Under the pieces are notes generated by a model that worked only from the letters and a program-made list of their open reading frames with translations, was not told the origin of the DNA and did not search any database. From Pandoraea fibrosis (GTDB lineage: Bacteria > Pseudomonadota > Gammaproteobacteria > Burkholderiales > Burkholderiaceae), in contig NZ_CP047385.1 of NCBI RefSeq assembly GCF_000807775.2, positions 5,084,001 through 5,148,000 on the forward strand: a stretch of DNA of 64,000 nucleotides, read 5' to 3'. Positions 1 to 64,000 of the stretch are shown here, in pieces. The translations under genes and the position numbers were made by a program. Every line of letters begins with the position of its first letter. Positions within the stretch are counted from its first letter, which is position 1.

Positions 1-1
1 C

Positions 2-436
2 AGGATCGGCGCGCAGTCTGCACCGAAGGTGATCCTGCGCGCCTCGGGCGAATGGTGCACCAACACGGACGACCGCAGGTTCGGACGCCGCGATGCCGAC
101 GGCCGCACGCCGAACTCCGGCGCCACGTATCTGCACAAAGTTTCGGGCGACGATGAGTATCCGTATCACGGATCGGATGCGCTGATGGGGCAATTGGTCG
201 GGCGCTTCGGCAAGGACGGACAGCCGTTCCTTATCGGGAAGCACAAGTCGTTCCGTGTGGAAGGGATGCCCTCGGACGTGTCGTTATGGCTGTGCTGCAA
301 CGATCCACTGGATAGCGCGAAACGTAACAACGACGGCGCGCTGGACGTCACACTCGAACTCGACGACGCCCGCGACGTCTTCGCGCCCAGAAGCCAGCAC
401 TTCGACCGGCCGTCGGGGACTTGGGTGGACGATTGA
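2..436 (+). CDS. LecA/PA-IL-like lectin-domain protein, C-terminal part
   Basis: The reading frame is open from the window edge, so only the C-terminal 144 residues or so are present. The visible part resembles the galactophilic lectin PA-IL (LecA) of Pseudomonas: a VILRASGEW start like its first strands, then DALMGQLVGRFGKDG and GKHKSFRV, then a NDP-loop-NNDGAL segment like the calcium/galactose loop of LecA (ligands Asp, Thr, Asn, Asn). In such proteins this beta-sandwich is often a C-terminal carbohydrate-binding module. The Asp and the Asn-Asn pair are kept; the tyrosine calcium ligand is not obvious. What lies N-terminal (catalytic or toxin domain) is unknown. Assignment is by remembered motif similarity only. 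Confidence 0.6.
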   Translation, partial: RIGAQSAPKVILRASGEWCTNTDDRRFGRRDADGRTPNSGATYLHKVSGDDEYPYHGSDALMGQLVGRFGKDGQPFLIGKHKSFRVEGMPSDVSLWLCCNDPLDSAKRNNDGALDVTLELDDARDVFAPRSQHFDRPSGTWVDD

Positions 437-891
437 GGAAGTGCCCCGCAAGTAACGTTCCACCTATCGGCGGCGCCCGGCGCGCCGCCGGGCTTCGCGG
501 GACTGCATGCCGTGCCGCGTGGAATGACCTAAGTCATGCGAAGTTGCTCGATCCAAACGGGTGTCGGTCCTTCCTCGGTGCCGCATCTAACACCGCAAAC
601 CAGATCAAAACCCGGATCTCCAGGCCATCACTCATGTAGACGGACCTGCCAGAGTTTGGACTGTGACCTACGAGCAAAGCGCTTGCTACATCGGGTTCTT
701 TCCGAATTTCACGGTCTCCGCCGGGGTGGCGTGCTCTGCGACACTCCATTGAATTTTAACGGTGCAGGCTTCATCGACCGAACTCCCGATCTAGCCAACA
801 ACGCGCGCGAGGTCCATCTAAATGGATTTGTCGTTGAGGATAGGCGCTACATGCGTAAATGTAGCGCTGCCGCTACGCAAAGCGAGCCGTC
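437..891. other. 455-bp intergenic stretch without a credible gene
   Basis: No reading frame here has convincing codon usage, a ribosome binding site or a recognisable product. Base composition looks less GC-rich than the flanks, especially 590-860. The only clear structure is a 9-bp inverted repeat at 844-867, listed separately. It may contain decayed coding sequence, but I cannot identify any. Confidence 0.5.
844..867. promoter_or_regulatory. 9-bp perfect inverted repeat ahead of the MFS gene
   Basis: GCGCTACAT, six bases, ATGTAGCGC. The repeat ends 24 nt before the GTG start at 892, so it could be a repressor operator or an RNA hairpin near the ribosome binding region. No T tract follows, so it is not an intrinsic terminator. 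Confidence 0.45.
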
Positions 892-2103
892 GTGAGCCTA
901 CCCTCCAGTTTCGGAAACTATCCCCGCCTTCTCGCCTCTCGTTCGCTGGGAGCCGCCATCTTATGGATCGACTTCACGTTGATCTTCGAAAGTCTGGCGT
1001 TCCGATGGGATGCAGATGCCGTTTCGGTCGGCTTCGCCATGACGCTGTACGGCTTACCAGGCGTTCTGCTCGGGCCGTGGGTGGGTGCATATGCAGATAA
1101 GGTCTGTCCGTGGCGTCTACTGCGCTGGAGTTATGCGGCGAGGGCACTCACCGCCATCGCGCTCTGGCAAGCACCGACGTTAGGAATGTTCCTGGCATGC
1201 GTCGCGCTCAAGGGACTCTCCAACATGGTGCCAGCGCCCGCCGAACAGCAGCTATTCCGTCGCATTCTTGATGACAACGCACTGCCCGCGAATGCGGGAC
1301 GGGTAACGCTCATTGATCAAATCACCAAGGTCGTCGCGCCTCTCGTTGCCGCCTTCACCGCTTATGTAGGTTTTTCCGGCTTCGCTATTTCCGCCGCTTT
1401 TGGGGGAGCAGGCTTCTTCCTCGTGTCAGGATCAAGAACACCGATCAACACCGGTGCCCATCCCCCCACCCAACGAGCACGCCCACTTTGGGCAGTATTC
1501 CATTCGGTACTGCGTGACCACGCCATGCTCAAACGGGTGTTTATCATCACGCTTTGCCAAGCGTTCATTCTCGGTTTTTACGACGCACTGCTATCTCTGT
1601 TTTTGAAGGCGCGCGGCTATCCGGACGGTACCTATGGCAGCCTTGTAGGCTGCACGGCCGCGGGAGCAATGATCGGGGCAGTTGTTTTCCGACATGCCGT
1701 CGGGCGGTTCGAATCGTCAGCGCTACTCGCAATATCCTGTCCATTGTTCGGACTGACGATTCTGACACCAGCTGTCATGGTGTACGCGAATGTCGCCATG
1801 CCTCTTCCCTTCATGCTTGGCCTTTGGGTCTGCAACGGGCTCGGCTATGGACTCGGCGTGATGTTGATGATGGTGACATTTCAGCGAGAGTGTCCCCCCG
1901 AAACCCTGGGCACCGTGACCTCGACCGGCAGAAGTCTTCAACTGCTGCTTTTGATCGTTGCGCCACTAGCCGGCGGAGCGCTCTCAAGCGTCACCAGCAT
2001 CGAACTCGTATTCCTGATTGCAGGGGTAGCGGCAGTGGGACTTGGCCTCTTCGCCCGAATCCCACTGCACTCAACCGCCTCTCGCCTTTCGCGTTCGCAA
2101 TAG
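892..2103 (+). CDS. MFS transporter
   Basis: A 403-residue inner-membrane protein with about twelve hydrophobic segments in two halves around a central polar loop (about residues 183-200), as in major facilitator exporters. A loop 2-3 motif GAYADKV (about residue 66) corresponds to the MFS G-x-x-x-D-R/K signature. Overall texture resembles drug/macrolide-type MFS exporters, but substrate cannot be read from sequence. GTG at 892 is the only start after the in-frame stop at 862-864. The gene converges on mgtA with only 13 bp between the stops and no terminator visible there. No regulator gene is adjacent. Confidence 0.8.
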   Translation: MSLPSSFGNYPRLLASRSLGAAILWIDFTLIFESLAFRWDADAVSVGFAMTLYGLPGVLLGPWVGAYADKVCPWRLLRWSYAARALTAIALWQAPTLGMFLACVALKGLSNMVPAPAEQQLFRRILDDNALPANAGRVTLIDQITKVVAPLVAAFTAYVGFSGFAISAAFGGAGFFLVSGSRTPINTGAHPPTQRARPLWAVFHSVLRDHAMLKRVFIITLCQAFILGFYDALLSLFLKARGYPDGTYGSLVGCTAAGAMIGAVVFRHAVGRFESSALLAISCPLFGLTILTPAVMVYANVAMPLPFMLGLWVCNGLGYGLGVMLMMVTFQRECPPETLGTVTSTGRSLQLLLLIVAPLAGGALSSVTSIELVFLIAGVAAVGLGLFARIPLHSTASRLSRSQ

Positions 2104-2116
2104 CAAAACAGCCCCC

Positions 2117-4858
2117 TCACTGCCACCCAAACCGTCTTGCAAACCTACCTTTCATCAGTTGCGTCAGCACGGCGTAGGCGAGCAGGATAGCGGCGAGCAT
2201 CGGGAAGTACGCGAGCGGCAGGGCCTGCATCTTGAACGTGTCGGCGAACGGCGACATGGGCAGCATCAGGCCAATCAGCATCACCGCCCCCGTCATCAGC
2301 AGCAGCGGCCATGCAGCGCGGCTCTGTACGAACGGAATGCGGCGCGTGCGGATCAGGTGCACGATCAGCGTCTGCGACAACAGCCCCTCGACAAACCATC
2401 CTGACTGAAAGAGCGTCTGGTGCTCAGCGCTGTTCGCCCCGAACAAGTGCCACATCGCCAGGAACGTCAGCACGTCGAACACCGAACTGATCGGGCCGAA
2501 GAACACCATGAAGCGCGAGAGATCCGCCGGGTTCCAGCGTTGCGGACGGGTCAGTTGTTCGTCATCGACGTTGTCGAACGGAATCGTCGTCTGCGACAGG
2601 TCGTACAGCAGGTTCTGCGTCAGCAACTGCAACGGCAACATCGGCAGGAATGGCAGGAACGCACTCGCGATCAACACCGAGAAGACATTGCCGAAGTTCG
2701 AGCTGGCCGTCATCTTGATGTACTTGAGCATGTTCGCAAACGTGCGACGCCCCTCGATCACCCCCTGCTCGAGCACCATCAGGCTCTTTTCCAGCAGGAT
2801 CAAATCGGCCGCTTCCTTGGCGATATCCACCGCCGTGTCCACCGAAATACCAATGTCCGCTGCGCGCAGCGCCGGCGCATCGTTGATGCCGTCGCCCATG
2901 AAGCCGACCACGTGACCGTTCGCGCGCAACATGCGCACGAGCCGCTCCTTATGCGCCGGCGTGAGCTTGGCGAATACGTTCGCGCGCTCGACCGTCTGCG
3001 ACAGTTCGGCATCGCTCATCGCCTCGATGTCCTCGCCCAGCACGCAGCCATTCACCTTCAGCCCCACTTCGCGACAAACCTTCGCCGTCACGAGGTCGTT
3101 ATCGCCGGTGAGCACTTTGACATCGACACCCGAAGCCGCAAGCGCCTTCAAGGCCGGCGCCGTCGACTCCTTGGGCGGATCGAGAAACGCGATGTACCCC
3201 ACGAGAATCAGTTCGCTTTCGTCAGCGATCCCATAGCGCTCGCGCACTGGCGGCAGATGACGCGTCGCCACGGCCACCACGCGCAACCCCTCGGCGTTCA
3301 GATCGGCCGTTACGCGACGCAGCCGCGCCAGCACGTCTGGCGTGAGCGGCTCGACATTGGCGCCATGCTGCACGCGATCGCACACCGCCATCACCTCTTC
3401 CACTGCGCCCTTGCAGATCAACTCGTGATGCGCACCGTTTTCGCTGACGACCACCGACATGCGACGGCGCTGAAAGTCGAACGGAATCTCGTCGATCTTG
3501 CGATAACGATTGACCACATCCAGACGCTGATGCAGTTCGGCATGGTCGAGCACTGCGACATCGAGCAGGTTCTTCAGGCCGGTCTGGTAGAAGCTGTTGA
3601 GATAGGCGTACTCAAGCACGTCTTCAGAGCCATGGCCCCAGACATCCGTGTGACGTTCGAGACAGATCCTGTCCTGCGTGAGCGTGCCAGTCTTGTCCGT
3701 GCACAGCACGTCCATCGCGCCGAAGTTCTGGATCGCGTCGAGCCGCTTGACGATCACCTTCTTGCGCGAGAGCACGACCGCGCCCTTCGCCAGCGTGGCC
3801 GTCACGATCATCGGCAGCATTTCCGGCGTCAGACCGACCGCCACCGACAGCGCGAACAGCGAAGCTTCGAGCCAGTCGTGTTTGGTGAAACCGTTGATGA
3901 GCAACACGATGGGCGTCATGACCATCATGAAGCGGATCAGCACCCACGACACGCGATTCACTCCCTGCTGGAACGACGTGACCGTCGGTTGCAAGGCGGT
4001 AACGCGCTGCGCGAGCGAGCCGAAGAACGTGCGCGCGCCGGTCGCCACCACGACCGCCGTGGCCGAACCGCTGACAACGTTCGTCCCCATGAACGCGAGG
4101 TTGTCGTAAGCGAGCGGATTGCCGCCGCCAGACTCGCATGCGTGCGCGAATTTCTCGACAGGCAGTGCCTCGCCCGTGAGCGCCGATTGCGAGACGAACA
4201 GGTCCTTGGCGGCGAGAATGCGCACGTCCGCCGGAATCATGTCTCCGGCGGCGAGCAGTACGATGTCGCCCGGCACCAGTTCGGCCAACGGGATTTCGCA
4301 GCCCATGCGGCCTGCCCGGCGGACAGGCTCCGCCTCGACATCGCCGTCCGTTGGCACCTCGCGACGCAGCACGGTAGCCGTGGTGCTCACCATTGCCTTG
4401 AGCTTCTCGGCTGCCTTGTTCGAACGCGCTTCCTGCACAAATCGCAACACCGTGGAAATGATCACCATCGACGCGATGATGATCGTTCCCTCGGTGTCGT
4501 CGGTCGCGTATGACACAGCGGCCAGTGCCGAGAGCAGCAGATTGAACGGATTGCGGTAGCAGTTGAACAGGTGCCGCCACCAGGGCAACGGCTTCTCGTG
4601 CTCGACTTCGTTGGCGCCGACATGGGCACGCACGGTGGCAGCTTCATCGTCGGACAAACCGTCTCGGGTGGTGCCCAACCGTGCGAGCAGATCCGGACCG
4701 GTGTCGCGGGCAGCCTCGACCAGACCGGGTGGTGCCTCGTGGCCATGCGCTGGCGCATCGAGGGTTTCGAGCATGTCGCGGCGACGGAAGAAGCGCAGGC
4801 CAAGGCGCGCGCCAAGCACCGCAATCAGTCGCTCGCTGAGCGTGAGAGCTTGTTGCAT
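2117..4858 (-). CDS. mgtA: Magnesium-transporting P-type ATPase
   Basis: A 913-residue P3B-type ATPase for Mg2+ uptake across the inner membrane. Visible signatures are the TGEALPVEK actuator loop, the phosphorylation motif DKTGTLT (Asp near residue 388) and the GDGINDAPAL hinge (near 654), with about ten membrane segments. The start at 4858 is set by AGGAGG seven bases ahead of ATG; open frame continues upstream to 5140 but lacks this. Length fits MgtA/MgtB (about 900). The gene follows an exceptionally long leader (4859 to about 5497) with terminator and antiterminator elements, suggesting attenuation control, perhaps by Mg2+ as in enteric mgtA. PhoP control is possible but no clear PhoP box is seen. 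Confidence 0.93.
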   Translation of the reverse strand: MQQALTLSERLIAVLGARLGLRFFRRRDMLETLDAPAHGHEAPPGLVEAARDTGPDLLARLGTTRDGLSDDEAATVRAHVGANEVEHEKPLPWWRHLFNCYRNPFNLLLSALAAVSYATDDTEGTIIIASMVIISTVLRFVQEARSNKAAEKLKAMVSTTATVLRREVPTDGDVEAEPVRRAGRMGCEIPLAELVPGDIVLLAAGDMIPADVRILAAKDLFVSQSALTGEALPVEKFAHACESGGGNPLAYDNLAFMGTNVVSGSATAVVVATGARTFFGSLAQRVTALQPTVTSFQQGVNRVSWVLIRFMMVMTPIVLLINGFTKHDWLEASLFALSVAVGLTPEMLPMIVTATLAKGAVVLSRKKVIVKRLDAIQNFGAMDVLCTDKTGTLTQDRICLERHTDVWGHGSEDVLEYAYLNSFYQTGLKNLLDVAVLDHAELHQRLDVVNRYRKIDEIPFDFQRRRMSVVVSENGAHHELICKGAVEEVMAVCDRVQHGANVEPLTPDVLARLRRVTADLNAEGLRVVAVATRHLPPVRERYGIADESELILVGYIAFLDPPKESTAPALKALAASGVDVKVLTGDNDLVTAKVCREVGLKVNGCVLGEDIEAMSDAELSQTVERANVFAKLTPAHKERLVRMLRANGHVVGFMGDGINDAPALRAADIGISVDTAVDIAKEAADLILLEKSLMVLEQGVIEGRRTFANMLKYIKMTASSNFGNVFSVLIASAFLPFLPMLPLQLLTQNLLYDLSQTTIPFDNVDDEQLTRPQRWNPADLSRFMVFFGPISSVFDVLTFLAMWHLFGANSAEHQTLFQSGWFVEGLLSQTLIVHLIRTRRIPFVQSRAAWPLLLMTGAVMLIGLMLPMSPFADTFKMQALPLAYFPMLAAILLAYAVLTQLMKGRFARRFGWQ

Positions 4859-4929
4859 CGGATACCTCCTGAAATTGCCCCCGGGGCACCCGTGATTCGC
4901 CGGTGCCCCAGGAAGGTCGTGAAGCGGGT

Positions 4930-5100
4930 TCAGCCCGCCGTTTTCTCGCGGCGCACGAACGCCCGCAGCCATTGCCCGACACGCGTCGCAGCACCGGGTC
5001 GCACCGCCTTGGCGGCCTCCGGATGCGGGTCGACGTGATAGTGATGCAGGCACTCGCCCGGCAGCATCAGGGCTTGCGGATTGCCTCCGCGAAGGGTCAT
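4930..5100 (-). CDS. Small open frame in the mgtA leader
   Basis: A 56-codon frame lies between the leader terminator and mgtA. It starts at an ATG at 5098-5100 and ends 71 nt before mgtA; no strong ribosome binding site is visible. The peptide contains CLHHYHVDPHPEAAKAV, His- and Pro-bearing, and a basic C-terminus. Enteric mgtA leaders encode a proline-containing peptide (MgtL) whose translation senses proline and Mg2+; the V-D-P-x-P stretch here is only a loose parallel. The frame could be a leader peptide, a small protein or chance. Confidence 0.35.
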   Translation of the reverse strand: MTLRGGNPQALMLPGECLHHYHVDPHPEAAKAVRPGAATRVGQWLRAFVRREKTAG

Positions 5101-5302
5101 GGAGTAACGGAACACGATAAATCTCCCGGCCGCGCGGCATTCCGTCCGGCGCAGGCGATGCGTTCGGGGTTCACGACCGGCGCCTGTCTGGGACAGACGG
5201 TCTGAAAACGAACACACGCGCACGACGGGACGGCCCGAACGGCAAAGGTAATGCGAATGAGGGAGCGTGCTACGAGAGACGGACGCTATCGATATGGCCC
5301 AA

Positions 5303-5330
5303 GAAAACCCTTTGGCGCACGGGCCAAGGG
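5303..5330 (-). terminator. Intrinsic terminator inside the mgtA leader
   Basis: On the minus strand CCCTTGGC (5330-5323) pairs with GCCAAAGGG (5316-5308, one bulged A) around a six-base loop and is followed by TTTTCTT. No minus-strand gene lies upstream (the next gene, at 5716, reads away), so this terminator can only act on the mgtA leader transcript. Its 3' arm can instead pair with 5369-5359. Confidence 0.7.
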
Positions 5331-5358
5331 GACAAGGCAATCGAAGCGGACATCAGAG

Positions 5359-5497
5359 GTGCGCGCCAACCCGACTATGCGAGTCAGCGGCGGGGAAGTA
5401 CCCGGGGACTAACTCGCGGTGATGGTGTCGACCTGTGTCGACCGGCAACTACCACTAGAACTACTGTCCACGGAAGGACCTCCTGAGAGCTATGACG
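5359..5497 (-). promoter_or_regulatory. Structured 5' leader of mgtA, riboswitch-like
   Basis: Transcription probably begins near 5497, just after a minus-strand TAGAAT at 5508-5503. The first 120 nt contain several local helices: GTCC/GGAC near 5478-5466, a GTCGAC pair with ACAG loop near 5441-5426, and CTGACT/AGTCGG around 5387-5371. TTGGCGCGCAC (5369-5359) can pair with GTGCGCCAA (5320-5312), with a two-base bulge, and that would break the terminator at 5303-5330. Aptamer, antiterminator and terminator in this order is riboswitch architecture. I do not recognise the family; resemblance to the M-box (ykoK) is too loose to claim. Confidence 0.55.
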
Positions 5498-5502
5498 GCG
5501 CG

Positions 5503-5508
5503 ATTCTA
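5503..5508 (-). promoter_or_regulatory. Probable -10 box of the mgtA promoter
   Basis: TAGAAT on the minus strand. No good -35 element lies at 16-18 bp (TTTTCT is nearest), while TTGTCA at 5538-5533 is too far away. That pattern is compatible with an activator-dependent promoter. Confidence 0.4.
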
Positions 5509-5715
5509 CCTCCGAGTGCGTCGAAAGAAAAGTGACAATTCAACGTGTTACAAAATGATGACAAATGCAACTTTCCAACGGAAAGCGGCTCAGTCAGAAT
5601 CCGTCATGTTTTCGTCACAAACCGCCTGCCGGCGGCCGTCGATGCGCCGGCACTGCGTGTGCAGCCCGGTAGCGTCCCAGACGCTCGGCAGTCATTTCTC
5701 GCCCTCCCGGACTTC

Positions 5716-6318
5716 ATGGATTCGCTCAACCGCGCCCTCTTTCTGGCCATCAATGCCTCGCCCAATGTGAGCGAAGGCGAACTGGCCGTCGCCATCTTCC
5801 TCGCCAAGTACCTGATTGTCCTGCTCCCGGTGGGTCTGGCCACCCTGTGGCTGGCGGGCGGGCGCGACCGCGAAGGCGCCGTTCACGGACTGCTGGGGGT
5901 GGCGCTCGTGCTGCTGATCAATTTCGTGATCGGGCTGGCGTGGGCCGAACCCCGGCCGTTCGTCGTCGGCCTCGGCACGAACCTGCTGGCCCATGCGCCG
6001 ACGAGCGCGTTTCCCAGCAATCACGCGTCGATCATGTTCACCTCGGCATTCGTCCTGATGGGCACCGTCGCGCGCACTCCGCGTCTGCTCGGCCGGTTGC
6101 TGCTGCTTTGTGCGCTGCCAGTGTGCTGGGCACGCGTCTACCTCGGCGTTCATTGGCCGCTCGACATGCTCGGCGGGCTGGGCGTATCGATCGTGGTCGC
6201 ACTCATCATGCGCACGGCGAGCGCACGGGAAACGAGCCGCATTGTCTCGGCAGTTCTGGAAGGCATCTATCGCCGCCTGATGGCATGGCCGATTGCACGC
6301 GGCTGGCTGCGTCGCTGA
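5716..6318 (+). CDS. ybjG: Undecaprenyl-diphosphatase, PAP2 family (YbjG/BcrC-like)
   Basis: A 200-residue membrane phosphatase that would recycle undecaprenyl diphosphate to the monophosphate carrier for peptidoglycan and O-antigen synthesis. The three PAP2 signature blocks are visible: AEPRPFV (block 1), SAFPSNHAS (block 2, PSNH in place of PSGH) and WARVYLGVHWPLDM (block 3, catalytic His and Asp). The N-terminus, LNRALFLAINASPN, matches the start of E. coli YbjG. An upstream in-frame ATG at 5545 would add 57 residues of unrelated, non-hydrophobic sequence, so ATG 5716 is preferred although its ribosome binding site is weak. It is divergent from mgtA. Confidence 0.85.
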   Translation: MDSLNRALFLAINASPNVSEGELAVAIFLAKYLIVLLPVGLATLWLAGGRDREGAVHGLLGVALVLLINFVIGLAWAEPRPFVVGLGTNLLAHAPTSAFPSNHASIMFTSAFVLMGTVARTPRLLGRLLLLCALPVCWARVYLGVHWPLDMLGGLGVSIVVALIMRTASARETSRIVSAVLEGIYRRLMAWPIARGWLRR

Positions 6319-6422
6319 AACAGGAAAATCCGGGACAAGCTCAGGAACTGCCTGAAATTCACGTAGGGATGTCGAAGAACAGCGGGGAATGTCGGTCGTG
6401 CGAGGGGAAGGTGGGGAGACTC

Positions 6423-6440
6423 GGGAGATCCGAATCTCCC
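6423..6440. repeat. 7-bp hairpin between ybjG and rnk
   Basis: GGGAGAT, CCGA loop, ATCTCCC, in the gap between the convergent genes ybjG and rnk. There is no T tract on either strand, so termination is only a weak possibility. Confidence 0.3.
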
Positions 6441-6462
6441 AATGGTACTGCGCAGAGGGAAA

Positions 6463-6888
6463 TCAGCGGTGGTATTCGCCAGCGGCTTCGGGCTGGTAAT
6501 CGATGCCGAGCAGTTCCAGCTCGATCAGGTGGCCACCCGGCACTTGCCAGTGAATCGACTGACCGACGCGCAAACCCAGCAACGCGCTGCCCACAGGGGC
6601 CAGTACCGAGATTGCGCCTTCCGTACTCGCCAGATGCTGCGGATACACGAGCGTCACGCGATGCTCCTGCTGCGTGGCGAGATCACGATAGCGCAACACC
6701 GAATTCATCGTGGCGACGTCGGCCGGCATTTGCTCCGGATCGACGGCGATCGCCCGGGCGAGCTCTGTTTCGAGTGCCTCCACATACGGCAATGCCGCAC
6801 GCGGCGCCTGCGCCATGAGCGCTTCCAGGCGTTCGAGGTCGAGAGTCGAGACAGTGATCGAAGGGCGTTGAGAGTGAACGGTGGACAT
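6463..6888 (-). CDS. rnk: Regulator of nucleoside diphosphate kinase, GreA/GreB C-terminal fold
   Basis: A 141-residue cytoplasmic protein of the Rnk family. The C-terminal half (about residues 55-130) has the FKBP-like GreA/GreB C-terminal domain, recognisable from DVATMNSVLRYRD, VTLVYPQ, ISVLAPVGSALLGLRVGQ and IHWQVPGG. The N-terminal half has a short helical region instead of the long Gre coiled coil, as in Rnk, which binds RNA polymerase without acting as a cleavage factor. The start at 6888 gives the expected family length; longer antisense-frame extensions upstream overlap hemL and are not credible. Confidence 0.85.
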   Translation of the reverse strand: MSTVHSQRPSITVSTLDLERLEALMAQAPRAALPYVEALETELARAIAVDPEQMPADVATMNSVLRYRDLATQQEHRVTLVYPQHLASTEGAISVLAPVGSALLGLRVGQSIHWQVPGGHLIELELLGIDYQPEAAGEYHR

Positions 6889-7023
6889 GTCGGTGGGCCT
6901 GTTTTTCCTTGACGTTAAGAGAGTGGCCTTCAATCTAACAGAAGCCCCGCGCGGCGAGAAGTCCCGGACTTGAGCGCCATCCGCTAGAATCGACGCATCA
7001 AGACGTCTCAAAAAGCCGAATTC

Positions 7024-8328
7024 ATGTCCGAATCTACTACGAACGCCGCCCTCTTCGAGCGCGCCCAGCAAACCATTCCCGGCGGCGTGAACTCGCCGGT
7101 CCGCGCCTTCCGTTCGGTCGGCGGCACGCCCCGCTTCATCGCTCGTGCGCAAGGCCCCTACATGTGGGATGCCGAAGGCACGCGCTATATCGACTACATC
7201 GGCTCGTGGGGCCCGATGATCGTCGGCCACCTGCATCCGGATGTGGTCGCCGCCGTGCAGACAGCCATGTCCCAGGGTTTCAGCTTCGGTGCCCCCACCG
7301 AAGCCGAAGTGGTGATGGCCGAAGAGATCTGCCGCCTCGTGCCGTCCATCGAGCAGGTGCGTCTGGTGTCCTCCGGCACCGAGGCCACGATGAGCGCGCT
7401 GCGTCTGGCACGTGGCTTTACGGGCCGCAACAAGATCGTCAAGTTCGAAGGCTGCTATCACGGCCACGCAGACAGTCTGCTGGTCAAGGCGGGCTCGGGC
7501 CTGCTCACCTTTGCCGATTCCACGCGCAATGCACCGTCGTCGGCCGGCGTGCCGCCCGAAGTCACACGCGACACGCTCGTCCTCGAGTACAACAATGTCG
7601 AGCAGCTTCGCGAGCTGTTCGCCGGGCAAGGCGGTGAAATCGCTGCCGTGATCGTCGAGCCCGTGGCCGGCAACATGAATCTGGTACGCGGCTCGCGCCA
7701 TTTCCTGCAAACGCTGCGCGAGCTGTGCACCGCGCACGGCGCCGTGCTGATCTTCGACGAAGTGATGTGCGGCTTCCGCGTCGGTCTGGGCGGTGCGCAA
7801 GCGCTTTACGGCATTACGGCCGACCTCACCTGCCTGGGCAAGGTCATCGGCGGTGGCATGCCCGCCGCGGCATTCGGCGGTCGACGCGACATCATGTCGC
7901 ACCTGGCACCACTGGGTGGCGTCTACCAGGCGGGCACGCTCTCGGGCAACCCGCTCGCGGTCGCCGCTGGCCTCGCCACGCTCAAATTGATTCAGGCGTC
8001 GGGCTTCTACGAAGACCTGGCCAAGCGCACGTCGAAGCTCGTCGCAGGGCTCGTCGATGCGGCGCAAGCTGCCGGCGTGCCGTTCTCGGGCGACAGCGTC
8101 GGCGGCATGTTCGGCCTGTACTTCCGCGCCAACGTGCCGCAGAGCTTCGCCGAGGTCACGACATCCGACGTGGCGCGTTTCAACAAGTTTTTCCATGCGA
8201 TGCTCGACCGTGGCGTCTATCTTGCGCCGAGCGCCTTCGAAGCGGGCTTCGTCTCGGCCACGCACGACGACGCCATTCTCGATGCCACGCTCGACGCCGC
8301 CCGCGATGCGTTCCGGGCGATTGCCTGA
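7024..8328 (+). CDS. hemL: Glutamate-1-semialdehyde 2,1-aminomutase
   Basis: A 434-residue PLP enzyme converting glutamate-1-semialdehyde to 5-aminolevulinate in C5-pathway haem synthesis. Family signatures: [17 protein letters not shown] at the start, [10 protein letters not shown] (PLP phosphate binding), [18 protein letters not shown] (Asp for the pyridine nitrogen) and [16 protein letters not shown] with the Schiff-base lysine near residue 273. Full length and intact. It is divergent from rnk, with about 135 bp between starts. Confidence 0.97.
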
Positions 8329-8431
8329 GCGTGTCGCTCACCTGATTTCGCTCACGTCTTAACGTCTCACGTCACATGTCACGGATCGGGCCTGCTGGCA
8401 GGCTCGTCCGACTCCAACAAGGAGAATCACC

Positions 8432-9046
8432 ATGCAAATGCTGCTGCCGACCATTCGCCGTCAATCGTTTGTTCGCTGGCTCGCGCTGGGACTGCTCACC
8501 TCGTTGCTGTCTGCCTGCGGTTACAACGAAATTCAGGTCAAGGACGAAGCGGTGAAGGCGGCCTGGAGCGAGGTCGTCAACCAGTACCAGCGCCGGGCCG
8601 ATCTGGTGCCGAATCTGGTCAATACGGTCAAGGGCTACGCATCGCACGAGCAATCGACGCTCACCGAAGTGATCAACGCCCGGGCTAAGGCCACGAGCAT
8701 CACCGTGACGCCCGAGACGTTGAACGACCCCGAGGCATTCAAGCGCTTCCAGCAGGCGCAAGGCGAACTGTCCGGCGCGCTGTCCCGCCTGATGGCCGTA
8801 TCGGAGAACTATCCGAACCTGAAGGCCGACGGTCTGTTCCGTGACCTGCAATCGCAACTCGAAGGCACGGAAAACCGCATCACTGTCGCGCGCAATCGCT
8901 TCATTCAGTCGGTGCAGGACTACAACGTGTACGTGCGCCAATTCCCGAACAATCTGACGGCGAAGATGTTCGGCTACTCGACCAAGCCGAACTTCACGGT
9001 GGAAAACGAGAAGGCCATTTCGACCGCACCGGCCGTCAAGTTCTGA
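8432..9046 (+). CDS. lemA: LemA family lipoprotein
   Basis: A 204-residue protein with an N-terminal signal ending in LLSAC (lipobox, Cys near residue 29), then a long helical domain. The family hallmark QYQRRADLVPNLVNTVKGYA and the later SENYPNLKADGLFRDLQSQLEGTENRI are present, as is the conserved RNRFIQSVQDYN. A strong ribosome binding site (AAGGAGAATCACC then ATG) fixes the start. LemA proteins are usually encoded with TPM-domain proteins, as here. Biochemical function is unsettled; a role in envelope integrity is suggested by the pairing. Confidence 0.9.
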   Translation: MQMLLPTIRRQSFVRWLALGLLTSLLSACGYNEIQVKDEAVKAAWSEVVNQYQRRADLVPNLVNTVKGYASHEQSTLTEVINARAKATSITVTPETLNDPEAFKRFQQAQGELSGALSRLMAVSENYPNLKADGLFRDLQSQLEGTENRITVARNRFIQSVQDYNVYVRQFPNNLTAKMFGYSTKPNFTVENEKAISTAPAVKF

Positions 9047-9056
9047 GGATTACGCC

Positions 9057-10061
9057 ATGGCCGCCGTCTCTGCCGTCTCCCCGGTCACGTTGGACAGCGG
9101 CGGGCTGCCACGGCCCCCGTCGCGCCATTCGATGCCCCCTGACACACGCGTCGGCGCCGTCGGTGGTCAACGACACGCCGCCAAGGGGCGCTTGTTATGG
9201 GGGCTCTGGGCGCTCATGCTCGCATGCCTGTGCTGGCTGGCGCTGCCTGCCGGCGCAGAGGCGCTGGTGGCCGTACCTGCGCTCACCGCGCGTGTGACCG
9301 ACCTCACGGGAACGCTCACGCCGGAGCAACGCAACGCGCTCGAGACACAACTCGCGCAATACGAACAACAGCGAGGCAGTCAGATCTTCATTCTGATGCT
9401 GCCGAGCACGGCGCCCGAGACCCTCGACCAGTACAGCATTCGCGTCGCCGACGCATGGAAAGCCGGCCGCAAGGGGGTGGACGACGGCGTCATCATGCTC
9501 ATCGCGAAAGACAATCCGAACGACCTGCGCAAGATGCGCATCGAAGTCGGGCGCGGCGTGCAAGGCTCGCTCACCGATGCCATCTCCGGGCGCATCTTGC
9601 GCGACGTCATGGCGCCGTATTTCCGCAATGGCGACTTCTTTGGCGGACTGGCAGCGGGCGTCGCGGCGGTGCAAGCCGCCATGAACAATGAAGCGCTGCC
9701 CGCGCCGAACCTGCCCTCGACACGTGCGCCACACTCGGATCTGTCCGATTTCCTGCCGCTGCTTTTCATCGTCTTCATCATCGCGATGGTGGTGATCATG
9801 GAAAGCCGCCGACGCTTCCGTGGCCCCGGCCTGCCGGGGGGCGATCCCAACGATCCGCGCTCGCGCGTGCTCACGGGTCAACGCGGACGCATCGGTGCAG
9901 GCGGCTTCGGCGCGGGCCTCGGCGGCGGCCTCGGTGGCGGACTCGGCGGCTGGGGACGTAACGACGGCGGTGGCTTCGGCGGCGGTGGGGGCGGCGGAGG
10001 CGGCTTCGGGGGTGGCGGCGGTGGCGGCTTTGACGGCGGTGGCTCGTCGGGGAACTGGTGA
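9057..10061 (+). CDS. TPM-domain membrane protein with Gly-rich tail (YgcG-like)
   Basis: A 334-residue protein: a hydrophobic signal/anchor at about residues 45-62, a TPM domain at about 70-210 (VTDLTGTLTPEQRNAL, GSQIFILMLP, GVDDGVIMLIAKDN, IEVGRGVQGSLTDAISGRI), a second membrane segment at about 235-252 and a C-terminal tail of Gly-Gly-Gly-Phe repeats. The same layout occurs in E. coli YgcG and plant TLP18.3-type proteins. The first 45 residues look unlike a normal leader; the true start may be the in-frame ATG close to the hydrophobic segment (MLACLCW). It sits 10 bp after lemA. Confidence 0.85.
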   Translation: MAAVSAVSPVTLDSGGLPRPPSRHSMPPDTRVGAVGGQRHAAKGRLLWGLWALMLACLCWLALPAGAEALVAVPALTARVTDLTGTLTPEQRNALETQLAQYEQQRGSQIFILMLPSTAPETLDQYSIRVADAWKAGRKGVDDGVIMLIAKDNPNDLRKMRIEVGRGVQGSLTDAISGRILRDVMAPYFRNGDFFGGLAAGVAAVQAAMNNEALPAPNLPSTRAPHSDLSDFLPLLFIVFIIAMVVIMESRRRFRGPGLPGGDPNDPRSRVLTGQRGRIGAGGFGAGLGGGLGGGLGGWGRNDGGGFGGGGGGGGGFGGGGGGGFDGGGSSGNW

Positions 10062-10066
10062 TAGCA

Positions 10067-10606
10067 ATGACACACGAACCGATCACGATGCAACAGAAGC
10101 CGCACGACGTCTCACGCTGGCTGCGCCACCTCGGCACCTGGCGCGCGCACGCCCGGTGGATCTTCCCGGACAAAGCGCTCGATACGCTCGAAGCCGCGAT
10201 CCGCGAGTCGGAGACGGAACACCGCTGCGAAATCCGCCTGGTGATCGAAGCGGCGATGCCGCTCGCTGCGGTATGGCAAGGTCATACGTGCCGTCAACGC
10301 GCCGTTCACCTGTTCCGCCAACTTGGCGTCGCCCATACCGGCGAGCGCACGGGCATACTGCTGTACATCAACATCGCCGATCACGATATCGAGCTGATCG
10401 CCGACAAAGGCGTCAATGCGCTGGTGCCCGCCCGCACGTGGGACACCGTCGTTACGCAAATGAGCGCCGGCTTTCGTGACGAACGTTATGTCCAGAGCGT
10501 GCTCGACGCGCTGAACACCCTGCGCGGCATTGCGCGCGAATCCCTGCCGGCCCATGCCGGCGCAGCGCCGGACAATGCACTGACCGACCGGCCGCTGATG
10601 ATCTGA
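10067..10606 (+). CDS. TPM-domain protein, soluble form
   Basis: A 179-residue second TPM-domain protein with no signal or membrane segment. Visible features: HARWIFPDKALDTLEAAIRESE, HRCEIRLVIEAAMP, RTGILLYINIADHDIELIADKGVNA. Starts at GTG 10058 (overlapping the previous stop), ATG 10067 or ATG 10088 are possible; ATG 10067 is chosen. With lemA and the preceding gene it forms the recurrent lemA-tpm-tpm trio, and ribD follows after only 6 bp, so all four may be co-transcribed. Confidence 0.82.
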   Translation: MTHEPITMQQKPHDVSRWLRHLGTWRAHARWIFPDKALDTLEAAIRESETEHRCEIRLVIEAAMPLAAVWQGHTCRQRAVHLFRQLGVAHTGERTGILLYINIADHDIELIADKGVNALVPARTWDTVVTQMSAGFRDERYVQSVLDALNTLRGIARESLPAHAGAAPDNALTDRPLMI

Positions 10607-10612
10607 CGTCTC

Positions 10613-11710
10613 ATGTTTTCCGAACAGGATTTTGCTTACATGCGCCGCGCGCTGGCGCTTGCCGAGCGCGCAATGTTCACCACCACGCCGAACCCGCGCG
10701 TCGGCTGCGTGATCGTGCAGGACGGCCGCGTCATCGGTGAAGGCTTCACGCAGCCCGCCGGTCAGGACCACGCCGAAGTGCAGGCCATGAAAGACGCTCG
10801 CACACGCGGCGAGTCGCTACGCGGTGCAACGGCTTACGTCACGCTGGAGCCGTGCAGCCACTACGGCCGCACACCGCCCTGCGCGAAAGGGCTGATCGAA
10901 GCCGGCGTGAAGCGCGTGATCGCCGCAATGGAAGACCCGAACCCCCTCGTGGCAGGACGCGGCCTGACCATGCTGCGCGACGCCGGCATCGAGGTGCGTT
11001 GCGGACTGCTGGAGCAGGAAGCGCGCGAGATGAACATCGGCTTTGTCGCACGCATGGTGCGCGGCACGCCCTGGGTACGGTTGAAAGTGGCCGCGAGCCT
11101 CGACGGCAAGACCGCACTGAACAATGGCGTCAGCCAATGGCTCACCGGCCCCGCAGCGCGCGCCGATGGCCATGCGTGGCGTGCGCGGGCGTGCGCCATT
11201 CTCACCGGCATCGGCACCGTGCGTGAAGACGACCCGGCGCTCACGGTGCGCGAGGTCGAGACGACGCGTCAGCCGCTGCGCATCGTCGTCGATTCCCATC
11301 TGGATATTTCCCCGACTGCCAAAGTCCTCGCGAACGGCAACGCGCTCGTGGTCTGTGCGAATGGCGCGCCCGACCGGGTGTCGCGTCTGCACGATCTGGG
11401 CGTGGAAGTCCTCGATCTGCCCAATCCGAATGGCAAGGTGGAATTAGCCGCCCTGTTGCGCACGCTGGGCGAGCGTCAGCTCAACGAAATTCACGTGGAA
11501 GCCGGCTACAAGCTCAACGGCTCGTTGCTGCGCGAGGGCTGTGTCGACGAGTTGCTGACGTACCTCGCGCCGTGCATCGTCGGCGATGCGCAGGGCATGT
11601 TCAACTTGCCGGCATTGACGTCGCTCGACGACAAGCTCACGCTCGGCTTCACCGATGTGCGCATGATCGAGAGCGATCTGCGCATCATGGCGCGCTTCAG
11701 GCGCGACTGA
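10613..11710 (+). CDS. ribD: Bifunctional riboflavin deaminase/reductase
   Basis: A 365-residue enzyme carrying out the second and third steps of riboflavin synthesis after GTP cyclohydrolase II. The N-terminal deaminase domain has the zinc motif HAE (QDHAEVQAM) and PCSHYGRTPPC. The C-terminal reductase domain starts at about residue 145 (PWVRLKVAASLDGKTA) and includes VEAGYKLNGSLL. Both halves look intact. Other riboflavin genes (ribBA, ribH) lie 10 kb away; no riboflavin synthase is in the window. Confidence 0.95.
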   Translation: MFSEQDFAYMRRALALAERAMFTTTPNPRVGCVIVQDGRVIGEGFTQPAGQDHAEVQAMKDARTRGESLRGATAYVTLEPCSHYGRTPPCAKGLIEAGVKRVIAAMEDPNPLVAGRGLTMLRDAGIEVRCGLLEQEAREMNIGFVARMVRGTPWVRLKVAASLDGKTALNNGVSQWLTGPAARADGHAWRARACAILTGIGTVREDDPALTVREVETTRQPLRIVVDSHLDISPTAKVLANGNALVVCANGAPDRVSRLHDLGVEVLDLPNPNGKVELAALLRTLGERQLNEIHVEAGYKLNGSLLREGCVDELLTYLAPCIVGDAQGMFNLPALTSLDDKLTLGFTDVRMIESDLRIMARFRRD

Positions 11711-11736
11711 ACCGGCATTGGATTGGGATTGAAAAA

Positions 11737-11764
11737 ACGGGGCGTACCCATAGGTGCGCCCCGT
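11737..11764. terminator. Bidirectional terminator between ribD and the decarboxylase gene
   Basis: ACGGGGCG (11737-11744) pairs with CGCCCCGT (11757-11764), and ACC with GGT inside, around a four-base loop. A six-A run on the left gives a T tract for the minus strand; TTCTTCTTT follows on the plus strand. It fits the convergent gene pair. Confidence 0.8.
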
Positions 11765-11815
11765 TCTTCTTTGCAGGACCGAAACCCGGCCCTGCCATCC
11801 CCTTCGGCCGTTCGC

Positions 11816-12577
11816 TCAGACGTGGAAACCCACGCGGCCAAGCGACTCCATTTCGACCGACACATACTGTCCCGGCTGGATGTACTCGGCCGGCGTTGCC
11901 CCGCCTGCCATCACGATCCAACCGGCTTGCAACGGCTCGCCGGCGGCTGCCGACAAACGCGCCGCCGCCACCAGCGAGCGCAGCGGATGCCCGAGCAGCG
12001 CCGCCGTCGAACCGACTTGCACGGTGCGGCCATTGATCGTCATCGCCAATCCCAGATTCGAGAAGTCGACGTGCGGATCGTGCCAGGCACCGATCACGAA
12101 GCCACTCGACGATGCGTTATCCGCAATCACTTCCGGCAACGTGAACTTGAAGTCCTTATAGCGCGAATCGATGATCTCGATGGCCGGCGCAATCGCTTCG
12201 ACGGCGGCAAGCGCCTGCGGCCCCGTGACGTTGCCCTCGAGCGGCTTCTTCAGAATGAAGGCGATCTCCGGCTCGACACGCGGATGCACATAGCGCTTGA
12301 AGTCGATGGACGTGCCCTCTTCGACCTGCATGCCGGACGTGAGACGCCCCCAGATCACGTCGGACAGCCCCATCTGAATCATCTTCGCGCGGCTGGTGAA
12401 ACCCATCTTTACGCCGACGCGCGTTTCACCGCGCTGCGCACGCCGCGCGAGCGATGCGGCCTGAATGGCGTAGGCGTCGTCGAGCGACAGACGGTTCTCG
12501 GTATCGAACTGCTCCACCTCGTGCGCGAAGTGCGCCGCGTCGTCGAGCAGCTTGGCGTAGTCTTGAATGTGGCTCAT
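11816..12577 (-). CDS. dmpH: 4-oxalocrotonate decarboxylase
   Basis: A 253-residue member of the hydratase/decarboxylase superfamily. [27 protein letters not shown] (metal-binding Glu residues), [10 protein letters not shown] and [12 protein letters not shown] match XylI/DmpH, which decarboxylates 2-oxo-3-hexenedioate to 2-oxopent-4-enoate in the meta pathway. The ATG at 12577 overlaps the stop of the upstream hydratase (ATGA), so the two are translationally coupled; in the pathway they also form a complex. MhpD-like hydratase or HpaH would be the alternatives, but the KMG-SRAKM and SRYKDFKF segments favour the decarboxylase. Confidence 0.85.
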
Positions 12578-13404
12578 CGTGCCGCCTCGCTGACAGGGTC
12601 GAACACGGCGCGGACCGAGCCCAGGCCGTTGATACGGGTTTCGAAAATATCGCCGGGCGTGACCGCGGCCATCGGGCCGAGCGCGCCGGAGAGCACCAGA
12701 TCGCCCGCCTTGAGCGGCGTGCCCACCGCCGCCATCGTGCGGGCGAGCCACACCACGGCGTTGATCGGGCTGCCCAGACAGGCGGCGCCAGCGCCCACCG
12801 ACACCGGCTCGCCGCGACGCTCCATCACCATGCCGCACATCCGCACGTCGAACTCAGAGAGTCGCTTCGGCGTGTTACCGATCACATAGGCCGACGACGA
12901 CGCGTTATCGGCAATCGTGTCGGTGATGCGGATGTTCCAGTCGGCCACGCGGCTGCCGACGATCTCCAGCGCGGGCAACGCGTACTCGATGGCGTTGATG
13001 ACGTCGAGCTGTCCGGGGTTATCGACGTTCAGATCGCGGCCGATGACAAAGGCGATCTCGGCTTCGATCTTCGGCTGCGTGAGGATCGACGCCGGAATCG
13101 GCTCGCCGTCACCGTAGCCCATGTCGTCAAAGAGCATGCCGAAATCGGGCTGATCGACGCCAAGCTGCTTTTGCACGGCAACCGACGTGAGGCCGATCTT
13201 GCAACCGACGATACGGCGCCCGGCGGCCAGACGCCGCTCGGTATTGATGCGTTGGATGGCGTAAGCGTCGTCGATGCTCAGCGGTGCGTAGGTCTCGCGC
13301 AACGGCGCGATGAACTGGCGTGAACGCTCGGCTTCGAGGAGCGCGTCGGCCGCCTGCTGGAGACGTGCCTGCGTGGCGGCGTCGCGGGGTGTGCTCGCCG
13401 TCAT
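12574..13404 (-). CDS. dmpE: 2-oxopent-4-enoate hydratase
   Basis: A 276-residue hydratase that converts 2-oxopent-4-enoate to 4-hydroxy-2-oxovalerate. Family segments: [70 protein letters not shown]. Start choice: ATG 13404 overlaps the tautomerase stop (TGATG); a GTG immediately before it is also possible. It shares fold with the next gene product, probably by ancient duplication. It lies mid-operon. Confidence 0.87.
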
Positions 13405-13613
13405 CACGCGCCTGCCTTGGCCGGCGCGGCCGGCTCGTCCTTGGTGCGCTCGCCCACGGCCCAGTGCGCCGCCGGCACCTGCGTGGCATATACGCGAATC
13501 GACTCGAGCGGTGCGCCGAGCGTTTCATGCACGGTGCGCGCCACGGCCTTCACGCAAGCCTTCACGGTGGCGTCGTCGCGACCTTCCACCAGATTGATAT
13601 GTACGATTGGCAT
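13404..13613 (-). CDS. dmpI: 4-oxalocrotonate (2-hydroxymuconate) tautomerase
   Basis: A 69-residue tautomerase. The protein begins Met-Pro-Ile, so removal of Met would expose the catalytic N-terminal proline. The [25 protein letters not shown] and IRVYATQVP stretches fit the 4-OT family, slightly longer at the C-terminus than the usual 62 residues. It is the first gene of the three-gene operon, divergent from a LysR gene. It would isomerise 2-hydroxymuconate for the following decarboxylase. Confidence 0.85.
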
Positions 13614-13708
13614 GCTGCTGTCCCCTGAAAATGCCGAAAAGAGAGCCTTCGGACCCCATGATGCGCGCACCTCGGGGATACCGTCCAATACCAAATTTCG
13701 AGTTTCCG

Positions 13709-13723
13709 ATACCATTTCGGTAT
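13709..13723. promoter_or_regulatory. LysR-type binding site in the dmp divergent promoter
   Basis: ATACC, five bases, GGTAT: a dyad with the T-N11-A form typical of LysR regulator sites. It lies between the divergent dmpI and lysR starts, and a related half (CAATACC) lies 20 bp to the left at about 13687-13692. Confidence 0.6.
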
Positions 13724-13763
13724 TGAGATATGGCGCTGATCGCGGCGTCGGGACGGGATTTCC

Positions 13764-14669
13764 ATGGACATCAAGCAGATGCGGTACTTTCTTGCCGTCG
13801 CGCAGGAAGGGCATTTCGGACGGGCGGCGGAGCGGCTGAATATGGCGCAGCCGCCGCTGACCCGGCATATCCACGCCCTCGAAGCGCAATTGGGCACGCC
13901 GCTTTTCGTGCGCACGCCCAAGGGCGCCACACTCACCGCGGCCGGGCAGACGCTGCTCGCCGAAGTGCCGAACATTCTGGCGCTGGCGCGTCGCGCGGAA
14001 GAACAGACGCGTCTGGCTGGCGAAGGCTATATCGGACGTCTCGATGTCGGCATCTTCAGCTCCGGCATTCTCAACGTCATTCCACGGTTGCTGGCAGGCT
14101 TTCATACCGAGCGCCCCGAAGTGAAGATCGGGCTGCACAACCTGTCCAAGACCGAGCAGATCGCGGCGCTGCGCGAACGGCGCATCGCCATCGGCTTCAA
14201 CCGCCTGATTCCGGATGAGCCGGATCTCGTCGTCGACTGGATTCACCGGGAGCCGTTTCTGGTGGCGCTCTACGAGGGGCATCCGCTATGCGAGCGTGCC
14301 TCGCTGACGCTGGCCGACCTCGACAACGAGCGCATGATTCTCTATCCGAATGCGCCGGTCCCCGGACTCGCCGAAGAGGTTGCCGCCGCGTTCCGTGCCG
14401 AGGGTGTGGTGCTACGCGTAGAGCAGGAAGTGGAAGACGTGGTGACGTCGATCGCGCTGGTGGCGAGCCGCTTCGGCGTGTGCGTGACGACGGAATCGGC
14501 CGCGAACCTTCGCCTGCCCGGCGTGGTGTACCGGCCGCTGAAATCTCAGCGTCTGCGCTCCATCGAACTGAACTGCATGTATCGCCGAGACGACGACTCC
14601 CCGATTCTGGCGGCCTTTCTGGCGCTGATGCGGCGCTCACGCAATCAACGCCACGCGCTGACGATGTAG
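13764..14669 (+). CDS. LysR-family regulator of the meta-cleavage module
   Basis: A 301-residue LysR regulator. The N-terminal helix-turn-helix is clear (MRYFLAVAQEGHFGRAAERL, QPPLTRHIHALEAQLG), followed by the periplasmic-binding-like effector domain from about residue 90. The start of the protein (MDIKQMRYF) and the PPLTRHI helix resemble the CatR/BenM/ClcR branch, whose members respond to ring-cleavage intermediates such as muconates. Divergent placement next to dmpIEH with a T-N11-A dyad between suggests it activates that operon and represses itself. Confidence 0.88.
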   Translation: MDIKQMRYFLAVAQEGHFGRAAERLNMAQPPLTRHIHALEAQLGTPLFVRTPKGATLTAAGQTLLAEVPNILALARRAEEQTRLAGEGYIGRLDVGIFSSGILNVIPRLLAGFHTERPEVKIGLHNLSKTEQIAALRERRIAIGFNRLIPDEPDLVVDWIHREPFLVALYEGHPLCERASLTLADLDNERMILYPNAPVPGLAEEVAAAFRAEGVVLRVEQEVEDVVTSIALVASRFGVCVTTESAANLRLPGVVYRPLKSQRLRSIELNCMYRRDDDSPILAAFLALMRRSRNQRHALTM

Positions 14670-15083
14670 TCAAGCCGCATATCCGTCGATATATGCCATC
14701 GGATGCAAAGCATCACAATTGGATTCCAATGAATTGCAGATTGTATCCAAAACGTCCTATTCGATTCTCGACGCCGCCGATTCAACATGGCCCCGATTTG
14801 CGGATTTGAATCGATTTGCGTGCGTTTTTCATCTGCGTAGTACTACGGAGTTTCGCTGTGAGGACTCTTATTTTTTTCTTCTGACCCCGCCAAGATCGTT
14901 TGTTTATGCGGGTCTTCGAGGCATCGGGGATACCTGTTTCAATTGGGCTGCGTATTACGCTACTATTGCGCATCGTTCAGGCCAATGACGGCATGAATGA
15001 TCCAATACCGACAGGTTTAGCAGTCGATCAAGACCACCGCACGCTCGGGTAGTCAAAAAATACAAATCAAGGAGATGTCCACA
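14670..15083. other. AT-richer intergenic region before livJ
   Basis: About 410 bp with no credible gene and visibly lower GC than the neighbours (many runs of A and T between 14700 and 14990). It should hold the promoter of the liv operon; a TACTAT near 14961 is a possible -10 box. The short open frames here have no ribosome binding site or family resemblance. Confidence 0.5.
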
Positions 15084-16196
15084 ATGCAGTTCCGTCACAA
15101 ATCCCTGTTCGTCGCCGCTGCTCTCGCCTTCATTGGAACGACCGCCAACGCCGAGACCGTCAAGATCGCCATCGCCGGCCCGTTCAGTGGCTCGGTTGCC
15201 CAATACGGCGACATGGTCAAGGCCGGTGCCCTGACCGCCATTGAAGAAATCAACGCGGCAGGCGGTGCGAATGGCAACAAGCTGGAAGCCGTGATGATGG
15301 ACGATGCATGCGAGCCGAAGCAGGCCGTCGCCGTCGCCAACAAGATCGTCAGCCAGAAGATCAAGTATGTGATCGGTCACGTGTGCTCGGGTTCGACGAT
15401 CCCGGCATCGGACATCTACGAGAACGAAGGCGTGGTGATGATTACGCCGTCGGCGACCGCGCCGCAACTGACCGAAGGCAAGAAGCGTCACTTTATCTTC
15501 CGCACCATCGGTCGTGACGACCAGCAAGGTCCGGCAGCCGCCCAGTACATCATCAGCAAGGTCAAGCCGAAGAAGGTTGCCGTGCTGCACGACAAGCAGT
15601 CGTATGGCCAGGGCATCGCCACCTCGGTGAAGAAGGACCTCGACGCCGCCAAGGTGCCGGTCGTGCTGTTCGAAGGGATCAACGCCGGTGACTCGGACTA
15701 CTCGGCGGTGATCACCAAGCTCAAGTCGCAAGGTGTGGACTTCGTGTACTTCGGCGGCTATCACCCGGAAATGGGCCTGCTGCTGCGCCAGGCGCGTGAG
15801 CAAGGCGTGAAGGCCACGTTCATGGGTCCGGAAGGCGTGGGCAACAAGGACGTGACGGCAATCGCCGGCCCGGCCTCGGAAGGCATGCTCGTGACGCTGC
15901 CGGCCGACTTCGCTGCCGATCCGGCCAACGCCAAGCTGGTGAAGGCATTCGCCGACGCCAAGCGCGATCCGAACGGTCCGTTCCAGATGCCGGCTTACAC
16001 GGGCGTGCAACTGATCGCCAAGGGCATCGCCGGCGCGAAGAGCACCGACTCGGAAAAGGTCGCCAAGTACCTCCACGCCAACACGTTCGACACGCCGATC
16101 GGCAAGGTTGCGTATGACGCAGCCGGCGATCTGAAGTCGTTCAAGTTTGTGGTGTTCACGTGGCACAAAGACGCCACCAAGACCGCCGCCAACTGA
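15084..16196 (+). CDS. livJ: Branched-chain amino acid ABC transporter, periplasmic binding protein
   Basis: A 370-residue secreted protein: a signal peptide of about 23 residues ending ANA, then a Leu/Ile/Val-binding fold beginning ETVKIAIAGPFSGSVAQYGD. GHVCSGSTIPASDIYENEGV and VMITPSATAPQLTE line the ligand cleft in the family, and an early Cys pair fits the known disulphide. AAGGAG nine bases upstream of ATG 15084 decides the start. First gene of livJHMGF. Confidence 0.92.
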   Translation: MQFRHKSLFVAAALAFIGTTANAETVKIAIAGPFSGSVAQYGDMVKAGALTAIEEINAAGGANGNKLEAVMMDDACEPKQAVAVANKIVSQKIKYVIGHVCSGSTIPASDIYENEGVVMITPSATAPQLTEGKKRHFIFRTIGRDDQQGPAAAQYIISKVKPKKVAVLHDKQSYGQGIATSVKKDLDAAKVPVVLFEGINAGDSDYSAVITKLKSQGVDFVYFGGYHPEMGLLLRQAREQGVKATFMGPEGVGNKDVTAIAGPASEGMLVTLPADFAADPANAKLVKAFADAKRDPNGPFQMPAYTGVQLIAKGIAGAKSTDSEKVAKYLHANTFDTPIGKVAYDAAGDLKSFKFVVFTWHKDATKTAAN

Positions 16197-16300
16197 TTCC
16201 CTGACGCTTTACCGGCCAGCGAATCACCCCCAGCCGCCCGCCGACCCCGGCGGGCGGCGCGCATTCGCGCTCGGCCCCCGCTCGTCGCGAGGCTTCCCGC

Positions 16301-17224
<924 letters not shown>

Positions 17225-17232
17225 GGTCGACC

Positions 17233-18507
17233 ATGACACAACAACTCACGCTCAAGTCCGGTGCCGCCAACCGTGCACCGGCAGGCGACACGCTCAAGGG
17301 TGCGGTCATCGCCGCGCTCGTGACGATCGTTCTTACGGCCCCCATCCTTGGCCTGCAACTGAAGCTCGATGGCTATCGGGTGGTGCTCGAACAACACTGG
17401 CGTCCGGTCTGGATCGCCACCGCCATCGTCTTCGTGTTCCAGTTGCTCAAGCCGCTCCTGCTGCGCTCCAAGCGTGCGGTCAAGCTGCCGACCATGCCGG
17501 CGATGGGACGTCGTCAGCAACTGACCGCGATGTGGGTGCTGCTCGCCGTCGGACTCGTGTGGCCGTTCATCGGCTCGCGCGGCGCGGTGGACGTGGCCAC
17601 GCTCGCCCTGATCTACTGCGTGCTCGGCCTTGGCCTGAACATCGTCGTGGGCTTCGCCGGCCTGCTCGATCTGGGCTATGTCGGTTTCTACGCCGTCGGT
17701 GGCTATACGTATGCCCTGCTCAACCAGTACTTCGGCCTGACCTTCTGGGAATGCCTGCCGCTCGCGGCGCTCATGTCGGCCACGTTCGGTTTCCTGCTCG
17801 GCTTCCCGGTGCTGCGGCTGCGCGGCGACTATCTTGCGATCGTGACGCTGGGTTTCGGCGAAATCATTCGTCTGCTGCTGAACAATCTGACGAGCATTAC
17901 CGGCGGTCCTGACGGCGTGTCGGGCATCCCGAAGCCCACCGTGTTCGGGTTGGAGATGGCGCGCTCGTCGAGTGTCGAAGGCGCGAAAACGTTCCATGAA
18001 CTGATCGGCCTGCCCTACAGCGGCTCGCACATGGTGATCTTCCTCTACCTGCTCGCGTTTGCCCTGGTGGGCTTCACGCTGTTCGTCACGAGCCGCCTGA
18101 TCCGCATGCCGATCGGCCGCGCGTGGGAAGCACTGCGCGAAGACGAAATCGCATGCCGATCGCTCGGTCTGAACCCAACGCGAATCAAGCTCTCCGCCTT
18201 CACGCTGGGCGCCTCGTTCGCAGGCCTCGCCGGCGCGTTCTTTGCCGCGCGTCAGGGGTTGGTCACGCCCGAATCGTTCACGTTCATCGAATCGGCACTG
18301 ATCCTCGCCGTGGTGGTGCTCGGCGGCATGGGCTCGCAGATCGGTGTGATTCTCGCGGCCATCCTGCTCACGATCCTGCCGGAAGTCGCGCGCGACTTTG
18401 CGGAATATCGCATGCTGATTTTCGGTCTGGTGATGGTGCTGATGATGATGTGGCGTCCGCAAGGTCTGCTGCCCGCCACCCGCCCGCATGTGGAGTTGCC
18501 GCAATGA
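17233..18507 (+). CDS. livM: Branched-chain amino acid ABC transporter permease LivM
   Basis: A 424-residue permease. The first 115 residues or so hold three additional hydrophobic stretches, as in long LivM proteins; the conserved core starts at about residue 120 ([36 protein letters not shown]). [20 protein letters not shown] is the ATPase-coupling loop. The stop overlaps the livG start (ATGA). Confidence 0.95.
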
Positions 18508-19271
18508 GTGCAGAACTGTTGAAACTCTCCGGCCTGCAGATGCGCTTCGGCGGTCTGCTCGCCGTCGACGGCGTCGCGTTCGACGTCCGCAAGAACGAAG
18601 TCTTCGCCATCATCGGCCCGAACGGGGCAGGCAAGACGACGGTGTTCAATTGCGTTGGCGGCTTCTATCGCCCCACGGGCGGTTCGATCGTGCTGGACGG
18701 CGATAACATCACCGGCCTGCCGAGTCACATGGTGGCCCGACGCGGTCTCGTGCGTACCTTCCAGAACATCCGTCTGTTCCGGCAATTGACGGTCGTGGAG
18801 AATCTGCTCGTCGCGCAGCACATGCGTGTACACAGTGGCTTCCTGCAAGGGCTGTTCTCGACGGGGGCGTTCCGTCGTGCCGAGCGCACCGCACTCGAGC
18901 GCGCCAAGATGTGGCTCGACCGCCTGGGGCTGAGCGCCGTGGCTAACCGCGAAGCGGGCACGCTGTCTTACGGGCATCAGCGACGTCTCGAAATCGCGCG
19001 CTGCATGATCACCGAGCCACGCCTGCTCATGCTCGACGAACCGGCTGCCGGCCTGAACCCGCAGGAGAAGGTCGAGTTGCAGCAGCTCGTCGACAATCTG
19101 CGTCACGAGTTCAACATCTCGGTATTGCTCATCGAGCACGACATGAGTCTGGTGATGGGCGTGTCAGACCGGATTCTCGTGATGGAACACGGCAAGCCGA
19201 TCATGACCGGCAAGCCCGACGAGGTGCGCAACGACCCGCGCGTCATCAAGGCCTACCTCGGGGAGGAATAA
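18504..19271 (+). CDS. livG: Branched-chain amino acid ABC transporter ATPase LivG
   Basis: A 255-residue ATP-binding subunit. Walker [10 protein letters not shown] (about residue 40), signature [13 protein letters not shown], Walker [14 protein letters not shown] and switch His in LIEHDM are all present. The longer frame open upstream inside livM is not used: ATG 18504 overlaps the livM stop and matches family length. Confidence 0.95.
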
Positions 19272-19972
19272 TGCTGAAGCTGGAAAAGATCCATACCCAC
19301 TACGGGGCCGTCGAAGCGCTTTGCGGCGTGTCGATCGAAGTGAACAAGGGCGAGATCGTTACGCTCATCGGCAGCAACGGCGCTGGCAAGACCACGCTGA
19401 TGATGACGGTATGCGGCACGCCGCGTGCATCGAGCGGACGCGTGATGTTCGAGGGCAACGACATCACTGCCTGCCCAACGCACGAAATCATGCGCAAGGG
19501 CCTTGCGATTTCGCCGGAAGGCCGCCGCGTGTTTCCGAGTCTGACCGTGATCGAGAATCTGAAGATGGGCGGCTTCTTCGCCTCCAGCGACGAGATCGAA
19601 GCCGGCATGGACCACGTCTTCAAGCTATTCCCGAGACTCGCGCAACGCGGCAAGCAACGCGCCGGCACGATGTCGGGTGGCGAACAGCAGATGCTGGCCA
19701 TCGGGCGGGCACTGATGAGTCGTCCGCGTCTGCTGCTGCTCGACGAACCGACGCTCGGTCTGGCGCCGCTCGTCATCGCACAGATCTTCGACATCATTCG
19801 TGCGATCCGCGAAGAAGGCGTCACGGTGTTTCTGGTGGAGCAAAACGCGAACAAGGCGCTGCACGTGGCCGATCGTGGTTATGTGCTCGAGACCGGTCGC
19901 GTGGTGCTCGCCGATTCGGCCGACAACCTGCTTGCGAACGACGACATCAAACGCGCCTATCTCGGAGCATGA
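19271..19972 (+). CDS. livF: Branched-chain amino acid ABC transporter ATPase LivF
   Basis: A 233-residue ATP-binding subunit that pairs with LivG. Walker A GSNGAGKTT, signature MSGGEQQMLAIGRALM, Walker B LLLLDEPTLGLAP and VEQNA are intact. Its ATG overlaps the livG stop (TAATG). Last gene of the operon, followed by a strong terminator. Confidence 0.95.
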   Translation: MLKLEKIHTHYGAVEALCGVSIEVNKGEIVTLIGSNGAGKTTLMMTVCGTPRASSGRVMFEGNDITACPTHEIMRKGLAISPEGRRVFPSLTVIENLKMGGFFASSDEIEAGMDHVFKLFPRLAQRGKQRAGTMSGGEQQMLAIGRALMSRPRLLLLDEPTLGLAPLVIAQIFDIIRAIREEGVTVFLVEQNANKALHVADRGYVLETGRVVLADSADNLLANDDIKRAYLGA

Positions 19973-20017
19973 GGTTGCAGCCTACGAGGTAGGCTGCCGT
20001 CGCTAGCTGCCGAAAGC

Positions 20018-20052
20018 AAAAAAAGGACGCGCCCGAAGGCGCGTCCTTTTTT
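20018..20052. terminator. Bidirectional terminator after livF
   Basis: GGACGCGCC (20025-20033), CGAA tetraloop, GGCGCGTCC (20038-20046), flanked by seven A on the left and six T on the right. It ends the liv operon on the plus strand and the arsR-SRPBCC operon on the minus strand. Confidence 0.92.
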
Positions 20053-20099
20053 CATGCAGCGGCGAAGCCTTCGCGGGCGTCGCCCCGCCGCATCCCCCA

Positions 20100-20597
20100 T
20101 CACGTCATCAGTTCGACCAGTTGATCGAGCGCCTTGCCCCAGCCGTCGTGGAAACCCATGGCCTCGTGCTGCGCGCGCGTCGCTTCGTCGCCATGAATGG
20201 CAATCGCGGTGTAGCGCGTGCCCTTGCCTTGCGTCTCCATCAATACTGCCGCCGTGAAATGAAAGCCACCATGCTCCGCCACCGGTGCTGGCGCCGGACG
20301 GAAACCCGGCAGAACCGCATTCGTCCAGACCAACCGCGAGTTCTCCACGACTTCCAGATAGCACCCGTCATTGGGGAACTGCTGCCCCTCGGGCGAGCGC
20401 ATGACGGTGTGGAACAGTCCCCCGGGGCGCAGATCGATTTCGCATTCGATGGTCTGCCACGGCGCTGGCGTGAACCACTTCTTGACGTGCTCCGGCTGCG
20501 TCCACGCCGCCCAGACACGCTCGCACGGCACATCGACGTAACGCTCAAGCACCAGATCCAACTTCGGGTCGATCGAGAAAAGGTTGGCACGGCTCAT
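20100..20597 (-). CDS. SRPBCC (AHSA1-type) domain protein
   Basis: A 165-residue START-like protein: [20 protein letters not shown] at the N-terminus, [25 protein letters not shown], and a C-terminal [13 protein letters not shown] helix, all typical of the activator of Hsp90 homology 1-like family. AAGGAG eight bases ahead favours ATG 20597 over the ATG two codons upstream. It directly follows an ArsR gene with overlapping stop and start region; such ArsR-SRPBCC pairs are common, but the ligand is generally unknown. Confidence 0.85.
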
Positions 20598-20599
20598 GT

Positions 20600-20932
20600 T
20601 CATGTCTCCTTCATCTGCAGCAGATAACTATCGAGTTGATCGAGGCGGCGCGTCCACTTGTCGCGCTGCAACTGGAGCCAATCCTGCGCACCGGCCAGTG
20701 TCTCCGTCTCCAACGCGTAGGTACGCACACGCCCGTTTTTCCGTGAGACGACCAGACCGCTCTCCTCCAGCACGTTCAAATGCTGCGAGAACGACGGTAA
20801 CGCCATCGAGAACGGGCGCGCCAGCTCGCTCACCGAGGCAGGGCCGAGCGTCAGACGCTCGACGACCGCCCGTCGCGTGGGGTCGGATAGCGCTTGAAAG
20901 ATCCGGTCGAGGGGGATGGATTGGTTAGCCAT
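20600..20932 (-). CDS. ArsR-family transcriptional regulator
   Basis: A 110-residue winged-helix regulator: [30 protein letters not shown], then [15 protein letters not shown] (recognition helix) and [11 protein letters not shown] (wing). There is no Cys metal-binding motif in the recognition helix, so it probably belongs to the metal-independent ArsR branch paired with SRPBCC proteins. It has its own promoter with a dyad across it, suggesting autoregulation. Confidence 0.88.
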
Positions 20933-20937
20933 GTGCC

Positions 20938-20968
20938 TAACTATAGTCACGCAAATTACTTAGGTCAA
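20938..20968 (-). promoter_or_regulatory. arsR promoter with overlapping dyad
   Basis: On the minus strand TTGACC (20968-20963), 17 bp, TATAGT (20945-20940): a near-consensus housekeeping promoter. CCTAA and TTAGG halves flank the spacer and -10 box, so the ArsR protein could occlude polymerase here. The start codon is only 8 nt past the -10 box, so the transcript would be nearly leaderless. Confidence 0.7.
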
Positions 20969-21173
20969 CACCTTTGTATTGAGAATCCTCCGACCGATAG
21001 CAAGCCGAACTCCGATTCCCTGCGTCGATTCTTCCGAGATCCGATTCAGATACCGTCGGAATTGTCTGTGTCGGCCGATTTTCCGGGGGCTTCGGCGCGA
21101 GATTCGGCCGCAGCCGTGCACCGGCTTGGCGTAGAATAGAGCCTTTCCAAATTCAGCCCCCGCGTTGTCCGCT

Positions 21174-22295
21174 ATGCCGTTGGCCACTACAGAAGAAATC
21201 ATTGCCGAGCTGAAGGCCGGTCGCATGGTTGTCCTCGTTGACGAGGAAGATCGTGAAAACGAGGGCGATCTGGTCATGGCGGCCGAGTTCGCGACGCCCG
21301 AGGCCATCAACTTCATGGCCAAGTACGGCCGCGGGCTGATCTGCCTGACACTCACGCAAGCGCGTTGCAAGCAGCTCAACCTGCCGCTGATGACCTACCG
21401 CAACGGCACCCAGTACGGCACCGCATTCACGCTGTCGATCGAGGCGGCCGAAGGCGTTACCACGGGCATCTCGGCGGCCGATCGTGCGCATACGGTCAAG
21501 ACCGCCATTGCACACGAAGCGCGCCCGGAAGATATCGTTCAGCCGGGTCACGTGTTCCCGATCATGGCGCAGCCCGGCGGCGTGCTGGTGCGCGCGGGTC
21601 ACACGGAAGCCGGTTGCGACCTGACGGCAATGGCTGGCCTCACGCCTGCCGCCGTGATCTGCGAGATCATGAACGACGACGGCACGATGGCGCGTTTGCC
21701 GCAGTTGATGGAGTTCGCGGAGCAGCACAACATCAAGATCGGCACGATCGTCGATCTGATTCACTACCGCAGCCGTACCGAATCGATGATCGAGACGGTC
21801 GCAACGCGCGAAATGCAAACGGCCTGGGGCACCTTCCAGGCAACGTTGTATCGCGATAAACCGAGCGGCAATCCGCATCTGGCGCTGGTACGCGGCACGC
21901 CGACCCCGGCTGACGAGACGCTCGTGCGCGTGCACGAGCCGCTTTCGGTGCTCGATCTGCTCGAAACCGGCGTCTCGACGCACTCCTGGACGCTCGCTAG
22001 CGCCATGCAAGCAATTGCCGAGGCAGGCAAGGGCGTGGTCGTGCTGCTCAATTGCGTGGAAACGCCGGATCACCTGTTCAACCAGTTCGAAGCGCTCGAC
22101 GAATCCGAGAAGGCCGCGCGTGCCAAGCGTCGCCCGGTGGACTTCCGTACGCACGGCGTTGGCGCGCAAATCCTGCGCGAGCTGGGCGTCGGTAAAATGC
22201 GAGTGCTTTCGAGCCCGCGCAAGATCCCCAACATGGCAGGTTATGGCCTGGAGGTCACCGGTTTCCAACCGATGCCCGGCGCCGAAACCGCCTGA
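21174..22295 (+). CDS. ribBA: 3,4-dihydroxy-2-butanone-4-phosphate synthase with degenerate GTP cyclohydrolase II domain
   Basis: A 373-residue fusion. The N-terminal RibB domain (about 1-205) is intact: [26 protein letters not shown]-type residues and [14 protein letters not shown]. The C-terminal half has the GTP cyclohydrolase II fold, but the zinc cysteines are missing: the ECLTGD and RCDC segments of RibA are replaced by EPLSVLDLL and STHSW. This is the arrangement called RibBX, so only the butanone-phosphate reaction is expected and a separate RibA should exist elsewhere. ATG 21174 is preferred over an in-frame TTG nine bases earlier. Confidence 0.9.
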
Positions 22296-22424
22296 GTATT
22301 TCCGTATCGATCTCTGCCGGCAACTGGCGGCGGAGATCATCTTGCCGAGCATTGCCCGTCTCGGGCATGTCGGCACAACGTTGGCCGCACCGCCTGGACG
22401 GTACTTTTTTAGAGGAAGCCCATT

Positions 22425-22940
22425 ATGGACATCGGACAATACCAGCCGGAACTCGACGGTGAAGGCCTGCGCGTGGGTATCGTGCAAGCACGATTCAACG
22501 ACGCTGTTTGTACGGCGTTGCGCAGTGCCGCTGTGGCTGAACTCGACCGCCTTGGCGTCGATGGCGAAGACGTGCTGCTCGTGACGGTGCCCGGCGCGCT
22601 GGAAATTCCGCTGGCATTGCAGAAAATGGCCGAAAGCGGCCAGTTCGACGCACTCATCGCGCTCGGCGCGGTGATCCGTGGCGAGACGTATCACTTTGAA
22701 CTGGTGTCGAACGAAAGCGGCGCCGGTATTTCGCGCATCGGTCTCGATTTCGGTATCCCCATCGCCAACGCGGTGCTCACGACCGAAAACGACGAACAGG
22801 CCGAAGTGCGTGCCGCCGAAAAGGGCCGCGATGCAGCCCGCGTGGCGGTGGAAATGGCCAATCTGCTCGAAGCCATCGACATGCTCAGTGGCGACGAAGG
22901 ATCGGATGAAGACGAAGACGAAGAAGAGGAAGATCGGTAA
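22425..22940 (+). CDS. ribH: 6,7-dimethyl-8-ribityllumazine synthase
   Basis: A 171-residue lumazine synthase condensing the RibB product with the pyrimidine from RibD. Motifs: [41 protein letters not shown] (catalytic His) and LTTENDEQA. The last 17 residues are almost entirely Asp, Glu, Ser and Gly, an acidic tail beyond the usual domain end. It lies 129 bp after ribBA and overlaps nusB by one base. Confidence 0.95.
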
Positions 22941-23392
22941 TGAAGAGTGCTCGCCGCCGCGCACGCGAATTTGCGCTGCAAGGGTTGTATCAATGGCTGC
23001 TCTCGCGCGACCACGCGGGTGAGATCGATGCGCACCTGCGCACCACCCCTGGCTACGACAAGGCTGACCGTGCTCACCTGGACGCGCTGCTGCACGGCAG
23101 CATCCGGGAAGCGGACGCCTTGTCGCAGCAACTCCAGCCGTACCTGGACCGCCCGGCCGCCGAACTGTCGCCGGTCGAACACGCCGTACTCGTCATTGGT
23201 GCCTACGAACTGATTCACCACCTGGACATCCCGTACCGCGTGGTCATCAACGAAGCCGTCGAACTCGCCAAGACGTTTGGCGGCGTCGAAGGCTTCCGCT
23301 ACGTGAACGGTGTCCTCGACAAGTTCTCGGCAGAAGTGCGTCCGGACGAAGTCGCAGCGAACCGTAACGGCGGTCGCGGCAAAAGCGCCTGA
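22940..23392 (+). CDS. nusB: Transcription antitermination factor NusB
   Basis: A 150-residue all-helical RNA-binding protein that acts with NusE in rRNA antitermination. [18 protein letters not shown] at the N-terminus and [30 protein letters not shown] at the C-terminus are the family signatures. ribH-nusB coupling (TAATG) is common in proteobacteria. Confidence 0.95.
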
Positions 23393-23534
23393 CGCTCAGC
23401 AAGGTGTCTCGGGCCAGCCGCCTGAAGACACCTGCCGCCAGATAGGCCCGACGGGGTCGTTGTCCACCCCGCAGCGCCTACCTGGCCTACCCGGCCAGCC
23501 CCTCATCCACTCGTTCCCGTCTCCCCCCGACATC

Positions 23535-24740
23535 ATGGACCGCACCCCTGACCTCACCCCCGCCTCGCTCAAACTCGCGCAACGTGTCGACGACATCGCC
23601 CCGTTCCACGTGATGGAGCTAGCCAAGCAAGCGGCGCTGCGGGAGAAGGCGGGACATCATGTGATTCACATGGGGATCGGCGAGCCGGATTTCACGGCGC
23701 CCGAGGCGGTGATCGAGGCGGCAGCGAAAGCCATGCGCGATGGGCGCACGCAATACACCGGCGCCATGGGCATCCCCGCACTGCGCGAGGCCATCGCCGG
23801 TTACTACCGAAACCACTACGGGGTCGACGTCGATCCGTCGCGGATCGTGGTGACGGCCGGCGCATCGGCCGCGCTCGTGCTGGCTTGCGCCGCTCTCGTT
23901 GGCGTGGGCGACGAAGTCCTGATGCCCGATCCCTGCTATCCGTGCAACCGCCATTTCGTCTCGACGTTCGACGGCAAGCCGGTCCTGATCCCCTCGGGCC
24001 CGGCGGAACGCTTCCAACTGACGGCCGAGCGTATTGAATCCCATTGGGGCCCGGCGACGAAGGGCGTGCTGCTCGCCTCGCCGTCGAACCCGACGGGCAC
24101 GTCCATCGAGACGGAGGAACTGTCCCGCATCGTCAAGACCGTGCGTGCACGAGGCGGCTTCACACTGGTCGACGAGATCTATCAGGGGCTCTCCTACGAT
24201 GGCAAGCCGACAACGGCACTGACTTTCGGCGACGACGTGCTGGTCGTGAGCAGTTTCTCGAAGTACTTCAACATGACGGGATGGCGCCTGGGCTGGCTGG
24301 TCGTGCCGCCGTCGATGGTATCGACGTTCGAGAAGCTCGCGCAGAACCTGTTCATCTGCCCGTCTGCCGTGGCGCAACACGCCGCAACGGCCTGCTTCCT
24401 CCCGGAGACGCTGGCGATTTACGAATCCCGAAAGGAAGCGTTCCGCGAACGCCGGGATTACATCGCGCCCGCGCTTGAACGTCTTGGCTTCAAGGTGCCC
24501 GTGATGCCGGACGGTGCGTTTTACGTCTACGCAGATTGCACTGGCGTATCGCATCCGCACGCCGCCGACAGCGACCGCCTCACGCAGTCGTTGCTCCAGC
24601 AGGCAGATGTCGTACTCGTGCCGGGGCTGGACTTCGGTTTTGCCGAACCGCGTCGCTACATCCGGTTGTCTTATGCCACGTCGCTGGCGCAGTTGCATGA
24701 GGCAATGGACCGGATCGGAAGGGTCTTCGCGGCGGGCTGA
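23535..24740 (+). CDS. Class I/II PLP-dependent aminotransferase
   Basis: A 401-residue fold-type I aminotransferase. Visible are HMGIGEPDFTAPEAVI, the ASPSNPTGT segment, DEIYQGLSYDG (Asp/Tyr for PLP) and SFSKYFNMTGWRLGW with the Schiff-base Lys near residue 243; RRYIRLSY supplies the substrate-carboxylate Arg. Substrate cannot be fixed; relatives are annotated as aspartate/alanine or valine-pyruvate aminotransferases. The frame is open further upstream into nusB, but ATG 23535 gives normal family length. Confidence 0.88.
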   Translation: MDRTPDLTPASLKLAQRVDDIAPFHVMELAKQAALREKAGHHVIHMGIGEPDFTAPEAVIEAAAKAMRDGRTQYTGAMGIPALREAIAGYYRNHYGVDVDPSRIVVTAGASAALVLACAALVGVGDEVLMPDPCYPCNRHFVSTFDGKPVLIPSGPAERFQLTAERIESHWGPATKGVLLASPSNPTGTSIETEELSRIVKTVRARGGFTLVDEIYQGLSYDGKPTTALTFGDDVLVVSSFSKYFNMTGWRLGWLVVPPSMVSTFEKLAQNLFICPSAVAQHAATACFLPETLAIYESRKEAFRERRDYIAPALERLGFKVPVMPDGAFYVYADCTGVSHPHAADSDRLTQSLLQQADVVLVPGLDFGFAEPRRYIRLSYATSLAQLHEAMDRIGRVFAAG

Positions 24741-24810
24741 CAATCGATAGCGTCGACGAACAGGGAGATACGCGGTCCCCACGCAGCGCGGCGCCACCGG
24801 AAAAACAAAA

Positions 24811-24842
24811 AACCCATCGAATCGCTTCGATGGGTTTTTTGT
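24811..24842. terminator. Bidirectional terminator between the aminotransferase and transglycosylase genes
   Basis: AACCCATCGA (24811-24820), six-base loop, TCGATGGGTT (24827-24836), with an A-rich run on the left and T6 on the right. It serves both convergent genes. Confidence 0.9.
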
Positions 24843-24848
24843 TGCCTG

Positions 24849-24880
24849 CGTGCTGCCTCTCTATATAGATAGGCAGCGCG
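24849..24880. repeat. 32-bp near-perfect palindrome
   Basis: CGTGCTGCCT pairs with AGGCAGCGCG (one wobble), and the centre TCTATATAGA is itself a palindrome, with one C/T mismatch between the two. It lies immediately beyond the terminator, in the 3' gap between convergent genes. There is no T tract. A protein-binding dyad or a cruciform-prone element are possible. Confidence 0.5.
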
Positions 24881-24967
24881 CATGCCGATGACGATTTGCC
24901 CGAATGCCATGCGCCGGCCGTGGCGCGCGTCATCCGAGGTCGGTCTCGGATCGTCAGGATCCTTCGA

Positions 24968-26026
24968 TCAGGCAGCGGTGCTGTCGTCGGCCTCGAGCGG
25001 CTTGGCCGCCGCAGCGGCCTTACCCGCCGACGTCGACGCTGCCGGCGCAGGCGCCGCCGAGTCGGTCGATTCGTCCGACTTGCCCGCCGAGACCGGCTTT
25101 GCCGCCGGCTTGGCGGAACTGACGATCACCGGCGCTTGCGGCGCATTCGGCGAGATCTTGCGGCCCATGGTCACGCCACGCAGACGATCGCGCTCGGCGA
25201 GTACCTTGGCGCCATAACCACCATCACCCGTGCTGGTCGAACCGACGTAGAGACGCAAACCACCGGCGAGCGAGCCACCGCGTGCAATGCATTCCTTCAG
25301 GATCAACGCACCCACCTTGATATTGGCAAGCGGATGCAGGGCTGCCTCAGGTCCGCCGAAGTACTCAAGCTTGTCCTGATGCACCTTGGACATGACCTGC
25401 ATGAGGCCCTGCGCGCCCACGGTGCTCTCGGCATACGGGTTGAAGCCCGATTCGATGGCCATCACGGCGAGCAGCAGGAGCGGATCGAGTCCGACTTCCT
25501 TACCCGTCGAGTAAGCGGCGCGCACGAGATTGCCCGTCACGTCACCGGCCACGCGATAACGGCGTGCCAGATAGTCGGCGACGGCAATTTGCTCGCGCGT
25601 ATCCAGCACTTTGGTCGCACGCGCATCGGCGGCCACCCGCTGGTTCGGAATATAAGCGGCGAGGACGGCGGCCGATGGCACGTGTTGTGCCGCTTGCGCC
25701 ATCAACGTCGCGTCGGACGATGTGCCCTGTGCAACCATGCTGCCGTTGGCGCCCTGCCCGGCCGCATTGGCCGAACCGGTGGCTGCCTCGAGCAGCGGAC
25801 CCACGCGCGACGCCAGATCGGCGCGCCACGTCGGTCGAGCCCACAGCGCCAGCGTGCCAACCACGGCAACCAGACCGACCGCGCTGGACGTATACAGTCC
25901 AACACGACCGCCGTGCCATGCAAGGCGACGCCAATCGCGGCGAGCCGCGGCTACCGTTGCCGCACCGCGTGCGCCAAGCGCACGGACAGCGGCCAGTAGC
26001 CAGGGTGATAAACCAGACTTCTTCAT
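24968..26026 (-). CDS. Lytic transglycosylase, SLT domain
   Basis: A 352-residue envelope protein: cytoplasmic N-terminus of about 45 residues, one membrane anchor (LYTSSAVGLVAVVGTLALWA), then a periplasmic region with a soluble lytic transglycosylase domain. The catalytic Glu is in AIESGFNPYA (near residue 192), followed by GAQGLMQVM. The C-terminal 70 residues are Ala/Pro/Ser-rich and low in complexity. GGAG eight bases ahead decides ATG 26026. It would cleave peptidoglycan glycan strands. The gene has a well-formed promoter about 350 bp upstream, giving an unusually long structured 5' UTR. Confidence 0.88.
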   Translation of the reverse strand: MKKSGLSPWLLAAVRALGARGAATVAAARRDWRRLAWHGGRVGLYTSSAVGLVAVVGTLALWARPTWRADLASRVGPLLEAATGSANAAGQGANGSMVAQGTSSDATLMAQAAQHVPSAAVLAAYIPNQRVAADARATKVLDTREQIAVADYLARRYRVAGDVTGNLVRAAYSTGKEVGLDPLLLLAVMAIESGFNPYAESTVGAQGLMQVMSKVHQDKLEYFGGPEAALHPLANIKVGALILKECIARGGSLAGGLRLYVGSTSTGDGGYGAKVLAERDRLRGVTMGRKISPNAPQAPVIVSSAKPAAKPVSAGKSDESTDSAAPAPAASTSAGKAAAAAKPLEADDSTAA

Positions 26027-26363
26027 ACTACGTACTCCGGTTACGCCGTCACCACGGGGTGGCCCCGGGGCGTAAGGAAACGAGCCGACATGCCCGCCAG
26101 GCATCCCGTTAAGTGCTCATTTACGGCATATGGAACGAGGCGGTGCATCGCGTTTGTCATTGACGATGCCGCTACCGCCGCAGCGCGCCGACCTGTTCAG
26201 GTCCCCGGCGCTGACGAGCTATCGCTCGCGCTGCTTCCTAAAACACTGGCTTCCCGACCTCGGTGAGAAAACCAGCCACTGAAAATCCACGTCGATGTTG
26301 TAGTTGTCGCTAAGCTTGAGCGGGTCGGCCTACCCGTCTTCAAAGCCGCCTTTCTGGATTCAA
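26027..26363 (-). promoter_or_regulatory. Long structured 5' UTR of the transglycosylase gene
   Basis: The region between the probable transcription start (about 26364) and the start codon holds no gene on either strand. It contains a strong hairpin at 26181-26213: CAGCGC/GCGCTG outside, GACCT/AGGTC inside. A second candidate fold lies around 26240-26275 (CTGG/CCAG). The length suggests post-transcriptional control, but I recognise no riboswitch family. Confidence 0.4.
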
Positions 26364-26370
26364 CGGGCGG

Positions 26371-26398
26371 ATTGTAGCAGCCACATATAATCCGTCAA
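26371..26398 (-). promoter_or_regulatory. Promoter of the transglycosylase gene
   Basis: On the minus strand TTGACG (26398-26393), 16 bp, TACAAT (26376-26371), close to the housekeeping consensus. Transcription would start near 26364. Confidence 0.65.
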
Positions 26399-26595
26399 TA
26401 CTATGATTAACAAAAATCATTACCAAAAGTAATTTGTAACGGCTGTTTTGCCGTGACGTTCGGGAGCCTTGACCGGTAAAATGCCCTGCCTCACCCCGCG
26501 TTTACAAGGGTGCAACCCCGACATTCTGCGAATTCAAACAACCGTTTTCACCGGACGTATGAATTTCGTAAAAATTTTTGGTAACGGTTTGTTTC

Positions 26596-28146
26596 ATGAA
26601 ATATCTCGATCTTCGTGACTTCACCGCGCAACTGGAGCGATCCGGCCAGCTTCGTCGCGTAGACGTGCCGGTTTCGCCGGTGCTGGAGATGACGGCGCTC
26701 GCCGACCGTGTCCTCAAATCGGCAGGCCCCGCGCTGTGGTTTGAACGGCCAACGGGCTACGACATGCCGGTGCTCGCCAACTTATTTGGCACCCCTGAAC
26801 GAGTGGCGCTCGGCATGGGCATCGACGATGGCGAAAACGCGCTGGGTTCGCTGCGTGACATCGGCCGCCTTCTCTCGACGCTCAAGGAACCGGAACCCCC
26901 TCGCGGGTTGAAGGACGCAGGCAAGTTGCTCGGCATGGCCAAGGCTGTCTGGGACATGGCGCCCAAGGAAGTCAGCAGCCCTGTCTGTCAGGAAATCGTA
27001 TGGGAGGGTGATGACGTCGACCTCGCGCGCCTGCCGATTCAGACCTGCTGGCCCGGCGACGCTGCCCCCCTCATCACTTGGGGCCTGGTCATTACGAAGG
27101 GACCTCACCGCAAACGTCAGAACCTCGGCATCTACCGTCAGCAGGTCATCGGCCGCAATCAGGTCATCATGCGCTGGCTCGCTCACCGGGGCGGAGCCCT
27201 CGATTTCCGTGAGTTCGCGCAGGCGAATCCCGGCAAGCCGTTTCCGATTGCCGTTGCGCTCGGCGCCGATCCGGCGACGATGCTCGGCGCCGTCACACCC
27301 GTGCCCGACACGCTCTCCGAGTATCAGTTTGCCGGTCTGCTGCGAGGCAGCCGCACCGAGCTGGCCAAGTGTCTGACGCCGGGGCTGGAGTCGTTGCGCG
27401 TCCCCGCGCGCGCCGAGATCGTGCTTGAGGGCTTCATTTATCCGTCCGAACAAGCCCGCACTATTCCCGACGGCGCCCCGCCACCGCCATCGCGCGGCGC
27501 GACAGCGGGTTACGACCACGCCCTCGAAGGTCCCTACGGCGACCACACCGGCTATTACAACGAGCAGGAGTGGTTCCCTGTGTTCACGATCGAGCGCATC
27601 ACGCTGCGCCGCAACGCGGTCTATCACTCGACGTACACCGGCAAACCGCCCGATGAACCGGCCGTGCTGGGCGTGGCGCTCAACGAAGTCTTCGTCCCAC
27701 TCCTGCAAAAGCAATTCCCCGAGATCACCGATTTCTATCTGCCGCCCGAAGGTTGCAGCTATCGGATGGCCATTGTGCAGATGAAGAAGGCCTATCCGGG
27801 GCATGCCAAGCGCGTGATGTTCGGCGTGTGGAGTTTCCTGCGTCAGTTCATGTATACGAAGTTCATCGTCGTGGTGGACGAGGACGTCGATATCCGCGAC
27901 TGGAAGGAAGTCATCTGGGCGATCACCACCCGCGTCGACCCGACCCGCGACACCACCCTTGTCGACCAGACGCCGATCGACTATCTCGACTTTGCCTCGC
28001 CCAAGGCGGGGCTGGGTTCCAAGATGGGCATCGACGCAACCAACAAGTGGCCCGGGGAAACTTCACGCGAGTGGGGACGTCCCATCGAAATGACCGCCGA
28101 TGTCGACGCTCGCATGGCGGCGCTATATAAGGATCTCGGCCTGTAA
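26596..28146 (+). CDS. ubiD: UbiD-family decarboxylase
   Basis: A 516-residue prenylated-FMN-dependent decarboxylase. [22 protein letters not shown] is the usual UbiD start; [35 protein letters not shown] and [21 protein letters not shown] match cofactor and metal regions, and [10 protein letters not shown] is diagnostic. Length agrees with 3-octaprenyl-4-hydroxybenzoate carboxy-lyase of ubiquinone synthesis; a related aromatic acid decarboxylase cannot be excluded. No ubiX partner is adjacent. ATG 26596 is preferred to an in-frame TTG 18 bases upstream. Confidence 0.88.
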
Positions 28147-28389
28147 AACCGGCCAGGCAGGGCGAATCGAGAGGCGCGTAATCCGCCGGCGGCCGTCGAG
28201 CCGCCGGGATTGCGCGCGCAGCGCCCGTCAATACGGTATGACGTCATGCGGTGCCCATGCGTCAGAAGCCGCGCGCGTCATTGGAGTAAGCTGGCACCCG
28301 ACACACCGACAAGCCGTATCCGTTTCCGTCCCCCCGCACGACGCGCCCCCCCTGAGCGCGCCGCCCGGTCACCGAGAGGAGAGCTGATC

Positions 28390-29898
28390 GTGTCATCAAC
28401 CCGCCAACCTGCGCCCCCTCGCGCATCGGCCAAGGCCCATCCGGCACTGGCCCGTCTGAAAGATCCCGAATTACTCAAGTCCGACGCCTATATTGATGGC
28501 GCCTGGACGCCCGCCGACTCGCACGCGACCTTTGTCGTCAACGATCCGGCCACAGACGCCGACATCGCCCATGTTGCCGATCTGGGCGCGAAGGAGACGG
28601 AGCGCGCCCTGGTCGCCGCCGAAACCGCGCTGCCCGACTGGCGCCGCAAGACCGGTAAGGAACGTGCGCGCATCATGCGTCACTGGTTCGACCTCATCAT
28701 GCAGGCGCAGGACGACCTCGGCGCCATCATGACCGCCGAGCAAGGCAAGCCGCTGGCCGAGGCCAAAGGCGAGGTGGCTTATGGGGCGTCGTTCATCGAA
28801 TGGTTCGCGGAAGAGGCCAAGCGTATCGACGGCGACGTGCTCGGTTCGCCGGAAGGCGACAAGCGCCTGCTGGTACTCAAGCAGCCCATCGGCGTGTGCG
28901 CCTCGATTACGCCCTGGAATTTTCCGATCGCGATGATCACCCGCAAGATCGCGCCTGCGATTGCGGCGGGCTGCACGATTGTGGTCAAACCGGCGCGCCT
29001 CACCCCGTTGTCGGCATTGGCGCTCGCCGAACTCGCCGACCGCGCCGGGTTGCCCAGGGGCGTGTTCAATGTGGTGACGTCGAAGCACTCGTCGGACGTG
29101 GGCAACGTGCTCACCTCGAGCCCGCGGGTACGTCACCTGTCCTTTACGGGGTCCACACCGGTCGGCGCAAAACTCATGGAGCAATGCGCATCGACGATCA
29201 AGAAAGTGGCACTCGAACTCGGCGGCCTCGCGCCGTTCCTCGTCTTCGACGATGCGGACGTGGACGCGGCCGTCGAAGGTTGCATCGCCTCAAAGTTCCG
29301 CAATGCCGGGCAAACCTGTGTCTGCGCGAATCGCATTTACGCGCAGGACGGCATCTATGACGCCTTCGTCGAGAAACTCACCGCCGCGGTGAGCAAGCTG
29401 CGCGTGGGCAATGGGTTTGAACCGGGTGTCGCGATTGGCCCGCTTATCGAAGACGCCGCCGTGACGAAGGTCGAGCGCCACGTTGAAGATGCGCTCGCCA
29501 AGGGGGGACGTGTGACCGTGGGCGGCAAAGTGCTGCATGGCCGCTTTTTCGAGCCGACTGTGGTGGCGGACGCCAGCGCCGACATGCTCGTTGCGCAGGA
29601 GGAAACGTTCGGCCCGGTCGCGCCGGTCTTCCGTTTCAAGGACGAAGCGGACGGCATTCGTCTGGCCAACGCCTCCGACTTCGGGCTCGCGTCGTACTTC
29701 TTCGCCCGCGACGTTGGACGCGTCTGGCGTGTGGCCGAAGGCATCGAAGCCGGGATGGTCGGTATCAACACGGGTCTGATCTCGAACGAGGTAGCACCCT
29801 TCGGCGGTGTGAAGCAGTCGGGGCTGGGTCGTGAGGGCTCCAAGTACGGCATCGATGAATACCTTGAAATGAAGTATCTCTGCCTGGCCGGGATGTGA
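28390..29898 (+). CDS. gabD: NAD(P)+-dependent succinate-semialdehyde dehydrogenase
   Basis: A 502-residue aldehyde dehydrogenase of the GabD type, oxidising succinate semialdehyde to succinate. ITPWNFPIAMITRKIAPA, FTGSTPVGAKLM, the general-base Glu in LELGG (near residue 276) and the catalytic Cys in NAGQTCVCANR (near 310) are seen; the second Cys two residues on is a feature of redox-regulated SSADH. GabD usually reads ELGGNAPF, here ELGGLAPF. The start is GTG 28390 with GGAG eight bases ahead; the protein carries an N-terminal extension of about 20 residues. No gabT is adjacent. Confidence 0.9.
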   Translation: MSSTRQPAPPRASAKAHPALARLKDPELLKSDAYIDGAWTPADSHATFVVNDPATDADIAHVADLGAKETERALVAAETALPDWRRKTGKERARIMRHWFDLIMQAQDDLGAIMTAEQGKPLAEAKGEVAYGASFIEWFAEEAKRIDGDVLGSPEGDKRLLVLKQPIGVCASITPWNFPIAMITRKIAPAIAAGCTIVVKPARLTPLSALALAELADRAGLPRGVFNVVTSKHSSDVGNVLTSSPRVRHLSFTGSTPVGAKLMEQCASTIKKVALELGGLAPFLVFDDADVDAAVEGCIASKFRNAGQTCVCANRIYAQDGIYDAFVEKLTAAVSKLRVGNGFEPGVAIGPLIEDAAVTKVERHVEDALAKGGRVTVGGKVLHGRFFEPTVVADASADMLVAQEETFGPVAPVFRFKDEADGIRLANASDFGLASYFFARDVGRVWRVAEGIEAGMVGINTGLISNEVAPFGGVKQSGLGREGSKYGIDEYLEMKYLCLAGM

Positions 29899-30311
29899 AG
29901 GTCATCTGACCCTTTAACACTTTGTAATAGGCGCATTCCCACGTGGAGATCCGCGTCCTGACTGGCTTGCCCGCAATTCTCTGTAACGTCGCCCAACCGG
30001 ACGCCATCGGGAAAGTGTTACAAAGTCCCACAGAAGCAGGTCGCCTCGGGTAGAATCGCGCTTTTTTCGCGAACGGCGACTCCGACCCCAATTCGGGCAA
30101 TGCACGCTCCCCCGTGCAGCGCGACATGGGAACGGTCGATATTCGCGAAGCCGATCAACGGAAGTCGTGTCCGTCAGCGCCGCCCCCGCGCCGTCATACG
30201 CTTTGTGACGGTGACCGGCCTGCCGGCAGTTTGTCCGCCCTCGCGCAGCGTACCGCCCCGCCCTCATCGGGGCCGGTGCCCTGCTCCCCCCGGGCGTGGA
30301 GAAGACATCGA
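29899..30311. other. 413-bp intergenic region before the APC permease
   Basis: No credible gene. It contains a 9-bp inverted pair, ACTTTGTAA (29919-29927) and TTACAAAGT (30018-30026), 90 bp apart. A TAGAAT at 30051-30056 is a plausible -10 box for the permease gene, which would leave a 5' UTR of about 250 nt. Confidence 0.45.
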
Positions 30312-31928
30312 ATGGATAACAATCAATCCCTCATGCGCAACATCGGGCCGTTTGCCCTGATGTTGACCGGGCTCGGCTCGATCATCGGTTCGGGCTGGCT
30401 GTTTGGCGCCTGGAAAGCTGCCAAGATTGCGGGCCCCGCCGCCCTTCTCGCCTGGATCATTGGCGCTATCGTGATTCTGGCCATCGCACTCACCTACGCC
30501 GAACTGGGCGCGATGTTCCCCGAATCGGGCGGCATGGTGCGTTATTCGCGTTATTCGCACGGCAGCCTGGTCGGCTTCATCGCGGCCTGGGCCAACTGGA
30601 TCGCTATCGTGTCGGTAATTCCGATCGAGGCCGAAGCGTCGATTCAGTACATGAGCACATGGCCATACGACTGGGCGCACAGCCTGTTCGTGGATGGCAC
30701 ACTCACCACGAGTGGCCTCGTGCTCTCGGCGCTGCTCGTGATCGTCTATTTCATGTTGAACTACTGGGGCGTGAAACTCTTCGCTCGCGCCAACACGGCG
30801 ATCACGCTGTTCAAGTTCGCGATTCCGGCTCTGACGATTGCGGGTCTGATGATTGCGGGCTTCCACCCGGGCAACTTCAATCTGGTGGAGCACGGCGGCT
30901 TCGCGCCGAACGGCATGTCGGCTGTACTCACGGCTGTTGCCACGTCAGGCATTGTGTTTGCGTTCAACGGCTTTCAGAGTCCGGTGAATCTCGCAGGCGA
31001 AGCACGCGATCCGGGCCGCAGTATTCCGTTCGCGGTGGTCGGCTCGATCCTGCTCGCAACCGTGATCTATTTGCTGCTGCAAGTCGCCTACATCGGGGCA
31101 CTGACTCCCGAACATCTGGCAGGCGGCTGGCACATGGTGAGCTTCAGTTCACCGTTTGCCGAACTGGCAATTGCCCTGGGCCTGAACTGGCTCGCCATCG
31201 TGCTCTACTTCGACGCGTTCCTGAGCCCAAGCGGCACCGGCACCACGTATATGGCCACCACGAGCCGCATGATCTACGCGATGGAACGCAACCGCACGTT
31301 GCCCGAAATCTTCGGCCGCGTGCACCCGCTGTACGGCGTGCCACGCCCAGCCATGTGGTTCAATCTGGCGATCTCGTTCATCTTCATGTTCTTCTTCCGT
31401 GGCTGGGACTCGCTCGCCGCCGTGATTTCGGTGGCCACGGTGATCTCGTACCTGACCGGCCCAATCAGTGTGATGGCGCTGCGTCGCGCAGCCCCGGAGA
31501 TGGATCGCCCGCTCCGTCTGCCAGGACTGTCGCTGATTGCGCCGTTCGCCTTCGTCTGCGCTTCGCTGATTCTTTACTGGGCACGCTGGCCACTCACCGG
31601 TCAGATCATCGTGCTGGTCGTCGTGGCGCTGCCGGTCTATTTTTACTATCAGGCGAAGGACAAATGGCAAGGCTTCGGCCGCGACCTCAAGGCGTCGTGG
31701 TGGCTGATCAGCTATCTGCCCGTGATGGCGCTCTGCTCGTTTATCGGTAGCAAGGAATTTGGCGGTATCGGCCTGCTGCCCTACGGCTGGGACATGGTGA
31801 TCGTGGCAGCGCTCTCTCTCGCCTTCTATCACTGGGGCGTCAAGGCCGGATGGCGCACGCCCTACCTCGCCGAGGAACGCGAGCAAGACGCAGCCAGCAT
31901 GGAAGGCATGCCCGCGCTCTCTCACTAA
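30312..31928 (+). CDS. APC-family amino acid permease
   Basis: A 538-residue inner-membrane transporter with about 12-14 hydrophobic segments. GLGSIIGSGWLFGAWKAAKIAGPAA is the APC helix-1 substrate-binding signature and ALTYAELGAMFPESGGMVRY that of helix 3. The long form with a C-terminal extension resembles aspartate:proton symporters (AspP/YveA), but substrate is inferred only. GGAG upstream supports ATG 30312; open frame extends further upstream without a ribosome binding site. It is followed by a large inverted repeat rather than a classical terminator. Confidence 0.85.
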   Translation: MDNNQSLMRNIGPFALMLTGLGSIIGSGWLFGAWKAAKIAGPAALLAWIIGAIVILAIALTYAELGAMFPESGGMVRYSRYSHGSLVGFIAAWANWIAIVSVIPIEAEASIQYMSTWPYDWAHSLFVDGTLTTSGLVLSALLVIVYFMLNYWGVKLFARANTAITLFKFAIPALTIAGLMIAGFHPGNFNLVEHGGFAPNGMSAVLTAVATSGIVFAFNGFQSPVNLAGEARDPGRSIPFAVVGSILLATVIYLLLQVAYIGALTPEHLAGGWHMVSFSSPFAELAIALGLNWLAIVLYFDAFLSPSGTGTTYMATTSRMIYAMERNRTLPEIFGRVHPLYGVPRPAMWFNLAISFIFMFFFRGWDSLAAVISVATVISYLTGPISVMALRRAAPEMDRPLRLPGLSLIAPFAFVCASLILYWARWPLTGQIIVLVVVALPVYFYYQAKDKWQGFGRDLKASWWLISYLPVMALCSFIGSKEFGGIGLLPYGWDMVIVAALSLAFYHWGVKAGWRTPYLAEEREQDAASMEGMPALSH

Positions 31929-31983
31929 GCTCGTGTTTTTTCTGTCTGTCTTCGGGGGATGCTCTCAACACCTCCCCCCAGAC

Positions 31984-32048
31984 GGACCGGGGCCCCTTTC
32001 CGCCTCTCAGACATAAACCCAACTCGCTGCAGAAAGGGGCCCCGGTCC
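31984..32048. repeat. 17-bp perfect inverted repeat with a 31-nt loop
   Basis: GGACCGGGGCCCCTTTC (31984-32000) and its exact complement GAAAGGGGCCCCGGTCC (32032-32048). The arms flank a 31-nt unstructured, C/A-rich loop. It lies in the gap between convergent genes (permease and EAL-GGDEF). No T tract follows on either strand. As RNA this would be an extremely stable 17-bp helix. Confidence 0.8.
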
Positions 32049-32150
32049 ATCCCCCTCCACGCCCTCAGCACTTCCACCGAAACCCTCCCCCTCTTTCAAC
32101 ATTTCACGCTGTTTGGGGGCGTCTTCATTCGCCTTTTTTTTCGGTCTCGC

Positions 32151-34043
32151 TTATCGGTGCGCGCGCCGACGTTCGATGAACAAGCTGTTGCCCAGCGCCC
32201 GCTTCGCCATCTTCTTTGCGTCAGCCGCCGCCGCCGATACTTCCACATGTGACGGGAAGCTCTCAGGGGTGACCGCCACTACACCAATCGACAAGCTCGT
32301 GATCGGATGGAAAATCACCATGCCACGACGATCCTCCGCCTCAAACCCTCCCGCCGCAATCTGATCCGGATGGAAGTATTCCGTCACCGCTTCTCCAAAT
32401 CGCGTGAGCGCTTCCCGGCATCGCGCCTCCCAATCCGGACTGCGAAATAGAATCAGAAAGTCGTCGCCGCCAATGTGCCCAAGGAAATCCCGCTCGGGAT
32501 TGCGCACCGCCATCAGGACTCGCGCGACCAGTTGAATCAAGTCGTCGCCGCGTCGATAGCCGAATACGTCGTTGAACGGCTTGAAGTTGTCGAGATCGAC
32601 ATAGCACGCATGGAACGACTGCCGCTCGCCAATCATGCGATCCATGTAGTCATCGATCGGTACATTGCCCGGCAACAACGTCAACGGATTCGCGTAACGC
32701 GCCGCATCCAGCTGCATATCGGTGATGTGACGCATGAGCGCATGGCCCTGCGCGACACCAAAATATCGCCCCTGATCCGTCACGATGAATCCCGCCGCAA
32801 TCTGCCGACTCGCGCCCTCGGCAATCATGCGACTCAAATCTTCCATGCGCGCAGTCTTGTCGAACGTGAGCGGACGCGGCTCCATCACCGCAGAACATGG
32901 CTTGCGGCCATATAACTCTCGCGTGAACGGGCGCGCGAACCGGCCAATGAGCGAAGCGCGTCCAATCAATCCCACCGCGCGATCACGCTCGACCACCGGC
33001 AGGACCTCCAGCGCCGGATCACTCTCGAAACGCGCCACTACATCCTCGCTACGCGTGTCTGGCGACACCGGCTCGACATACGCGGCAATGCGCTCGAGCG
33101 TCACATTGCCCGAACCCAGTTGGCCTGGCTGCTGGTGCACGTAGGCACGACGCTCGTTCACGACTTCCTGCACGTTGGCCGTGATCGCCCGCTGCGGCTG
33201 CGCTTCCGGACGCGCAATGAAGTACCCCTGGCCGAGGAAGATGCCAAGATCGCGCACGACCTGCAGTTCTTCGGCGTGTTCGATACCTTCGGCAATGACG
33301 CGCGTGCCGCTGGTCTCCGCGATCTGCCGTATCGAGCGCACGAACTGAAGTTTGACGGTGTCGCTATCGATACCGTCGACGAAATGCCGGTCGATCTTGA
33401 CGTAGTCGGGTCGCAGCTCGGACCAGAGTCTGAGGCTGGCGTAGCCCTCACCCATGTCGTCCAGCGCCACTTCGAAGCCCAGTGCACGATACGCGGCGAG
33501 CGAGGCCCGTGTGCTCGCCAGATCGAGTGTCGGCGCATGCTCGGTCAGTTCGAGCACCACGCGCTCGGGCGCGAGGCGGAACGACTGGAGCATGGCGAAC
33601 GTCTCGTCGAGCCCCAACGATTCGCTCACACCACCACCCGGTTGCGCTCGGGTGACGGGACCAATATTCAGGAACAGACGTTCAGGCAGATTCTGTTCGA
33701 CGAATCCGCGCAGCACCGCGCGGCGACACGCCAGTTCGAGCGGACCGACCAGTCCATGCCGACGCGCGGCGGCAAACAACGCCATCGGCGAGTGAATCGA
33801 TGTGCCAGCCGGCCCTCGCACCAACCCCTCGTATCCGGCGATTTCGGATGTCCGGAAGTCGAGAATCGGCTGAAATACGCAGGTCAGGCCAATGCCTTCG
33901 CATAGCTCGGCGAGCAAGACGCTCTCGTCGGGATCGGCATACGGTGAGGCAGCGCTGGCAGGCGAGGATTTCGCTTCGCGCGATGCGCCGGGCGTGTCGA
34001 GGCGCTCCGACGGACGTGTCGCGACAGGCGGGAGAGGGTTCAA
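32151..34043 (-). CDS. EAL-CBS-CBS-GGDEF cyclic-di-GMP protein
   Basis: About 630 residues, cytoplasmic. An EAL domain (about 40-290) retains the metal and catalytic set: YEGLVRG, LNIGP, ELTE, LDDMGEGYASL, VKIDRHFVDG, AEGIEH and GQGY. Two CBS-like repeats follow (about 300-420), then a diguanylate cyclase domain (about 440-620) with HIGGDDFLILF, so the active-site motif is GGDDF instead of GGDEF. A phosphodiesterase with a sensory or weak cyclase domain is the likely reading. TTG 34043 has GGAG six bases ahead and is chosen; a second TTG at 34121 would add 26 residues. Confidence 0.85.
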   Translation of the reverse strand: MNPLPPVATRPSERLDTPGASREAKSSPASAASPYADPDESVLLAELCEGIGLTCVFQPILDFRTSEIAGYEGLVRGPAGTSIHSPMALFAAARRHGLVGPLELACRRAVLRGFVEQNLPERLFLNIGPVTRAQPGGGVSESLGLDETFAMLQSFRLAPERVVLELTEHAPTLDLASTRASLAAYRALGFEVALDDMGEGYASLRLWSELRPDYVKIDRHFVDGIDSDTVKLQFVRSIRQIAETSGTRVIAEGIEHAEELQVVRDLGIFLGQGYFIARPEAQPQRAITANVQEVVNERRAYVHQQPGQLGSGNVTLERIAAYVEPVSPDTRSEDVVARFESDPALEVLPVVERDRAVGLIGRASLIGRFARPFTRELYGRKPCSAVMEPRPLTFDKTARMEDLSRMIAEGASRQIAAGFIVTDQGRYFGVAQGHALMRHITDMQLDAARYANPLTLLPGNVPIDDYMDRMIGERQSFHACYVDLDNFKPFNDVFGYRRGDDLIQLVARVLMAVRNPERDFLGHIGGDDFLILFRSPDWEARCREALTRFGEAVTEYFHPDQIAAGGFEAEDRRGMVIFHPITSLSIGVVAVTPESFPSHVEVSAAAADAKKMAKRALGNSLFIERRRAHR

Positions 34044-34380
34044 CTGAGACTCCGTAATTCGGTGCGGTGCGCCGCCATCATGCAAACTGCAATGCGTTGT
34101 GCGGGCATGTATCGGGCGCAATCCTGCGCGCCGAAGGCAAGTGCGCTCCGATGAAGTGTCTCACCCGTATTCCCCGTGCTTCGCGTGCGGTAGCTGCTCT
34201 GTGGCCCATATCCGCGTCTTGTGACGGTGCCCGCAGGCACCCTCTTTTACTTGGCACTCAGGCTATCGCCGTTTTTTGACAGAACGGTGACAGTGCCGGA
34301 ATTGCCACACACCCGGAGACCGCCAAATCCCGGCATATCACCTGACAGAAAAGCTCACCGCGTCGGGCCGATCTCCGACA
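34044..34380. other. Intergenic region between metQ and the EAL-GGDEF gene
   Basis: Both neighbours are on the minus strand. No credible gene is seen. It should contain the EAL-GGDEF promoter. A GGTGCC/GGCACC hairpin with CGCA loop near 34229-34244 is followed on the plus strand by CTCTTTT, but no plus-strand gene precedes it. Confidence 0.4.
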
Positions 34381-34388
34381 CCGGGACG

Positions 34389-34421
34389 AAAAAAAACGGC
34401 AACGCCGCAAAGCGTTGCCGT
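34389..34421 (-). terminator. Terminator of metNIQ
   Basis: On the minus strand ACGGCAACGC, six-base loop, GCGTTGCCGT, then a run of eight T (34396-34389). It lies 43 nt after the metQ stop. Confidence 0.92.
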
Positions 34422-34463
34422 GTCTTGTGGTCGCCTCCATGCTCTGGAGCAACCGTCGGGAAC

Positions 34464-35276
34464 TTACCAGGCCGTCACGACCGAGCCACCGAATTTCTGC
34501 TCGATGAATGCCTTCACTTCCGGCGAGTGGTAAGCCTTGATCAGCTTGGCCACCCACGGCTTGCTCTTGTCGGCGGTACGAATGACCAGCACGTTGGCAT
34601 ACGGGCCGTTGGCGTCTTCGATGGCGAGCGAATCGCGTTTCGGGTTCAGGCCGGCTTCCATCGCGAAGTTGGTGTTGATGACGGCCACGGCCACGTCGTC
34701 AAGCGAGCGCGGCAGTTGAGCAGCGTCCAGTTCTACGAACTTCAGCTTTTTCGGGTTCTCGACCACGTCGAGCGGCGTTGCCTTCAGACCGGCATCGGCA
34801 CGCAGCTTGAGCAGGCCCTGCTTTTGCAGCAACAGCAGCGCACGGCCGCCATTGGTCGGATCGTTCGGCAGCGACACTTTGTCGCCCGACTTGAGATCGG
34901 CCAGCGACTTGAGCTTCTTCGAGTAGATGCCCATCGGGAAGATCACGGTCTTGGCGATCGACTCGAGCTTGTAGCCACGGTCTTTCACTTGCGCGTCGAG
35001 GTACGGCTGGTGCTGGTAGCTGTTCACATCCAGATCGCCCGACGACAGTGCGGCATTCGGCTGCACGTAATCGCTGAATTCGATGACCTTGATGTTCAGG
35101 CCGTCCTTGGCCGCCACTTTTTTCACTTCATCGAAGATCTGGGCGTGCGGGCCGCCCGTGACACCGACCTTCAGGTTGATGGCATCGGCTGCGGCAGCAG
35201 GCGCGGCGAATTGGGTGGCGAAGACCGTAGCGGCACCGACGCCGGCCAGCAGCTTGAAAATCTTACGACGTTGCAT
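34464..35276 (-). CDS. metQ: D-/L-methionine ABC transporter binding protein MetQ
   Basis: A 270-residue periplasmic methionine-binding protein: signal peptide of about 29 residues ending in AAA (no lipobox Cys), then LKVGVTGGPHAQIFDEVKKVA and VIEFSDYVQPNAALSSGDLDVNSYQHQPYL, strong NlpA/MetQ signatures. NDPTNGGRALLLLQ and AVAVINTNFAMEAGL are further family stretches. The gene is last in metN-metI-metQ, 61 bp after metI, and ends at a strong terminator. Confidence 0.95.
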   Translation of the reverse strand: MQRRKIFKLLAGVGAATVFATQFAAPAAAADAINLKVGVTGGPHAQIFDEVKKVAAKDGLNIKVIEFSDYVQPNAALSSGDLDVNSYQHQPYLDAQVKDRGYKLESIAKTVIFPMGIYSKKLKSLADLKSGDKVSLPNDPTNGGRALLLLQKQGLLKLRADAGLKATPLDVVENPKKLKFVELDAAQLPRSLDDVAVAVINTNFAMEAGLNPKRDSLAIEDANGPYANVLVIRTADKSKPWVAKLIKAYHSPEVKAFIEQKFGGSVVTAW

Positions 35277-35337
35277 AGAAAACCTCGCGTGTGTGTGAAG
35301 TGCCGGTTCGCCGGCGACGTTGTTATACGAAGCGTGA

Positions 35338-35991
35338 TTACTTATGGCTCAGACGGCGCACCAGCCAGTCGCCGAACGTCTGCACCAGTTGCACAAAGAC
35401 AATCAGGATCAGCACGACAGTGATCATGACTTCCGGCAGGAAGCGTTGATACCCGTATCGGATGCCCAGATCGCCCAGACCGCCGCCCCCGATGGCGCCG
35501 GCCATCGCCGAGTAGCCGACGAGACTCACGAACGTGATCGTCAGGCCCGCCACGATACCGGGCAATGCCTCGGGCAGCAGCACCTTCATGACGATCTGAC
35601 CGGTTGTCGCGCCCATCGATTGAGCCGCTTCGATGAGGCCACGGTCGACCTCGCGCAGCGCGGTCTCCACCAGACGCGCCACGAACGGTGCAGCAGCAAT
35701 GGTCAGCGGCACCACGGCGGCCATCGTGCCGATGGACGAACCGACGATGAGTCGCGTGAACGGAATCACGGCTACGAGCAGGATGATGAACGGTGTCGAG
35801 CGCACGGCGTTGACGATGATGCCGACGATGCGATTGGTCGGCAGGTTCTGCAACACGCCATTACGATCCGTCAGATACAGCAGCACGCCAAGCGGCACGC
35901 CAACGACCGCACCAATCAGGCCGGAAATCCCGACCATGATGAGCGTCTCCCAGAACGAGGAGACGAACAGATCGAACATTTCACTCCACAT
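35338..35991 (-). CDS. metI: Methionine ABC transporter permease MetI
   Basis: A 217-residue inner-membrane permease with five to six hydrophobic segments. [25 protein letters not shown] and the coupling loop [22 protein letters not shown] are MetI hallmarks. Its start overlaps the metN stop by 11 bp, so the two are translationally coupled. Confidence 0.95.
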
Positions 35992-37015
35992 GGCTCAGCT
36001 CCTCAACGACAACGCCCTGACTGGCGAGGAACGCCATGGCTTCGGCCACGCGGGCCGGGGTGCCGCCCGCCAGGACGGCGAGCGATCCGAAGGCCTGCCC
36101 CTGGATCTCGTCGATCTGGCCATGCAGGATATTGAAATCGAGTTCGTAGCGGCGAATCGCCTCGGACAGCAGCGGCTGATCCACACCCGCGCCGGAAAAC
36201 GCCAGACGATACAGATGGTCGTGGCCATTGCCGATGCGCGATGCGACACGTTCGCGAACGCCCTCGGGCAATTCCTGTGCGATCACGTCACCGATGAGCG
36301 CACGCGTGACTTCGTGGCGCGGGCGCAGGAACACGTCGATCACCCGCCCCTGCTCAACCACACGGCCGGCGTCGAGCACGGCAACACGGTCACATACCTG
36401 CTTGATGACCTCCATCTGGTGCGTAATCAGCACGACGGTCAGTCCCAGCTCGCGATTGATTCGCTTGAGCAGTTCAAGAATCGAACGCGTGGTCTCGGGG
36501 TCGAGCGCCGACGTGGCCTCGTCCGAAAGCAATACCTGCGGCTCGCTCGCGAGCGCACGGGCAATCCCTACACGCTGCTTCTGACCACCGGAGATCTGCG
36601 CCGGATAACGATCCTTCTGCGCCGTCAGGCCCACGAGTTCGAGCAACGGCAACACCTTCGCACGAATCTCGGCAGCCGACATGCCCGCCAGCTCCAGCGG
36701 CAGCGCCACGTTGTCGTAGACGGTGCGCGAGCTAAGCAAGTTGAAGTGCTGGAAGATCATGCCGATGCGACGGCGCGCCTGACGCAACTCGTCCGAGGAC
36801 AACGACGTCAGATCCTGGCCGTCCACGCGCACTGTGCCGTCGCTCGGGCGATTGAGCAGGTTGATCACGCGCACAAGCGTGCTCTTGCCGGCGCCGCTTC
36901 GGCCAATGATGCCGAAAACTTCGCCGCGCTCGATCGACAGGCTGATATTGGAAAGCGCGTCGATCGGCCCCTTGGGTCCAGCAAATCGCTGGGTAATGTT
37001 CTGGAGTTCGATCAT
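35981..37015 (-). CDS. metN: Methionine ABC transporter ATPase MetN
   Basis: A 344-residue ATPase. Walker [10 protein letters not shown], signature [15 protein letters not shown], Walker [13 protein letters not shown] and switch His in ITHQ are seen; the C-terminal 100 residues form the NIL regulatory domain that binds methionine and inhibits transport. ATG 37015 gives the standard [11 protein letters not shown] start. There is no good ribosome binding site; instead a GC hairpin plus seven T sits directly against the start codon. Confidence 0.94.
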
Positions 37016-37017
37016 GC

Positions 37018-37056
37018 AAAAAAATGGCAGCCCCACTGCCTGAACTGCTCGCAGTG
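37018..37056 (-). promoter_or_regulatory. Possible attenuator at the metN start
   Basis: On the minus strand GGCAG (37040-37036), five-base loop, CTGCC (37030-37026), then ATTTTTTT, ending two bases before the metN ATG. An alternative helix, CACTGC (37056-37051) with GCAGTG (37039-37034), uses the same GCAG bases and would prevent the terminator. The terminator stem is only 5 bp. Confidence 0.4.
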
Positions 37057-37375
37057 CCGCCGCCTTGACCCGGTATATAGCGCAAAGGCGACATTCTAGC
37101 CCATGCATCTAAATAGTTGAAAATAATAAAATTTGATCTCTTTATACCGGATTTCGCCTTAAGTAAGGGTTGCCCGGCGATGGCGAAACGAGAGGTCGTC
37201 GCCGCGTGCCGCAATGCAACAAGAAACGGGAGCGCAGCAGGATGCCTGCCCTCTCAAACGGGAAAAAGTGAGGTGATTGCGCTAATCGGAAGTTCGATTC
37301 CCGAAGCATGGGAATAGGAGGCGAGGCGGGATGTCTGCACCGGATCGCCTCGGCAATCCGGAAAATGGGGAAATG
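37057..37375. other. Intergenic region upstream of metN
   Basis: No credible gene; the short plus-strand frames lack ribosome binding sites and family resemblance. A minus-strand TAGAAT at 37098-37093 with a poor -35 (TTTCAA, 18-bp spacing) is the best promoter candidate for metNIQ. The base composition at 37105-37150 is AT-rich. Confidence 0.4.
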
Positions 37376-37798
37376 TCAGGCCTGCCGGCTGGAGGCAAAA
37401 TCGTCGAGCACTTCGATCACGCGGTCGAATTCCAATGACTTGTCGAAGAAGTACTGCACACCCAACTGCTGGCAACGTTTGCGATACGTCGCCAATGCGT
37501 AGTTCGTCAGCACAATGGCCATGAGTTGCGGCAACAGGCCTGCGTCGTGCAGATACGACAGCACGTCCATGCCCGAGCCGCGCCGCAATTGAATATCGAC
37601 AATCACCGCGTCGAACTGGTCTTCCTTCAATGTGCGAACCGCGTCGTCAGCAGTCTCCGCCACACCTGCCACCTGAAGCATCCCGGTCGACCCGAGCGCT
37701 TCGGACAGGCTCTCGCGAATTACCGCCGAGTCTTCGATCAACAGCACCTTGAGGGGCAAACCGGACCCCGTATGCGTTGCCGCGTTCCCGGTTGACAT
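37376..37798 (-). CDS. Stand-alone response-regulator receiver domain
   Basis: A 140-residue protein that is a single CheY-like receiver with no output domain. Acidic pair ED (22-23), phospho-acceptor Asp near residue 68 (AVIVDIQL), TNYA and the conserved Lys in FFDKS are present, so it should be phosphorylatable. It follows the NarL-type regulator by 19 bp and is probably co-transcribed. It could be a phosphate sink or a second target of the CHASE3 kinase encoded 2 kb away. ATG 37798 is preferred over the adjoining GTG. Confidence 0.85.
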   Translation of the reverse strand: MSTGNAATHTGSGLPLKVLLIEDSAVIRESLSEALGSTGMLQVAGVAETADDAVRTLKEDQFDAVIVDIQLRRGSGMDVLSYLHDAGLLPQLMAIVLTNYALATYRKRCQQLGVQYFFDKSLEFDRVIEVLDDFASSRQA

Positions 37799-37817
37799 CA
37801 CAAGCCTCTCTTTTCCA

Positions 37818-38462
37818 TCAACTGATCAGGCCGTTCTTGAGCGCATAGAGCGTCAGGTCGGCATTGGTCTTCAAATGCATTTTTTCCAGCACACGTGCGC
37901 GATACGTGCTGACAGTCTTCACCGACAGATGCAGTTCGTCGGCGATTTCCGTGGGGGTGCGTCCCTGTGCAAGCTTGCAGAACACCTGGAACTCGCGCTC
38001 CGAGAGTTGTTCATGCATGGGCTCGTCGATCGGCTTGTCCAGCTTCTGTGCGAGCAGATCGGCCGTTCCCTCACTGACATACCGGTGGCCGCGCGCCACC
38101 GTGCGAATCGCCCGGATGATTTCCTCGGGCGGCGCATCCTTCATCAGATAACCGTTCGCCCCGGCGCGCAGCAAATTCACGGCGTACTGCGCTTCGGGGT
38201 AGGTCGACAGGAACAGCACCCCCTGCTCGGGACGCAATTGCTTGATCACTCGCAGGGTGTCGATGCCGTTCTTGTCAGGCATGGCGATATCCAACAGCAC
38301 GACATCGAACTCGGTGTTGCGAACGGCATGAATCACCTCGTCGCCACTCGCGGCCTCGCCCAGCACTTCCATGTCCGATTCGTCGGCAATGAACTGCTTG
38401 AAGCCAGTACGAACGATCGCGTGGTCGTCGGCAATCAGGATTTTTATTGTCGTCAATGACAT
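37818..38462 (-). CDS. NarL/FixJ-family response regulator
   Basis: A 214-residue two-domain regulator: receiver (DD at 12-13, phospho-acceptor Asp near 58 in VVLLDIAMPD, Lys in LMKDA) and a LuxR-type helix-turn-helix (LSEREFQVFCKLAQGRTPTEIADELHLSVKTVSTYRARVLEKM). This class is normally paired with HisKA_3 kinases, and the only such kinase here is the CHASE3 kinase at 40006, so they likely form one system. It probably regulates the surrounding stress-type genes. Confidence 0.92.
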   Translation of the reverse strand: MSLTTIKILIADDHAIVRTGFKQFIADESDMEVLGEAASGDEVIHAVRNTEFDVVLLDIAMPDKNGIDTLRVIKQLRPEQGVLFLSTYPEAQYAVNLLRAGANGYLMKDAPPEEIIRAIRTVARGHRYVSEGTADLLAQKLDKPIDEPMHEQLSEREFQVFCKLAQGRTPTEIADELHLSVKTVSTYRARVLEKMHLKTNADLTLYALKNGLIS

Positions 38463-38544
38463 CTAAGCTCCAGAGACTGTCCCCATCGGCCCGATGGCGC
38501 TGTCCACATGTTTTGGCTGTGCAGGCCATGGCCGTCACCGCGGG

Positions 38545-39156
38545 TTATTCGCGCTCGAGCAGGTCGTGCATATCGTCGGCATGCTCCTCCTCGACCGCCA
38601 GGATTTCCTCGAGCATGCGTCGCGTCGTCGTGTCCCGGTCTCCCAAATAATGAATCATCTCGCGGTAACTCTCAATCGCAATACGCTCTGCCACGAGATT
38701 TTCGCGAATCATGTCCCGCAGATTGCTCCCCGTGACGTATTCCGCATGGCTACGCGCCGAGAGCCCATCGGGTGAAAAATCGGGTTCGCCGCCCAGTTGC
38801 ACGATCCGCGCCGCAATGCGATCCGCGTGATCCTGTTCCTGCATTGCGTGTTCCGCGAACTCGGCCGCGACCGGCTCTGCGTGAATGCCGGTGGCCATGA
38901 AATGGTGGCGCTTGTAGCGCAGCACGCACACCAGCTCGGTAGCCAGTGCGTCGTTGAGCATGTGCACGACCGCATCGCGATCGGCACGGTAATCTTCCGT
39001 GACGGCACCTTCGTCGAGATGCTCACGGGCACGCTCGCGCAATGCACGAACGTCGATCTCGAAGTCTTCACCCGCGTGCTTGCTGTGACCATTGCCTTTC
39101 ATCGCGGGCTGGCCATGAGTCTTGACCTGGTGCTTGGCGTGCTTGGCGGTTTGCAT
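38545..39156 (-). CDS. Ferritin-like / bacterioferritin-type protein
   Basis: A 203-residue protein with a Lys/His-rich N-terminus of about 35 residues and a four-helix ferritin-like domain. Iron-ligand-type motifs: ATELVCVLRYKRHH, EFAEHAMQEQDHADRIAARI and ILAVEEEHADDMHDLL (Glu and ExxH pairs). AAGGAGG upstream of ATG 39156 is decisive. It probably stores or detoxifies iron. It lies between the DUF1328 peptides and the response regulators on the minus strand. Confidence 0.82.
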   Translation of the reverse strand: MQTAKHAKHQVKTHGQPAMKGNGHSKHAGEDFEIDVRALRERAREHLDEGAVTEDYRADRDAVVHMLNDALATELVCVLRYKRHHFMATGIHAEPVAAEFAEHAMQEQDHADRIAARIVQLGGEPDFSPDGLSARSHAEYVTGSNLRDMIRENLVAERIAIESYREMIHYLGDRDTTTRRMLEEILAVEEEHADDMHDLLERE

Positions 39157-39303
39157 GAGCGAATCCTCCTTGGTAGGGGTTTGCGGGGATGGGGGCGTTG
39201 AATCCACGTGGGCGTGTGTCGCAATCGGACCTCGCACCGGGCGGACCGTCGGGCGGTTCAGACCGCCCCGCCCGCCCGGGCAGGCCGAACGAGAGGTACG
39301 CGT

Positions 39304-39465
39304 CTATCGTCGGACCACCCCGAAAAGCAGCGTGACCAGAAAGATCACCAGGAAAATGAAGAACAGAATCTTGGCAATCTCGGCCGCACCGGCAGCAATT
39401 CCCGTGAAACCGAAAACTGCGGCGATCAACGCGATCACGAAAAACACGACAGCATAGTGAAGCAT
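39304..39465 (-). CDS. DUF1328 small membrane protein (first copy)
   Basis: A 53-residue hydrophobic peptide: a [20 protein letters not shown] start, then [23 protein letters not shown] and a short basic end. Two membrane helices linked by Gly-Ala are diagnostic of DUF1328/YtjA, a family of stress-induced inner-membrane peptides of unknown function. AAGGAGG seven bases upstream of ATG. Confidence 0.88.
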
Positions 39466-39558
39466 CGCAACCTCCTTGAATGGGAACGGCCCGTGAGCGG
39501 CATGACTGACGCATCACGGAATCGCTGCAACGCGAGATCCTGCGCCGCAGCGCACCGT

Positions 39559-39735
39559 CTAATCGACGATCTTCTTGGCGACGGTAAGTCCAAGCAGCAG
39601 GAAGATCACGAACAGCACCAGGAACAGCACAAACAGAATCTTCGCGATCCCGGCAGCACCGGCAGCGATCCCCGTGAAGCCCAACACGCCGGCTACGATG
39701 GAGATCAGTGCAAATAGCAAAGCCCACTTCAACAT
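39559..39735 (-). CDS. DUF1328 small membrane protein (second copy)
   Basis: A 58-residue hydrophobic peptide: [39 protein letters not shown] and VAKKIVD at the end. It is a tandem relative of the 39304-39465 peptide, with AAGGAG ahead of the ATG. The tandem is common in Burkholderia-type genomes; the role is unknown. Confidence 0.88.
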
Positions 39736-40005
39736 AGCGCTCTCCTTGGTTATGGCATCGTTTTCCGGAGACATTCCTGGCATCCGACGGTGTGACATCG
39801 TGTTACACACTGCGACGCAAACTATCGGACGCTGAGTGTATGGTAGGGAATGCGCGTCGGCTGGACTGCCCGGCCGGCGCTGGTTTTTGCGTAGGAATTC
39901 GCTGACAATTCGCGAAATGACGCGATTTTCGACTTATGATCGAAGCGAGCCTTACCTATCGAATTCCCCGCTGAATCACCTCAAAACCACCCGACAAACG
40001 CCCCC
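39736..40005. promoter_or_regulatory. Divergent promoter region between DUF1328 and the sensor kinase
   Basis: It holds two direct copies of AATTCGC (39896-39902 and 39907-39913), 11 bp apart, i.e. about one helical turn. Direct repeats with this spacing would suit a NarL/FixJ-type dimer. No clear -35/-10 pair is evident. Confidence 0.35.
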
Positions 40006-41562
40006 ATGCCCCGATTGTTGACGTCCTGGCTGCGCCGCCGAAGCTGGATCATTGCCATGATTGCCGCGATCCTCATCACGGTCGGGAGCCTGATCGGGCT
40101 GGAGTCGGCGCACCGCCGCCTCGCCTCCACTTACGAGACCGCCCTACAGGCCATGACGGCGGCCAACGAGCTCAACGAGATCATGGCGCGCACCTCCACT
40201 GTGGTCTCCAGCCAGCGCGGCTACCTGCTCACGAACAACGCGATCTATCTCGACCCCTATCTGTCGGCGGTGCGACGCATTCGAGACCTTGCCGCGCTCA
40301 TCATCCAGCATTACGAAGATGTCGGCGATGCCCAGGCCACAAGGGACTTCGCCAACGTGATGACATTGTTCTCGCAGCGCATTACCGCGATGGAAACGGC
40401 GCGCGCAGCGGTCAAGCAAGGGGAGATGAGCATCGAGGAAGCGCTCTCGCCCGCCAACCTCGGCATGGGCACGATGGAGCCGGTGCAGAACGCCATCACG
40501 GACCTCTACAACCGCGAGCTGGCGCGCGCACGTACCGCGCAGGACGACGGCCGCTTCGATCAGGCAATCTCGGCGATAAGCGCCGGCGCCCTCTCGGTGC
40601 TCACCATCCTGCTGTTTATCCTGCTGTTCCGCACTCTCGGCCGGCAAATGCGACAGGAAGAACTGGCGCGCGAACAGTTGCGCGAACAGCAAGCGCATCT
40701 GGACCGGCTCGTGCGCGAACGTACCGAACAGCTCGACGAGTTGGCGACCCACTTGCAAAACGTCAGCGAAGACGAGAAGACGCGCCTCTCACGGGAGTTG
40801 CACGATGAACTGGGTGCGATTCTCACCGCCTGCAAAATGGACGTCACGTGGGCCCACCACAAACTGCGCGCGACCGATCCCTCCATCGCAGAGAAGCTGG
40901 CCCGCGCACAGCGCAATCTGGACTCGGGCATTCAAACCAAGCGCCGCATCATCGAAAATCTGCGCCCCACGGTGCTGATCAACTTCGGTCTGGTCACCGC
41001 ATTACGCTCGCTTGCGGAGGAAACCGCAGATCAGCAACATTGGCAACTCGATCTCGATCTGCCAGAAGAAGATTTCGCACTGCCAGAGTCGACCGCCATC
41101 GTGCTGTTCCGCGTTGCTCAGGAGTCGCTCACGAACGCCGGCAAATACGCGCGTGCCACCGCTGTGCGCGTCGCGCTGGCATGCGACGGTCAACGAGTGC
41201 GTCTGGAAGTCATCGACAACGGCATCGGCCTCACGCGCGATCAGTTCAACAAGCCCAAGACGCATGGCCTGTTCGGCATGCGACAGCGTGTATCGGCCAA
41301 GGGTGGACGCATCGACATTCATTCGCTGCCGCAACGCCTCGGCACCGAAATTCAGGTCGTGCTGCCGCTGTGCAATCCCGCCGATGCACCTGACATCGCC
41401 ACGGAAGTGACCGAGAGCACAGCGCCGCAAGCCCCCGTTGCCGGCACCACCGGTGCCGCCGACAACGGCACCGGCGAAGCGCCGCAAACGGCGCAAACGC
41501 CTGAATCGCAGCCATCCCCCCAAGCCGCCAAGCCCCCCACGCCGCCCGTCGGAATGCACTGA
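40006..41562 (+). CDS. CHASE3-domain sensor histidine kinase (HisKA_3)
   Basis: A 518-residue membrane kinase: first membrane helix at about 15-32, a CHASE3-type periplasmic helical domain (about 35-180, with SSQRGYLLTNN), second helix at about 188-205, a coiled coil, then HisKA_3 with SRELHDELGAILTACKMD (phospho-His near 266) and an HATPase domain (FRVAQESLTNAGKYARA, IDNGIGL, HGLFGMRQRV). The last 60 residues are a low-complexity Ala/Pro/Thr/Gln tail, unusual for this class. It is divergent from the NarL-type regulator operon that it likely drives. Confidence 0.9.
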   Translation: MPRLLTSWLRRRSWIIAMIAAILITVGSLIGLESAHRRLASTYETALQAMTAANELNEIMARTSTVVSSQRGYLLTNNAIYLDPYLSAVRRIRDLAALIIQHYEDVGDAQATRDFANVMTLFSQRITAMETARAAVKQGEMSIEEALSPANLGMGTMEPVQNAITDLYNRELARARTAQDDGRFDQAISAISAGALSVLTILLFILLFRTLGRQMRQEELAREQLREQQAHLDRLVRERTEQLDELATHLQNVSEDEKTRLSRELHDELGAILTACKMDVTWAHHKLRATDPSIAEKLARAQRNLDSGIQTKRRIIENLRPTVLINFGLVTALRSLAEETADQQHWQLDLDLPEEDFALPESTAIVLFRVAQESLTNAGKYARATAVRVALACDGQRVRLEVIDNGIGLTRDQFNKPKTHGLFGMRQRVSAKGGRIDIHSLPQRLGTEIQVVLPLCNPADAPDIATEVTESTAPQAPVAGTTGAADNGTGEAPQTAQTPESQPSPQAAKPPTPPVGMH

Positions 41563-41755
41563 CAGCGCAACCCGACTCCGCCTACACCGCAACGCTGACG
41601 CGGCTGACAGCGCGAACGTTTCGCACTCCCTACCATGGAATCACTTGCCGCCCTCATGGCGCGGTAACGACGCGGGTAACGACGCGGGCAATCATGCACG
41701 ACGCTGTGCATGCAGTCGCACGAAACACACCTGAACCCAACATGAAGGAGTTGCT

Positions 41756-41962
41756 ATGAACTCGGATCTGATCAAGGGCAAGTGGAACCAGCTTAAGGGT
41801 GAAGCCAAGAAGCAGTGGGGCAACCTGACCGACGACGATCTGCTCAAGATCGAAGGAAACCGCGACAAGTTCGTGGGCGTGATTCAGGAACGCTATGGCA
41901 AGGCCAAGGCCGATGCCGAACGCGAAGTCGACACCTGGAACAACCAGCACAAGCTCTGGTAA
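41756..41962 (+). CDS. CsbD-family stress protein
   Basis: A 68-residue hydrophilic protein: IKGKWNQLKGEAKKQWGNLTDDDL and IQERYGKAKADAEREVD, both standard for CsbD (YjbJ) proteins induced in general stress. GAAGGAG lies upstream of ATG 41756. A GC-rich hairpin (GGCCCGCC/GGCGGGCC, 41975-41994) follows the stop but has no T tract. Confidence 0.93.
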   Translation: MNSDLIKGKWNQLKGEAKKQWGNLTDDDLLKIEGNRDKFVGVIQERYGKAKADAEREVDTWNNQHKLW

Positions 41963-42069
41963 GCGAGTGTCACCGGCCCGCCGGGAGGCGGGCCGTCACC
42001 GCTCTCTCGCGCCTTCCTTGCGCTTTTCCGGCGCCTCGGACGACATCCTCTCTCAAAGGAGAAATCAAA

Positions 42070-42207
42070 ATGAAACGATTGATCGCCATTGCACTGCTCT
42101 CCGGCTTCGCGCTGGGTCTCGCCGGCTGCAACACCATTCACGGTGCGGGCAAGGACGTTGAAAAGGGTGGCGAAGCCATCCAAGGCGCCGCAGACCGCAA
42201 CAAGTAA
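42070..42207 (+). CDS. Entericidin A/B-type small lipoprotein
   Basis: A 45-residue lipoprotein precursor: MKRLIAIALLSGFALGLAGC gives a lipobox (LAGC, Cys 20), and the mature part NTIHGAGKDVEKGGEAIQGA is the entericidin signature. Entericidins are small envelope lipoproteins induced by stress or stationary phase. Preceded by AAAGGAG. Confidence 0.93.
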   Translation: MKRLIAIALLSGFALGLAGCNTIHGAGKDVEKGGEAIQGAADRNK

Positions 42208-42296
42208 CGCGGGCATCCCGCCAGCCCCCTGACACGCGATGCATCGGCATCGCGCCTCATGCTCGTTCCAATGCCAGCCCAAAGGAGGACTTTGAG

Positions 42297-42887
42297 ATGT
42301 CACATCGAATCGCCATGAACTTCCTCACCTGCGCCTGTCTCGCAGCAGGTGCCGCGGGAATGATGGGCACATCGGCAGCCACTGCGGCCGACGCCGCCGC
42401 CAAGGATCGTTACGACGCCGCGCAGAAATCTGCCGAGGCCGACTACAAGGCATCGGTGGCGCGCTGCGAAGATCTCAAGGACAACGCGAAGAAGGTCTGC
42501 GTCGAGAACGCCAAGGGTAACGAGAAGGTTGCCAAGGCCGTTGCTGAAGCCGACTACAAGCAAACGCCCAAGGCACGTTACGACGCCGCCGTCGCCAAGG
42601 CCGACGCCGATTACAGCGTCGCCAAGCTGCGCTGCGACGACAAGAAGGGCAACGAGAAGGACGTTTGCGTCAAGGACGCGGACGCCGCCAAGACCAAGGC
42701 CTACGGCGATGCCAAGGTCATGCGCACGAGCCGCGAATCGTCGAAGGACACCATGGCCGCACGCCAGGATGCCAATGCCGATGCGAACAAGGCGCAATAC
42801 AAGGCAGCGGTTGAGCGTTGCGACAGCATGACCGGCAACAGCAAGGACGCCTGTGTCGCGGACGCCAAGGCGCGCTTCAACCAGTAA
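42297..42887 (+). CDS. Secreted Cys-pair repeat protein, function unknown
   Basis: A 196-residue protein: signal peptide (about 1-30, ending TAADA), then three copies of an Ala/Lys/Asp-rich helical unit. Each copy carries RYDAA or KAQYKAA, then A-x-x-R-C or L-R-C, a charged turn such as DDKKGNEK, and VC or AC-V about 12 residues later. The Cys pairs could close helical hairpins as disulphides in the periplasm. I do not recognise a characterised family. GGAGG upstream supports the start. Confidence 0.75.
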   Translation: MSHRIAMNFLTCACLAAGAAGMMGTSAATAADAAAKDRYDAAQKSAEADYKASVARCEDLKDNAKKVCVENAKGNEKVAKAVAEADYKQTPKARYDAAVAKADADYSVAKLRCDDKKGNEKDVCVKDADAAKTKAYGDAKVMRTSRESSKDTMAARQDANADANKAQYKAAVERCDSMTGNSKDACVADAKARFNQ

Positions 42888-43423
42888 CCGGGAATCACCG
42901 GGCATCCGCCCGAAGTCTCAGGACGATTCAGGGCGATTGCCCCAAAAGCAAAGCACAACGGCAGGTCGACCGGTTTGGCAGGGAGGAGACGGTGTCTCGT
43001 AGGCAGGAGAGACGCCGACAGCAGGCGGATGCCGTGTATGCGGCATCCGCCGCTGTTTTTGCGCCACATGACCGGGGCCGTCATGTAAATGAATGTAACA
43101 AGTGTCGCTCGACACCGCGCCCCCACGCGCGAATACCCCCCTGCGGCACGTCAACCGAAACGAGCGCAAAGCGTTGATTCTGCATAGAATAGGGGCCTGA
43201 TTCACACGTTTGGCGGCCGCTTTTCTACGCCCGAGCGTTCCCTATGCCGTGTCAATGCGCATACTTTGCAACAATTGCGCCACGCCTGCGTTTCGGAACT
43301 TCAGTAAAGTTAAGTCAAGGAATCTGACGAACCAGGGTGCCGGCGGGCACCAGGCGCGTCGAGCGGCATGGTGCCGTTCGGGCGCTGTCATCAGTACGCT
43401 GCCAAGTCCGCAGGAGAAATGTC
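42888..43423. other. 536-bp intergenic region
   Basis: It contains the terminator at 43024-43060 and probably the promoter of the following gene. GGAACTT (43295-43301) overlaps the small dyad AACTT-CAGTA-AAGTT; this resembles the -35 element of ECF sigma promoters but no matching -10 is evident. No credible gene is seen. Confidence 0.4.
43024..43060 (+). terminator. Terminator after the Cys-pair repeat gene
   Basis: GGCGGATGCC (43024-43033), eight-base loop, GGCATCCGCC (43042-43051), then GCTGTTTTT. Ten perfect base pairs. Confidence 0.8.
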
Positions 43424-43732
43424 ATGAAAACCAAGTTTGCCGCCCTTGCCATCGCCGGGATCGCGCTCGCCGCGGGTGCGATCGGCACGGCGCAGGCGCA
43501 CGTCTCGGTCGGTATCGGTATTGGTGTGCCGCTGGTCGTCCCCGGCCCGGTGTATGCCCCGGCTCCGGTGTACGTGGCGCCGCCTCCGCCGGTCTACTAT
43601 GCGCCGCCGCCCGTCTACGTCGCCCCCGCACCGGTTTACTACGGCGCGCCGCCGCCGGCTTATTACGGTCGTCCGTACTATGGCGGATACGGGCACGGCT
43701 ACTGGCGCCACGGCCGCTGGTATCGCTATTGA
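43424..43732 (+). CDS. Secreted Pro/Tyr-rich (PXPV-repeat) protein
   Basis: A 102-residue protein: signal peptide of about 25 residues ending AQA, a short strand HVSVGIGIGVPL, then repeats of PAPVYV/PPPVYY/PAPVYYG and a C-terminal GYGHGYWRHGRWYRY. PXPV repeats occur in small exported proteins widely found in Burkholderiales; function is unknown. AGGAGAAATGTC precedes ATG. Confidence 0.85.
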   Translation: MKTKFAALAIAGIALAAGAIGTAQAHVSVGIGIGVPLVVPGPVYAPAPVYVAPPPPVYYAPPPVYVAPAPVYYGAPPPAYYGRPYYGGYGHGYWRHGRWYRY

Positions 43733-43764
43733 TCCACGGCCGGCAGGCCAGGCCATGGAAAACA

Positions 43765-43804
43765 CAACGCGCCACCGACCTTGCAGTCGGTGGCGCGTTG
43801 CTTT
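43765..43804. terminator. Terminator between the PXPV gene and the chemoreceptor gene
   Basis: A 15-bp stem, CAACGCGCCACCGAC (43765-43779) with its complement at 43786-43800, and a CTTGCA loop. CTTTT follows on the plus strand and a short T-containing stretch on the minus strand, fitting the convergent genes. Confidence 0.85.
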
Positions 43805-43838
43805 TCATGCGGTGAACGACGTGCGTGCCTGCCCCCCA

Positions 43839-45251
43839 CTAACGCGCCACCCGGTAAGCGATCCGAAAGCCCCCCCAATGACGCCCGTTCACATAGATCG
43901 GTGCCGAGGCGTCTTTCATCACCACGAACTCGCCCCCGCCCATGTCGCGCCGGTAGGTCTGGAGCAGCAGCGGTTTGGTGTTGCGTCCGGCGGCCGCGCC
44001 CGTGCGATCGTTGAAGAGACGGCGGTTGCGGCAATGCGCTGCGTTCCACACCGGGTCGTTCGTTGGCGACTGTGAGAACTTGCGGTTGTGCGTCGGCAGA
44101 TAGCCATTCTCGTCGACCGCGGCACAAAACGTGATGCGCTCGTTGAGCCCGAGCAACGGTTCCTGAATCGCCGGCAATGTCTCGTCAGTGAAGCGAGTGA
44201 AGCGCGCCATCAACTGCTGCGGGTTCGACCCCGGAATCGGTTCGTAGCGACGGTCGAACAACTCCTGCTCGCTGATCTTGCCCTTGGCCAGCGCGGCCTC
44301 GAAACTCTCCCCCACTTGCTTGGCCGCCCGGCGCACGGCGCGAATGAACGGAGTGTCCTCCGTCTCCACGTCGGCTTCGGCGATCAGGCCGATCAGATGC
44401 TCCGAGACGGACAGCAACCCGTTGATTCGCTCGCGGGCGCTTTCGACGTGTTCCGCCGAATGCGAGACCCCATCGGCCATTTCGTCGACGTGGGCGGCGA
44501 GTGTCGTGCATTCGTTTTCGATGACTTCGCTGACTTCGGCGATCTGCCCAGCCTGACGATCGAACGTATCGAGCGCCGTGCCGGCGGTCTCGATCACGCT
44601 CGCAATGGCGCGGGTGCCTTCGCGCGCATCGTTGGCGCGAGCGACATTGGCATTGCTCTCACGCATCAGACGTTCGGTACGCTCGCCCAACGCCGCGAGG
44701 GTGTGCTCGATTTGCTGCGTCGCCTCCGCGGTCTTGCTGGCGAGCAATTTGACTTCCGTCGCCACGACCGCGAAGCTGCGGCCGGCCGCCCCCGCGCGCG
44801 CCGCTTCGATCGCCGCGTTGAGCGCGAGCAGATTGGTCTGACGAGCGATGACGGAAATGCCCTCGGCCACCTTCCCCACATGATCGAGGGCGTCACGTAG
44901 TCCGGCGATCTCACCCGCCATACCGGACACGCCCTCCACCAAGCCGTGAATGGAAGCCAGCGACGCATGCGCCGTGTTGCGCGACGCCGAAATCTCAGCG
45001 CTTGCGCGTTCAGCGACGTCGCGTGCCTCGCGTGCTGCGCTCGCGATGCGCTGATTCCCTTCGCTGGTATCGGAGGCGGCCCGGCGAAGGTCTTGAAACA
45101 CTTCGGCCTGGCGCTTGATTCGAACGGCGATTTCGTCGACGTTACCGGCGATATCGCACAACTCAACGCCGAGGGTGCCCGCGCTCTCGGCCACCTCGTT
45201 CATGATAGCGACGGTCTGCGCCGCTCCCCTGGTGCGCGTGAATAGCCCCAT
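43839..45251 (-). CDS. Soluble methyl-accepting chemotaxis protein with C-terminal sensor domain
   Basis: A 470-residue receptor without any membrane segment. The signalling domain comes first, with the conserved tip [23 protein letters not shown] at about residues 138-160. The last 150 residues ([65 protein letters not shown]) resemble the Cache/PAS-like ligand domains normally found periplasmically. The order is thus inverted and cytoplasmic. GAGGAG supports ATG 45251. Confidence 0.88.
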
Positions 45252-45363
45252 CGTCAGTCTCCTCGCATCTCTGATCTGCTTGTTATGACGAGGGCGCGAC
45301 ATCCGCCGGAACTGCCGGAAACGCCGGGAAGACGTTCGCGCCGCACGCTGATGTGTCGAAAAG

Positions 45364-45392
45364 TATAACGGGAGAAAAAACGGCTGACTTGA
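45364..45392 (-). promoter_or_regulatory. Possible sigma-28 (FliA) promoter of the chemoreceptor gene
   Basis: On the minus strand TCAAGT (45392-45387), then CCGTTATA (45371-45364). It resembles the flagellar sigma consensus (TAAA, then GCCGATAA) imperfectly; the spacing is slightly long. Confidence 0.3.
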
Positions 45393-45477
45393 GGGTTTCC
45401 TCGCTTGCTACAACGCCCGCAGCCCCCGCATTTCCGACTTTGTGGGGCCACCCTCTCACGCAGGGCTTACGCGGGAC

Positions 45478-46401
45478 TTACTGCCTCTCGGGCTGGCTCG
45501 CAGACGCCGCGTGGCCGATCGCTGCGCGTAGCGCCTCGCCGACGGCAATGACCAATCCGCCGGCGTCGCGGCGGTGCAGCAAGGCGATTTTGCTGTCGGC
45601 GTTGGCGTCGTCGAGCGTCACGCGTCGCACCTCCGGCCCGGCCATGGCGGCAAGGCTTTGCGGCACGATGGCCACCCCAAATCCCGCCGCGACGAGATTC
45701 ACGAGCGTTGCCTTGCGCGACGTCGCCACGGCAGCCTTCGGGAAAAAGCCATGCTGCTGGCACAACTGCGCGACACGGTAGCTCAATCCGCCACGCTCGC
45801 GATGTGGCAGCGACACAAACGGCTCGGCGGCCAGCGCCGCCACGCTTACCGACGTCTCGCCCGCCAGCGCGTGGCCCGGCGGCACCAGCAGCAGCAAGCG
45901 TTCGGTCGCGAGGGTCTCGCACATCAACGACGCCGCCGGGCGCAGCACCGGCAACCGCACCAGTCCCAGATCGATACGCCCCGCCTCGATGTCGTCCTGC
46001 TGCTGCTCCGAGGACAGGGTCGAGATGTCGACGCTCACGCCGGGATTGGCTTGAAGATGGGCCAACAAGGCGGCGGGCAACGTGCCGGCGAACGGTACCG
46101 AGCTCGAATGCGCCAGGCGTACCGTGCCCTGCTCACCGCGCGCCACGCTGCGCGTGAGGGCCACCGAGCCTTCGAGTTCTGTGAGCACACGCCGCGCCTC
46201 GTTCACGAACGTCCGTCCCGCAGGCGTGAGCGTCACGCCCTTGGACGAGCGCTCGAGCAACACCGCCTGCAACTCGCGCTCAAGTTCCGAGATCTGGCGG
46301 CTCAGCGCCGATTGTGCAACGAACAAACGTTCGGCCGCCGCACTGAACCCACCGGCGTCGACCACTTCCAGGAAATACCGCATCTGCCGCAGCGACACCA
46401 T
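45478..46401 (-). CDS. LysR-family regulator
   Basis: A 307-residue LysR protein: MVSLRQMRYFLEVVDAGGFSAAAERL and QSALSRQISELERELQAVLLER form the winged helix, with the effector domain from about residue 90. The QSALSRQI recognition helix is like that of NAC/CynR/TsaR-type regulators. It is divergent from a TSUP exporter gene and probably controls it. Confidence 0.88.
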   Translation of the reverse strand: MVSLRQMRYFLEVVDAGGFSAAAERLFVAQSALSRQISELERELQAVLLERSSKGVTLTPAGRTFVNEARRVLTELEGSVALTRSVARGEQGTVRLAHSSSVPFAGTLPAALLAHLQANPGVSVDISTLSSEQQQDDIEAGRIDLGLVRLPVLRPAASLMCETLATERLLLLVPPGHALAGETSVSVAALAAEPFVSLPHRERGGLSYRVAQLCQQHGFFPKAAVATSRKATLVNLVAAGFGVAIVPQSLAAMAGPEVRRVTLDDANADSKIALLHRRDAGGLVIAVGEALRAAIGHAASASQPERQ

Positions 46402-46422
46402 GACCATGCCGTTTCGAGATCG

Positions 46423-46443
46423 AATATCGCCACATTCTATATT
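46423..46443. promoter_or_regulatory. LysR-type dyad between lysR and the TSUP exporter
   Basis: AATAT, 11 bases, ATATT, a symmetric A/T dyad in the 143-bp divergent region, in the T-N11-A spacing of LysR sites. Confidence 0.5.
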
Positions 46444-46544
46444 GGCGCGCCTCCGGCACACGGCCCTATGCTGACGAGCATCCCGCGCAGGTCCTGTGCG
46501 GCCCCTGGCCCGCTTCGCTCACCTCTCATCCCTGCCCCGTCACC

Positions 46545-47327
46545 ATGCTTTCGACGTTGTCTCTGCCGATCCTCGACACCCTTCTCGCCGCCCTCCCGAC
46601 GCCCGGCCACTGGCTACTGATGAGCGCTGCGCTCGTCGTCGCTTATGTCATCTTCGGCGTGGCGGGCTTCGGCACAGCACTCGTTGCCAGTCCCATCCTC
46701 GCCTATGCCATGCCGGTCGCACAGATCGTGCCGATGTTGGCCTTGCTCGATTTCGGCGCAGCCTCGGGCAATGTGGTGCGCAACGCCCGTGCCGCAGACG
46801 TCGGCGAGTTGCGCCGTCTGGTGCCTGCCATCATCGCCGGCAGTCTTGCCGGTGCCGCGCTGTTGCTGACGTTACGACCCGACGTCCTGTTGCGCGCGCT
46901 GGCCTGGTTCATCTGCGGCTATGCCGTGTTCTCGCTGATCGGACCGCGCGCAAAATCGCGTCTGTCGCAGGCATGGGCAGTGCCGTTCGGGGCGCTGGGC
47001 GGCATGTTCGGCGCGATGTTCGGTAGCGGCGGCTTCATCTTCGCGATCTATCTGACGAGTCGGCTCGAGCGCGTCGAAGCGATGCGGGTGACGCAGGCAA
47101 CGCTCATCGGCTTGAGCACGTTGGTGCGCGCCACACTTTTTCTGATTGCAGGGGTCTACGCCAATTTGTCGATGCTGGTCACGGCGGCATCGCTGATACC
47201 GGCCATGATCGCCGGGATGTGGCTCGGAAAGCACATCACCCTGCGACTCTCCCGCCAACAGTTCGTGAAGGTGGTCAATCTCGTCGTGCTGGCGGCAGGT
47301 ATCGCGCTGCTCATGCGCAGTCGATAG
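46545..47327 (+). CDS. TSUP (TauE/SafE) family membrane exporter
   Basis: A 260-residue protein with about eight membrane helices. VAYVIFGVAGFGTALVASPILAY near the N-terminus and GALGGMFGAMFGSGGFIFAIYL in the middle are the two family repeats. TSUP members export sulfite, sulfoacetate or related organic anions; the substrate here is not readable. The divergent LysR gene suggests inducible expression. Confidence 0.87.
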   Translation: MLSTLSLPILDTLLAALPTPGHWLLMSAALVVAYVIFGVAGFGTALVASPILAYAMPVAQIVPMLALLDFGAASGNVVRNARAADVGELRRLVPAIIAGSLAGAALLLTLRPDVLLRALAWFICGYAVFSLIGPRAKSRLSQAWAVPFGALGGMFGAMFGSGGFIFAIYLTSRLERVEAMRVTQATLIGLSTLVRATLFLIAGVYANLSMLVTAASLIPAMIAGMWLGKHITLRLSRQQFVKVVNLVVLAAGIALLMRSR

Positions 47328-47401
47328 CGCGCCGACGTCCCCGACACCCACCGGCAGCGGGTATGCTGGCGCCCGTACCCCACTGCACACGGCCTCGTCA
47401 C

Positions 47402-48331
47402 ATGTCCCTGCCTGCCTTGCTCGTCTTCGGCGAAGCGCTTACCGATCTGATTCGCCAACCCGGGGGCGACGGCCGCCAATGGGTGAGCCGCGCCGGCGGT
47501 GCGTGCTGGAATGTCGCGCGGGTCAGCGCAGCCATGGGGGTGGCAACGGGCTACGGTGGTGCGATCAGCACGCATGCACCGTTTGGCCACGAATTGCTGG
47601 CCCTGTCCCGCGCGGCCGGTCTCGACGAACGGTATCTGCAACCGGTCGATGCCCCACCGCTCGTCGCCGTTGTGCATCGTCACGATCCGCCCGCGTACTT
47701 CTTCCTCGGCGAAGGCGCCGCCGATCTCGCTTTCGATCCCGACGCGTTGCCCTCAGGCTGGCAGAATGCCGCCCGCGTCGCGCACTTCGGCTGTATCAGT
47801 CTTGTGCGAGAGCCGCTGGCGGGCAAGCTGATGTCGTTAGCCGCGCAGTTGCATGCGCGCGGCGTTGCGATCAGCTTCGACCCGAACCTGCGCAATCTGA
47901 TGGGCCCCGACTACTTCGCCACGTTCACGCGCATGGCGACACTCGCGACATGGCTCAAGCTCTCGGTCGAAGACCTGCGCGGCCTGTACCCCGGACGTAC
48001 CGATGACGATGCGCTGGCAGACTTGCGCCGTCACGCGCCACAGGCATCGGTCTTGCTCACGGACGGTGCACAAGGCATGCGATTGCTGCTCCCCGACGGC
48101 ACGGTGCTTGTCCAGCCGGCATATGCGGTCGACGTCGCCGACACGGTCGGCGCGGGCGACGCTGCCATCGGCGGCTGGCTGGCCAGCCTGTCGCGCGACC
48201 CCGAAGCACCACTGGCCGCTCACCTGCGCCGCGCTGCGGCCGCGGCGGCCCTCGCTTGCACGCGCACCGGTGCCCACGCGCCCGACTGGCAGACCGTGGA
48301 AGCCCTCGTCGCCACCGGCCGCGCCCCCTGA
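47402..48331 (+). CDS. PfkB-family sugar kinase (fructokinase-like)
   Basis: A 309-residue ribokinase-fold kinase: LLVFGEALTDLI, the Gly motif RAGGACWNVARVSAAMG, FDPNLR, and the C-terminal signature DTVGAGDAAIGGWLA with the catalytic Asp. Fructokinase is the most likely activity, but 2-keto-3-deoxygluconate kinase cannot be excluded. ATG 47402 lies 74 bp after the TSUP gene; open frame upstream overlaps that gene and is discarded. Confidence 0.85.
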   Translation: MSLPALLVFGEALTDLIRQPGGDGRQWVSRAGGACWNVARVSAAMGVATGYGGAISTHAPFGHELLALSRAAGLDERYLQPVDAPPLVAVVHRHDPPAYFFLGEGAADLAFDPDALPSGWQNAARVAHFGCISLVREPLAGKLMSLAAQLHARGVAISFDPNLRNLMGPDYFATFTRMATLATWLKLSVEDLRGLYPGRTDDDALADLRRHAPQASVLLTDGAQGMRLLLPDGTVLVQPAYAVDVADTVGAGDAAIGGWLASLSRDPEAPLAAHLRRAAAAAALACTRTGAHAPDWQTVEALVATGRAP

Positions 48332-48400
48332 GCGTCAAGTCAATCATCCAAATAATGGCTATGATGAGAGCCAATCATCACCCTAGCCGATGAATTCGAC

Positions 48401-49309
48401 ATGACGCCGGACCAATTGCTGACCTTCGCGACGGTCGCCGAACTGGGCAATATCAGCCACGCCGCCCAGGCGCTGCATCTGTCGCAGCCCGCCGTCTCCG
48501 GACAATTGCGGTTGTTGCAGGAGTCGTTCGGCGAGCCGCTCTACCGGCGCGACGGACGCGGCATCCGTCTCACGGCCGTGGGCGAACAGGTGGCGGTGTA
48601 CGCCAACAAATTGCGGCAGGACTATCGTCAGGCGCTCGCCCTGCGCGACAGCCTGCGCGGCATGGAAACCGGTGCGTTGCGCATCGGTGCGAGCACGACG
48701 CCGGCCAGTTACCTGCTGCCCTACGTGATCGCGGAGTTTCATCAGCGCTACCCCGCCGTCGCCCTGCATATCGTTGACGGCAACACCAGTGAGATCGTGG
48801 CGCAGCTCGACCGGCTCGACGTTGCCTTCATCGAGGGGGCGGTGCCGCCGGGCCTGTCGCCGGAGATCGCGGTGCGGCCGTGGCGCGACGACGAGGTCGT
48901 GGCGATTGCACGTGCCGATCATCCGCTAGCGCAACGCCCCGAGGGGGCGTCGTTGCAGGCCATCGCCGACTACCCGTTGATCCTGCGCGAACCGGGTTCG
49001 GGGGTGCGGGCGCTGGTCGCCAGAGCGTTCTCGGTGGCCGGGCTCACGCCGCGCGTGGCGCTCGAATTGGCGGGGGTCGAAAGTATCAAGGAAGCGGTGC
49101 GCGCAGGCATGGGCGTGGGTTTCGTCTCGGCAATGTCGATGCGTCATGAAGATGCCGCGCTCGCCTCGGTACGCATCGATCCGCCACATGGTCTCAAGCG
49201 CTTGCTCACTGCCCTCGTGCCACACGCCGACGCCTTGTCGCGTCCCACCGAGCGCTTTCTCGCCCAGTGCTTTGCAGGAGACGCCGCCGATCCGGCTGCG
49301 GTGCGGTGA
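48401..49309 (+). CDS. LysR-family regulator (CysB/CbbR-like branch)
   Basis: A 302-residue LysR regulator: LLTFATVAELGNISHAAQAL and QPAVSGQLRLLQESFGEPLYRR in the DNA-binding part, effector domain from about residue 90 with LRIGASTTPASYLLP. The AVSGQLRLLQ helix and TTPASYLLP resemble the CbbR/CysL group. The 69 bp before the start contain TGGCT-N8-AGCCA and two CAATCAT copies, possible autoregulatory sites. Target genes are unclear. Confidence 0.88.
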   Translation: MTPDQLLTFATVAELGNISHAAQALHLSQPAVSGQLRLLQESFGEPLYRRDGRGIRLTAVGEQVAVYANKLRQDYRQALALRDSLRGMETGALRIGASTTPASYLLPYVIAEFHQRYPAVALHIVDGNTSEIVAQLDRLDVAFIEGAVPPGLSPEIAVRPWRDDEVVAIARADHPLAQRPEGASLQAIADYPLILREPGSGVRALVARAFSVAGLTPRVALELAGVESIKEAVRAGMGVGFVSAMSMRHEDAALASVRIDPPHGLKRLLTALVPHADALSRPTERFLAQCFAGDAADPAAVR

Positions 49310-49394
49310 CACGCGACAGCGACCCCATCGTGCGCAGCGCGGCACTCGTCGCATCGCCCACCGGACCGGCGCGTCAGGCCGATCTCCTACGGCC

Positions 49395-50501
49395 TCATTT
49401 GAAATCCCACGCCATCTGCTCCGCCACCGAGGTGGCCTCCGACGAACGCACGCATACCTCCAGATAGTCGGTGACGGGCGGCGGCGGAGGCGTGCCTTCG
49501 GACAGGAGACGACGGTTGTCGAACACATAATCGAGCGCCGCAAACGCGCCGTATCGACGCAGCGCCTTGGCCATCAGACGGCTGTTGCCATGGCCCAACT
49601 CACGGGCCAACGCCGGGGTCAGGCGATCGATCTCGGCTTCGCCGATGTGCCGGAAGCGCTCACCCAGCGGCGCCACACCTCGCGCCCTTGCCAGTGCCGC
49701 CTCGATCTGGCGAATGGTTCGCGCGCTGCCCTCACCCGCCGACACGTGATACAGCTCGTGACGCAGGTGCGGCAGAAATGCGAGATCGATCAACGCGTCG
49801 GCGCAGAAATCCACGGGCACCACATCGAGCCGGTCGTCGAGACCGCAGGTGAATGCGCCAAGCAACTGGACCATGCGGAACATCCAGAAGATGCTGCCGG
49901 ACGGCTCGCAACCCAGTCGCGTATGCCCCACGACGATGGATGGCCTGGCGATCACCAGGGGCAGCCCCGGCCATTCACGGCGCAAACGCCGCTCGGCCTC
50001 GGCCTTCGATGCGGTGTAAGGCACGACCTGATGGTCCGCGAGCGCCAGATCGTGCGACTCGCGAACCAGTCCCGAGAGCGCGTCGCCACAGGCCATGGCC
50101 GTGCCGACGTGGACGAAGCGCTCGAGCACCGGCGACGCCGCAACCGCGCGGGCGAGTGCCAGCGTGCCGGTCACGTTGACGCTGTCGAGCTGCGGATGCG
50201 CGGAGAAGGTCGCAATCGCCCCGGCGTGAATCACATGCGTGACGCGGCGCATGCGCGGGTCGTCCTCGAACGAGACCGGCTGCGCAAGGTCGCCGCACAC
50301 GATGTTCGCTTCGCCAAGCGCGAGCCGATGCACCGGCGCGACCCGAAAGCGATCCATCGCGGCACGCACGCGGGCCAGGCCATCACTGGTGGTACGCGCA
50401 CGCACGAGGAGCAACAACGACGGACCGAAGCCGTCCTTGAGAAGCTGGGCGACAACCGCGCCGCCCACAAAACCGGTACTGCCGGTGACGAGAATTCGCA
50501 T
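49395..50501 (-). CDS. NAD(P)-dependent epimerase/reductase, thioester-reductase-like
   Basis: A 368-residue extended short-chain dehydrogenase: MRILVTGSTGFVGGAVVAQLL is the nucleotide-binding Gly motif, HVIHAGAIATFS, FVHVGTAMA and the catalytic Tyr/Lys in VVPYTASKAEAERRL follow. LLLLVRARTTSDGLARVRAAM resembles the segment that recognises NADP in the thioester-reductase branch (as in carboxylic acid reductases and fatty acyl reductases). No carrier or synthetase gene is adjacent, so the substrate is unknown. ATG 50501 is chosen over longer frames. Confidence 0.8.
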   Translation of the reverse strand: MRILVTGSTGFVGGAVVAQLLKDGFGPSLLLLVRARTTSDGLARVRAAMDRFRVAPVHRLALGEANIVCGDLAQPVSFEDDPRMRRVTHVIHAGAIATFSAHPQLDSVNVTGTLALARAVAASPVLERFVHVGTAMACGDALSGLVRESHDLALADHQVVPYTASKAEAERRLRREWPGLPLVIARPSIVVGHTRLGCEPSGSIFWMFRMVQLLGAFTCGLDDRLDVVPVDFCADALIDLAFLPHLRHELYHVSAGEGSARTIRQIEAALARARGVAPLGERFRHIGEAEIDRLTPALARELGHGNSRLMAKALRRYGAFAALDYVFDNRRLLSEGTPPPPPVTDYLEVCVRSSEATSVAEQMAWDFK

Positions 50502-50541
50502 GGCTTTAGCCTCGCAGAAAAACAGAACCGCAACGCGTTCC

Positions 50542-51411
50542 TCAGAACGTGTAGTCGAGCGTTGCGGCGACCTGATAGTTGGTCTTGTTGAATACGATGG
50601 GGCTCTTCGACGCATTGCCCGTGTAGCGCATGACGCCGCCGGCCACCGTGGTGCTCCAGTGCTTGGTGAACTTGTGTGTCCAGTTCGCCGTCAGGCTCAC
50701 GCCGTACAGGCCGCCACCCGCCGCGTACTGGCGATAGCCCGAATTCAGGCTCTGGTTGGACGTCACGCCGAAATAGGTCTGCGCATACTTGCCGCTGGCA
50801 AAGTGCGCCGTGGCGCCGAGGCCGACCGAGTCCGTCGCCGACTTGAAAAGCACGCTGTCCACGGCGAAGCGATAGACGTTGCCGCGCTCGCGATTGGACA
50901 GTGGGATATCCGTCGCCACACTCACAACGGCCAGATCGCCAATCGCGTAGCCGGCTTGCAGCGTGGTGAAGACCGAGCCCTTGATGTCGCCCATGCCGCG
51001 CAACTTGTTCGAGCCGGAATCGAGCCCCTTGGCGCTGTCCTTGCGTCCACCGTCGTAGGAGAGCGCCGCCGACACAAAGAAGCCCAGCGGCAGCGGAAGC
51101 CGATAGCCGATCCCCCCCAGACCGACGAACACGCCATAGGGCGTTTGCAGCGCGAGGTTGAGGGCCGGCGTGGCGCGATACTCGTCGCTGCCCATGTAGC
51201 GCGGGGAGTAACCGACACCGCCCCCAATCGTGAATTCGTAGTCGCTTTGCGCTGCGCTGGACGGCAGGCTCTGGTCCTGCTGAATGCCGCTATACCGGGC
51301 GGGTTCGACCGCGAAAGCCTGCGGGGCGGTACCGGCGAGCCACAACCCTGCCGCACTTGCAGCGAGACTGGGGAGATGACGACGGGCGAGGCGTGAGTAG
51401 CGACTTTTCAT
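50542..51411 (-). CDS. MipA/OmpV-family outer-membrane protein
   Basis: A 289-residue protein: signal peptide of about 34 residues ending AFA, then a beta-barrel. The YEFTIGGGVGYSPRYMGSDEYRATPALNL stretch is typical of MipA/OmpV, and the last residues (YQVAATLDYTF, aromatic C-terminus) fit BAM-dependent insertion. AGGAG precedes ATG 51411. It is divergent from an RstAB-like two-component system, which is a likely regulator. Confidence 0.9.
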   Translation of the reverse strand: MKSRYSRLARRHLPSLAASAAGLWLAGTAPQAFAVEPARYSGIQQDQSLPSSAAQSDYEFTIGGGVGYSPRYMGSDEYRATPALNLALQTPYGVFVGLGGIGYRLPLPLGFFVSAALSYDGGRKDSAKGLDSGSNKLRGMGDIKGSVFTTLQAGYAIGDLAVVSVATDIPLSNRERGNVYRFAVDSVLFKSATDSVGLGATAHFASGKYAQTYFGVTSNQSLNSGYRQYAAGGGLYGVSLTANWTHKFTKHWSTTVAGGVMRYTGNASKSPIVFNKTNYQVAATLDYTF

Positions 51412-51532
51412 GGCACTCCTACAAATACGAGGCGTTTCTGTTATTGGGGAATTGCAATCAGCGCAGGGATCGCAAGGTGAACGCATGGTAGGCGTGAAGC
51501 GAGCGCGTGGCTGTTACCTGATTTAGGAGAGT

Positions 51533-51560
51533 TGTGAACAAATGTTTTCATTTGTTCGCA
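51533..51560. promoter_or_regulatory. 12-bp dyad in the mipA-rstA divergent region
   Basis: TGTGAACAAATG, TTTT, CATTTGTTCGCA: an inverted repeat with one mismatch, midway between the two start codons. It is the best candidate for a response-regulator operator in this region. Confidence 0.5.
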
Positions 51561-51663
51561 GGTTTGAAACGCCCGCCCGGCGGGGCTCCGGGGCAGTAGA
51601 ATGCGCATCACGGGAGTGCCGCCGAGTGTGTGCGGCACGGCACAACAGGAAAGGAATACGGCC

Positions 51664-52368
51664 ATGTACCGTGTCTTGCTGGTCGAAGACGATGCGCGGC
51701 TGGCCGCGCTTGTCACGGAATACCTGCACGCCTATCGCTTCGAAGTGATGGTCGTTGCCAATGGCGCGCGCGCTCTGGAGCGCTTTCGCGCGTTCTCACC
51801 GGATATCGTGGTGCTCGATCTGATGCTGCCCGGCATGGACGGCATGGAAATCTGCCGCCAATTGCGCGCGGTGAGCACCACGCCGATCCTTATCCTCACC
51901 GCGCGTGAAGACACCTACGACCAGGTCGCGGGCCTGGAAGTCGGGGCTGACGATTACGTCGTGAAACCGGTCGAGCCACGCCTGTTGCTCGCGCGTTTGC
52001 GTGCGCTGCTGCGGCGTGCCGTACCGGTTGCCGAAGTGGAGATCGCGAACGACGACGGACTGGCGTTCGGTCTGTTGCGCATCGTGCCGCGCGATCGCAT
52101 GGTGTTCTGGCGTGGCGTGCCCGTGGAATTGAAGTCCAACGAATTCAGTCTGCTGCTGATTCTGGCGCGCGGCGCCGGCCGCGTGGTCACGCGCGACGAG
52201 ATCCTGCAACAGCTGCGCGGCATTGAATTCGACGGCATCGACCGCACGGTCGATGTCGGCATTTACCGGTTGCGCAAGCGCTTCGAAGACACCGACGGTG
52301 AGCCGCAACGTATCAAAACCGTCTGGGGACGCGGCTATCTGTTCAGCCCGTCGGCCTGGGAGAGCTGA
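51664..52368 (+). CDS. OmpR-family response regulator (RstA-like)
   Basis: A 234-residue regulator: receiver (ED/D 8-10, phospho-acceptor near Asp 52 in VVLDLMLPGMDG, Lys in VVKPVEP) and an OmpR-type winged helix (VELKSNEFSLLLILARGAGRVVTRDEILQQLRGIEFDGIDRTVDVGIYRLRKRFED, then KTVWGRGYLF). The GIEFDGIDRTVDV run is characteristic of RstA. It is three bases ahead of the kinase gene. Confidence 0.92.
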   Translation: MYRVLLVEDDARLAALVTEYLHAYRFEVMVVANGARALERFRAFSPDIVVLDLMLPGMDGMEICRQLRAVSTTPILILTAREDTYDQVAGLEVGADDYVVKPVEPRLLLARLRALLRRAVPVAEVEIANDDGLAFGLLRIVPRDRMVFWRGVPVELKSNEFSLLLILARGAGRVVTRDEILQQLRGIEFDGIDRTVDVGIYRLRKRFEDTDGEPQRIKTVWGRGYLFSPSAWES

Positions 52369-52371
52369 GCC

Positions 52372-53673
52372 ATGTTTCGTGTTCTTTTAAAGTTGTACGT
52401 GTTAGTCGGCATCTCGCTCGTCGCCGCGATTCTGCTGATCCAGCACACCTTCGGCTACCTGTTCTACGACATCATGAACCGATCCATGCAGACGCAGTTA
52501 GGCGCCTATGTGTGGCTCGTCAATGAGTCGCTCGCGAAGATTCCTGAATCGAAATGGCCCGAGTTCATCGCCGAATTCCAGAGCAAGGGCAAGGACAAGA
52601 TGGACATCGTGCCGCTCAAGGGCTTCAAGCTCGAACGCGAGTACGTGCGAGCGCAACTGGAAGCCGGCCTGCCGATCGTCAACGACACCGCAGGCGACCA
52701 CGTTGCCGTGCGGCTGCGCAACTCCGACTGGGTGCTCTCCTACGAGAGCGGCACCGATCTGAAGCTGAAGCAGATCAACTACCTCGCCTACGCGTTGCTC
52801 GCGGCGCTCATGCTCATCGCTGTGCTGACGTGGGTTCGATGGTACTGGAGCGATTTGCAATCGCTCAATCGCGCCGCGATCCGCTTCGGGGAGGGCGATT
52901 TCAACTCTCGGGCGAAAGTCTCGCGTTTCTCGAATCTCGGCTCACTCGTCTACGTCTTCAACACGATGGCCGAGCGTATCGACCGCTCCATCAAGGCACA
53001 GAAAGACATGATCAACGCGGTGTCGCATGAGTTGCGCACGCCGATCGCCCGCCTCGATTTCGGGCTGGAAATCCTTCAGCAGCGCCGGCATGAGAGCGAC
53101 GCCGACGAGCGCATCAACGCCCTCAAAGGCGACATCCGCGAACTCGACGAACTGGTCACCGAACTGCTCTCGCTCGCAAGGCTGGATCAGATCACCGTAC
53201 CGCCCGCGCGTCACGCCGTCTCGTTACGTCTGATGTTCGACAGCCTCGCGGCGAATTGCACCGAAGCGCTGGCCGCCCGTTCGATTGCACTCGACATTGC
53301 CGCCGAACCCGGGGCGGATTGCGTCGAAGTCGAACCCAAACTGCTCGCGCGCGCCGTGCAGAACCTGCTCAACAACGCCATGCGGCATACGTCGCGACGC
53401 ATTGTCTGCGGAGCAAAGACCTGCGAGGGGGACGCCGTCATGATCTATGTCGACGACGACGGCGAGGGCGTACCCGTGTCTGAGCGCGCCCGCATCTTCG
53501 AGCCCTTCCACCGGCTGGACAGCAGTCGCAACCGCGCGACGGGCGGCTTCGGTCTGGGGCTCGCCATCGTGCGACGCATCGCGCTGCTGCACGGCGGTCG
53601 CGTCGGCGTGGATACGTCGCCGCTGGGTGGCGCACGCTTCACCATCACGCTTCCAGGCACCTCCACGGGCTGA
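52372..53673 (+). CDS. Sensor histidine kinase (RstB-like)
   Basis: A 433-residue kinase: membrane helices at about 7-27 and 137-157 enclose a periplasmic domain of about 110 residues; HAMP-like segment, then [20 protein letters not shown] (phospho-His near 219) and a HATPase with [18 protein letters not shown] and GFGLGLAIV. Both parts resemble RstB, the partner of RstA, known in enterics as part of the PhoP and acid/Mg2+ network. Here it neighbours mipA and a porin. Confidence 0.9.
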
Positions 53674-53732
53674 TATCAAGCAGCCCGCGCCCCCCTCAAC
53701 GCCAATCACCCCCAATCAACCCCAACCGTAAC

Positions 53733-53759
53733 GGCCGGCGAACGATTCGCCGGCCTTTT
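53733..53759 (+). terminator. Terminator after the RstAB-like pair
   Basis: GGCCGGCGAA (53733-53742), CGA loop, TTCGCCGGCC (53746-53755), then TTTT. Confidence 0.88.
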
Positions 53760-53796
53760 GCATTGCCGCGTCTCTCTTCGGATGGCGATCCATTGT

Positions 53797-53811
53797 CATG
53801 TTCGCGACATG
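53797..53811. promoter_or_regulatory. Short dyad upstream of the porin gene
   Basis: CATGT, five bases, ACATG, 50 bp before the porin start codon. It could be an operator in the porin promoter. Confidence 0.35.
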
Positions 53812-53860
53812 TTGGCCGCTTACATTGGCGGCTCAATTTAATCCCAAAGAGGACCTTGTC

Positions 53861-54997
53861 ATGAAACCCAACCTCCGCATGGCGGCGGCCGGGGGCTGTC
53901 TGGCGTTTGCCAGCTGCCTGCCCATGCCCGCTCTGGCCCAATCCAACGTTCAGCTCTACGGGCTGATCGACTCGGGCGTCGAATTCCTCACCAATGCCGA
54001 CAAGAATGCTGCCGGCAACACCGTCAACCTGACCCGCGTCACCTCGGGCAACCTCGCCGGCTCGCGCTGGGGCATCAAGGGCACCGAAGATCTCGGCGGT
54101 GGCAACAAGGCCCTGTTCCTGCTCGAAAACGGCTTCAACCTCGGCAACGGCCAATCGCTCCAGGGCGGCCGCGAGTTTGGTCGTCTGGCCTACGTCGGCC
54201 TGTCGAACAGCGCGTTTGGCACCGTCACGATCGGCCGGCAGGGCGGCGTGTTCCTCGACTGGGTGAGCAAGTTCAACCCGCTCAACAACGCCGTGTACGC
54301 CATCAAGATGCAGGACACGGCGTTCTCCGATCGTCTGGACAATAGCCTGCGATATAGCGGCAAGATCGGTGCGTTCGAAGGCATGGTCCAGTACTCGAAG
54401 GGCTACGACGACGTGAGCTTCGGCGCCGCCAGCACCACGCCGGGCGACAATCGTCGCGCCCAGGTCATCGACGCCGGTGTGCGTTACGCCAACGGCCCGC
54501 TGTCGTTCGTGATCGCCTACGACCAGAAGAACGGGGGGTCGACGCTGCCCAACGCCGCCATGACCTCGAAGGTCGGCGGCTATGAAGGCAACATCGATCG
54601 CCGTATCGCCGCCGCCGTGCAGTACTCGCTGCAAAGCGTCGATCTGTACGTGGGTTATCGCTACCTGAACGCCAAGGCGATCCACCTCTCGGCCCTGAAC
54701 AAGAGCCCGGTGGAAGCGTCGAGCTACTACTGGATCGGCTCGACGTGGCACGCAACGCCGGCGCTCGACCTGTCGGCCACGGCGATGTATCAGGACTTCT
54801 ACGGTACTAACCGCGACCCGCTGTCGTTCCAGGTCAGCGCCGACTACAACTTCTCGAAGCGTACCGACGTCTACGTCAACCTCGGCTATGTGGTGAACCG
54901 CAATGGCTCCGACCTCGGGCTGAACGGCTTCGGCACCAACGTGGTCGCTGGCAAGAACCAGTTCGGCACGATGGCCGGCATCAAGCACACGTTCTGA
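53861..54997 (+). CDS. Trimeric porin (Gram-negative porin, betaproteobacterial type)
   Basis: A 378-residue outer-membrane porin: signal peptide ending ALA (about 26 residues), QSNVQLYGLIDSGVEFLTN as the first strand, NLAGSRWGIKGTEDLGGGNKALFLLENGFNLGNG, GRLAYVGLSNSAFGTVTIGRQ, and the terminal strand MAGIKHTF ending in Phe. All are typical for OmpC/OpcP-type 16-strand porins. Its TGA overlaps the ATG of an ABC transporter ATPase, which is unusual and suggests a dedicated uptake system. Confidence 0.93.
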   Translation: MKPNLRMAAAGGCLAFASCLPMPALAQSNVQLYGLIDSGVEFLTNADKNAAGNTVNLTRVTSGNLAGSRWGIKGTEDLGGGNKALFLLENGFNLGNGQSLQGGREFGRLAYVGLSNSAFGTVTIGRQGGVFLDWVSKFNPLNNAVYAIKMQDTAFSDRLDNSLRYSGKIGAFEGMVQYSKGYDDVSFGAASTTPGDNRRAQVIDAGVRYANGPLSFVIAYDQKNGGSTLPNAAMTSKVGGYEGNIDRRIAAAVQYSLQSVDLYVGYRYLNAKAIHLSALNKSPVEASSYYWIGSTWHATPALDLSATAMYQDFYGTNRDPLSFQVSADYNFSKRTDVYVNLGYVVNRNGSDLGLNGFGTNVVAGKNQFGTMAGIKHTF

Positions 54998-55707
54998 TGA
55001 CGAGCGACACTCGCGCTTCGCACGGCCGTATGTCGTCGGGCGTGTCCCTGTCGCTGCGCGCGTTGCACCAGACCTTCGGTGCAACGCGTGTCCTCGACGG
55101 CATCGACCTCGATGTGCCGGCCGGCACCACGACCGCCCTGCTCGGCCCCTCGGGCTGCGGCAAGAGCACCCTGCTCAAGCTGCTCGCCGGCCTGCTCGCT
55201 CCCACTGGGGGCGAAATCCGTTTCGACGACACGGTCGTCGCCAGCGACAGCGTCTGCCACGCGCCCGAGCGGCGCTCGCTCGGCATGGTCTTTCAGGACT
55301 ACGCCCTGTGGCCGCACATGACCGTGGCCGCCAATGTGGCCTTCCCGCTCGAGATGCGTGGTGTGAAACGCCCCGAGCGCGCCGAACGTGTCGAGGAAGC
55401 GCTCTCGCTCGTCGGTCTGGCAGGTCTTGGCTCGCGCCGTCCGCAAGCGCTCTCCGGTGGCCAGCAGCAACGGGTTGCGCTGGCACGCGCCATCGTCTCG
55501 GCGCCGCGTCTGCTGCTGTTCGACGAACCGCTCTCGAACCTCGACCGTGATCTGCGCACACGTTTGTGCACCGATATCGGCGCACTGCTCTCGCGCCTTG
55601 GCACCACGGCCGTCTACGTCACACACGACCGCGACGAAGCCGAGACGCTGGCCGATCAGATCGTGATCCTCGCCCACGGGCGCGTTGACAAACGTATTAC
55701 GAGGTAG
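54997..55707 (+). CDS. ABC transporter ATPase, Fe(III)/phosphonate-type importer
   Basis: A 236-residue ATPase: Walker A GPSGCGKST, Q-loop VFQDYALWPHMTVAANVAFPLE, signature LSGGQQQRVALARAI, Walker B LLLFDEPLSNLD and VTHDRDEAE. The WPHMTV stretch is common in FbpC and PhnT-like ATPases. It lacks the C-terminal TOBE domain of longer members. The start overlaps the porin stop (TGATG). First cytoplasmic component of the importer. Confidence 0.9.
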   Translation: MTSDTRASHGRMSSGVSLSLRALHQTFGATRVLDGIDLDVPAGTTTALLGPSGCGKSTLLKLLAGLLAPTGGEIRFDDTVVASDSVCHAPERRSLGMVFQDYALWPHMTVAANVAFPLEMRGVKRPERAERVEEALSLVGLAGLGSRRPQALSGGQQQRVALARAIVSAPRLLLFDEPLSNLDRDLRTRLCTDIGALLSRLGTTAVYVTHDRDEAETLADQIVILAHGRVDKRITR

Positions 55708-55713
55708 CCCATA

Positions 55714-56685
55714 ATGTTTCACCGCAAAATTATCGCGACACTCACCATGGCATTTGCTGCGAGCGTCGGCGCACAACACGCGCATGCGCTGACCGTCTAT
55801 ACCGCCGGCCCCGGCAACCTCAGCAAGAAGCTCGCTGCAGGTTTCGAGAAGAAGACCGGCATCAAAGTCGATGTATTTCAAGCCACGACCGGCAAGGTGA
55901 TGGCACGTATCGAAGCAGAACAGGCCAACCCGCGCGCCGACGTTCTGATTTCGGCCTCGTGGGACACCGCGCAGGATCTCGAGAAGCGCGGCTGGCTCGC
56001 CCCTGTCCAGAGTCCCAATGCCGCACGCGTGCCCGCGCCGTTCAAGACGTCACATTACGTGGCACAGGGCCTCTCGGCGCTCGGCATTGTCTGGAACGCC
56101 AAGTCGGGCACCCCCGAGCCGCATGACTGGCGCGACCTGACCAAGCCGGCCTATCGCCATCTCGTGACGATGCCGGACCCGGCTCTCTCGGGGGCGTCGG
56201 CGGATCTGTTGCTGGGATTGCAAGCCCGTCTGGGCGTCGAAGCGTGGAAACTCTTCGACGATCTCAAGCAAAACGGCATGGTCATCTCGGGCCCGAACGC
56301 TCAGGCGCTCAACCCGGTGCTGCAAGGCGCGAAGGCGGCCGTGTTCGGTGCGGTCGATTACGTCGCCTACGCAGCCGCGGCAAACGGCGAAGCAGTGAAG
56401 GTCATCTTCCCGACGAGCGGCACGGTCATCGCTCCGCGGCCGATGATGATCCTGAACACGTCGAAGCAGCAGAACGAAGCGCGTCAGTTCATCGACTATG
56501 TCCTGTCGGAAGAAGGTCAGCAGATGGTCGCCGAAGCGTGGCTGATTCCCGCGCGCGAGGACATCGCGATCAAGCGCGCGTCGTTCAAGGATCTGCGACT
56601 GTTGCCGCAGGGTGACGCACAATCGTCGGGCGCTTCGCGCGCCGAAGTCCTGGCACGTTTCGCCAAACTTAACGGCCAGCACTGA
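55714..56685 (+). CDS. ABC transporter periplasmic binding protein (family 1, FbpA/PhnS-like)
   Basis: A 323-residue secreted protein: signal peptide of about 25 residues ending AHA, then LTVYTAGPGNLSKKLAAGFEKKTGIKVDVFQATTGKVMARI, RADVLISASWDTAQDLEKRGWL and the hinge ALSGASADLLLGL. This fits the Fe3+/thiamine/2-aminoethylphosphonate binding cluster. I do not see the consecutive Tyr-Tyr iron ligands of FbpA, so an organic phosphonate or another anion is as likely as iron. Confidence 0.85.
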   Translation: MFHRKIIATLTMAFAASVGAQHAHALTVYTAGPGNLSKKLAAGFEKKTGIKVDVFQATTGKVMARIEAEQANPRADVLISASWDTAQDLEKRGWLAPVQSPNAARVPAPFKTSHYVAQGLSALGIVWNAKSGTPEPHDWRDLTKPAYRHLVTMPDPALSGASADLLLGLQARLGVEAWKLFDDLKQNGMVISGPNAQALNPVLQGAKAAVFGAVDYVAYAAAANGEAVKVIFPTSGTVIAPRPMMILNTSKQQNEARQFIDYVLSEEGQQMVAEAWLIPAREDIAIKRASFKDLRLLPQGDAQSSGASRAEVLARFAKLNGQH

Positions 56686-56687
56686 CG

Positions 56688-58346
56688 GTGAAATCGTTCC
56701 GACTACTCCCCTCGGCGACGGTTGCAGCCCTCGCCGTCGTGGTAGCGTTGCCGGTCGCGTTCGTGCTGTTGCAGGCGGTTTTTCCGCACCTCGCGCAAGG
56801 CTCGTTCGCCGAGCCCTTCGCCGCGCTCTGGCCCACGCTGTCGCATGACAGCACGCTACCGCTGGTCACCAACACGTTACGGTTGGGACTCTCGGTCGCG
56901 CTGGGTACGGCACTCGTCGGCGGTGCGCTGGGGGCGGTACGCGGCCTGTTTCATGTACCGGGCGCCCGGCTCTGGGATCTGTGCTTCCTGCTCCCGTTTC
57001 TCGTGCCGCCGTATCTCGCGGCACTCGGCTGGATGCTGTTGTTGCAAACGGGCGGCTACGCCCAGCAACTCACCGGGCTCGATGCCGGACAGTTCCTGTT
57101 CTCGCTGCCGGGCCTCGTCTTCGTGATGACGCTCAACATCTTCCCTGTCGTGTACTTCGCCGTCTCGCGCGCACTTGCCACCACCGGCTCACGCCTGGCC
57201 GACGTCGCGCGCGTGCACGGCGCCTCGGCATGGCGGGCGTTTGCCCGGGTGACGTTGCCGCTGGCGCTGCCCGCGTTCGCTGCCAGTCTGCTGCTGGCGT
57301 TCACGATGGCCATCGAGGAGTTCGGTGCGCCCGCCGCCCTCGGCGCGCGTGCCGGCTTTTCCGTGCTGGTGACGTCTATCGAAGGCCGCTTTGCCGACTG
57401 GCCCATCGATCTGCCGGGCGCGTCGATTCTGTCGGTCATGCTCGCCGCGATCGCTCTGCTCGCCTTCGTGTTGCAGCACAGACTCGCGGCAGGCAAGGAC
57501 GTCGAGACGCAGACCGGCAAACCGATCGCTTCACCACCGCGTGCGCTGGGGCGCTGGCAGGCGCCGGTGCTGTGCGGCTTCGGTTTTGTGGCGCTGCTGG
57601 CCACGCTCGCCCCCCTGTTCTCGATTCTGGCCACGGCGTTCTCGGGCACGCTCTCGGGCGGCCTGTCGCTCGCCAATCTGACGACGGCGCACTTCGCGGC
57701 GTTACTGGGTCAGGGAGCGGAGGGCATCGAAGCGCTGGCGACGAGCCTGTCGCTCGCGTTGGGGACATCGCTAGTGACCGGCGTGCTGGGGTTTCTGTGC
57801 GCTTGGTGCGTCGTGAAGTCGACGATGCGCGGACGTGTCCTGATCGACGGCCTGTCGTTGCTGCCGCATGCGCTGCCGGGCATCGTTGTCGGCGTGGGCC
57901 TGATCCTCGCGTGGAACCTGCCGTTCTGGCCGGTCACGCCGTACAACACGTGGGGGATTCTGCTGCTGTCGTATAGCTGCCTGTTACTGCCCTACCCGGT
58001 GCGTTACACGAGCGCGGCCTTGCGTCAGACAGCCGCCTCGCTCGAAGCCGCCGCTCGCGTGCACGGCGCGCCCGCCGGTGTGGCGCTGCGCCGCATCACG
58101 TTGCCACTCGTGATGCCCGCCCTCGGGGCGTCGCTGATGATCGTGTTCGCCATCGCATCGCGCGAGTTGGTGACCTCGTTGCTACTCGCTCCCAGTGGCG
58201 TGCAGACAGTCTCGATCTTCGTGTGGCGTCAGTTCGAGCAGGGCTCCATCGGGCAAGGCATGGCGATGGGTGTCGTGTCGATGACCGTGAGCGGCACCTT
58301 GCTTGCGCTGGCGTCGAAGCTCAACGGCAAACCGGCGAACGGCTAA
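56688..58346 (+). CDS. ABC transporter permease, two fused permease domains
   Basis: A 552-residue inner-membrane protein with about twelve helices and two copies of the permease coupling loop: RLADVARVHGASAWRAFARVTLPLALP near residue 170 and ASLEAAARVHGAPAGVALRRITLPLVMP near 450. FbpB/PhnU-PhnV-type importers often have this fused arrangement, so one polypeptide forms the whole channel. The start is a GTG two bases after the binding-protein stop. Last gene of the porin-ABC operon. Confidence 0.9.
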   Translation: MKSFRLLPSATVAALAVVVALPVAFVLLQAVFPHLAQGSFAEPFAALWPTLSHDSTLPLVTNTLRLGLSVALGTALVGGALGAVRGLFHVPGARLWDLCFLLPFLVPPYLAALGWMLLLQTGGYAQQLTGLDAGQFLFSLPGLVFVMTLNIFPVVYFAVSRALATTGSRLADVARVHGASAWRAFARVTLPLALPAFAASLLLAFTMAIEEFGAPAALGARAGFSVLVTSIEGRFADWPIDLPGASILSVMLAAIALLAFVLQHRLAAGKDVETQTGKPIASPPRALGRWQAPVLCGFGFVALLATLAPLFSILATAFSGTLSGGLSLANLTTAHFAALLGQGAEGIEALATSLSLALGTSLVTGVLGFLCAWCVVKSTMRGRVLIDGLSLLPHALPGIVVGVGLILAWNLPFWPVTPYNTWGILLLSYSCLLLPYPVRYTSAALRQTAASLEAAARVHGAPAGVALRRITLPLVMPALGASLMIVFAIASRELVTSLLLAPSGVQTVSIFVWRQFEQGSIGQGMAMGVVSMTVSGTLLALASKLNGKPANG

Positions 58347-58439
58347 CGCCATGCGCATCGCGCCCGGCTTGCCCTGACCTCGATTGACGTCAGCGCCGGG
58401 CGCAACCCGCTGCCCCTATCGCCGCAATGCGTGTGCCGT

Positions 58440-58772
58440 TCAGAACGGCATGCGCACCAACTCCTCCACCGCGCCCACCACCTTGTCGCGCGTGCGCATG
58501 AGCATGGAAAACGACAGGTCGGCCTGAGCGCTCGCCAGCATCGCGCCCGTCAGATCGTCGCTGTGCCCCAGATCGACCGCCTTCATGCGGTCGCCCGCGT
58601 CGCGCTGAGCGGCATCGACACCGCGCAGCATCGCGCCGAAATCGGGCCTGCCCGAGGGACCGGCCAATGCTGGCTCGGCCTCGCGCACACCTGCGGCCAT
58701 ATTCAATTCGCGTTGCGTCGCCTGCATGCGACGCATTTCAGTCATCAGCGACTGTTCCATCGAGATGGGCAT
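58440..58772 (-). CDS. fliE: Flagellar hook-basal body protein FliE
   Basis: A 110-residue FliE, which joins the MS ring to the rod. The C-terminal half has the family pattern: DFGAMLRGVDAAQRDAGDRMKAVDLGHSDDLTGAMLASAQADLSFSMLMRTRDKVVGAVEELVRM, ending like FliE's RNKLV-AY-E-M motif. GGAG six bases ahead fixes ATG 58772. Unlike in most clusters it lies on the strand opposite the fliM-flhA genes. Its promoter would lie in the 213-bp divergent gap. Confidence 0.85.
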   Translation of the reverse strand: MPISMEQSLMTEMRRMQATQRELNMAAGVREAEPALAGPSGRPDFGAMLRGVDAAQRDAGDRMKAVDLGHSDDLTGAMLASAQADLSFSMLMRTRDKVVGAVEELVRMPF

Positions 58773-58985
58773 TCGGATCTCCGTGATGCGTTTGAACGGG
58801 TGCCTCGCTGACTGCACAAGCGCACCGGCATGAGTCCGCACTTTACGCACACCCACCCCCCTCACGATTGGGCAATCCCCCAAAGCGCACGCACTTGAGT
58901 TATTCCCCATCAACAAGGATGGGCTACGCCCTTAGGATGCGAACTTCCCTGCGCTCAGAAGCGCTGCGAACCGTCTACCCATCTC

Positions 58986-59843
58986 ATGAACACTATGCAC
59001 GCGCCTACGCCGCCCGGCGTGATCCGGGCACTCGATCCATGCCGGCTCGGACAGCCGACGCAGCTCCTCGATCCCCTGACCGAGCGGCTGCGCTCGCGTC
59101 TCGATGTCCAATTACCGCAGCACGTCCGTCATCGCCATGCTATGGCGTGGCGCGTCACCGCCATGTCGGTGAGCGCCAACGCCCCGGATACGGCCAATGT
59201 CATCGTGCAGCGCTTTCGCATCGAGGGTCATTGCATCGACGTGGCGCTCGACGCCGGCCTGCTCCGTGACGCCTTCCGTCTGCGCTACGACGCGGACGAC
59301 TTCGTCGGGCCGCCCGCCATGCACGCGACGCCCCCTGCGGCGACTTACGAGCGCTTTGTCACCCGCTTTGCGAGGCAAATGCTCGACGCCCTGCGACAGG
59401 CGGTGTCCCCGGAGATGGCGCCGGTCCCGGCCAATGTCGAGACCCTCGACCCCGATCCGCGACTGACGCCGTCCTCCTTGTGGATCGGCGCGTGCATTGC
59501 AGATCGTGCCGGCGACACCCCGCTGGGCACCGTCACGTTCCGGCTCGCGGCAGAAGACGCGCGCCGTTGGCTCACGATGTTGGGCCCCGATGCGAGCGAA
59601 CGTGCCGCACAACACACCCGGGCCGCGTGCGACGTCGCCACGATTCCAGTGCGTCTGAGCGCGCACTGGCTCGACATCGATCTGTCGCTCGGCGCCCTGC
59701 TCGACGCCCGTGCCGGCGATGTGCTGCCCGTGCGCTTCATGCAACGTGCCCTCGTTTGCGTGGATAACGACCCGCTGATGAGTGCCGACATCATCGAGCG
59801 CGATGCCCATCTGTGCCTCACGCACTTCCAAACTCTGGAGTAA
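58986..59843 (+). CDS. fliM: Flagellar motor switch protein FliM, lateral (Flag-2) type
   Basis: A 285-residue protein. RALDPCRLGQPTQLLDPLTERLRSRL near the start corresponds to the RLDP-LG-P-LL opening of lateral-type FliM/YscQ-like proteins; the usual N-terminal CheY-binding peptide (EIDALL-like) is absent. The C-terminal 75 residues (VATIPVRLSAHWLDIDLSLGALLDARAGDVLPV) form a SpoA/C-ring domain. Position directly before fliN and fliP supports the call. Lack of the CheY peptide suggests the motor may not switch in the canonical way. Confidence 0.72.
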   Translation: MNTMHAPTPPGVIRALDPCRLGQPTQLLDPLTERLRSRLDVQLPQHVRHRHAMAWRVTAMSVSANAPDTANVIVQRFRIEGHCIDVALDAGLLRDAFRLRYDADDFVGPPAMHATPPAATYERFVTRFARQMLDALRQAVSPEMAPVPANVETLDPDPRLTPSSLWIGACIADRAGDTPLGTVTFRLAAEDARRWLTMLGPDASERAAQHTRAACDVATIPVRLSAHWLDIDLSLGALLDARAGDVLPVRFMQRALVCVDNDPLMSADIIERDAHLCLTHFQTLE

Positions 59844-59850
59844 GGTTCCC

Positions 59851-60303
59851 ATGACTACCCATTTCCCTCACGACCCCGCCGCTCAGGCGTCGCACGACGC
59901 CAACGTGGCCGATCTGCGCCCGGACGCGGCTCTGGACGATCTTCCCCCGTTGGACGATCTCGCTCAAGACCTTGCCGGCGACTGGCTCGGCGACGCCGTT
60001 ACGGGATCGGCGCCTGCGTCGCAAGCCGGCGCTGCGCCCGTACCGCTCGCCATGCGCGAGACGCTGCGCCGCGTGCCGGTCAAGCTCACGCTCGAAGTCG
60101 GTGCGACGCGTCTTACGCTCGGTGAACTGGCCGCGCTGCGCGCCGACGACGTACTCAGCCTCGACCGTGCCGCCGGTGCGCCGCTCGCCGTGCTGGTCAA
60201 TGGCGTGCCCGTCGGCCTGGCCGAGGTGGTGGTCTCGGGTGCGCAATACGGACTGAAGATCCTCACGCTCGACGCGCTCGAGCTGGATCGTCTCGCGCGA
60301 TGA
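59851..60303 (+). CDS. fliN: Flagellar motor switch protein FliN
   Basis: A 150-residue C-ring protein: acidic variable N-terminus (about 1-70), then a SpoA domain: RRVPVKLTLEVGATRLTLGELAALRADDVLSLDR and GVPVGLAEVVVSGAQYGLKIL. GGAGTAAGG precedes ATG 59851. The stop overlaps fliP (ATGA). Confidence 0.88.
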   Translation: MTTHFPHDPAAQASHDANVADLRPDAALDDLPPLDDLAQDLAGDWLGDAVTGSAPASQAGAAPVPLAMRETLRRVPVKLTLEVGATRLTLGELAALRADDVLSLDRAAGAPLAVLVNGVPVGLAEVVVSGAQYGLKILTLDALELDRLAR

Positions 60304-61121
60304 AAGCCGCGCTACAGATCGTGCGCCAGCGGTTGGTGCACCCGATCAGGACGCGCGGCTTCCCGCTGTGCGCATCGGAGACCTTCGTCCTCGCGATTCT
60401 GGCGATCGGCTTCGCCCTGTTCGCCACCGGGGCACGCGCCGACGAGGCAGGCGACCTGATGCGCTTGCGCTCACAGGGCGGCACGACCGACTTCACCGTC
60501 AAGACGCAGTTGCTCATCCTGATGACGCTGCTGGGCCTGCTGCCCATGATGCTGATGGTGATGACCACATTCGTGCGCTTCGCCATCATCCTGGCGCTGC
60601 TGCGTCAGGCGCTCGGTCTTCAACAGGGGTTGCCTGCGCGCGTGCTGACCGGCATGGCACTCTTGCTCAGCCTGCTCGTCATGCGCCCGGTCGGCGAAGC
60701 CATCTGGTCACAAGCGGTCGTGCCCTACGACGAAAACCGGATCACGCTGACCGAAGCGATCCGTGCCGGCGAGGCACCGCTCTCGCGCTTCATGCTCGCG
60801 CAGACCCGTCAATCTTCTCTCGACCTGATGGCTCGCCTCACAGGTGAGACCGAGGTTGCCGAGCCGCAGGCGCACAGTTTTCTGGTCAAGGCATCGGCCT
60901 TCCTGCTGAGCGAACTCAAAACCGCGTTTCAGGTGGGCGCCATGCTCTTCGTGCCGTTTCTCGTCATCGATCTGGTGGTGGCCTCGGTGCTGATGGCGAT
61001 GGGCATGATGATGCTCTCGCCGCTGGTCGTCTCCCTGCCGCTCAAGCTCCTGCTGTTCGTCCTCATCGACGGTTGGACACTGACCGTCAGCACGTTGGTC
61101 TCCAGCGTGCAGGCCGTTTGA
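60300..61121 (+). CDS. fliP: Flagellar type III export protein FliP
   Basis: A 273-residue core export-gate protein: signal-like N-terminus, then TQLLILMTLLGLLPMMLMVMTTFVRFAIILALLRQALG, FMLAQTRQSSLDLMARL, and FVPFLVIDLVVASVLMAMGMMMLSPLVVSLPLKLLLFVLIDGW, all diagnostic. No fliO gene precedes it; fliN-fliP overlap directly. Confidence 0.95.
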   Translation: MKAALQIVRQRLVHPIRTRGFPLCASETFVLAILAIGFALFATGARADEAGDLMRLRSQGGTTDFTVKTQLLILMTLLGLLPMMLMVMTTFVRFAIILALLRQALGLQQGLPARVLTGMALLLSLLVMRPVGEAIWSQAVVPYDENRITLTEAIRAGEAPLSRFMLAQTRQSSLDLMARLTGETEVAEPQAHSFLVKASAFLLSELKTAFQVGAMLFVPFLVIDLVVASVLMAMGMMMLSPLVVSLPLKLLLFVLIDGWTLTVSTLVSSVQAV

Positions 61122-61131
61122 GGAGAACGTC

Positions 61132-61404
61132 ATGCTTACCAGCGACATTGCCATTGACATCGGCCTCGACGCGCTACGGCTCGTCATCACCATCGTGCTT
61201 GTGCTGATCGTGCCGAGCCTCGTGATGGGCCTTGTGGTTGCCCTGTTTCAGGCGGCCACGCAAATCAACGAGCAGACGCTGTCGTTTCTGCCGCGCCTGA
61301 TCGTCACACTGATTACGCTCGGGCTCGCCGCCCCTTGGCTCGCCGGCACGCTCACCGACTTTGCCGCCGAAACCTTTGCCCGGGCGGCCACCCTGGCCGG
61401 TTAG
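61132..61404 (+). CDS. fliQ: Flagellar export protein FliQ
   Basis: A 90-residue export-gate subunit with two helices: DALRLVITIVLVLIVPSLVMGLVVALFQAATQINEQTLSFLPRLIVTL is the FliQ signature. GAGGAG lies ahead of the start. It sits between fliP and fliR in the standard order. Confidence 0.95.
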   Translation: MLTSDIAIDIGLDALRLVITIVLVLIVPSLVMGLVVALFQAATQINEQTLSFLPRLIVTLITLGLAAPWLAGTLTDFAAETFARAATLAG

Positions 61405-61441
61405 CGCTGCGCGCACCGACGCCGCTGCCGGACGAACGATC

Positions 61442-62257
61442 ATGCCGTTTCCCCTCCCCTTTGCCGCGTGGCCCGGCCTCGAAGGCTGGCTTGCCCAGTG
61501 GCCCGCCCAACTCGTCGTGCTGTGGTGGCCGTTCTGCCGCTTCATCGCGGCACTGAGCATGCTGCCGCTCGTGGGCGAAGGCGTGGTGCCAATGCGCTGG
61601 CGTGTGTTGATGGCGCTGATGCTAAGCCTCGCCCTCTGGCCGATATTCGCCCAGAGCGGCGTGCCGTCGACCGATCCGTTTTCACTCGCCGGCATTGCGC
61701 TCGCGGCCGAGCAGGCAATCATCGGCGCATGCCTCGGTCTGGCGTTCTTCATCGTACGCAGTCTGCTCACGCTCGTGGGATATCTGTGCGCGTCGCAGAT
61801 GGGATTGGCCATGGCGGCCATGAACGATCCGATGAACGGCGAAGCCAGCGAACCGGTATCGCTGCTGATGGTCTGCCTTGGCACGTTGCTCTTCTTCATC
61901 GCCGATGCGCACCTGATCGCCGTGTCGGTCGTTGCGCGCAGTTTCGAGGTGTGGCCCATCGGGGGCGGGTTGCCGCTCACCGACCTGACCGGTCTGCTGC
62001 GCGCCCTGGGCTGGACGCTGGCCGCCGCGATCACACTGGCGCTGCCCGTCGTGCTCACGACGTTCATCGTGCAATTCGGTCTCGGATTGCTCAACCGTGC
62101 CGCGCCGGCCCTGAATCTGTTCTCGCTGGGCTTCGCCGTGACGACGCTTGTCGGACTGGTCGTGCTCGCCGCACTCGTCCCGGCCCTGCCGGCCCATTAC
62201 CTGACGTTGACCGAGCGCGTACTCGATTCGCTCGGCCCCGTCGCACGACCGGGATGA
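61442..62257 (+). CDS. fliR: Flagellar export protein FliR
   Basis: A 271-residue membrane protein with about six to eight helices; ALSMLPLVGEGVVPMRWRVLMALMLSLALWP and YLCASQMGLAMAAMNDPMNGEASEPVSLLM match FliR. ATG 61442 is used, since the open frame further upstream overlaps fliQ. FliR stacks with FliP and FliQ in the export gate. Confidence 0.92.
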   Translation: MPFPLPFAAWPGLEGWLAQWPAQLVVLWWPFCRFIAALSMLPLVGEGVVPMRWRVLMALMLSLALWPIFAQSGVPSTDPFSLAGIALAAEQAIIGACLGLAFFIVRSLLTLVGYLCASQMGLAMAAMNDPMNGEASEPVSLLMVCLGTLLFFIADAHLIAVSVVARSFEVWPIGGGLPLTDLTGLLRALGWTLAAAITLALPVVLTTFIVQFGLGLLNRAAPALNLFSLGFAVTTLVGLVVLAALVPALPAHYLTLTERVLDSLGPVARPG

Positions 62258-62261
62258 GTGC

Positions 62262-63410
62262 ATGACGCCCCAAGACACCGGCGACAAGTCGGAAGCCGCC
62301 TCCCATCAGAAGCTGCGCCGCGCGCGTGAGCAAGGACAGGTGGCGCGCTCGCGCGATACGGCCACGGCCGTGGGCATCATGGCCAGCGTCGCGGTGCTCG
62401 CCGTCACCGCCCCTGCGCAGCTCGACGAATTCCGCTCGCTCTACGCGGCAGCATTCGCCGACCTCGCCGGCATCGGCTTCGACGACGCATGGACGGCCTT
62501 GTTGCCCGCCGCGATGGGGTTGCTCGTCAAACTCATCGCCCCGCTCGCGGCCATTCCGCTATGCATCAGCGTGGCCGCCATGCTGCCCGGCGGTTACGTC
62601 TTCAGCACGACCTTGCTCAAACCGAAATGGCAACGTCTGTCGCCCAAGTCGAACCTCGGGCGGCTGGTCTCGATGAAGCACTACGCGCAGGTCGGGACCG
62701 CCATTCTCAAGGTCGCACTGGTCGTGACCGTGCTGATCCTTGCCCTGCGCGCGCGCTGGGACGATTTGCTCGCGTTGCAGGCGAGCGCTCCCACCGAGGC
62801 CATCACCGTGGGATTGTGGCTGTTGCGCGACGCCGTGCTCGCACTGGGTGGCGCGTTCGTGGCGTTCGCGATGCTCGATCTGCCGCTGCAACGCTTTCTG
62901 TTCATGCGCGACCAGCGCATGACCAAGCAAGAGGTGAAGAACGAACACAAGCAGACCGAGGGACGCCCCGAAGTGAAGCAGCGCATTCGCCAGATTCAGC
63001 GCCGCATGGCCGAGCGTAGCTTGCGCCGCACGGTGCCGGGCGCCGATGTAGTGATCGTCAACCCGACGCACTACGCCATCGCGCTCAAGTACGACACCGC
63101 GCGCGCGCAGGCGCCCTACGTGGTGGCGCGCGGCCTCGACGAAATGGCCGGCGTGATGCGCCAGATCGCCCGCGAACACAAGATCGACGTGGTGAGTGCT
63201 CCGCCGCTCGCCCGCGCCCTGTACCACACAAGTCAGGTCAACCAGCAGATTCCCGGCGTCCTTTACGACGCGGTCGCCGTGATTCTGGCCTACGTCCTGC
63301 AATTGCGCGCCTGGCGTACCGGCGAGCGCGCGACCCAACCCGACCGTCCGGACACGCCCGCCGTGCCCGTGGCGCTCTCCGATCCCCCTTCCACGCGACC
63401 GAGTCCCTGA
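62262..63410 (+). CDS. flhB: Flagellar export switch protein FlhB
   Basis: A 382-residue protein: four membrane helices, then the cytoplasmic domain with the autocleavage site NPTH (Asn near residue 267) in [14 protein letters not shown], and [15 protein letters not shown] context. The N-terminus [22 protein letters not shown] is typical. The tail after about 355 is Pro/Thr-rich, as in other FlhB proteins. Four bases after fliR. Confidence 0.95.
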
Positions 63411-63414
63411 ACCT

Positions 63415-64000
63415 ATGAGCCGACTACTGACCGACCTTCGGCGTCACAAATTTCTGACGCCGCTCCTCGTCTTCGCCATCCTCGCGATGGTGATCCTGCC
63501 GCTGCCGCCGCTGCTGCTCGACACGCTCTTCACGTTCAACATCGTGCTCTCGATGGTCGTGATTCTGGTGAGTCTGTCAGTGCGGCGTCCGCTCGACTTC
63601 TCCGTCTTCCCGACGGTCATCCTCGCCACGACGCTCATGCGTCTGACGCTGAATGTGGCCTCCACGCGCGTGGTGCTGCTCAACGGCAACGAAGGCACGC
63701 ATGCGGCGGGTAGCGTCATCGAATCGTTCGGTAACGTGGTCATCGGGGGCAACTTCGTCGTGGGCCTCGTGGTGTTCGTGATCCTGATGATCATCAACTT
63801 CGTGGTGGTCACAAAGGGAGCCGAGCGCATTTCCGAGGTCTCGGCGCGCTTCACACTCGACGCGTTGCCCGGCAAGCAGATGGCCATCGATGCCGACCTC
63901 AACGCGGGGCTCATCAATCAGGAAGCCGCGCAGACCCGCCGACGCGAAGTGAGTTCGGAGGCCGATTTCTACGGCGCGATGGATGGGGCTTCGAAGTTCG
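63415..64000 (+). CDS. flhA: Flagellar export protein FlhA, N-terminal part
   Basis: About 195 codons, cut by the window end. The visible part starts [19 protein letters not shown], has [20 protein letters not shown] and [29 protein letters not shown], then [46 protein letters not shown] and the FHIPEP-family [21 protein letters not shown]. Follows flhB by four bases, last gene seen in the export series. Confidence 0.95.

Follow-up and report, generated by a model that had tools for sequence, protein, structure and literature searches.

The leader of mgtA in the window (the whole 64,000-nucleotide stretch of Pandoraea fibrosis DNA that was analysed) is probably a member of a widespread leader-peptide RNA family controlling Mg2+-uptake genes in Burkholderiales and Pseudomonas. 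Judged from comparison of leaders, the conserved switch appears centred on a short upstream open reading frame, uORF1, rather than on a terminator. The parts that this comparison shows are uORF1 itself, a hairpin within it (P1), a hairpin 3' of it (2:3), a complementarity centred on its stop codon and an association with Mg2+-transport genes.

The MgtA protein is up to 97% identical to that of named relatives, and its gene starts about 645 nt from the TAGAAT box (5508-5503), which bears out the distance of about 640 nt given by an earlier sequence-only reading of this DNA. That reading was also right that the upstream gene is divergent, a long ORF lying at 5545-6318 (+). The box takes the form TARRAT across Pandoraea and TACAAT at the same place in other genera; a good -35 element for TAGAAT was not seen, the sequence TTGTCA being 24 nt distant. 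The mgtA strand of the leader (~640 nt) holds no recognisable long gene except the 61-residue uORF2, whose product gave no match in a Pfam search and which is absent from locus L116 though mgtA is present there. In the alignment of 27 Pandoraea leaders, strong conservation covers the first 160 nt and does not extend to the terminator region. The folding energy of the 206-nt window leader was not lower than that of shuffles (z -0.29), and RNAalifold on the Pandoraea leaders alone gave mutually conflicting folds.

A PhoB-box-like direct repeat, TTGTCATCATTTTGTAAC (window 5547-5564), lies beside the divergent ORF. It sits between that ORF and mgtA and is kept in most of the Pandoraea leaders displayed. 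By eye, the divergent ORF has the appearance of a PAP2-type phosphatase.

Table 1. Features of the mgtA leader region, in window coordinates.
Feature	Position	Strand	Basis
mgtA, P-type cation ATPase	2117-4858	-	Pfam E1-E2 ATPase and cation-ATPase domains
GC-rich hairpin, uORF2-mgtA interval	4883-4909	-	Sequence; arms co-vary by eye
uORF2, GTG start, 61 aa (MFRYSMTLRGGNPQALMLPGECLHHYHV...)	4930-5115	-	Present in most Pandoraea leaders displayed
CU-rich element CGTAGCACGCTCCCT, invariant	5260-5274	-	GTAGCACGCTCCCT same in 27 aligned Pandoraea leaders
Terminator-like hairpin CCCTTGGCCCGTGCGCCAAAGGG (5330-5308) and T-rich tail TTTTCTTGGG (5307-5298)	5298-5330	-	Sequence
Leader core, conserved	5345-5505	-	Strong conservation over 27 aligned Pandoraea leaders
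Hairpin 2:3	5361-5391	-	Covariation and position, 3' of uORF1 stop
Segment 3 CGGGTTGGCG, partner of segment 2	5364-5373	-	Covariation in A3
Segment 2 CCGCTGACTCGC, pairs with segment 1 or 3	5379-5390	-	Complementarity
Segment 1 GCGAGTTAG, contains uORF1 stop codon	5409-5417	-	Complementary to segment 2
uORF1, GTG start, peptide VDSSSSGSCRSTQVDTITAS, stop TAG	5409-5471	-	Sequence and conservation
P1, hairpin within uORF1 (GTCGAC-ACAG-GTCGAC)	5427-5442	-	Covariation in A1
P0, small hairpin over uORF1 start codon (GTCC/GGAC)	5466-5479	-	Pairing counts
Shine-Dalgarno AGGAGG of uORF1	5479-5484	-	Sequence
Candidate -10 box TAGAAT	5503-5508	-	Sequence

Three features had escaped the sequence-only reading: uORF1, the hairpins that covary, and GTAGCACGCTCCCT, which is invariant. 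uORF1 is open in all 62 distinct core sequences (68 loci less 6 duplicates), where it has 19-23 codons and varies in length by whole codons. In the wider family, a pattern scan found a uORF of 10-23 codons in 158 of 164 collected members, 155 of these 158 with a Shine-Dalgarno-like stretch. The N-terminal motif of the peptides is widely retained, and their length and C terminus are variable. The window peptide, VDSSSSGSCRSTQVDTITAS, has no proline and two aspartates, and prolines are few in other members too. Several serine and cysteine codons are present in uORF1, placed early, far 5' of the stop codon and the switching segment that holds it. An attenuator that gauged the charging of Ser or Cys tRNA at this Ser/Cys-rich peptide start would make use of these codons; however, their distance from the switching segment, and the presence of transporters rather than Ser/Cys synthesis genes downstream, make such a device very unlikely.

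Two small hairpins accompany the reading frame. P0 can form its four pairs in 63 of the 77 distinct regions collected from the family, against 54.3 +/- 1.9 (maximum 60) with permuted arms, and the choice of Asp or Gly as second codon tracks a different upstream arm of the hairpin. In alignment A1, three of the six pairs of P1 are changed on both sides (in 23, 19 and 1 sequences).

Pairing of segments 2 and 3 is strongly supported by covariation. By position and model, hairpin 2:3 was predicted in 61 of the 62 A1 members or their relatives, an invariance that is partly selected because the 40 non-Pandoraea loci were found via the exact segment 2+3 pattern. A3, which comprises 38 leaders of other genera drawn from matches to model R1 (built from A1) and so leans towards the 2:3 structure, gave 12 pairs for this hairpin, six of them with both-side change, and 94.3% of cells paired. 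For P0 and hairpin 2:3 together, 91.9% of cells in A3 are paired and 54 are changed on both sides, against 13.8 in shuffles (0 of 500 as high), and this covariation vanishes when the partner is slid by 1-3 columns.

Complementarity between the stop-codon region and the 5' arm of the hairpin was examined by a duplex test. Among the 158 uORF-bearing members, 148 have a hairpin 12-38 nt past the stop, and 38 non-redundant ones were used. The mean duplex energy was -17.6 kcal/mol (n=38), compared with -13.2 for swapped and -12.3 for shuffled partners; 35 of the 38 were better than their own shuffle mean, and in 24 at most 3 of 60 shuffles were as good. Furthermore, complementarity to the 5' arm has its optimum at the stop codon in these representatives. 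For the alternative pairing 1:2, complementarity is supported by position and predicted energy; covariation of its own was absent in A1 and slight in A3. Predicted folds of the window disagree, 5500-5295 yielding 1:2 and 5500-5351 yielding 2:3 whether the stop region was masked or unmasked, and some Herbaspirillum uORF stops fall upstream of segment 1.

A core that binds Mg2+ (or Mn2+) directly, with the uORF secondary, could profit from the two possible alternative helices and would account for a nucleotide conservation in excess of coding need, for example near TGTTCGAGT and in P1. We nevertheless regard an ion riboswitch as unlikely, since the uORF stays open in 62 of 62 sequences despite length changes, its stop codon is where the complementarity peaks, and no riboswitch in Rfam gave a match.

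The sequence-only reading had proposed a riboswitch acting through an intrinsic terminator and an antiterminator. A terminator-like hairpin with T-rich tail is indeed present at 5330-5298; this hairpin or a T-tailed variant occurs in 13 of the 27 Pandoraea leaders (16 of 27 carry a terminator-like site of some kind under a laxer scan), and the count of such sites in 4500-6300 is at chance level (2 against 1.1 +/- 1.1 in shuffles). The supposed antiterminator pairing of 5369-5359 with the terminator did not stand: in the window, pairing of segment 3, which includes these positions, with downstream sequence was equalled by 21 of 60 shuffles, and among 34 representatives a single one paired better than its shuffles, with no more than 3 of 60 equalling it. 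As a general antiterminator it was rejected, being at chance level. Pairing of the uORF1 Shine-Dalgarno sequence with the linker 5' of hairpin 2:3 was likewise discarded as chance (in 5 of 37, no more than 5 among 100 dinucleotide shuffles did as well). No conserved output element was thus found among the terminator, the segment 3 partner and the Shine-Dalgarno/linker pairing in the leaders compared. With a lineage-specific terminator and a chance-level antiterminator pairing, the riboswitch terminator mechanism is unsupported as a conserved one. In alignments of related leaders, a check that had been suggested, P0, P1 and 2:3 covary and the terminator hairpin is not conserved. CU-rich stretches similar in kind to the invariant Pandoraea element are seen by eye 3' of the hairpin in other family members. 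Excess of C over G downstream of the hairpin, considered as a sign of Rho loading, was set aside: it is present in 11 of 14 members and small in most of these.

By blastn, the leader is present in 28 of 32 Pandoraea genomes, and the Pandoraea alignment holds the 27 of these 28 loci that have MgtA downstream. The one left out (L108, genome G002) keeps the leader, uORF1 and uORF2 despite a missing mgtA, with no MgtA match in 1,963 nt past segment 2; mgtA has apparently been lost there, and its control region has stayed. Weak blastn matches at five further loci (L133-L137) were rejected, having no mgtA or uORF2 match; four sites among L134, L135 and L137 were not leader-like by eye.

The exact segment 2+3 pattern occurs in 68 of 398 Burkholderiaceae genomes, 28 of Pandoraea and 40 others. 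At these 40 other loci the next ORF belongs to the OprB cluster in 38 (that of L204 is short) and in neither L182 nor L194, and an NRAMP gene lies on the opposite strand in 23. Among the proteins of these loci, five were verified by Pfam as OprB, a family annotated as carbohydrate porins, and two as NRAMP. The single NRAMP that was matched against solved structures came far closer to 7qia, the EleNRMT structure, than to any other chain (E 4.6e-47; next chain 2.9e-16). This same protein has Thr, Ala and Trp at the Mg2+-type positions as placed in PMC8806188.

A pattern scan, run without shuffle control, detected a leader-like uORF on the NRAMP strand at all 23 NRAMP loci and also at 10 of the 17 others. 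Model R2, at E up to 1, matched second leaders at 15 of the 23 and 7 of the 17, respectively; its 60 matches over the 40 loci comprise 38 of the 40 first leaders and these 22 second leaders, with no match elsewhere in 295,552 bases. At several of the 17 non-NRAMP loci an ABC-ATPase-like ORF (by eye) lies 3' of the second leader. Second leaders precede an ABC transporter in L184, L187, L188, L190, L191 and L202, as do the leaders of L234 and L241; the permease is Pfam-confirmed in L234, and in the other loci the transporter is assigned by similarity or eye. The ABC transporter behind the leader is a candidate Mg2+-related importer.

R1 matched 14 of 399 Burkholderiales genomes, where the window and 11 of the 13 others precede mgtA, NRAMP or OprB, and at E up to 0.01 it matched 54 of the 69 named mgtA loci that lie outside Pandoraea. 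The training set of R2 was 38 leaders, 36 of them preceding mgtA and two OprB, with none from Burkholderiaceae; in a genome search it matched the window core at E 7.7e-9. At E up to 0.01 it matched 61 of the 69 mgtA loci, 34 of which were in its training set, leaving 27 of 35 untrained loci, several of these being near-copies of trained ones. The mgtA matches include Pseudomonas, Herbaspirillum, Collimonas, Duganella, Aquabacterium, Pigmentiphaga and one Phytobacter.

Among 398 Burkholderiales genomes, R2 gave 32 matches in 30 genomes, and 30 loci were retained: 19 before mgtA (window included), 5 before OprB, 1 before a CorA-like gene (PF01544) and 2 before an ABC permease, one of the two Pfam-confirmed (PF00528), together with L230 at a contig edge and the partial matches L249 and L250. 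Phylum-wide, 11 of 398 genomes matched, and mgtA follows at four loci, all from one genus related at class level. These tallies are lower bounds, since no more than seven candidates per genome were scored, under strict filters. No target gene is in view at L220, L221, L230, L249, L250 and L258-L260; a leader-like uORF is present in L221 and L230 despite the missing target. The same architecture appears before mgtA, NRMT-like NRAMP, OprB, CorA-like and ABC-transporter genes across Burkholderiales, and before mgtA in Pseudomonas. The sequence-only reading had suggested a different class of Mg2+-responsive leader in Burkholderiaceae; that suggestion of a putative Mg2+ response in a class of its own fits the lack of a relevant Rfam match and the recurrence of Mg2+-uptake genes behind the leader, and the class reaches beyond that family.

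At two of the wider loci, L210 and L211, the leader is separated from mgtA by an ORF bearing the motif ARPM(I/V)T(D/E)DA and, at its N terminus, a signal-like sequence. L237 has an OprB gene fragment in that position (49% identity, E 1e-17), as though a porin had decayed and mgtA had taken its place or come after it.

Further copies were sought in the same genome. A second mgtA paralogue (56% identity) is preceded by a stretch that is leader-like by eye, with a weak R1 match (E 0.58) and the uORF MNSDASSSRPLID closed by a stop; R2 gave no match there, and in the duplex test 60 of 60 shuffles were as good as its stop region. A third copy (L252, G000:C1:2975717-2975865) matched R2 at E 2.6e-5, has the uORF MGSCSSSTQASAMSGEALAR closed by a stop and precedes a 126-residue protein without Pfam match; its stop region was not above shuffles (23 of 60 as good). 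MerR-like and MFS-like ORFs (by eye) lie 3' of the gene for this protein.

These targets bear on two other explanations. A leader independent of low Mg2+ and answering another shared signal (Mn2+, envelope stress or phosphate) would fit the carbohydrate porin annotation of OprB, the PhoB-like repeat upstream in Pandoraea and the frequent transport of Mn2+ by NRAMP family members, but mgtA and one CorA-like gene are among the targets, and the closest chain to the NRAMP examined is of the Mg2+ type, so that we hold this explanation to be improbable. The widely kept N-terminal motif of the peptide, the short RNA that the terminator of some Pandoraea would release and the leader of L108, kept without mgtA, are what a trans-acting small regulatory RNA or a functional small peptide as main product might leave; the variable length and C terminus of the peptide and the tight tie to particular downstream genes make that extremely unlikely.

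In line with the sequence-only reading, the leader matches neither the M-box nor the enteric mgtA leader. Rfam gave no relevant family at gathering score in the window, none at E up to 10 in 4800-5700, and no M-box or enteric mgtA leader match in two sets of 4 and 11 further family loci. No published description of the leader or peptide was found in the literature covered, which stops short of most subscription papers, and the string MGTCSS was absent among the papers listed. The family is thus apparently undescribed, within a known kind of translation-coupled leader attenuators.

In classical trp-type attenuators, the position of the ribosome on a short ORF chooses between pairings 1:2 and 2:3. 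A ribosome on the short uORF could make the same choice here; unlike in those attenuators, the switching segment lacks a run of regulatory codons, there is no conserved intrinsic terminator and transporters lie downstream. The M-box (ykoK) riboswitch senses Mg2+ and has Mg2+-transport genes as its targets, a likeness to the present family, which differs in having a uORF and no Rfam match in the window or in selected members. The yybP-ykoY Mn2+ riboswitch is a metal-responsive leader of the same bacteria that found no match in the present leader itself. One such riboswitch lies at L180:6776-6903 (-) (59.4 bits), ~2 kb past the OprB gene.

In Salmonella and E. coli, translation of the uORFs MgtL and CorL lowers expression of the downstream mgtA and corA, and the repression is Rho-mediated in several reported cases, according to PMC11552253. 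The present leader resembles these systems in its length, its place before Mg2+-transport genes and its uORF, and its RNA may likewise fold in alternative ways. In contrast to the Pro/acid-rich enteric peptide, the uORF1 peptide is neither; moreover, the stop codon here lies within the switching helix, Rfam gives no match, and the targets include NRMT-like NRAMP, OprB and ABC genes. The Salmonella leader has been used as a Mg2+ sensor in Pseudomonas, and the available part of PMC11218974 makes no mention of a native one.

By this analogy, the leader is most likely a translation-coupled attenuator of Mg2+ uptake, MgtL-like in action and with a different peptide. The ribosome would translate a uORF of 10-23 codons that ends, with its stop codon, inside segment 1 or immediately 5' of it. 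Parked at the stop codon, it would mask segment 1 and so leave segment 2 free to pair with segment 3; with poor translation of the uORF, segment 1 could pair with segment 2 in competition with hairpin 2:3. We infer Mg2+ as the signal, the direction of the switch and its output step from MgtL and CorL. With ample Mg2+, efficient uORF translation would end transcription in the leader (OFF), whereas at low Mg2+ failing translation would switch the gene ON. The output would probably be through Rho, perhaps with the intrinsic terminator in some Pandoraea; the CU-rich stretches 3' of the hairpin would suit Rho and prove nothing.

It is possible, at somewhat less than an even chance, that this beta/gamma-proteobacterial RNA family gauges Mg2+ by how well the ribosome finishes a Ser/Cys-rich peptide whose stop codon lies in the switching helix, and that it ties together a Mg2+ regulon of MgtA, NRMT, a CorA-like protein, OprB serving as a Mg2+ channel of the outer membrane, and an ABC importer that would represent a new kind of Mg2+ transporter. 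If so, mgtA in Pseudomonas and Burkholderiales would have a native Mg2+ control, and one RNA signature would mark out a Mg2+ regulon, making the roles of the OprB porin and the ABC transporter in Mg2+ uptake testable. It would furthermore add a second example of Mg2+ sensing through translation, one whose peptide does not resemble MgtL, and would help to separate sensing by the ribosome from the content of the peptide.
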